From a virus, in the IMG/VR virus record IMGVR_UViG_3300007631_000007, positions 1 through 25,200 of that record: a stretch of 25,200 bases of DNA; one strand, written 5' to 3'. Of the stretch, positions 1 through 25,200 are shown piece after piece. Within the stretch, counting starts at the first letter, position 1, and each line of letters begins with the position of its first letter. The notes below the pieces were generated by a model. The model ran no database searches and was not told the DNA's origin. It saw only the letters and a list, made by a program, of their open reading frames with translations. The translations under genes were made by a program, and so were the position numbers.

Positions 1-40
1 CGACCAGCACAACACCAGCAAGTACACTGAATATTCCCAT
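1..40 (-). CDS. 5' end of a small membrane protein (partial)
   Basis: An ATG at the right end of this stretch starts a frame that stays open to the left window edge. It encodes a short hydrophobic N-terminus (MGIFSVLAGVVLV), which could be a signal peptide or first membrane span. It begins 18 bases after the stop codon of the preceding membrane-protein gene, so it probably continues the same small-membrane-protein operon. Only 13 codons are visible, so no function can be given. Confidence 0.5.
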   Translation of the reverse strand, partial: MGIFSVLAGVVLV

Positions 41-58
41 TTAGATTCGCGCCTGTGT

Positions 59-340
59 TCACTTCTCTTCGTTTTTTACATTTCTTTGTGGATTCTGAAT
101 TAGTTTTCCACCTGCGTCCTTTGCAGCTTTCAATACACCTTTTCCGTATAACTTAGTCGCGGACATAAGCAGTAAGAAGGAATAAATACCGAGAGCAAAA
201 CCACCGACTGCGCTGAATGTTGCTCCGGCGAATCCTACTACTACCAGTCCGACATACAGGACCATCGAGAGGATGGCTGTTGCAGCAACGCCCTCTGCAA
301 TCCTGCTGTGTCGTCTTTCGTTTTGTTTTTCGTCACTCAT
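59..340 (-). CDS. Small two-span membrane protein, unknown function
   Basis: A 93-residue protein with a charged hydrophilic head (MSDEKQNERR), two hydrophobic segments at about residues 18-40 and 43-62, and a basic/acidic tail ending NEEK. I chose the ATG at 340 rather than the upstream GTG at 349, because a good Shine-Dalgarno GGTGAT lies just ahead of the ATG and the GTG has none. The gene overlaps the end of the preceding membrane-protein gene by 8 bases, so the two are probably translationally coupled. Its position after the tail-fibre genes would suit a lysis or holin-like role. That is inference from position only, since no recognised holin family was seen. Confidence 0.75.
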   Translation of the reverse strand: MSDEKQNERRHSRIAEGVAATAILSMVLYVGLVVVGFAGATFSAVGGFALGIYSFLLLMSATKLYGKGVLKAAKDAGGKLIQNPQRNVKNEEK

Positions 341-671
341 TGGTATCACCGTCTGTTAATTCTTCAATCGTCTCTTGGCTGGTCTCAGCCACTTCTGAGG
401 TATACTCACTTGCGCTATCGAGAAGCACTTCAGCGAGCAGCCACAATAGCGTGACTACAATTGCAGCTATCGTGAAGTACATCACACTCGTCGTGATGAA
501 CACACCTGATGCCGCATATGCAGCGACAGATGTTTTGACAGCTTCCCCTATAAACAGAATAGGGAAAAACGGATTCTTTAGAATTTTTGATGTTAGTTCT
601 TTCCGTCGTGTCACGATGCTGCGACAGCCACCATACGCCTCTTGTAAGCGTTGTTTTGTTCTGTCGAGCAT
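333..671 (-). CDS. Membrane protein with basic N-terminus, unknown function
   Basis: A 112-residue protein. The N-terminal 30 residues are basic and rich in Arg/Lys (MLDRTKQRLQEAYGG...). Two hydrophobic stretches follow at about residues 34-60 and 63-85, then a very acidic C-terminal tail (EVAETSQETIEELTDGDTNE). The frame can be extended to a TTG at 686, but the ATG at 671 is the more natural start. A promoter-like element lies at 746-765 and a hairpin at 688-709 in the presumed leader. The 3' end overlaps the next gene by 8 bases. A two-span protein with a charged tail could be holin-like, but no family is recognised. Confidence 0.75.
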   Translation of the reverse strand: MLDRTKQRLQEAYGGCRSIVTRRKELTSKILKNPFFPILFIGEAVKTSVAAYAASGVFITTSVMYFTIAAIVVTLLWLLAEVLLDSASEYTSEVAETSQETIEELTDGDTNE

Positions 672-687
672 AGTAGCAAGCCCCAAT

Positions 688-709
688 GTAGAGAGATAGC
701 TGTCTCTAC
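688..709 (-). promoter_or_regulatory. Leader hairpin before the membrane-protein genes
   Basis: GTAGAGA (688-694) and TCTCTAC (703-709) form a perfect 7-bp stem with an 8-base loop. It sits about 17 bases ahead of the ATG at 671, between the promoter-like element at 746-765 and the gene, so it would lie in the 5' untranslated leader. It could affect translation or mRNA stability. Its function is inferred. Confidence 0.4.
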
Positions 710-745
710 TGGTCAGTAAGCTTGTAATAAGAGAGAGTGGTTAAA

Positions 746-765
746 GGAAATAAACTACTTTTCGG
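746..765 (-). promoter_or_regulatory. Candidate archaeal promoter (BRE/TATA)
   Basis: On the minus strand the sequence reads CCGAAAAGTAGTTTATTTCC: a BRE-like CCGAAAA followed by a TATA-like TTTATTT centred near 751. A transcript would be expected to start near 725, about 50 bases ahead of the ATG at 671. The element overlaps the last codons and stop of the 54-residue gene upstream. Confidence 0.45.
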
Positions 766-919
766 AAATCTCTATGCGCTCGACAAGCTTGTTGCGCCGC
801 TGGTGAGAGACTTTGTAGTATTCGTCTCCTGTCAGTTTTCCGAGGTAGCCGGAGACTTCGCCGAGCTTCGGATACAGCCACTTACGGAATCGTTCGTGCC
901 AGTGGTGTTCGTGTCCCAT
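755..919 (-). CDS. Small basic His-rich protein, unknown function
   Basis: A 54-residue frame starting MGHEHHWHERFRKWLYPKLG and ending RIEISEK. It has no hydrophobic span and is His-rich at the N-terminus and basic through the middle (SHQRRNKLVERIE), unusual in this acidic proteome. Its ATG lies 5 bases after the stop of the membrane-protein frame upstream, which fits operon packing. A clean start and stop, tight spacing and protein-like composition support it. It is too short for confident family assignment. Confidence 0.6.
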   Translation of the reverse strand: MGHEHHWHERFRKWLYPKLGEVSGYLGKLTGDEYYKVSHQRRNKLVERIEISEK

Positions 920-924
920 TTATC

Positions 925-1197
925 TTATTTTCCTCGTGCTTTGTTAACTGCTTCGAGCGTCTCCTTTCCGAAGGGCCACATCGCTGCCATCATCGTGACC
1001 AAGAAGTAGAGGCCGAACCACGCTTGGCTAATACCGGAGAGCGCAAATGTGCCAATCGCGGTTCCGATAACGATTACCGGCAGTGACGCGACCATTAGTC
1101 CGGCAAGGACCGTCGCAATGTATTTTCATCTCGTTCTCGTACTTGTGGTGGTGTCGGGGTCGCCATCTTCGGCGACTGCTGAGTCGTCTTCGGGCAT
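925..1197 (-). pseudogene. Two-span membrane protein interrupted by an in-frame stop
   Basis: A 91-codon frame starts at the ATG at 1197 with an acidic head (MPEDDSAVAEDGDPD). It meets a TGA at 1126-1128 (codon 24), then continues open in the same frame into a convincing membrane protein with hydrophobic segments KYIATVLAGLMVASLPVIVI and AWFGLYFLVTMMAAMW, ending NKARGK at 925. Between the head and the first span the +1 frame encodes the more natural HKYENEMK. Loss of about 1 base before and 2 bases after that stretch (3 in total) would explain the interruption. Possibilities are a broken gene, a sequencing error at C/A runs, or translation restart at the Met at 1095. A promoter-like motif lies just upstream at 1229-1244. 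Confidence 0.6.
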
Positions 1198-1228
1198 AGC
1201 AACCGCTATGCGTGTATAGGTGCTGGAG

Positions 1229-1244
1229 CTATAAAAGGTTTCGG
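1229..1244 (-). promoter_or_regulatory. Candidate archaeal promoter for the small membrane-protein cluster
   Basis: On the minus strand this reads CCGAAACCTTTTATAG: a BRE-like CCGAAAC followed by a TATA-like TTTTATA centred near 1233. It begins 4 bases after the stop of the propeller gene. A start site about 26 bases downstream would fall near 1207, giving a roughly 10-base leader before the ATG at 1197. Confidence 0.5.
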
Positions 1245-1248
1245 TTAG

Positions 1249-2364
1249 CTACAGGTCAAGCCCACCAACAGCATTTATTCTTGGAGACTCGAAATTCATT
1301 TGGTACGAGTAATCTGAAAGAGTACCTGATTTTTGAGTGATATTTAGGTTAAGGTCTGTCTTAAAGATTGTTCCATTGTCCGCGTAGGTTGACCAGAATA
1401 TTTCATCTGAACCCGGCTCGTGTAGCACTCCCTGTATCTCTGTAGACGACCCATAGTCTCCATCGTTACTAACATCATAGTCAGTTTGGATGCTCATTGT
1501 GTCAGGGTCAACTCGATGGATGAAATTATTCTTACTGACAAATAATTCCCCTCCAGAGTATATTACACTGCTATTGTTAGTGCTACCGCTTATACCAACT
1601 TGACTATCTTCTGTAAGGTCACTTCTATTTACCTTTCTCAATGTTCCATCATCCATCGAGATATAGACAAAACCATTACGGTCAACACTGACACCCAGTC
1701 CTACTGTTCCATCAAATGCAGTATTTACACGCGACATATCTGATGGGTCAAATTTCTGTAGCCCCGGTCCCGTAGCACTTGCCGCATAAATGTAGTCATC
1801 TTCTGCGTACATCATTTCTGTTGTTGGACCGAAACTGTTGAAATGTAAGTCGCTGAATGTGCCCGTTCGGTCATCTATACTCAAATCACTTCCATTGAGT
1901 TTAACAATCTCTGACTCACCAGAGCTGTGTCCAATCATCACATAGACCTTATCATTTGGTCCATATACCATTTGGCCAGTGTAGTCACCGTTGTCGCTAC
2001 TCCCGATTAGGTCTTGCGAGTTTTGGAGAACACTGAAGTCTGAAGTATCTATCTTATAGACCTCGCCGTCGTCGAATGAGGCAAAAATATTTCCAGATGT
2101 GTCTGAATCGACCCCCAAACATCGACCCGTACTTGATGGTGTATCAGATGTTTGTGTTTGTAATACACTCAGGTCACTCTTGTCGGTTTCTGCAACAACT
2201 CCGGGGTTATCAGTTATATCATTGTATGACTGATGAGTTGTAAATAGACGGTTAGTAGCTAAACCAGTAAAGACAACATCACCGTCTTGTGTAATCTCTT
2301 GGACTTCAGTCCCGTCAATCGTGATGCCACTTACGTCAGTGCCGTCGATACTTGTCGGAGCCAT
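1249..2364 (-). CDS. Tail-tip beta-propeller adhesin (putative receptor-binding protein)
   Basis: A 371-residue acidic protein. Residues 4-34 carry a short repeated beta element (DGTDVSGITIDGTEVQEI) of the type that anchors proteins at phage tail tips. The rest shows about seven degenerate blades with a recurring pattern 'aromatic strand, Asp/Asn turn, K-aromatic/hydrophobic-D, SDLS' at about residues 38-68, 91-112, 139-163, 191-213, 231-252, 273-292 and 320-342 (for example VYKIDTSDFSVL, LQKFDPSDMSRV, LRKVNRSDLTE). This pattern fits a seven-bladed YVTN/PQQ-like propeller. It is the last gene of the fibre block; its ATG overlaps the upstream stop (TAATG). I infer a distal adhesin that contacts the host surface. 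An enzyme active on surface glycans is not excluded. Confidence 0.7.
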   Translation of the reverse strand: MAPTSIDGTDVSGITIDGTEVQEITQDGDVVFTGLATNRLFTTHQSYNDITDNPGVVAETDKSDLSVLQTQTSDTPSSTGRCLGVDSDTSGNIFASFDDGEVYKIDTSDFSVLQNSQDLIGSSDNGDYTGQMVYGPNDKVYVMIGHSSGESEIVKLNGSDLSIDDRTGTFSDLHFNSFGPTTEMMYAEDDYIYAASATGPGLQKFDPSDMSRVNTAFDGTVGLGVSVDRNGFVYISMDDGTLRKVNRSDLTEDSQVGISGSTNNSSVIYSGGELFVSKNNFIHRVDPDTMSIQTDYDVSNDGDYGSSTEIQGVLHEPGSDEIFWSTYADNGTIFKTDLNLNITQKSGTLSDYSYQMNFESPRINAVGGLDL

Positions 2365-3050
2365 TAGTTAGTCTTGAAGTTGATGACACCGCTCGTATCA
2401 GAGCCATCTTTCTGAATTTCATATCCATCGACACTATTAGCATCCCCACTAATGTTGATACCAGCCGTACCAGTACCCTCGTGGATAGCCGTGTTTCCAC
2501 CGATGGTCGTCCCACTTGCGAGAGTCGCACCTGTCGCCTCGACAGAGGTGTGAACGCTTGCTGGATGAACGTCGTGGGCCTGCTCGTAGTGCTGGTGAAC
2601 TGCGTCCACCAGTTCGTCCCACGATGCTCCATCCTCGAAGGAGCCGGTTACATCGCCTTCTGTAGCGTGTGTCACGTCAGCATCAGTCACCGACTCGTTA
2701 ACACACTGCTGACAGACGACACGCTTCCCCTCACCGAATAGGTCGTGGAAGTTGGTGTATCCGTATGCGCCTTCGTACTCGTGGAAGTCTACGACTCCGA
2801 CGAGCTTCTCACCATCTTGTGTAACTTGAATCACTGGGTCAACAGTGTCAGCGACAAGTTGTGATAGTACGTCACTTGCGAGTCGCTCGGAAATATCACA
2901 TTCTTCTTGGAAGAGGTCGATAGCTTCCGATTGTGTGAAAAATTCACCTTCTCGTTCGTGGAGTAGTTTTGCACACTCCCGAAGGTACTCGGCGGTCTGT
3001 TCGTGTACTGTCTGCGCTTCTGAAAGTAGTTCGTCGGCGTTTGTTGTCAT
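2364..3050 (-). CDS. Tail-associated protein with helical/HTH-like head, zinc-finger-like motif and fibre-like C-terminus
   Basis: A 228-residue protein of unusual make-up. Residues 1-70 are helical with a possible winged-helix arrangement (FFTQSEAIDLF, followed by SERLASDVLSQLV). Residues 113-159 contain C113-x2-C116 and, after an acidic linker, WDELVDAVHQHYEQAH with H154-x4-H159, which resembles a spread-out C2H2 zinc site. Residues 172-228 are Gly/Thr/Ser-rich beta sequence (SGTTIGGNTAIHEGTGTAGI) typical of fibre tips. It overlaps the fibre gene upstream (ATGA) and the propeller gene downstream (TAATG), so it is tightly coupled to tail-fibre genes. It may be a fibre-tip or adaptor protein. 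I do not recognise a named family. Confidence 0.65.
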   Translation of the reverse strand: MTTNADELLSEAQTVHEQTAEYLRECAKLLHEREGEFFTQSEAIDLFQEECDISERLASDVLSQLVADTVDPVIQVTQDGEKLVGVVDFHEYEGAYGYTNFHDLFGEGKRVVCQQCVNESVTDADVTHATEGDVTGSFEDGASWDELVDAVHQHYEQAHDVHPASVHTSVEATGATLASGTTIGGNTAIHEGTGTAGINISGDANSVDGYEIQKDGSDTSGVINFKTN

Positions 3051-4648
3051 AGTGAAGAGTTCTCCGTTATTTGTCCGTTGATGTTGAGGTCTCCTGTACT
3101 TCTATCAAGTTCGAGTCTATCAACATTATTAGTCTCGTCTTGGATTCTGAATGAGTCCGAAGATGTGCTATACCGAACACTCATATCACCGTCTGTACCG
3201 AATACGAGTGTTTCATCATCGGTAATATCTACGTTAATTGTAGAGCCATCTTTCGATAGATTTACTCCGGCAGTAATCTCACCAGCGCGTGCGAATAGCG
3301 AGAAGTTCAGTGGGTCAGTCCCAAGTACGGGGTCTTGTGTCGTCTGGACGTATGCCTCGTCCGAGTGAGTTCCGTTCTCGACAAACGTGAACGCACCAGA
3401 GTGGGCTTCCTCACTCGTGTCTATATCGGACGACCGAACCCACGTCGTCGGGTCAGTTGCCGTCACCGCATCGTAAATACCGTTCTCCGTCGCATCGTCC
3501 TGATGCTTCAGCAAAATACGCTCACCGTCCGACAGTGTGTACCCGTCAACCGGATTGGGGTCAGTCGAGCTACTTAAGTCGATGTTAGCGTCGTGGTTTG
3601 ACACAGCGACCGACTCTTTCACATCAAGACCTTGTTCAAGTGCATCCACATACTGCTTTCGAGCAGCATCACTATCAGCAGTCGGTTCGGGGAGACCAGT
3701 AATACCACCGCTGAATGTTTGCTCGTTATCCCACGTAATCGTTGCTGTTTCGTCTATCTCACTGGAACCAACTGAGTCAGTGGACAAGTCTTCTGAAACA
3801 AGTGGATAACCAGAGAACGAGTCACCAGCAGAGAACGCAGAGAGTGCTGCAATGTCTGCGTTAAGTAGCGGGTAGCCACCAAGAACATCACCAGATGTGA
3901 AGTTGGCAAGAGCAGCCACATCCGCGTTGAGAAGTGGGTATGCTCCGAACGAATCGTCTGTGTTAAATGCGGAGAGTGCTGCAATATCTTCATTTGTGAG
4001 CGGATACCCACCGAAAGAAACACCATCACCAATTGCAGTCAGTGCATTAACAGACGAGTTTGAGAACGCCCCACTATCTGAACTGAGTACATCTATTCCA
4101 CCGACTGAAAAGTTATCTCCAGTTACAGAAACATCACTCAATTCGGCAGGTCCACTAACAGAGAGATTCTCAACTTCTGAGCTTGTCCCAACAGTTCGAA
4201 GGTCAGAAACACTCTTAACACCTGTATCATTCGTCTGGAACTCCCACAGTGGGATTTTCATATCGGTGTTACCTGAAGAGTTGTTGAACGTCTCAGGTCG
4301 TCCGATAATTACGTCATCTGTGCCGTCTTTGTTCCAACCGACATAGACTACTTCATCTTTTGCGTTGGAAGGAAGAGTTACGGTAGTTTGTGTGTCAATA
4401 CACACCCACGACCCGAAGATAAATGACTCTCCGGGGTCGATAGTCACTTCAAGAGAGTCACTCGTGTGAATCTCCTGAAACTCGTTAAGGTTTTCCTCAC
4501 TGATACCAGCATCTTGGACGGCGATTTCGGTAGGATTGTCACCACTAACAACAAATCCACTGTCTCCGTAGCCGCCATATGCAATTGCACCAGCAGTTTT
4601 GAACGCTTCAGCCGGTCGATTAATAGAAGGATTAACTTTGTTTGTCAT
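3047..4648 (-). CDS. Tail fibre protein
   Basis: A 533-residue fibre. The N-terminal 150 residues resemble a baseplate-attachment domain. Residues 209-290 hold four 22-residue units with the core G-YPL--D-AALS-F. Around 323-345 is the common fibre motif SDAARKQYVDALEQGLDVKE, followed by a module with DGERILLKHQDDATENGIYD (373-392) and AFTFVENGT (419-427). That combination is frequent in phage tail fibres and shafts. The C-terminus (DLNINGQITENSSL) is beta-like. It starts at an ATG 6 bases after the upstream stop with no clear Shine-Dalgarno, suggesting coupling. Its place between an EIGLY-type tail protein and the adhesin-like genes supports the call. The receptor is unknown. Confidence 0.8.
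   Translation of the reverse strand: MTNKVNPSINRPAEAFKTAGAIAYGGYGDSGFVVSGDNPTEIAVQDAGISEENLNEFQEIHTSDSLEVTIDPGESFIFGSWVCIDTQTTVTLPSNAKDEVVYVGWNKDGTDDVIIGRPETFNNSSGNTDMKIPLWEFQTNDTGVKSVSDLRTVGTSSEVENLSVSGPAELSDVSVTGDNFSVGGIDVLSSDSGAFSNSSVNALTAIGDGVSFGGYPLTNEDIAALSAFNTDDSFGAYPLLNADVAALANFTSGDVLGGYPLLNADIAALSAFSAGDSFSGYPLVSEDLSTDSVGSSEIDETATITWDNEQTFSGGITGLPEPTADSDAARKQYVDALEQGLDVKESVAVSNHDANIDLSSSTDPNPVDGYTLSDGERILLKHQDDATENGIYDAVTATDPTTWVRSSDIDTSEEAHSGAFTFVENGTHSDEAYVQTTQDPVLGTDPLNFSLFARAGEITAGVNLSKDGSTINVDITDDETLVFGTDGDMSVRYSTSSDSFRIQDETNNVDRLELDRSTGDLNINGQITENSSL
3779..4018 (-). repeat. Four tandem 22-residue repeats in the tail fibre
   Basis: Tyr-Pro-Leu occurs at fibre residues 215, 237, 259 and 281, exactly 22 residues (66 bases) apart. 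Each unit resembles S-F-G-G-Y-P-L-x-N-x-D-I-A-A-L-S-A-F followed by a short acidic turn. The regular period suggests a triple-helical or trimeric coiled/beta shaft segment whose length could change by unequal recombination. Confidence 0.85.
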
Positions 4649-4654
4649 AGTTTA

Positions 4655-5221
4655 TTACACGTCGCTGAATGTAAGAGTCACGTCGAACGTGATTGTCTTA
4701 CTGTTATCTTTCTCCACACCAGAAAACGTAGCGTGGTTAATAAGGAATACTTCTTCTTGGTCCAAGTCGGCAGGGTCTCCAGTATACAGACCAATTTCAT
4801 CGAAGGTGTTATTATTACCTTCTGTGGAGTCCACAAATGTACTTGCAAGAAGCTCCTTCCCGTTGTCTGCGTGGTCTGTTACTGGTTCGTAGTATTCACG
4901 CTGGTTGAGGTCTGTGTCGCTTGTTGCAGTACCACTTGCGCCGTCAACTCCAAGTGCCATATACTCAGAGGTGACATTTGCTTCTACGCTCGCATTTGCA
5001 GGGTCGAGGTTGTCTACAAAGTATTCGTGAAGCCGGTCAGTTGTAACATTATACACAACATCCTCGTTTTCTGGCTCTGTGTTATGAACGGCTTCTAACT
5101 TTTCCTGCTTTGAAAATTCATCCCAGTTGGGATACTTCGATTGTAAGTCTGACACGGTGTGTGTCATACGATTGATACGTCCCGTAAGAGTAAGACTCTC
5201 TTGATTACTTTTAGACTTCAT
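4655..5221 (-). CDS. Tail protein with EIGLY motif (fibre attachment / tail-collar type)
   Basis: A 188-residue protein. The central region LNQREYYEPVTDHADNGKEL and the C-terminal NTFDEIGLYTGDPADL ... VFLINHATFSGVEKD ... ITFDVTLTFSDV match the general pattern of phage tail proteins that join fibres to the baseplate: an 'E-I-G-L-aromatic' turn followed by paired strands ending in an alternating Thr/hydrophobic strand. It lies between the I-like protein and the tail fibre, where P2-type phages encode the fibre N-terminal or adaptor part. A promoter-like motif (5248-5263) lies 27 bases ahead of its ATG, with a weak AAGGA in between. Confidence 0.65.
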   Translation of the reverse strand: MKSKSNQESLTLTGRINRMTHTVSDLQSKYPNWDEFSKQEKLEAVHNTEPENEDVVYNVTTDRLHEYFVDNLDPANASVEANVTSEYMALGVDGASGTATSDTDLNQREYYEPVTDHADNGKELLASTFVDSTEGNNNTFDEIGLYTGDPADLDQEEVFLINHATFSGVEKDNSKTITFDVTLTFSDV

Positions 5222-5247
5222 TCTTATTATGTCCTTGTTTCCGCACC

Positions 5248-5263
5248 TACTTAAATGTTTCGG
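5248..5263 (-). promoter_or_regulatory. Conserved BRE/TATA-like motif after the I-like gene
   Basis: On the minus strand this reads CCGAAACATTTAAGTA, 4 bases after the stop of the I-like gene. A near-identical copy (15 of 16 bases) is at 9634-9649. It looks like a haloarchaeal BRE plus TATA box. The expected start site near 5227 is only a few bases ahead of the ATG at 5221, consistent with a nearly leaderless internal transcript for the fibre genes. Confidence 0.5.
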
Positions 5264-5267
5264 TCAT

Positions 5268-7388
5268 CTACACCGACCAAGCCATAAAGCTCCAGCTATC
5301 TCCTGCTGTTGACTGGTTGATTGATGGCTGGTCAGCCCACTCGATACTTCCCCAATCTCCACCCCACTCTGCACCTTGTGTTTCCGGCTCCTGTACTGTT
5401 GTTTGTTGTTCTCCCCACTCAAAACTATTTCTGCTTCTCTCAGTAGTATTCGGTGTGTCATTGACACCTTCTACTGATGCAATTGTTTCTCTGTATCCTT
5501 GTGCTATCTCGTCAGACGATTTGCTTACTGTTCCAAAGCTGTATTTGTTGTCATTAAACACTACATCGTCCGAAGATTTACCATTTGTGGATGCACTTCG
5601 GAAAAGGTTCTCCAGTTCTGTCCACGAGAAGAAGCTCCACTGTTCACCGTTATCTGGCTCTTCTTCCACCGGAGAGGTTGACCAGCTTCCAGCATCCCAA
5701 CTAAACTCGTTCCAGTTAGGGCCATCTGAATCCACAACATTTCTGTCTGGTTCGACCCATCTAAACTCGTAATTGTTAGATTGGTCAGATACCTCTCCAA
5801 TATCTCCAGACTTGGATACTGTATCAATAATTTCTCTATCTCCTCGTGTTATCTCATCAGATGACCTACTTACTGTTGGTATAATGTACTTGTTGTCATC
5901 CAACACAACACTGTCTGAAGATTTACCATCTGTTGCGACTGTCTGGAACAAGTCTTGTAGTTCTGTCCACGAGAAGAAGCTCCAGTTTGTATCGTTACTT
6001 AGCTCCTCATTTGTTGGGGAATTTGACCAACTTCCATCATCCCAACTAAATTCATTCCATTTTGGGCCATCTGGACTCTCAATAGGAGTATTAGACTCTA
6101 TCCATCTAAATTCATAATTATTAGATTCATCAGACACTTCTCCAGTATCATCAGATTTAGACACTGACTCAATCACATTTTCATCACCAAATGTGATTAT
6201 ATCTGTTGCACCGCTTTGAGATTGAACAAGTAGACTGTCTCCTAAGCTTGTAACATCAGATATTTTCTGCTTTGTTGGAACAATATATTTATTTTCATCA
6301 AGCAATACACCATCATTAGGACCCATACGGTCAGATGTATCTCGGAAGAGGTCCTGAAGCTCTGTCCACGAGAAGAAGTTCCACGTAACTTCTGTGTCTT
6401 CTTGTCCTTCTTCTTCCCACCGAGTCTGATAGATACTGCTCTCTACAAAATTAGAGCTTGAATCAATTACAATGTCCTCTTTTGCTTTCCCATCGTTTAG
6501 AACATAGTTAACCAAATCAGAAAGCGTAATGTCTTCGTCAAAGTCGAAGTTATCTCTGTCAGCAAATGCTTCATCATCAAGAGAAATTTCACCTTCTTCA
6601 ATCCGTGTAGAGATGGTAGCATTAACAGTATCGCCAACCTCCGCACGTTCTTCATCAACGTTGTATGATATTTTATCAAGTTCTACACCCGATGGGTCAG
6701 CTAACTCAAGTAACTCTACAACTGTGAAGACTTTGTGAGGCGGCCAATCATCAAGCTCAATAGTGTATTCCACCTCTTCAAAGTTTTCGTTGATTCTGAA
6801 AGACGCAGCACCGCTACCGAAGGCCGATGCTACTGCGAACTTTAGGTCTTCTTTCCGTCCCCGACCAGAGAACGATTGCACAAGAGACTTAAGGTAAATA
6901 CGATACTCGTTATCGTCTCGACCACGCCTCTCACCGAGGCTACCGAAGAGTGAACCAATTTCTTCAAGCTCTGTGCCGGTTGCTCTGTCAACAAATCTAC
7001 TGTCGATGGATTCTTGTCGCTTATCTGCTACTGTTTCTATCTCTTCTTCGTGGCCCTCGATGTATCTGTCTAAGATAGACTGTGAAACATATGTCACGTA
7101 AAAATCTGTGTCAGTATCAGGACTTTGGCCGCCTACACTGAAGTCGATAAACTCTCTTTCATCAAGCTCATAATCTTGGCCTGACTTAAATTCATAGGTC
7201 CCACCGTTAACCTCACCTTCAACTTTTTGAACTTCATCAATAGGAGCCTTGTCAAGCTGATACCTCTGTTGGGTAAACACAGAACCGTCCGGGCGCTCTT
7301 GCGAGACGTATCTATGCGCTTCGTCTTCCACTAAAATGTCGTCAGTTGGAAGGATTGATGGAAGAATATCTCTATAGATGCTCGTCAT
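5268..7388 (-). CDS. Baseplate protein I-like with Trp-rich C-terminal repeats
   Basis: A 706-residue protein. The N-terminal part (about 1-240), starting MTSIYRDILPSILPTDD, has the layout of phage tail protein I / gp7-like baseplate wedge subunits: a short helical start and a middle with ELEEIGSLFGSLGERRGRDD and EYRIYLKSLVQSFSGRGRKE. Residues 39-100 insert a beta module also found in the J-like protein. Residues 336-706 hold repeats starting W-x-F-F-S-W-T-E-L at 336, 469 and 584, and a truncated one at 699. It overlaps the J-like gene by ATGA. P2 gpI is much shorter (about 180 residues), so most of the length here is extra C-terminal material, probably surface-exposed or fibre-binding. Confidence 0.75.
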   Translation of the reverse strand: MTSIYRDILPSILPTDDILVEDEAHRYVSQERPDGSVFTQQRYQLDKAPIDEVQKVEGEVNGGTYEFKSGQDYELDEREFIDFSVGGQSPDTDTDFYVTYVSQSILDRYIEGHEEEIETVADKRQESIDSRFVDRATGTELEEIGSLFGSLGERRGRDDNEYRIYLKSLVQSFSGRGRKEDLKFAVASAFGSGAASFRINENFEEVEYTIELDDWPPHKVFTVVELLELADPSGVELDKISYNVDEERAEVGDTVNATISTRIEEGEISLDDEAFADRDNFDFDEDITLSDLVNYVLNDGKAKEDIVIDSSSNFVESSIYQTRWEEEGQEDTEVTWNFFSWTELQDLFRDTSDRMGPNDGVLLDENKYIVPTKQKISDVTSLGDSLLVQSQSGATDIITFGDENVIESVSKSDDTGEVSDESNNYEFRWIESNTPIESPDGPKWNEFSWDDGSWSNSPTNEELSNDTNWSFFSWTELQDLFQTVATDGKSSDSVVLDDNKYIIPTVSRSSDEITRGDREIIDTVSKSGDIGEVSDQSNNYEFRWVEPDRNVVDSDGPNWNEFSWDAGSWSTSPVEEEPDNGEQWSFFSWTELENLFRSASTNGKSSDDVVFNDNKYSFGTVSKSSDEIAQGYRETIASVEGVNDTPNTTERSRNSFEWGEQQTTVQEPETQGAEWGGDWGSIEWADQPSINQSTAGDSWSFMAWSV
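5271..6383 (-). repeat. Trp-rich tandem repeats in the I-like baseplate protein
   Basis: Units begin at residues 336, 469, 584 and 699 (spacing 133, 115, 115). Each has W(N/S)FFSWTEL(Q/E)-LF, then a V-D-NKY core, then GEVSD-SNNYEFRW and WNEFSWD-GSWS in the first two. The DNA is also similar: TCTGTCCACGAGAAGAAG occurs on the plus strand at 5617, 5962 and 6361. The last unit is only the end WSFMAWSV. Confidence 0.9.
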
Positions 7389-9271
7389 TCTGTGTTCACC
7401 CCAACAGATAGTGGGTCAATCTTGTATCGTTCCGGTGCTTCTACAACTTCTCCGTTCCTATACGTCACGTAGAACACAACACCGTCAGAAGGCTTTGAGC
7501 CTCCGACAGACCAATCTATCGAATCGGTGAGGCCATCACCGTCTGTATCTACGAAGTCGTAGTCTTGGCCCTGCTGATACGTATTGCCGTTATCATCTTC
7601 TATTGTGTCATCTTCATCGGAAGACTGGACAGTATATTCAAGCTCATAGACATTTTTTGTGTCATCAAATACTATACTTTCTTCGCTAACTAAGGTAATT
7701 TCTTGTTCTTCTCCGTACTTGACGAAGAACGGTGATGTGTCTGAAATAACTGAAGTATTTGTCCACTCTATTTCATCGTTGTAGCCGTCACCATCAGTAT
7801 CATTGAACGTATATGCAGAAGCATCGTACTCGTTTCCATCCACGTCTGTCACAACGGAACTGGATGTAGGGCTTCCGTTAGTTGTGTACTTTGCGCTCGA
7901 ATCAGTAAACGTGAAACGCTCGCTCATATAGTAATCTACAAGGAACTCTACTCCCTGTTGTGGTGAATCTCCACCGACGCTCCAATCAATTCCGTTGAGG
8001 TTTCCAGACGGCGTAACAGAGGTCTCTACGTAGTCTACACCCTTCTGATAGGTGTTATCTTCTTCATCTGTTATTTCTCTCGATAGGCCTCCTTCTCCGT
8101 AAGAGTATCGTACACGGTATATATCTTCTTGTCCGTACTGCTTAAACTCATTTAACACTGTTGCAACTGTCGTATCTAAGTAAGTTATATTATCGACAGA
8201 AACATCAGCATTAAATACTCTCTGAATAATCTTATCTTGGAGGAAGTTTTCACCTAACTGCAAAGACAGAATATATTCCTCAATCTCGTTCTTTATACGA
8301 CCAGTATTGATACTGCTGGAGCCTGAAACACGGCTGTTTACTCGTAACTGATAGATTGCAGGTCTAACAAGGTTGTGCTGTATTCCAACAGGTCGGGCTT
8401 GGTCAATCGCATCTAACACCTCTTGGTCAGAGCCACCGTCAACAACGACGTTCGCAAACGGTGGGTTTTGCTCAACAAATTCTTGAACAAGAACGCTGTC
8501 GTTATTTACACCATCTACGTTGTTTGAAATGAAACCTGCTACACCTGCCACAGTCCCACCTCCAGATGTTCGTGTAACAGCAGTCTTTATATCTTCGCGG
8601 AAATCTGCGTCGGATTGAACGTCTAATCCTCCTGACGTTGCTGTCTCGTTCGCAGCACCAAGTACACCAACTGGCGGGCTTGGGAGGAATGTTATCTGTC
8701 CTGCTCCAACGTTATACTCTGTCCCAACTTCTTCAGCAACAATGTCAACAGTTACTTCACTTTCTCCGGGGTCAGGACTGACTGAAGCATCTGAGTCTTC
8801 GTCTATCTCTCCGTCTCCGTTAGCATCAACCCTGAACGAAAGAAATTCACCGTTTGCATCAGGCGTTGTTCCGATTGTAACACCCTCAAATATCTGAACA
8901 TTGTCTCCAGATACCTGAAACGTCACTTTTCCTTTGGCCTTCTGTCCTTCAAACCTACTCTCCCCGACGAGTTTTGCCAATTCATCGAGGTGCTGGCTGT
9001 CCATATACTCGTTGATTTCATCAGGGTCATATTCGATGCCAAGAGCTTCCATATCGTCTTCTGTAAGCTCTTTACCAGCATAATCTGGCCACGCAGCTAA
9101 TAGAGCAGCAAGTGTTTGTTCTTCTTGCTCCTGAATGTCTCTTGACCAACCGCGAGTCCACACATAGTTGAAACTGGTCTCTGCAAAGTTTGTAAGCTTT
9201 GCTGTTTTTCCTGTTATTCTGTCGCGTAGACTCTCGTAAATTTCGTCTACATCTCTTGGTTGGATAGTCAT
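7385..9271 (-). CDS. Baseplate assembly protein J-like, with C-terminal beta modules
   Basis: A 628-residue protein. Residues 1-380 follow the baseplate J / Mu gp47 pattern: a helical N-terminus, FEGVTIGTTPDANGEFLSFR, then GGLDVQSDADFREDIKTAV near 214-232 and AVTRTSGGGTVAGVAGFI near 231-248, which form the conserved core, followed by ANVVVDGGSDQEVLDAIDQA. An EF-hand-like loop DANGDGEIDEDS lies at 149-160. Residues 385-604 add three beta modules with (I/E)(D/E)W and TSPFFVKY/VVFYVTY ends, two with DTDGDG. P2 J is about 300 residues, so the C-terminal half is an addition. Gene order W-J-I and ATGA overlaps on both sides support the call. Confidence 0.88.
   Translation of the reverse strand: MTIQPRDVDEIYESLRDRITGKTAKLTNFAETSFNYVWTRGWSRDIQEQEEQTLAALLAAWPDYAGKELTEDDMEALGIEYDPDEINEYMDSQHLDELAKLVGESRFEGQKAKGKVTFQVSGDNVQIFEGVTIGTTPDANGEFLSFRVDANGDGEIDEDSDASVSPDPGESEVTVDIVAEEVGTEYNVGAGQITFLPSPPVGVLGAANETATSGGLDVQSDADFREDIKTAVTRTSGGGTVAGVAGFISNNVDGVNNDSVLVQEFVEQNPPFANVVVDGGSDQEVLDAIDQARPVGIQHNLVRPAIYQLRVNSRVSGSSSINTGRIKNEIEEYILSLQLGENFLQDKIIQRVFNADVSVDNITYLDTTVATVLNEFKQYGQEDIYRVRYSYGEGGLSREITDEEDNTYQKGVDYVETSVTPSGNLNGIDWSVGGDSPQQGVEFLVDYYMSERFTFTDSSAKYTTNGSPTSSSVVTDVDGNEYDASAYTFNDTDGDGYNDEIEWTNTSVISDTSPFFVKYGEEQEITLVSEESIVFDDTKNVYELEYTVQSSDEDDTIEDDNGNTYQQGQDYDFVDTDGDGLTDSIDWSVGGSKPSDGVVFYVTYRNGEVVEAPERYKIDPLSVGVNTE
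7460..8119 (-). repeat. Three beta modules at the C-terminus of the J-like protein
   Basis: Modules lie at about residues 385-448, 451-519 and 542-604. Each runs: alternating strand, DxxGNxY(Q)-G-DY, an Asp-rich turn (DTDGDG in modules 2 and 3), (I)DWSVGG or IEWTN, and a final strand such as GVVFYVTY. A fourth copy is found near the N-terminus of the I-like protein encoded by the next gene (7089-7274). Confidence 0.8.
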
Positions 9272-9618
9272 TCAAATTCACCTACTGGAAAGATAAATGA
9301 TTTCTGTGAACCATCAGTCACCACTTGTGATGTGAGGTCAAACCCATAGTCAGTCTCTTGTATTGAAATACCAACAACGCTGTCTATTCTTGGTTCTGCG
9401 TCAAACACATCTTCTGCTGCGTTTTTCAATTTTTGCCTCACAGTCGGTGTCAATGGTTTACCGATAAATTCTTGTAGCTGCACTGAAGTAGCGAACGCTA
9501 AGTCTTTTTCAAGCTCACCAATTCCATCAGCGTTTTTGAGGTCTCCAGAAGGACCGACGATGAAGTCAAAGTTCTTGTCTAACGATGGACCACTTCCGTA
9601 TTTTTTGTCTCTTGTCAT
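9268..9618 (-). CDS. Baseplate wedge protein gp25/W-like
   Basis: A 116-residue protein matching gp25/gpW in size and position, directly ahead of J. The conserved EPR signature of this family is visible (DAEPRIDSVVGISI near residues 74-87), preceded by LAFATSVQLQEFIGKPLTP and a helix TVRQKLKNAAEDVF. The family bridges the spike/hub and the wedge (J, I) in contractile baseplates. The gene has a good GAGGAG Shine-Dalgarno, overlaps J by ATGA, and is preceded by a 37-base gap containing the CCGAAACACTTAAGTA motif. Confidence 0.82.
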   Translation of the reverse strand: MTRDKKYGSGPSLDKNFDFIVGPSGDLKNADGIGELEKDLAFATSVQLQEFIGKPLTPTVRQKLKNAAEDVFDAEPRIDSVVGISIQETDYGFDLTSQVVTDGSQKSFIFPVGEFE

Positions 9619-9633
9619 AGTAGTGTCTCCTCG

Positions 9634-9649
9634 TACTTAAGTGTTTCGG
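9634..9649 (-). promoter_or_regulatory. Conserved CCGAAACACTTAAGTA motif before the W-like gene
   Basis: The minus strand has CCGAAACACTTAAGTA 6 bases after the stop of the spike gene, differing at one position from the copy at 5248-5263. It resembles a BRE/TATA promoter. However, its TATA centre lies only about 20 bases ahead of the ATG at 9618, so a normal start site would fall at or just inside the gene. It may be a promoter with unusual spacing or another kind of conserved intergenic signal. Confidence 0.4.
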
Positions 9650-9655
9650 CTGTGT

Positions 9656-10333
9656 TTACCACGATATTGTTGTGCCGTCAGTTACTTCACTGACTGAGTT
9701 ACCATAGATAGTTATATTACCGTTGCCATCACTCACGATACCATATCCTGACCCATCACCGAGCTTAAACTCTCCTGTCGAGAGGTTTAGCTCTAAGCCC
9801 ATTTCATCAACTTCGTCTTGTCCCTTGATTTTGATGATTGTGTCTTCTCCGTCTGTATCATCAATCTCGATTGTCGCAGCGAGTCCATCGTACTTGTCGT
9901 CGGCTGCTTTCTTCGCAAGACGAAGCCACTCTGCTGGCTCTTCGGCTTCATCAAGACCTGATTGAAACTCAAAGTAAAGGTCTCCCTTCTTGTAGCGTGT
10001 CATATTCTCCGTAGCGAACGGGGCACGCTGTTTTGTGTTGTAGAGCTTCCCAAAGACGAGAGGAGCTTCTGACGACGATTTACGAAATCCGATAAGTACC
10101 AAGTCGTCTACCTCTGGAACTTCCATCATACTACCAGAGCTTCCTAACACTGGCACGTTTCGCCGTGGCTTCTCTTCTCCACGAAGAGTTACGTCTACTT
10201 CCACGTTGCCCGGAATGTCTTCATCAGGGACGTGTTCTTTAATATCAATCACTCTGCCAATTTGTGGTTGGCTAACTTGGTCGCTAATCTTATTCTCGAC
10301 GTAACTCTGTTCTGTTTTGTCAAATCGTGCCAT
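9656..10333 (-). CDS. Baseplate spike protein gpV-like
   Basis: A 225-residue protein. Residues 20-110 read as an OB-fold typical of gpV/gp5 spikes: IGRVIDIKEHVPDEDIPGNV, VDVTLRGEEKPRRNVPVLG, a SSGSMMEVPEVDDLVLIGF turn and EAPLVFGKLYN. The C-terminal 60 residues alternate short strands and Gly/Asp turns (GLELNLSTGEFKLGDGSG, GNGNITIYGNS), consistent with a short beta-helical needle. No clear HxH iron-binding tip motif is seen. It lies between the gpD-like hub and the W-like protein, as in P2-type baseplates, and begins 2 bases after the hub stop (TAACTATG). Confidence 0.85.
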   Translation of the reverse strand: MARFDKTEQSYVENKISDQVSQPQIGRVIDIKEHVPDEDIPGNVEVDVTLRGEEKPRRNVPVLGSSGSMMEVPEVDDLVLIGFRKSSSEAPLVFGKLYNTKQRAPFATENMTRYKKGDLYFEFQSGLDEAEEPAEWLRLAKKAADDKYDGLAATIEIDDTDGEDTIIKIKGQDEVDEMGLELNLSTGEFKLGDGSGYGIVSDGNGNITIYGNSVSEVTDGTTISW

Positions 10334-10335
10334 AG

Positions 10336-11382
10336 TTATACGTTATCCTCCGGTACTGCTCCTTCAAGTTTTATTTCTGTTAAGAAACCATCTGAATCGT
10401 TCATTTTGTGTTTTATCTCTCCAACAAAATAGCGTCTATTGTAGAGAAAGTCTGGAAGCTCTATCACGTCTCGCTCGTCAATTGTTGCATCACCAATGAT
10501 GACAAGCTTACCACCTTGAACCTGTCGAAGCAACTCTCTGGCAAACTTCTCTGCGACTGCTTCGGCTGTCTCGAACGTCTTTATTTGTTCGTCTTCGTGA
10601 ACATATGTTGGGTCATTTGTGTAGTATTCATTTATTTCCCACACACTTGTTTCATCATCGAAGCTTAATGCTCTTTTTGGTGTGGTTGGCATATAGTTCA
10701 CGAGCCTGTATGCGCTCTGCTGTCCGAGGTTCGAGACGGCACCGTCTGGAATGACTTTCACACCCCTATATGGTGGCTCTACAGGTCCAAACTTAGATGT
10801 AGACTTAATGTACTCTACTTCTTTTACTTCAGCATCAGGCATCCCGAACCGCAAAAGATTGTAGTTGTCTATGAACCAGTCAGCATTTGCACGTTCAGCA
10901 AGCTTATCGAGAGCTTCCGAGGCCATCATATTGCTGAAGTCCACTGTGATAAGAGCATCACGGGCAGGGCTTTGTTGCCACGTTAAGTCTGTCAAACACA
11001 GTAAATTGGCTTCTCCACAGACTTGCTGTACAAGTTCTGAAATTGGAGTTGGTTCTTCAACAGCAATTGAGAGTTCTGTGTTTTTAGCCTTGTGCAAGTC
11101 GTTCATTAACTTCACTTCGAACTTTCCAGTATCTTCTTTGGCCTTCTTTTCCTTTTCGTTGGCATCATACACGTTTCCAGTGAACACACGCCTGCCGTCA
11201 ATATCCAGAGACGCGAAATCTCCGATAGTGGGTTCTTCAGAAAAGTCAGGGTCTATGACAGTAGCGTTGACCAAATCTGTCTCGTTGTAGCGGCTGGTTG
11301 TTGCCTCTAACTCAGTGACTTCCCAACCAGTATATGACATATTAAGGTCAACTTCTACATCGTCAGCAATAACTTCTGTCAT
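10336..11382 (-). CDS. Baseplate hub protein gpD/gp27-like
   Basis: A 348-residue protein with the size and outline of late control gpD / gp27-type hubs. An N-terminal beta domain (YTGWEVTELEATTSRYNETD, DFASLDIDGRRVFTGNVYDA) is followed by a domain with PISELVQQVCGEANL and FSNMMASEALDKLAERANAD and the strand WFIDNYNLLRFG; the final part VIIGDATIDERDVIELPDFL and KHKMNDSDGFLTEIKLEGAV is typical of hub C-termini. The hub caps the tail tube and holds the spike. The Shine-Dalgarno AAGGTGAG overlaps the stop of the upstream gene. The spike gene follows directly. Confidence 0.85.
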   Translation of the reverse strand: MTEVIADDVEVDLNMSYTGWEVTELEATTSRYNETDLVNATVIDPDFSEEPTIGDFASLDIDGRRVFTGNVYDANEKEKKAKEDTGKFEVKLMNDLHKAKNTELSIAVEEPTPISELVQQVCGEANLLCLTDLTWQQSPARDALITVDFSNMMASEALDKLAERANADWFIDNYNLLRFGMPDAEVKEVEYIKSTSKFGPVEPPYRGVKVIPDGAVSNLGQQSAYRLVNYMPTTPKRALSFDDETSVWEINEYYTNDPTYVHEDEQIKTFETAEAVAEKFARELLRQVQGGKLVIIGDATIDERDVIELPDFLYNRRYFVGEIKHKMNDSDGFLTEIKLEGAVPEDNV

Positions 11383-11391
11383 TGTCTCACC

Positions 11392-11802
11392 TTAGAACCC
11401 GAAGAAACTAAAGCCTGTCGCTTCAAAGTCTGTGTCAGTAACTTCGACAAGCTCGATGGTGTATCTGTAGATGAAATCACCATCTGTGTCCTTCCCACCA
11501 CCGTCTGTGATAGGCCGAGTGCTTGTCGAAGCGACGTGTGCTTCGCCGTTCCATCGGTTACTGACAACCTCTACCGTCTCTTCATCGGTGAGAGCATCCA
11601 CATCGTTCGCCTCGCTTTCTGTACATACACCTTCGACACTTATCTCGTCAGCTTCTTCGCCAATCTTCTGACGGACAGTTGTGTCACCGATGACTTTGTG
11701 AGACGCATATCGCGCGGATGTGTCCACACTTACACTTGGTTGTTCGTACTTGAACGCCACGTTTCCGACGCTCGCATCAGGTCGTTCGTCTTCGTATACC
11801 AT
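11392..11802 (-). CDS. gpU-like tail/baseplate protein (tube initiator region)
   Basis: A 136-residue protein. The segment VRQKIGEEADEISVEGVCTE, then NDVDALTDEETVEVVSNRWNG, a GGGKDTDGD loop and the closing strand RYTIELVEV follow the pattern of P2 gpU-like proteins (a strand with G, a helix, then strands reporting an offset 'G-x-W'). Such proteins sit at the tube-baseplate junction between the tape measure and the hub, which is this gene's position. A strong GGAGGT Shine-Dalgarno lies within the end of the tape measure gene. The assignment rests on pattern and gene order. Confidence 0.6.
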   Translation of the reverse strand: MVYEDERPDASVGNVAFKYEQPSVSVDTSARYASHKVIGDTTVRQKIGEEADEISVEGVCTESEANDVDALTDEETVEVVSNRWNGEAHVASTSTRPITDGGGKDTDGDFIYRYTIELVEVTDTDFEATGFSFFGF

Positions 11803-11804
11803 TA

Positions 11805-14800
11805 TTAATTACCTCCATCTCTGAACCGCTTCTCACGGTTCGCTTCGTTAATAGCATCTTGGACAAGCCCCTTGACACGAGCCTTCTCCTCGGGGTTCAT
11901 ATTGAAGTCCCCAAAGTTGTATTCGTTGTTTTCGTAGTTGTTTGTTTCGTGATTTGGCGCTGGTGCTTGGTCGTCTTGTGCCTCTTGGTTGTCTTCTTCG
12001 GTCATACTGGCTGCGTTTTCTCTTGCTTCTTCAGCAGAAGCATCAGCAGAAGCAAGCCTTCCAGAAGCACCACCACTACCACCCATCTCAAACTCATCAA
12101 CATTGTCAATTTCAAATCTATCAGGTAGAGCCTTATTTGCGTTGTCAATTATTGAGTTAAGTGCATCAATGACTGTGTTAGCCATCCCTTCAATCATTCT
12201 TTCTACGAAAGCCACAGAACCAGCAATAATTTCTTTCAGACCGTCGAAGGCATCCTTAATTAGTTCAACACCTTGACCTATCTTTGATAGTGTGCTTTGG
12301 ACTATCGACAAGCTCATAAAGGCGTCTATTAGCGCATCAATTGCATCAACAACAAATAATATAATTGAGACAAGAGCGTTGAGAGGAATAAACACAGCAG
12401 CGTAGATGATGTCAGCAATGACATTAAACGGACCTTGGAACAGTCCAATGACGAATCCAATAGCATCACCGAGCGCACTGAACGCTTTGCCAATAATATC
12501 GAATACTCCACCCATCGCGCTTCCTTCTTCATTAGCAAAGCCTAATCCTTGTGCGAGTCTATCAAAGGCATCCTTGACAGCGAACACAGGAGCGAGAATT
12601 GCTTCGAGAATATCTACAAATAGGTTCCACGTCGGGACACCTATTGCCAACAAGAAGTTGAAGATAGACTCTAATACTCCCTTCAGGAAGTCAATTGTTC
12701 CTCCGACAGCGTTCGATACACCACCAATGTTGGACAAGGCTCCAGCAAGGATTGCTGAAACAGCAATCAGTGCTACGAACGCCTTGATTATCAGACCGAT
12801 ACCGATGGCGTCAAGAGCAAAGCTTAGTGCAGCGACCGCTCCTGTGGCTACCCCGGCGGAGGCTGATACTCCCAAGAACGTGAGAGCTACAGCAGCCATC
12901 TGTGAGATAACGGGGATTCCCATTGCTGAAACAGACGCAAGGGATGTAGCAAGGGAACTGTTCATTAGCGCGCTGAACAGGGCAGCACTCCCTTGTGAAA
13001 AGAGTGTTGCGGTAAGCGTTGCAAGACCAGCGATAGCTTTAAACGGTGCCAGAGCCAATTTCTTCATTGAAGTAAGAAGACTCTTTGTACCGAGATTTGC
13101 TGGAATAAGTCCGCCTGCGTAATCACGTACAGCGTTAGTAGCGCCACTGAAGCTGCTTGATAGTCTATCAAATGTGCCGCTTGCGAGAGATGTAATTCTT
13201 CCCTTAACTCGGTTAGACACATCTCCAACAAGCTGCATTGCGTCGTCGTAGTTTTCAATATCAGCGATAGCAGAAGCAAAGTTGTCGGCGGATGAGCGCA
13301 CTGCGCCACCTGCACTACGTAGTGGACTTACAACAGTACCAAGTGCGCTCTTTATATCTTCTACACTCGGAATAAATCCTGTAAGTGTCCGTTTAAACCG
13401 GCTAAATACTGACTCGTTTTCTGATGCAGCATCAGCGAGAACCGGAAGGCTTCTGGAAGCCCCATCAGCATTTTCGGCTAACACAGGTAAGTTGTCTGCC
13501 GTTTCTTTGATGCTCTCAGAAGCAGCAGGCAACGCGCCAGCAACTTCATCAGAGCCAGATGCCAGTGCAGGTAGCTTATCACTCACTTCATTGACGCTTG
13601 GGATAAGGTCTGTAAGTCCCCCGAGGAATCCTCTCGCTCTTGAAGCTGCATCTCCGAAACGTGAGCGTAATCTACTGAGAGCTTCTCTCGCCCCGGAAGC
13701 TGATGGAGCAAGAGAGAAGAGTCTGTTTTTGAGACGTGTGAAGAATCCAAGGTCTGAATCTGTCGTATCGTCTATGGCAGATGATAGTACCGGAAGATTG
13801 CTTGCTGCATCTTCAGCAGCCTCGGATGCAGGCGGTAATGCTCCAGCAATCTCATCTGAACCTGATGCGAGAGCAGGCATCATATTCTCAAAGGCAGTTG
13901 CACCCGGAAGAGCGCCGCTAATCCGAGTACCGAAGCCTTGAACAGCATCAGTAGCTTGGTTGAAGGATGTTGGGATTTTGTCTAACGCACCATCAACGAG
14001 CGATGCAAGCTCCGGGCTGATGATTTGTAGACCAGACTTAATGTTCCCAATAGCTCTGTCGAAGCTTCCGAGTCCGGGGACTGCGCTCACAAACGCTTCA
14101 CCGACACCCGTTACTACGCTTACGACACCGATACCACGCGCAGCGAGAGACTGTAGGCCGGTGGACACAGCGGAGAGACCTCTTGAAGCGAACTGCCGTG
14201 CCTTACCTGTGACAGAACCGAACGCCTCTGACACCGTACTCAGCCGGTCTGAGAAGGCCGAGGTGATGCGGTTCTTTGTGTTAACTGCGGTTTCGCCAAT
14301 CTCGTTTAGCCGCTCACGCGCTTGTTGTGTGCGTGTTGTGACATTAACTTCCTTTTCTGTTCGTGAGCTAAAGTCACCTTCCAAGAGTTCTTCTTGAGCC
14401 TCTTTGACCTCTTTGAAAGCCTCTGCTGAACCTCCTTGGTCGGGGTGGACTTCTGTTACAATGTCACGGTATGCTTGGTTGATTTGGTCCTTTGTAGCAT
14501 CAGCATCGTCAATGTTGAGCTTTTCCAGCGCACCCATCCTAACTTCTGGTGCTGGAATAGTAGTCTGTTGAACTGTTTCTACTCTGTTAAGGTCAGCAAA
14601 CTTCTGCGAAACTGCTTCTGTTACTCCACCGATACCTTCAGAGACAGCACCGCCAATATTTGTATTAGCTACTTTCTGCCTCAAGTCTCCGACGAAAGAA
14701 GTTATAAGGCTGAGAATACTGTCTGTTCGGTCGGCTACTCGTTGTCTTACAGAATCAAATGCAGACCCAATAGGACCTGTAATTACACTTGCTTTGTTTC

Positions 14801-17207
14801 TAATGTTTGAAGCTATTTCTCCAAGGTTAACGTCAACAATCCTTTGTGTAGTGCTAATATCGGCGCTAACAGCGTTGCTTAGTCTGCTGAAAGCATTTCT
14901 AATCGGCTGCGTACTTGGTGTTGGGATACTACTAAGCTTGTTTCCGATAACTGTTCGGACACTGCTTAGTCGGCTACGGATACCGCTCCGAAGATTACCG
15001 AATTTACTTCTTATATTGTCGAAGTACGCATCACTAACACTTTGGTCGTCACCGAGGATACTTTCGTCAAGCGACTTCTCAGGGTCGGGCAAGTCAAATT
15101 CATCAAATCGCTGCATTGCGGTCTGTGCAGCACCCGAAGAGTTAAGTAAGACTGGTTCGAGGAGTTTAAACTCATCTAAGATACGTCCTAATGCACGTTG
15201 TGTTCCTGTAAGCTGGAGACCACCCAAGACGCTGTTAAATGTTCCAAGTGCGCCAGTTGCACCCGAAACGGAGCCTCCAAAGTTGGCGAAGAACATTCCA
15301 ATCGAGATACCTTTTGCTAACACACCGTCAAATACTCTCGATAGGAACAGGAAGGCAAATGCTGCTGAACGAACATCATCAGGTATGAAAGATATTACAT
15401 CTGCTACCAACTCAAACGCGACTAACACACCAGAAAGTGCAGTTATGGCTCCTTCTAAGAGAGGTATACCTACCTCAGTAAATGTCTTAAAGAAGCTAAC
15501 TATTCTCTTTCCAAATTCACCAAGCGACTGAGTAAATGAAACACCTTCTTGTTGGAAGAATTGAAGAGCGTTTGGGAGGCCTTCAGCGAAGTATACTAAC
15601 AAATCAACAATAAGTGGTAAGAAGGCCTCTACAGTTTCTTCCATTTCTGTTAAAATAGATACAGCATTGTCTCCAAACGCATTAGATACTTCTTGACCTG
15701 CTGCTATGAGGTCGTCTTGCAAATTATCAGCAAGCTGTGCAAGAAGGTTGACTGCTGTTGCAAGTGATGTAAGTGTCCCTTCAAATATAGCTACAGACTG
15801 GCTATCAATTAACGGCTCAAGTGCCCGTATAAACATATCTCGGACATTTCCTGCAATCTCTTGGAGAGCCTCAAGTCGTCCTTCAATATCTGATGACGAT
15901 GCTGCAACACGGTCTGCTTTAGCGATAAGGCCACCAGCAAAGATGCCTGCAAGCGCACCGCCAGCAATGACGGCTGCGCTCGCAAGACCAAGCAGAGAGG
16001 TTGCAAGGGCACCAGTCGTAATCACAAGCTGTGGAATTTGCACAGCAGCACGCCGAAGTGCGAAGTTGAACGGACCAATGTTAAGACTTGTGGAAGAGAA
16101 CGCTCCCCCGAGACCAGCGATAGAGAGCGCAGCTTGTTGTGCGTCGTCTCCGACTTCTTCCAGTTCATCGGCTACACGGTCGAGTGACTCAGCGTGAATT
16201 TGTGAAATAGCTGCATCAGCAAGCTGTGCAGAAGAAAGGTCTTCTATCTGTTCTTCTGTAAAGCTTACTGTTTGAGCTAATGTTAGGTTACTGTTCCGTA
16301 GGCTATCAACAAACTCTTCGCTTGTAGCAGCACTGTTCGCCATACGGAACATTGCGCCTACTTCTTCGTTGATTTTATCCTTCGTTCTTTTCGCTGTTGC
16401 TGAAAGCTTTGTGTTAGCTACAGACGCAGCGTTCTTCGCTTCAGCTAATGTCTCAGCAGACGCAAATGCTTCTTTAAATGTTGTTGCTTCTTGCTCAAGC
16501 TCTTGTGTTGTCTTTGTCGTAGCTGCTGAAAGCTTTGTTTGAGAAACAGCAAGATTATCTACTTCTTCTGAACCGGCTGCCATAAGAATCTCATTAGCAG
16601 CCATTTCTGCGTTCATTCCAGATATATCTTTTTCAACTTTTGATATGGCTCCAGAGAGTGCAAGCTCACTGTTTCGTAGCTTATCTACAAGCTCGGCACC
16701 TGTGCCTGAAGACTTAGCCATTGCGACCATCGCACGCATTTCTTCATTGAGTGAACGCTTGGTAGCTTCTGCTGTTTCATCAAGAACTTTATTAGCTTGT
16801 GAAGCAGCTTTCTTCGCTTCTTCAAGAGACTCAGCAGAGGCAAATGCTTCCTTAAATGAGTTTGACTCTTCATCAATAGCTTGTGCAGTGTTTTTCGCTG
16901 ACGTAGCAGCCATCGTGTTTGAGTCACGAACATTTTGTGCTGCTTCAGAAGCAGCATCCATACCGATGGCAGCTTGGCGCGCACTTAGGTCAACACCATC
17001 AAACTCCTCTTGTGTAGTAGCAAGTGTTGCCGATGTTTGAGCCATCGCGTTTCTGGTACTGTCTGCGGCATTAGAAACGCTATCCATCGTTTCAGATGTG
17101 ACTCCTGCGTCTTCAGCAACATCTTCCAGAGCTTCCGCTACTGCGACAAGCTCCGAAGCGATTGTTTGCTGTGCGTCAAGTACCGCAGTAAGTACCTTCT
17201 CTACCAT
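11805..17207 (-). CDS. Tape measure protein with embedded J-domain
   Basis: A 1800-residue protein, the longest here. Residues 1-360 are almost entirely Ala/Glu-rich helix with a 126-residue repeat (from 71 and 197, partial from about 323). Hydrophobic membrane-like stretches lie at about 390-430, 1420-1500 and 1570-1630, as usual in tape measure proteins. Residues 893-944 form a J-domain: an amphipathic helix DQINQAYRDIVTEV, the HPD motif at 921-923, the QGGS loop and helix AEAFKEVKEAQEELLEG. Residues 1106-1297 contain two copies of a PALASGSDE(I/V)AGALP unit. The C-terminus is acidic then Asn-rich (ETNNYENNEYNFGDFNMNPE). The protein sets tail length and is ejected with the DNA. The gene follows the chaperone pair by 17 bases, the standard arrangement. 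No clear Shine-Dalgarno precedes the ATG. Confidence 0.95.
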   Translation of the reverse strand: MVEKVLTAVLDAQQTIASELVAVAEALEDVAEDAGVTSETMDSVSNAADSTRNAMAQTSATLATTQEEFDGVDLSARQAAIGMDAASEAAQNVRDSNTMAATSAKNTAQAIDEESNSFKEAFASAESLEEAKKAASQANKVLDETAEATKRSLNEEMRAMVAMAKSSGTGAELVDKLRNSELALSGAISKVEKDISGMNAEMAANEILMAAGSEEVDNLAVSQTKLSAATTKTTQELEQEATTFKEAFASAETLAEAKNAASVANTKLSATAKRTKDKINEEVGAMFRMANSAATSEEFVDSLRNSNLTLAQTVSFTEEQIEDLSSAQLADAAISQIHAESLDRVADELEEVGDDAQQAALSIAGLGGAFSSTSLNIGPFNFALRRAAVQIPQLVITTGALATSLLGLASAAVIAGGALAGIFAGGLIAKADRVAASSSDIEGRLEALQEIAGNVRDMFIRALEPLIDSQSVAIFEGTLTSLATAVNLLAQLADNLQDDLIAAGQEVSNAFGDNAVSILTEMEETVEAFLPLIVDLLVYFAEGLPNALQFFQQEGVSFTQSLGEFGKRIVSFFKTFTEVGIPLLEGAITALSGVLVAFELVADVISFIPDDVRSAAFAFLFLSRVFDGVLAKGISIGMFFANFGGSVSGATGALGTFNSVLGGLQLTGTQRALGRILDEFKLLEPVLLNSSGAAQTAMQRFDEFDLPDPEKSLDESILGDDQSVSDAYFDNIRSKFGNLRSGIRSRLSSVRTVIGNKLSSIPTPSTQPIRNAFSRLSNAVSADISTTQRIVDVNLGEIASNIRNKASVITGPIGSAFDSVRQRVADRTDSILSLITSFVGDLRQKVANTNIGGAVSEGIGGVTEAVSQKFADLNRVETVQQTTIPAPEVRMGALEKLNIDDADATKDQINQAYRDIVTEVHPDQGGSAEAFKEVKEAQEELLEGDFSSRTEKEVNVTTRTQQARERLNEIGETAVNTKNRITSAFSDRLSTVSEAFGSVTGKARQFASRGLSAVSTGLQSLAARGIGVVSVVTGVGEAFVSAVPGLGSFDRAIGNIKSGLQIISPELASLVDGALDKIPTSFNQATDAVQGFGTRISGALPGATAFENMMPALASGSDEIAGALPPASEAAEDAASNLPVLSSAIDDTTDSDLGFFTRLKNRLFSLAPSASGAREALSRLRSRFGDAASRARGFLGGLTDLIPSVNEVSDKLPALASGSDEVAGALPAASESIKETADNLPVLAENADGASRSLPVLADAASENESVFSRFKRTLTGFIPSVEDIKSALGTVVSPLRSAGGAVRSSADNFASAIADIENYDDAMQLVGDVSNRVKGRITSLASGTFDRLSSSFSGATNAVRDYAGGLIPANLGTKSLLTSMKKLALAPFKAIAGLATLTATLFSQGSAALFSALMNSSLATSLASVSAMGIPVISQMAAVALTFLGVSASAGVATGAVAALSFALDAIGIGLIIKAFVALIAVSAILAGALSNIGGVSNAVGGTIDFLKGVLESIFNFLLAIGVPTWNLFVDILEAILAPVFAVKDAFDRLAQGLGFANEEGSAMGGVFDIIGKAFSALGDAIGFVIGLFQGPFNVIADIIYAAVFIPLNALVSIILFVVDAIDALIDAFMSLSIVQSTLSKIGQGVELIKDAFDGLKEIIAGSVAFVERMIEGMANTVIDALNSIIDNANKALPDRFEIDNVDEFEMGGSGGASGRLASADASAEEARENAASMTEEDNQEAQDDQAPAPNHETNNYENNEYNFGDFNMNPEEKARVKGLVQDAINEANREKRFRDGGN
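13470..13880 (-). repeat. Duplicated segment in the tape measure protein
   Basis: Residues 1110-1144 and 1212-1246 share (M/L)PALASGSDE(I/V)AGALP-ASE followed by a helix and NLPVL, at an offset of 102 residues. Downstream FFTRLKNRLFSLAPS (1155-1169) is mirrored by FSRFKRTLTGFIPS (1268-1281), suggesting a duplication of about 100-110 residues. Confidence 0.75.
14376..14531 (-). other. J-domain (DnaJ-like) inside the tape measure protein
   Basis: Residues 893-944 of the tape measure protein. Helix I is short (ALEKLNI), then DATKDQINQAYRDIVTEV as helix II, the invariant HPD at 921-923 (CACCCCGAC, plus-strand 14439-14447), QGGS, and AEAFKEVKEAQEELLE as helix III. The spacing and the residues A-Y-R in helix II and F-K/A in helix III match DnaJ family J-domains, whose HPD stimulates Hsp70 (DnaK) ATPase. 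There is no Gly/Phe or zinc region. Only the J-domain is present. Confidence 0.88.
16242..16997 (-). repeat. 126-residue tandem repeat in the tape measure N-terminus
   Basis: Copies run from about residues 71-196 and 197-322, with a degraded third start near 323. Best-matching parts are SFKEAFASAESLEEAKKAAS (117-136) versus TFKEAFASAETLAEAKNAAS (243-262) and V-D-LRNS-L-L (174-184 versus 300-310). The exact offset of 126 residues (378 bases) points to tandem duplication. Confidence 0.88.
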
Positions 17208-17224
17208 ATATTAGTAGTCCAACA

Positions 17225-17931
17225 TTATAGTTGGTTCTTCATCTGCTGTTTGTTGCGTTCGGCCTCAGCTTTCTCTTGTTTCATACGCTCCCGTTCATTT
17301 TCAGCGTGGAACAGGAATTTTAGTTGCCCATCTGTTAGCTCGTCTGCGAACAGTTCCCGCTTTCTTGTCGGGTGCGGGCAATCGTTATCTGGTGGACCGG
17401 GAGTATCATAGCAGTTACATTGATACTCTTCTGTTGAAAACCCGTGCCCCTTCTCTATCGCAGAGAGAAGTTGCTGTCCTAATCCTGTACGTGAAAAGCT
17501 TGGACATCACCTGCTTCTTCAAGCGAGTATGTCATAATCTCGCTGCCAAGCTCGAACAGCATCTCGAAACCGAACTCGTCAATAATCTTTTGCATCTGGA
17601 CACCCGAGAACTCCTCGTGAGCCAGAGACTCTTGACAGAGGTACTCGAACGCATCAACCATTTCAGGATTCACGTTTGCGCCGCCGCCTTCCGCTTCTCG
17701 TGCCATTTCCTCGGCTTCCTCAGCCGATACATCCTCTTCATTATCCACGGCCTCGAAAAGCTCATCAGGCATCGAGTTAATCGCAAATGCGAGGTCTTGC
17801 TTCTCTACAGTGTGCATTTCGAACGCCGGAAGCTGTCGTCCATCCGCGCGTTCAAATGTCACGTTTTTTGATGCGCCGCTGCCCTTAATCGTCCGCTGAT
17901 ACCATTCTTGTGCGTCAATTTCTTCAGCCAT
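17225..17931 (-). CDS. Tail assembly chaperone, -1 frameshift fusion (G-T type)
   Basis: After the 150-codon chaperone frame, the -1 frame stays open to 17225 and encodes a protein-like extension with no suitable start codon near its beginning. Slippage at GCT-TTT-CAC (F146) would join it, giving about 235 residues. The extension begins SRTGLGQQLLSAIEKGHGFS, carries a Cys/His cluster (QCNCYD ... DCPHP), then FADELTDGQLKFLFHAENER and a basic, helical end (KQEKAEAERNKQQMKNQL). Tail phages commonly make such a minor long form by -1 frameshift between the tube and tape measure genes, where it binds the tape measure protein during assembly. The frame, gene order and absence of a start support this. 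Confidence 0.75.
17479..17931 (-). CDS. Tail assembly chaperone (short form, gpG-like)
   Basis: A 150-residue acidic protein (MAEEIDAQEWYQRTIKGSG...) between the tube and tape measure genes, the usual place for the tail chaperone. It has an N-terminal beta part (KNVTFERADGRQLPAFEMHT), then mainly helix with DLAFAINSMPDELFEAVDNE and EFGFEMLFELGSEIMTYSLE. It ends at a TAG after HVQD, four codons beyond the candidate slippery TTTT. It lacks a strong Shine-Dalgarno, unlike the sheath and tube genes, consistent with lower expression. A GC-rich structured element lies upstream at 17981-18042. Confidence 0.8.
   Translation of the reverse strand: MAEEIDAQEWYQRTIKGSGASKNVTFERADGRQLPAFEMHTVEKQDLAFAINSMPDELFEAVDNEEDVSAEEAEEMAREAEGGGANVNPEMVDAFEYLCQESLAHEEFSGVQMQKIIDEFGFEMLFELGSEIMTYSLEEAGDVQAFHVQD
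17491..17499 (-). promoter_or_regulatory. Candidate -1 ribosomal frameshift site
   Basis: The minus strand reads GCT-TTT-CAC in the chaperone frame. In the -1 frame the Phe tRNA can re-pair with TTT, so a P-site slip is possible, after which reading continues TCA-CGT-ACA into the open extension frame. It is not a canonical X-XXY-YYZ heptamer, so another nearby slip point cannot be excluded. Confidence 0.5.
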
Positions 17932-17980
17932 TGTTGTATTCCGTTGGGTTGTGTGTTGCTATCTTGTTCTTTGCGGTGAA

Positions 17981-18042
17981 CACAGACCGCGCGCGTCTTA
18001 TACAGACGAAGTACGCCTCGCTGCCACGAGAGGCGCGCTGTG
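17981..18042 (-). promoter_or_regulatory. GC-rich structured RNA element between tube and chaperone genes
   Basis: In the 120-base gap after the tube stop, CACAG(AC)CGCG (17981-17991) can pair with CGCGCTGTG (18034-18042) to form a 9-bp outer stem with a 2-base bulge. Inside are a 5-bp hairpin (CGTCT/AGACG, 17994-18008) and a second stem (CGCCTC 18014-18019 with GAGGCG 18030-18035, which partly competes with the outer stem). It may act as an attenuator, processing site or mRNA stabiliser that lowers chaperone and tape measure expression relative to tube. The rest of the gap has only a weak GTATAAG TATA-like stretch inside the first hairpin. Confidence 0.5.
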
Positions 18043-18051
18043 TTTACTTGT

Positions 18052-18477
18052 TTACGAAATCAGCATCTCTTCTGCAACGAAGTCATAGCTCTCGCTCGTT
18101 CGGTCGTCCGAAGGAATGTCCTTCGAACGTGACTCGCAGATAACACCAGTGAACGTTACTGTTCGCTCGTGTTCGTTAACTGTAATTTCAATGTCCTTCG
18201 GAGCCTTCGGAAGCCCTTCATCCGTTCGGAGGGCTTCTTGGAGCGCAACGTTGGAACCAGTATGCTCGAACGAGCCGGAATACGTCATTCCAGTCGTTAC
18301 AATTGACATACCCATTCCAGTCCCGAACTGTGTCTCGGACGTTTCTGCGTCAACGGAGTAGCTGATATTCGTAAGCGGTACATCGTCCTGACCAGCAATT
18401 GTGATTACTGCGTCGTGGCCGATTTCCTTCTGTGGGTCGTCACGAAGGTTTCCGTCTACCGTTGGTGTCTTAGCCAT
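18052..18477 (-). CDS. Tail tube protein
   Basis: A 141-residue protein directly after the sheath gene, with the size and beta-rich pattern of contractile-tail tube proteins (XkdM/P2 FII type). It begins TVDGNLRDDPQKEIGHDAVI, has LTNISYSVDAETSETQFGTG in the middle and SGSFEHTGSNVALQEAL, then paired strands DIEITVNEHERTVTFTGVIC and SESYDFVAEEMLIS. It polymerises into hexameric rings around the tape measure protein, inside the sheath. A strong Shine-Dalgarno GAGGTGAT precedes the ATG, consistent with a highly expressed structural protein. Confidence 0.85.
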   Translation of the reverse strand: MAKTPTVDGNLRDDPQKEIGHDAVITIAGQDDVPLTNISYSVDAETSETQFGTGMGMSIVTTGMTYSGSFEHTGSNVALQEALRTDEGLPKAPKDIEITVNEHERTVTFTGVICESRSKDIPSDDRTSESYDFVAEEMLIS

Positions 18478-18489
18478 AATGTATCACCT

Positions 18490-19824
18490 CTATGTGTTAA
18501 TCGTGACAGTTTGGTCAATCCGCTTCACGATTCCGAGCGGTGTAACTCCAACGTCGATGTTCACTTGGTCAGTGTTTGCCGGGTCCTCGTAAACATTGAC
18601 GGTGAGGTTCTGTTCTCCATCCTCGTTCGGCTTGAGAAGCCGGTCACTGACCAGCCCACGAAGCTGAACGAAGAGTGTCGTTTGTGCCTGATTCCGTGTC
18701 CGCTCGTCGTTGATACGGCCAATGATGGCCTCACCAACGAGCTTGGAGAGCAGTACAACACGGTCTACAATCCGACGCCGCCAGAAGTCCCGCTCCCAGT
18801 CCGATTCCTCGGACGTGGAGAGGTTGTCCTTGATTCGCACCGTGCCAGCCTGCCGAATAGGAATCACGTATGCGTCACGGAACTTCTGTGCGTCAGACCG
18901 AGACACGTCGTATGCAACGTCTGTGTAGCCCGATACTGCGTCGTTGTACACAGGCTCGTTGATTGCGTGTCCAGCGAACACACCAGCGACACCGGGGATG
19001 ATTGTGCGGTTGTAATTTTCTCCGTTTCGAGACGGAGCAATCACGAACAGCGCATCATCAGCGAGTGCGTCACTGTAGTCTCCAGCGTCGTAGCCGGGTG
19101 CGAGTGGGTCGTTAGTCGGAACAGTGTCGTCAACGTTCGGTTGTGCGCCGACAAGACCTTTCGCCATCTTGTACTCACCACGTAGTGTGGTGATGTGTCC
19201 GCTCAGTGTAGCTGCAACTGACTCTGCATCAGTGAGCGGTGCAAGAACACCAGTGTCACCCTCTGCGAGAGCATCGTTAGCAGCAGCGATAAGCGTGTTA
19301 TCCCACTCCTGATAGCTGTAGGAAACCGAAACGTCAGTCACATCATCGTTCCCGACAATAAATTCACCCTCGTAAGGGTTGATGTACGCTACACCACCAT
19401 CTGATGGCTTATCAGGAGCGTCACCAGCATACCAGAACTCTACCTCTGCATCAGTACCATCAATGGTAACTGTCACCTCTTCCTCGTTGTGGAGAATTGG
19501 TGTGTTTGATAGTGTTCCGCTTGCGTTCGTATAGTCTTCTGTAGCCTGTACCTTCGGGACGGGAACACCGTAGAGGTAATTGATGTTAGCACCGTTAGCC
19601 AGTGCTTCCTTCATCGCGTCTGCCAACTCAGAGCCAGCACCGAACTTCTTATCTGCTTCGGTAGTGGCACCAACTTGAGTTGGATTACCTTCTACGGCGG
19701 TTCCGTTAGATGTGTCAGCGTTGCCGTAGAGAATCAGTGTCTCTTCAGCGCCAACCTGAACACCGGAAATTCCGCCCCCTTGCGTCTGAATCCGTACTCC
19801 GGGGAATCCTCCAAATGTTGTCAT
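18490..19824 (-). CDS. Tail sheath protein
   Basis: A 444-residue sheath subunit. The N-terminus (FGGFPGVRIQTQGGGISGVQ, EETLILYGNA) and especially the C-terminal domain (DRVVLLSKLVGEAIIGRIND, RNQAQTTLFVQLRGLVSDRL, LTVNVYEDPANTDQVNIDVG, TPLGIVKRIDQTVTINT) match the pattern of contractile sheath proteins, in which the C-terminal strands join neighbouring subunits. Its presence defines the virus as contractile-tailed. The Shine-Dalgarno AAGGTGAT lies 6 bases from the ATG. The 62-base gap upstream contains a 15-bp element also found, inverted, at 21426-21440. Confidence 0.95.
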   Translation of the reverse strand: MTTFGGFPGVRIQTQGGGISGVQVGAEETLILYGNADTSNGTAVEGNPTQVGATTEADKKFGAGSELADAMKEALANGANINYLYGVPVPKVQATEDYTNASGTLSNTPILHNEEEVTVTIDGTDAEVEFWYAGDAPDKPSDGGVAYINPYEGEFIVGNDDVTDVSVSYSYQEWDNTLIAAANDALAEGDTGVLAPLTDAESVAATLSGHITTLRGEYKMAKGLVGAQPNVDDTVPTNDPLAPGYDAGDYSDALADDALFVIAPSRNGENYNRTIIPGVAGVFAGHAINEPVYNDAVSGYTDVAYDVSRSDAQKFRDAYVIPIRQAGTVRIKDNLSTSEESDWERDFWRRRIVDRVVLLSKLVGEAIIGRINDERTRNQAQTTLFVQLRGLVSDRLLKPNEDGEQNLTVNVYEDPANTDQVNIDVGVTPLGIVKRIDQTVTINT

Positions 19825-19851
19825 AGTTTAATCACCTTGTATTGTTTGCAT

Positions 19852-19866
19852 TGTCATCGTCCGACG
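19852..19866. repeat. 15-bp element upstream of the sheath gene (inverted copy at 21426-21440)
   Basis: The plus strand reads TGTCATCGTCCGACG. Its exact reverse complement is at 21426-21440. The core CGTCCGACG is a near-perfect palindrome. It lies 28-42 bases ahead of the sheath ATG, where an operator or activator site would be expected. Confidence 0.45.
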
Positions 19867-19886
19867 TGTCTCCATCAACCAACATA

Positions 19887-20453
19887 TTAATTCACGAACT
19901 CCTCTGGAAGATTGAAGTCTGTCACGTAGTCTTCAGTTGTGTTTATCTCCATAACTGACCACACGACAGTATCAATCCGCCACCGTCGAAGAGATGGTGT
20001 TGTCTCAAGCTCGTGTGCTGGTTCGCTGTCTTCGACATTGAACCGCCACGTAAGTGCCAACTCTCCGCCATCCTCTGCTGGAAGCGGAAGGTTTGGTCCG
20101 TGGCTATCGTGTCGATAAAGCGCACGGTATAGCTCGTTTCCGAGAGTGCGTGCGTCATAGCTACTGCCCTCAGCAGTATACAGGTCAAACTGTATACGCA
20201 GTCGGTACTCTGACTGGAATCGACGGCCAATGCGGTTGCCGTCTTCGTCTGTGACAAAACTCACACGGTCTGTGTTAAAGTCCTGAATGTCAATTTTGTC
20301 AACAGGCTGCACTTCCAGCAGAGGTAGCTTGACATTACCATTAGCGCCAGTTCGTGACGCCTCATATGGGAGGTACGACATTTCTGATGGCATTGTGTCT
20401 GTCTCTTTGACAGAGCGAATCATCCCATCAATTATTTGTTGTGGTCGAACCAT
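19887..20453 (-). CDS. Tail terminator / tail completion protein
   Basis: A 188-residue protein between the gp10-like protein and the sheath, the usual place for the terminator that caps the tail shaft. The middle is typical: LPLLEVQPVDKIDIQDFN, then FQSEYRLRIQFDLYTAEGSS, a helix YDARTLGNELYRALYRHDSH and LRRWRIDTVVWSVMEI. This alternation of long strands with one central helix is the outline of the gpU/Tn terminator fold. The ATG overlaps the upstream stop by one base (TAATG). The call rests on fold pattern and gene order. Confidence 0.7.
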   Translation of the reverse strand: MVRPQQIIDGMIRSVKETDTMPSEMSYLPYEASRTGANGNVKLPLLEVQPVDKIDIQDFNTDRVSFVTDEDGNRIGRRFQSEYRLRIQFDLYTAEGSSYDARTLGNELYRALYRHDSHGPNLPLPAEDGGELALTWRFNVEDSEPAHELETTPSLRRWRIDTVVWSVMEINTTEDYVTDFNLPEEFVN

Positions 20454-20944
20454 TAGCTGAACACCTCTTCGAACATCTCTTCGACCTCATTAACTACGTT
20501 CCGTGGTAGTAGTTCCTCTTCCTCAATCTGGTCAACTGCATTTCGGAAGAACGGTCGTGGGCGCATCCCTTCTGCTGATGCAACCACAACTTGTTCTCCA
20601 CCTTGTGTCTCAAAGGCCAGTGCTTGCGCGCTGTTGGGAGTAATCGGGTCTCCGCCACCCAACTTCCCTGTGCCGTACTCGATGTACACAGCGTGGTCTG
20701 CGGTCGGTCCAACAGTGTAGGTCGCTGTGTCCACCTGCGTAAACTCGATTGAGTTAACAAGCTCTCCTGTGTCAACAGCATCGAGCCGGTACACGTTCTT
20801 TTTCATCTCTTTGTTGAGAATCCGAGCAGTTGATTCGACACCATCATCCATCGCTGGCTCGATGCGAGATGCAGCTTCGCGTGCCTGAGCAGCAAACTCG
20901 TTCATCTCGTCCGCAAGTTCATCGAAGCCAGATATGTCAGTCAT
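20453..20944 (-). CDS. HK97 gp10-like head-tail joining protein
   Basis: A 163-residue protein with the clear signature of the HK97 gp10 family: a helical N-terminus, then VDTGELVNSIEF (57-68), YTVGPTADHAVYIEYGTG (76-93) and RPRPFFRNAV near 127-136. The family works at the neck, joining connector and tail. The gene overlaps the adaptor gene upstream by ATGA and the terminator gene downstream by one base, forming a tightly coupled three-gene set. Confidence 0.92.
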   Translation of the reverse strand: MTDISGFDELADEMNEFAAQAREAASRIEPAMDDGVESTARILNKEMKKNVYRLDAVDTGELVNSIEFTQVDTATYTVGPTADHAVYIEYGTGKLGGGDPITPNSAQALAFETQGGEQVVVASAEGMRPRPFFRNAVDQIEEEELLPRNVVNEVEEMFEEVFS

Positions 20945-21402
20945 ACGTCGTAAGTGTCGTCTACGTCGAGGTCGTAGTCTGTGTCGTCAAAGTACCTATC
21001 CCAGTCGTGCCAATTCTCCGATGCTGTCGTGTTCCGCACGTACACACCTGTCGATTGGCTGTTGATAGCTTTCTTGAGTCTCTCTACAATATCCTCGTAC
21101 CGAGCTTTGAACGAATCTCGGGAGTATTGAGACTTTGTACTACCGCCGTCTTCGAGGTCTTGTAGCGCAACATCATCGTTGTCTTCTGCTCCTTTTGCAA
21201 GCTCACTCGTAGCCAACTGCTTGATAGCAGCGATATGATACGGTGTCACATCTCTGTCTTTGATTTCAGTCGCATCATTAATATCAAGCTCTAACATTGC
21301 TTCCGCAAATTCAATAGCGTCCCGCTTTTCAGACTCATTGTAGTCGTCGGGGACTTGAACCGGAATCTCAGTTAGCTCGATATATTTTGGCTGGTAAGTC
21401 AT
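20941..21402 (-). CDS. Head completion / connector adaptor protein
   Basis: A 153-residue protein directly after the major capsid gene. It is mainly helical (SEKRDAIEFAEAMLELDIND, PYHIAAIKQLATSELAKGAE, DSFKARYEDIVERLKKAINS) with a short acidic tail rich in Asp/Tyr. This resembles gp6-like adaptor proteins (Phage_connect/YqbG type) that bind the portal. The 66-base gap before it has no Shine-Dalgarno but contains the 15-bp element 21426-21440. Its position, size and helical make-up support the call; the sequence motifs alone are not decisive. Confidence 0.65.
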   Translation of the reverse strand: MTYQPKYIELTEIPVQVPDDYNESEKRDAIEFAEAMLELDINDATEIKDRDVTPYHIAAIKQLATSELAKGAEDNDDVALQDLEDGGSTKSQYSRDSFKARYEDIVERLKKAINSQSTGVYVRNTTASENWHDWDRYFDDTDYDLDVDDTYDV

Positions 21403-21425
21403 TGTATGCTGTGTCGATTAGGGAG

Positions 21426-21440
21426 CGTCGGACGATGACA
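21426..21440. repeat. 15-bp element upstream of the adaptor gene (inverted copy at 19852-19866)
   Basis: The plus strand reads CGTCGGACGATGACA, the exact reverse complement of the element before the sheath gene. It lies 24-38 bases ahead of the ATG at 21402, in the gap that follows the capsid gene. Its core CGTCGGACG is nearly palindromic. Confidence 0.45.
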
Positions 21441-21468
21441 TTTCTATGCAGTGAAATTTGTGAACACG

Positions 21469-22329
21469 TTAGCCTGTAATGGCGACTGCGGCATCCTCGA
21501 AGATGGCCTTCCACGAACGCCGTGTGTAGACCTGAACGTTGTCCGACATACGCTCGTCGTCTTCGTACTCCCGCGAGTCCATACCCGTCCGGGTAAGCTC
21601 GTAGCCGAAGTATTCTGTGTCCACAATGAACGCACCGGGACCTGATTCGTCACCGAACTCGCTACCGATAGCGTGAGCGTTGTCAACGACAACGTTGAGG
21701 CCAGCAATCTGACCAATCTCACCGGACGCAACAACGTCGTCACCAGACTCCGTGGCTCGGTTGAAGTTGTCGTCAGTGAGTAGGTCGCCGTATGCCTCAA
21801 GGTCGAGGACAAGCATATCCGGCGAGTATTCTCCACGACGGACCTCAATCATCCCGTCACGGATGTCACCGAACGTCATCGTCCCGTCGTCGTCACCAGC
21901 GTAGCCGGTGTCTCCGTTCGGGTTGTTAGTTGCGTCAGGCTTGACGTTATCTCGAAGCGTCTTGAACGCCTCGAAGTTAAGCCGCTCGTCCATCGCGCGA
22001 GCAAGCTGGTCAACCTCTCGGGCCTTCATATCAAGAAGACCGTCCTGCTGTGCCTCCATCGAAATGGAAATCTCGCCAGCGTACTTGTCGAACGTGACGA
22101 GAACCTCCTTCACTGTGGTCTGGTGTCGTGGAACCTCTGCACCCTCGGGGACAACCTGCACACGTCCCATATCGTCTTGGGCGATGTTGAATTGGTACGC
22201 ATTGCTACCAATCGAGGAAGCGTCAATCTGCGCGAAGGCATCTCGGTAAACGAGGTCCTCCTCGACGTACTCCTCAACTGTGTCACGAACGAAATCCTCA
22301 GTGATTACGTCTTGAACTTTTAGTGTCAT
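21469..22329 (-). CDS. Major capsid protein (HK97 fold)
   Basis: A 286-residue protein. It has a helical/acidic N-terminal arm (DFVRDTVEEYVEEDLVYRDA), a strand PEGAEVPRHQTTVKEVLVTF, the spine helix DMKAREVDQLARAMDERLNF, then DGMIEVRRGEYSPDMLVLDL, the loop EIGQIAGLNVVVDNAHAIGS, and a C-terminal FIVDTEYFGYELTR...DNVQVYTRRSWKAIFEDAAV. These are standard landmarks of HK97-type shells, in particular 'G-I-A-G-L-x-V-V-V-D' and a terminal 'R-x-x-W'. It is preceded by the decoration and scaffold genes, as usual. The strong Shine-Dalgarno GAGGTGAA fits high expression. Confidence 0.93.
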   Translation of the reverse strand: MTLKVQDVITEDFVRDTVEEYVEEDLVYRDAFAQIDASSIGSNAYQFNIAQDDMGRVQVVPEGAEVPRHQTTVKEVLVTFDKYAGEISISMEAQQDGLLDMKAREVDQLARAMDERLNFEAFKTLRDNVKPDATNNPNGDTGYAGDDDGTMTFGDIRDGMIEVRRGEYSPDMLVLDLEAYGDLLTDDNFNRATESGDDVVASGEIGQIAGLNVVVDNAHAIGSEFGDESGPGAFIVDTEYFGYELTRTGMDSREYEDDERMSDNVQVYTRRSWKAIFEDAAVAITG

Positions 22330-22342
22330 AATTATTCACCTC

Positions 22343-22723
22343 TTAAGGTCGCTGTGCGACCAGTCCGTACTTTTGTCCATCCTCGGTGCGAGTTTTGAGT
22401 ACGACGTACTCGTCACCTTCGTCTCCAAGCTCTCCTGCACTTGCACCACTACCGTCGTGACTGCCGACTGAAGAGCCAACACCAGCGTCGTCACCGAGAG
22501 CAGCTACAACAGGGCCGTTAGTCTTGATAGTAAGCCGCTCACCAGCAGCAACGTCGATGTATGCTACTCCAGCAACATCGTCGCCAGAAGCGGCGAGTGA
22601 AGCTTCACCATCTCCATTAACGGCAACAGCTTGGCCTGACTCAACTGCTTCAGCAGCAGTCAAGTAGATGTAGTGTCCGTACCGATTTGCTTCGTCTCCG
22701 GGGTCAAGGTCTTCAAATTGCAT
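22343..22723 (-). CDS. Capsid decoration protein
   Basis: A 126-residue protein between the scaffold and the major capsid protein, the usual site for a decoration protein. The sequence is a chain of short strands with Gly/Asp turns (ESGQAVAVNGDGEASLAASG, DVAGVAYIDVAAGERLTIKT, NGPVVAALGDDAGVGSSVG), as in the DUF2190-like small beta-barrel decoration proteins. The Shine-Dalgarno GAGGTGAC precedes the ATG. It probably binds shell three-folds or hexamer centres and stabilises the capsid; that role is inferred from family pattern and position. Confidence 0.78.
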   Translation of the reverse strand: MQFEDLDPGDEANRYGHYIYLTAAEAVESGQAVAVNGDGEASLAASGDDVAGVAYIDVAAGERLTIKTNGPVVAALGDDAGVGSSVGSHDGSGASAGELGDEGDEYVVLKTRTEDGQKYGLVAQRP

Positions 22724-22737
22724 ATCTTGTCACCTCT

Positions 22738-23286
22738 TTAGTTACCCATAACTCGCTGACGGATTTCTTGCTGCTTGGCCTGAACATCTTCGGAAAGCTC
22801 CTCGGCAGAGCCACCGAAGTCGCCCTCAGCGTTCTCCTCAGCGGTTTCCTCATCGGGGTCAGCACTCTGCGGGTCAGGAGTGATTTCACCCTCAAGCTCG
22901 GCGTCGTCGCCAAGCTCGTCTTCGAGGTCCTCTCGCATCTCTTCGAGAGTCCACTTGTCTTCGATTCGCTCTTGTGGCACACCAGTGTGTGCGGAGAGTT
23001 GCTCTGCGTATGCGGAGCGAACGGTCTCTACTTCCTCTTCAAGCTCTTCGAAGTCGTCTCGCTCCATAATGTGAGGCTCGTCAGTCTCCTGAAGTGCCTC
23101 TACGTCAGAACGATTAACTTCATCCAGAAGGGCAGTCCGCTCCTTAAGCTCCTCAAGGTCGGACTGGAACTCCTCTCGAAGCTCCTCAACAGCACTCTCG
23201 GTGCCGTCGTTGCCCTCAAGCTCGTCATAGGCGCTTGCCTTCTGACGAAGCTCCGAAAGCTCTTCCTCTGTAATTTCATCTGTCAT
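22738..23286 (-). CDS. Scaffold protein, nested in frame in the morphogenesis gene
   Basis: A 182-residue acidic, coiled-coil product made from an internal start of the larger gene: MTDEITEEELSELRQKASAY... with heptad-rich helices (EELREEFQSDLEELKERTAL, DDFEELEEEVETVRSAYAEQ, WTLEEMREDLEDEL), an acidic linker and the terminal helix QAKQQEIRQRVMGN. A Shine-Dalgarno GGTGAT (23293-23298) stands 6 bases ahead of the internal ATG, the same spacing and next bases as at the sheath gene. Nested protease/scaffold pairs are well known (lambda C/Nu3). The C-terminal basic helix could bind the capsid protein. It lies immediately ahead of the decoration and capsid genes. Confidence 0.8.
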   Translation of the reverse strand: MTDEITEEELSELRQKASAYDELEGNDGTESAVEELREEFQSDLEELKERTALLDEVNRSDVEALQETDEPHIMERDDFEELEEEVETVRSAYAEQLSAHTGVPQERIEDKWTLEEMREDLEDELGDDAELEGEITPDPQSADPDEETAEENAEGDFGGSAEELSEDVQAKQQEIRQRVMGN

Positions 23287-25200
23287 AGTTGAATCACCAT
23301 TGTTGATGGTAACAGATTCCGAAGGCTCGTTACCAGTGCCATCAGCCGATACGACCGAAACCGAGCGGTCAGCGGAAAGGACCTCTACCGTACCAGAATC
23401 CTTTCCTGCCTTGCCGCCCGCATCAGCCGATGAATCGGCATCATTTGCGGAGCCGCAACTAACACAGCCGCTCATTTCTTCCTCATCCTCTTTATCTCCG
23501 TGGTACGAATTGGATGAGACCATATCCATATACTCTTCGTGCGTCTCACACGGCATATACACCGTGTCTCCGTCCATCTCGTGTTCGTGAACAGTGTCGC
23601 AGCCGATTTCTTCGGCTCGTCCCATCGCTGCGCCACTATTCATATACACGTCGTCGTGGTCTTTCGTAATCTCTGCCATATTTTCTGAGTCACCCCAGTC
23701 TTTGTCAAATACCTTCTTGGCTGTCCCGTCAACCCATCCTCGGATTTTATCTTCCATCTCGTCGGAGAGTCCGTCAACAGCCGACACGCCACGCCCGCCC
23801 TTCACAGCACGCAATGCGCTCAGTGAAAGGCGTCCGTCTGGTTCGACAACAGGAAGCTTTAAGTCACTGTATGTCTCACCGGGGAAGCCACCTTGCGCCA
23901 CAAGGAAGTGGTTCGCAATTTGCTCCTTCTCTGATTCTGACAGGTCACTGAATGACCCGTCAAGGAAGCCATACTCAGACTCGAAATCCTCCAAGTCTGG
24001 CCGATTCCAGTCTGCTTCCGGTTCGTCGTCATCCCAGTTTGGCTTGTGCATCTCGTAGTCAGCAAGTTCTGCAATCCGAGATGCGACGGGAATCATCCGT
24101 CTATCGGAAGCTCGTTCTTCTTCGTACTCGTGCATACCTTCACGGTCGTCTTCAGGCGTGTCTTCGCCTTCGGGATACCGCTCGTGTTCCTCGTCGTACT
24201 TACTTGGATTTCCGTCAAATTCAGCACCTTCAGGAACATCGTAACTGTTAAGTTCAACGCCCTCAACAGCGTCCATATCCTCGGGAACATCAGGCATCGA
24301 GTCGAACGGATTGTATGCCCAGTTCAGCAAGCTAATGTCGCGCTTACTTGGACACCCGTTCGGCCCGCCATCCATATCAGCATCATCAGCACCACGCATC
24401 CGACTCACGAACGAGATAGTTCGCTTGGCATCCTCAACATCGTTCTCCGTCCACTCGTCTTTGTTCCGTTCGAGTAGACGTAGGTTGCGCTTGATTACCT
24501 TTGCCGGTTCAAGTGATGCTTCACGACTGCACGGATGCTCCGACCAGTCACGAAGCTCTGAAGCGGACATATTGACTGTATCGTTCCAGTCAGAGTACAC
24601 TTCGTCAAGCTCCTCCTGAAGCTCTGCCGCAGACATTTCTTCCATATCCTTTTCGGCGGAAGCGTCTGTGTTCATCGGCATCAAGTCACTGTATCCTGCG
24701 CTGACAGTAAATCCAGTTGACTCAAGCTGGCCGTTGTTCATCTCGTGAACCTCGACCATAACCTTATGCGTCTTTTCATCGACGTGAACAATCTGGCCGA
24801 AGAAGTCTGGCTTCGCCTGCCATCGAACAAGCTGTCCTTCTTCCCACTCAGGGGCCATATCAGACTCAGCTTGTTCAGTGACACTCCACTTCTGGAGAGC
24901 GGAGAATGGCTCTGCCATCAGTGTGTTAGTCGCTACCCAGTCACCGCTCTCGTAGTTGTAAATACGGAGCAGCGCAGCAGGGTTCATCTCAGTGCCACTA
25001 ACAGGCTGTGAGTTGCTGATTTTCTCAGGCTTGATGATACCGTCTGTGACAACCTCTTCAATACGGGCGTGTGTTGCGTTCTCCAAGTTATTTCTTGGAT
25101 TATCGTTCAATCCTGCAAGCACGTAGTCTCCTTCTTCGTACTCTTGTGCTTCAGCGATGAACTGTGCGTTCTCCTCTTCGTCTTCGTCTCCATCAGGAGC
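22738..25200 (-). CDS. Multidomain capsid-morphogenesis protein (protease/XkdF-like region plus scaffold), 5' end outside window
   Basis: The frame is open to the right edge; the GTG at 25122 is internal, since in-frame acidic codons continue to 25200. Visible parts in order: an SH3-like module (about 24673-24846: EEGQLVRWQAKPDFFGQIVH ... STGFTVSAGYSDL) resembling those of XkdF-type phage proteins; a conserved helical block (24310-24564: LRDWSEHPCSREAS, VIKRNLRLLERNKDEW, RTISFVSRMRG) seen next to phage head proteins; acidic linkers; a 'FSDLSESEKEQIANHFLVAQ / YSDLKLPVVEPDGRLSLSAL' block common in head-maturation proteins; a Cys/His patch (CDTVHEHEMDGDTVYMPCET); and the scaffold. No catalytic triad can be named from what is visible. 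It may be a protease, a portal extension or a fusion, cleaved during maturation. Confidence 0.7.
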   Translation of the reverse strand, partial: APDGDEDEEENAQFIAEAQEYEEGDYVLAGLNDNPRNNLENATHARIEEVVTDGIIKPEKISNSQPVSGTEMNPAALLRIYNYESGDWVATNTLMAEPFSALQKWSVTEQAESDMAPEWEEGQLVRWQAKPDFFGQIVHVDEKTHKVMVEVHEMNNGQLESTGFTVSAGYSDLMPMNTDASAEKDMEEMSAAELQEELDEVYSDWNDTVNMSASELRDWSEHPCSREASLEPAKVIKRNLRLLERNKDEWTENDVEDAKRTISFVSRMRGADDADMDGGPNGCPSKRDISLLNWAYNPFDSMPDVPEDMDAVEGVELNSYDVPEGAEFDGNPSKYDEEHERYPEGEDTPEDDREGMHEYEEERASDRRMIPVASRIAELADYEMHKPNWDDDEPEADWNRPDLEDFESEYGFLDGSFSDLSESEKEQIANHFLVAQGGFPGETYSDLKLPVVEPDGRLSLSALRAVKGGRGVSAVDGLSDEMEDKIRGWVDGTAKKVFDKDWGDSENMAEITKDHDDVYMNSGAAMGRAEEIGCDTVHEHEMDGDTVYMPCETHEEYMDMVSSNSYHGDKEDEEEMSGCVSCGSANDADSSADAGGKAGKDSGTVEVLSADRSVSVVSADGTGNEPSESVTINNGDSTMTDEITEEELSELRQKASAYDELEGNDGTESAVEELREEFQSDLEELKERTALLDEVNRSDVEALQETDEPHIMERDDFEELEEEVETVRSAYAEQLSAHTGVPQERIEDKWTLEEMREDLEDELGDDAELEGEITPDPQSADPDEETAEENAEGDFGGSAEELSEDVQAKQQEIRQRVMGN
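23293..23298 (-). promoter_or_regulatory. Internal ribosome binding site deciding the scaffold start
   Basis: GGTGAT on the minus strand, inside the coding frame of the large morphogenesis gene, 6 bases ahead of the in-frame ATG at 23286. The sheath gene has the same GGTGAT, the same spacing and a nearly identical spacer (TCAACT here, TAAACT there), which supports real use. Confidence 0.75.

Follow-up and report, generated by a model that had tools for sequence, protein, structure and literature searches.

A J-domain within the tape measure protein of a contractile-tailed virus related to Halogranum tailed virus 1

Introduction

What might explain the presence of a J-domain in the middle of a tape measure protein (TMP)? 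TMPs, which are long and partly hydrophobic, depend on chaperones, and proteins of the G/GT type attend them before the tail tube is assembled; to our knowledge, there are few phages for which it is clear how the TMP stays assembly-competent. J-domains dock on ATP-bound Hsp70 through their HPD motif and stimulate ATP hydrolysis. A co-chaperone domain of this kind, placed in cis, would link the host DnaK machine either to the building of the tail or to the entry of the genome. The question is raised by a 25.2-kb virus record, the whole of which is referred to here as the window, and for which a preliminary description had claimed a complete J-domain core inside a TMP encoded just downstream of a G/GT chaperone pair.

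Results

The tape measure protein and its gene neighborhood

The 1800-residue protein in question matches PHROG tape measure families over long stretches (PHROG 1272, E 2.4e-25; PHROG 58, E 2.8e-17). Its gene is the longest of the tail genes, which follow one another in the order sheath, tube, an overlapping G/GT-like pair, TMP, and baseplate (Table 1). Profile match and gene order together identify the protein as a TMP, and a G/GT-like overlapping pair does precede it, so that the preliminary description was right in both assignments. The virus is contractile-tailed, and among named viruses Halogranum tailed virus 1 (HGTV-1) stands closest to it: the sheath proteins are approximately 49% identical, and the HGTV-1 homologue of the TMP, which is annotated as tape measure, shows 26% identity across 17% of the query. 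Relatives of the virus point to haloarchaea as its probable hosts. The TMP is net acidic, with several hydrophobic segments, and possesses an internal repeat, LPALASGSDE(I/V)AGALP...NLPVL, at residues 1111-1142 and 1212-1244, in the variable middle of the TMP.

The G/GT-like pair (window 17225-17931, minus strand) has counterparts in the related virus contigs L009 (11911-12623) and L158 (11897-12630). Just before the stop of the G frame there is a conserved CAA-NNT-TTT-C, and a -1 frame continues; the sequence suggests a -1 slippage on TTT without the classical heptamer. The conserved CxC...CxHP stretch of the T-like extension may bind zinc. In another relative, L161 (12334-12741), the frame that follows G reads HTCERCDGDGEE, which resembles one DnaJ zinc-finger repeat (CxxCxGxG); this frame is likely to be a tail-assembly chaperone.

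Table 1. Tail genes of the window and features of the TMP J-domain
Feature	Positions	Strand	Evidence and remarks
Baseplate/tail-tip genes after the TMP gene: GpU-like, GpP-like, gpV-like, baseplate wedge	7385..11802	-	Profile matches; the GpU-like, GpP-like and gpV-like assignments are below the Pfam curated cut-offs
TMP gene, 1800 aa	11805..17207	-	PHROG tape measure families, best E 2.4e-25
Linker after the J-domain, residues 947-958	14334..14369	-	Partly conserved, then VTTRT; strand in one model only
J-domain core, residues 891-946	14370..14537	-	Pfam DnaJ, PDB sequence matches, models, fold searches
Helix III (predicted), residues 928-943, AEAFKEVKEAQEELLE	14379..14426	-	Both AlphaFold models
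HPD motif, residues 921-923, CAC CCC GAC	14439..14447	-	Also kept in L009
Helix II (predicted), residues 906-920	14448..14492	-	Both AlphaFold models
Helix I (predicted), residues 886-896	14520..14552	-	Both AlphaFold models
Linker before the J-domain, residues 875-884	14556..14585	-	Conserved RVET..TTI; strand in one model only
T-like extension frame (-1)	17225..17506	-	Conserved CxC...CxHP stretch; overlaps the G frame; kept in L009 and L158
G-like tail assembly chaperone candidate, 150 aa	17479..17931	-	Between tube and TMP; kept in L009 and L158
Tail tube protein	18052..18477	-	PHROG 12452, E 6e-6
Tail sheath protein	18490..19824	-	PHROG 10244, E 1.5e-98

A class C J-domain in the middle of the TMP

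The middle of the TMP holds a genuine J-domain. With coordinates re-derived from the translation, ALEKLNIDDADATKDQINQAYRDIVTEVHPDQGGSAEAFKEVKEAQEELLEG comprises residues 893-944 (nucleotides 14376-14531, minus strand) and includes the single HPD of the 1800-residue protein. The Pfam DnaJ profile PF00226, whose curated cut-off is 27.8 bits, matches the whole TMP at 30.3 bits (E 4.6e-7) and the J-domain segment alone at 35.6 bits, and it is the sole Pfam domain detected across the TMP. An independent J-domain HMM, built from 24 other J-domains with the TMP sequences left out, gives the TMP 66 bits; the highest score among 1000 shuffled versions of it is 4.7 bits. Tim14 is the best match in a phmmer search of PDB sequences (6e-4), and nearly all of the named proteins among the 34 matches up to E 1 are J-domains. 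The location given in the preliminary description, including the HPD at residues 921-923, is therefore correct, and the DnaJ profile search that it proposed gave a match above the curated cut-off. Its claim of a J-domain at residues 893-944 holds, the domain being slightly longer and extending over residues ~886-946, with helix I starting at ~886 and the conserved block reaching 946. The PF00226 match spans profile positions 10-53 of 63, and helix IV, which canonical J-domains have at their C-terminal end, is absent. Membership of the J-domain family does not depend on helix IV, and several haloarchaeal J-domain proteins likewise lack it. There is no cysteine anywhere in the TMP, and reading of the sequence reveals no G/F stretch after the J-domain; having neither a G/F region nor CxxCxGxG zinc motifs, the TMP is a class C J-domain protein. 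No step in GC content marks the J-domain.

Predicted fold

The first of two AlphaFold models (128 residues) was made with an alignment of 26 sequences, and because 24 of these were other J-domains, a second model (218 residues) was built from an alignment of two TMPs alone, without any J-domain protein. Both models predict an antiparallel hairpin of helices II and III with helix I packed on it and the HPD between helices II and III, which agrees with the helix II/III hairpin expected of the claimed domain. Block-mean pLDDT is 80-91 for this region in model 1; in model 2 the same three helices have a pLDDT of ~80 and nearly everything else, flanks included, is below 50, making the J-domain the only confident part of the 218-residue stretch. 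The nearest solved folds are J-domains. With VIA-align, model 1 superposes on Tim14 with Z 8.9 (2.0 A, 58 residues), on Sis1 with Z 8.3, and on the DnaK-bound J-domain 5nro_B (5NRO) with Z 8.0 (1.7 A, 56 residues). The best Foldseek E-value of model 1 is 0.0097, modest values being expected for so small a domain, and the Foldseek list for model 2 is led by J-domains, with Tim14 second in the list (1.3 A over 50 columns). A beta-strand stalk around the J-domain was seen in model 1 but not in model 2, and is not claimed.

Conservation in a divergent relative

The virus contig L009 (IMG/VR 3300003629_000011) encodes a TMP of 1605 residues that is 49% identical to the window TMP, and a J-domain that is 63% identical, with an intact HPD, is found at the same place in it. 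This TMP scores exactly at the PF00226 cut-off of 27.8. Besides the HPD, it keeps Y913, R914, F931 and K932, and it shares the linkers NRVET..TTIPAPE before and VTTRT after the J-domain. Between the two TMPs, the ~210 residues that precede the J-domain are 28% identical, and the J-domain ranks within the most conserved 10% of the protein. The J-domain has a pN of 0.24 versus 0.36 overall; pS is saturated (0.69, 0.73), and the support for constraint therefore comes from amino-acid conservation and is not a proper dN/dS test.

Distribution in viruses and haloarchaea

More distant relatives, obtained by sheath-based searches, lack the domain. With the HMM and Pfam, no J-domain was detected in the TMPs of L157/L158 (1320 aa), L162 (1799 aa) and HGTV-1 (983-984 aa), in the L161 TMP, which is incomplete at >850 aa, or in five provirus TMPs from a sample of 391 haloarchaeal genomes. 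The nearest relative, L009, thus keeps the HPD, as the preliminary description required of close homologues, and the whole domain is missing from more distant halovirus TMPs; a J-domain is no general feature of TMPs. The L158 TMP aligns to the window TMP at residues 214-621 and 1480-1799, and the 860 residues between 621 and 1480 in the window TMP, J-domain included, correspond to only ~210 residues in L158. The J-domain accordingly lies in the variable middle part and was either gained in, or kept by, one lineage.

J-domains with an HPD[QM]GGS loop occur at 27 loci in viral contigs, and only that of L009 belongs to a TMP, the others being in much shorter frames. Among annotated phages, the credible matches listed were all stand-alone or unnamed proteins. 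Full-length TMP searches of viral contigs with single-peptide queries gave no match, nor did a first genome scan with the TMP, and a two-row TMP alignment retrieved from viral contigs only L012, which is the same contig as L009, and L013. L013 was rejected as a J-domain TMP: it is a free 209-aa reading frame with HED in place of HPD. Ruegeria phage TMPs with a weak J-domain match (E 4) possess no HPD there and no DnaJ profile match, and the similarity was attributed to chance. Two long haloarchaeal frames, G245 and G371, align over the J-domain only, and their sequences do not read as TMP-like. In the open-access full-text literature we found no published case of a J-domain in a TMP; PMC12619734 mentions tape measure protein and J-domain separately. 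The J-domain within the TMP is lineage-specific, and with the TMP it makes a new domain combination out of two known kinds.

By pairwise scores, the J-domains closest to that of the TMP are haloarchaeal. A J-domain tree (54 columns) did not resolve the origin of the TMP domain, which was not nested among the haloarchaeal J-ferredoxins and small J-proteins, and for this reason no host protein is claimed as its source despite the pairwise scores.

Putative DnaK partner and helix II charge

Hsp70/DnaK is present in all four haloarchaeal genomes tested and in the control Haloferax volcanii; none was found in five viral records, which are possibly fragments. Three of those haloarchaea have 4 to 8 J-domain matches per genome, several with the same short loop. 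Helix II, in which R914 is kept, has a net charge of -2 in the window TMP and -1 in L009; in E. coli DnaJ this charge is positive. The values in haloarchaeal J-domains range from -2 to +3, and an acidic helix II is found in some of them, one canonical DnaJ among them.

Discussion

Why, then, does this TMP contain a J-domain? In the most likely reading, to which we give about an even chance, the domain brings host DnaK to the TMP while the tail is being assembled. We infer DnaK binding, ATPase stimulation and the stage of action as follows. The new TMP, a long chain with several hydrophobic segments, would wait in the cytoplasm, and its J-domain would dock on ATP-bound host DnaK by the HPD face; docking would trigger ATP hydrolysis and clamp DnaK onto hydrophobic stretches close by in that chain. 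The clamped DnaK would keep the TMP soluble until polymerization of the tube displaces the chaperones, and all of this would take place alongside the G/GT-like pair encoded just upstream. A TMP cannot be built into a tail without exposure to the cytoplasm, and the assembly stage is favored over a stage after entry because during assembly the TMP is certainly in that compartment. Counting against DnaK recruitment in assembly, related viruses build tails without a J-domain, the virus already has a G/GT-like pair, and the domain lacks helix IV and has an acidic helix II.

The same domain could in principle act at the other end of the infection cycle. After ejection, the TMP would cross the envelope and the J-domain would refold in the cytoplasm and recruit the DnaK of the new host, a fairly unlikely course of events in our estimation; DnaK would then pull or hold the TMP, and DNA with it, inward, as in mitochondrial import by Tim14/Pam18. 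The particle of the archaeal virus HFTV1 loses its TMP on DNA ejection (PMC12494034), a TurboID-ManZ fusion, with the TurboID linked to the inner membrane, labels the lambda TMP during injection (PMC13190303), and Tim14 is the best match to the TMP domain in both sequence and fold. However, the Tim14 match reflects a general J-domain likeness with a small lead over other J-domains, the domain would have to thread through, cross a membrane and refold, and the scenario presupposes that this TMP enters the cytoplasm. That it is the Hsp70-recruiting module of an ejected TMP, with host DnaK powering or ratcheting the entry of protein and DNA in a viral analogue of Tim14-Hsp70, we consider distinctly unlikely.

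The acidic helix II, the missing helix IV and the relatives that manage without the domain would also suit an acquired J-domain that has no Hsp70 partner and serves only as a folded spacer or a module for docking, such as one that signals to the G/GT chaperones. The HPD and the FK.V..A of helix III have, however, been kept at 63% identity while the neighboring sequence diverged, and a domain used purely as a spacer would have no need of the HPD; we hold such a relic to be unlikely. Manipulation of the host is an improbable purpose: TMP from the virion, or newly made TMP, would occupy host DnaK or displace J-proteins, for instance damping a DnaJ-dependent sensing of phages. DnaJ-dependent phage sensing is reported in E. 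coli (bNACHT25, as cited in PMC12619734, which also describes a phage RB43 J-protein acting on host DnaK), but the bNACHT25-related and RB43 cases are separate proteins, we know of no comparable defense in this system, and a virion holds few TMP copies, a hexamer in HFTV1 (PMC12494034). The source is a metagenome-derived virus record, and a chimeric assembly or a chance similarity might be suspected; we judge either explanation extremely improbable, since the frame is open throughout, the shuffle control scores far lower, and the recurrence of the domain at this position in the independent, 49%-identical TMP of L009 already refutes an artefact.

The J-domain-bearing TMP can be set beside several known systems. 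The HGTV-1 TMP (Hagravirus) has homologous N-terminal and C-terminal parts (24-28% identity), but is shorter, 983-984 aa against 1800, and without a J-domain. The TMP of HFTV1 is hexameric (PMC12494034). A folded accessory domain inside a TMP is likewise found in mycobacteriophage TM4 (a peptidoglycan hydrolase motif) and S. aureus phage phiIPLA35 (a muramidase), both as cited in PMC12494034, and in Ruegeria phage DSS3-P1; those are cell-wall enzymes for entry, whereas the window TMP domain is of the co-chaperone type. In the DSS3-P1 TMP (L014 3208-8442), a phage lysozyme domain (PF00959) occurs together with a Hint/intein-like one (PF05203). The J-domain is a non-enzymatic addition, in archaeal viruses, to the short list of TMP accessory domains.

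Phage J-proteins are known from the literature as free proteins, in RB43 and in jumbo phages. The RB43 J-protein, HCTV-2 gp5 and the DnaJ-like proteins of moraphages are virus-encoded J-domain proteins expected to act on host DnaK, and they too are free and separate, unlike the J-domain within a tail structural protein described here. In HCTV-2 and a relative (L002 7437-8135; L005 1342-2052) the J-domain is C-terminal in a free protein, and halovirus J-domains therefore also occur as separate proteins. The haloarchaeal J-ferredoxins and small J-proteins are closest by pairwise score, and the J-ferredoxin group has the same short HPDQGGSA loop and is also without helix IV; unlike in the TMP, the J-domain is at the end of the protein, joined to a ferredoxin or an uncharacterized part. 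Haloarchaeal fusions of a J-domain with a 2Fe-2S ferredoxin (PF00226 and PF00111) are present in L015 (2965-3642) and L022 (2956-3651); according to a 2012 survey, DnaJ-Fer was confined to green plants and Thaumarchaeota (PMC3564930). Polyomavirus T antigens, which are present in the fold-match lists, also have a J-domain fused to a viral multidomain protein, although it is N-terminal and in a regulatory protein of an unrelated virus. Tim14/Pam18, the best match, is a J-domain tied to a translocating machine, but it is a mitochondrial membrane protein, and its likeness to the TMP domain is that of J-domains in general.
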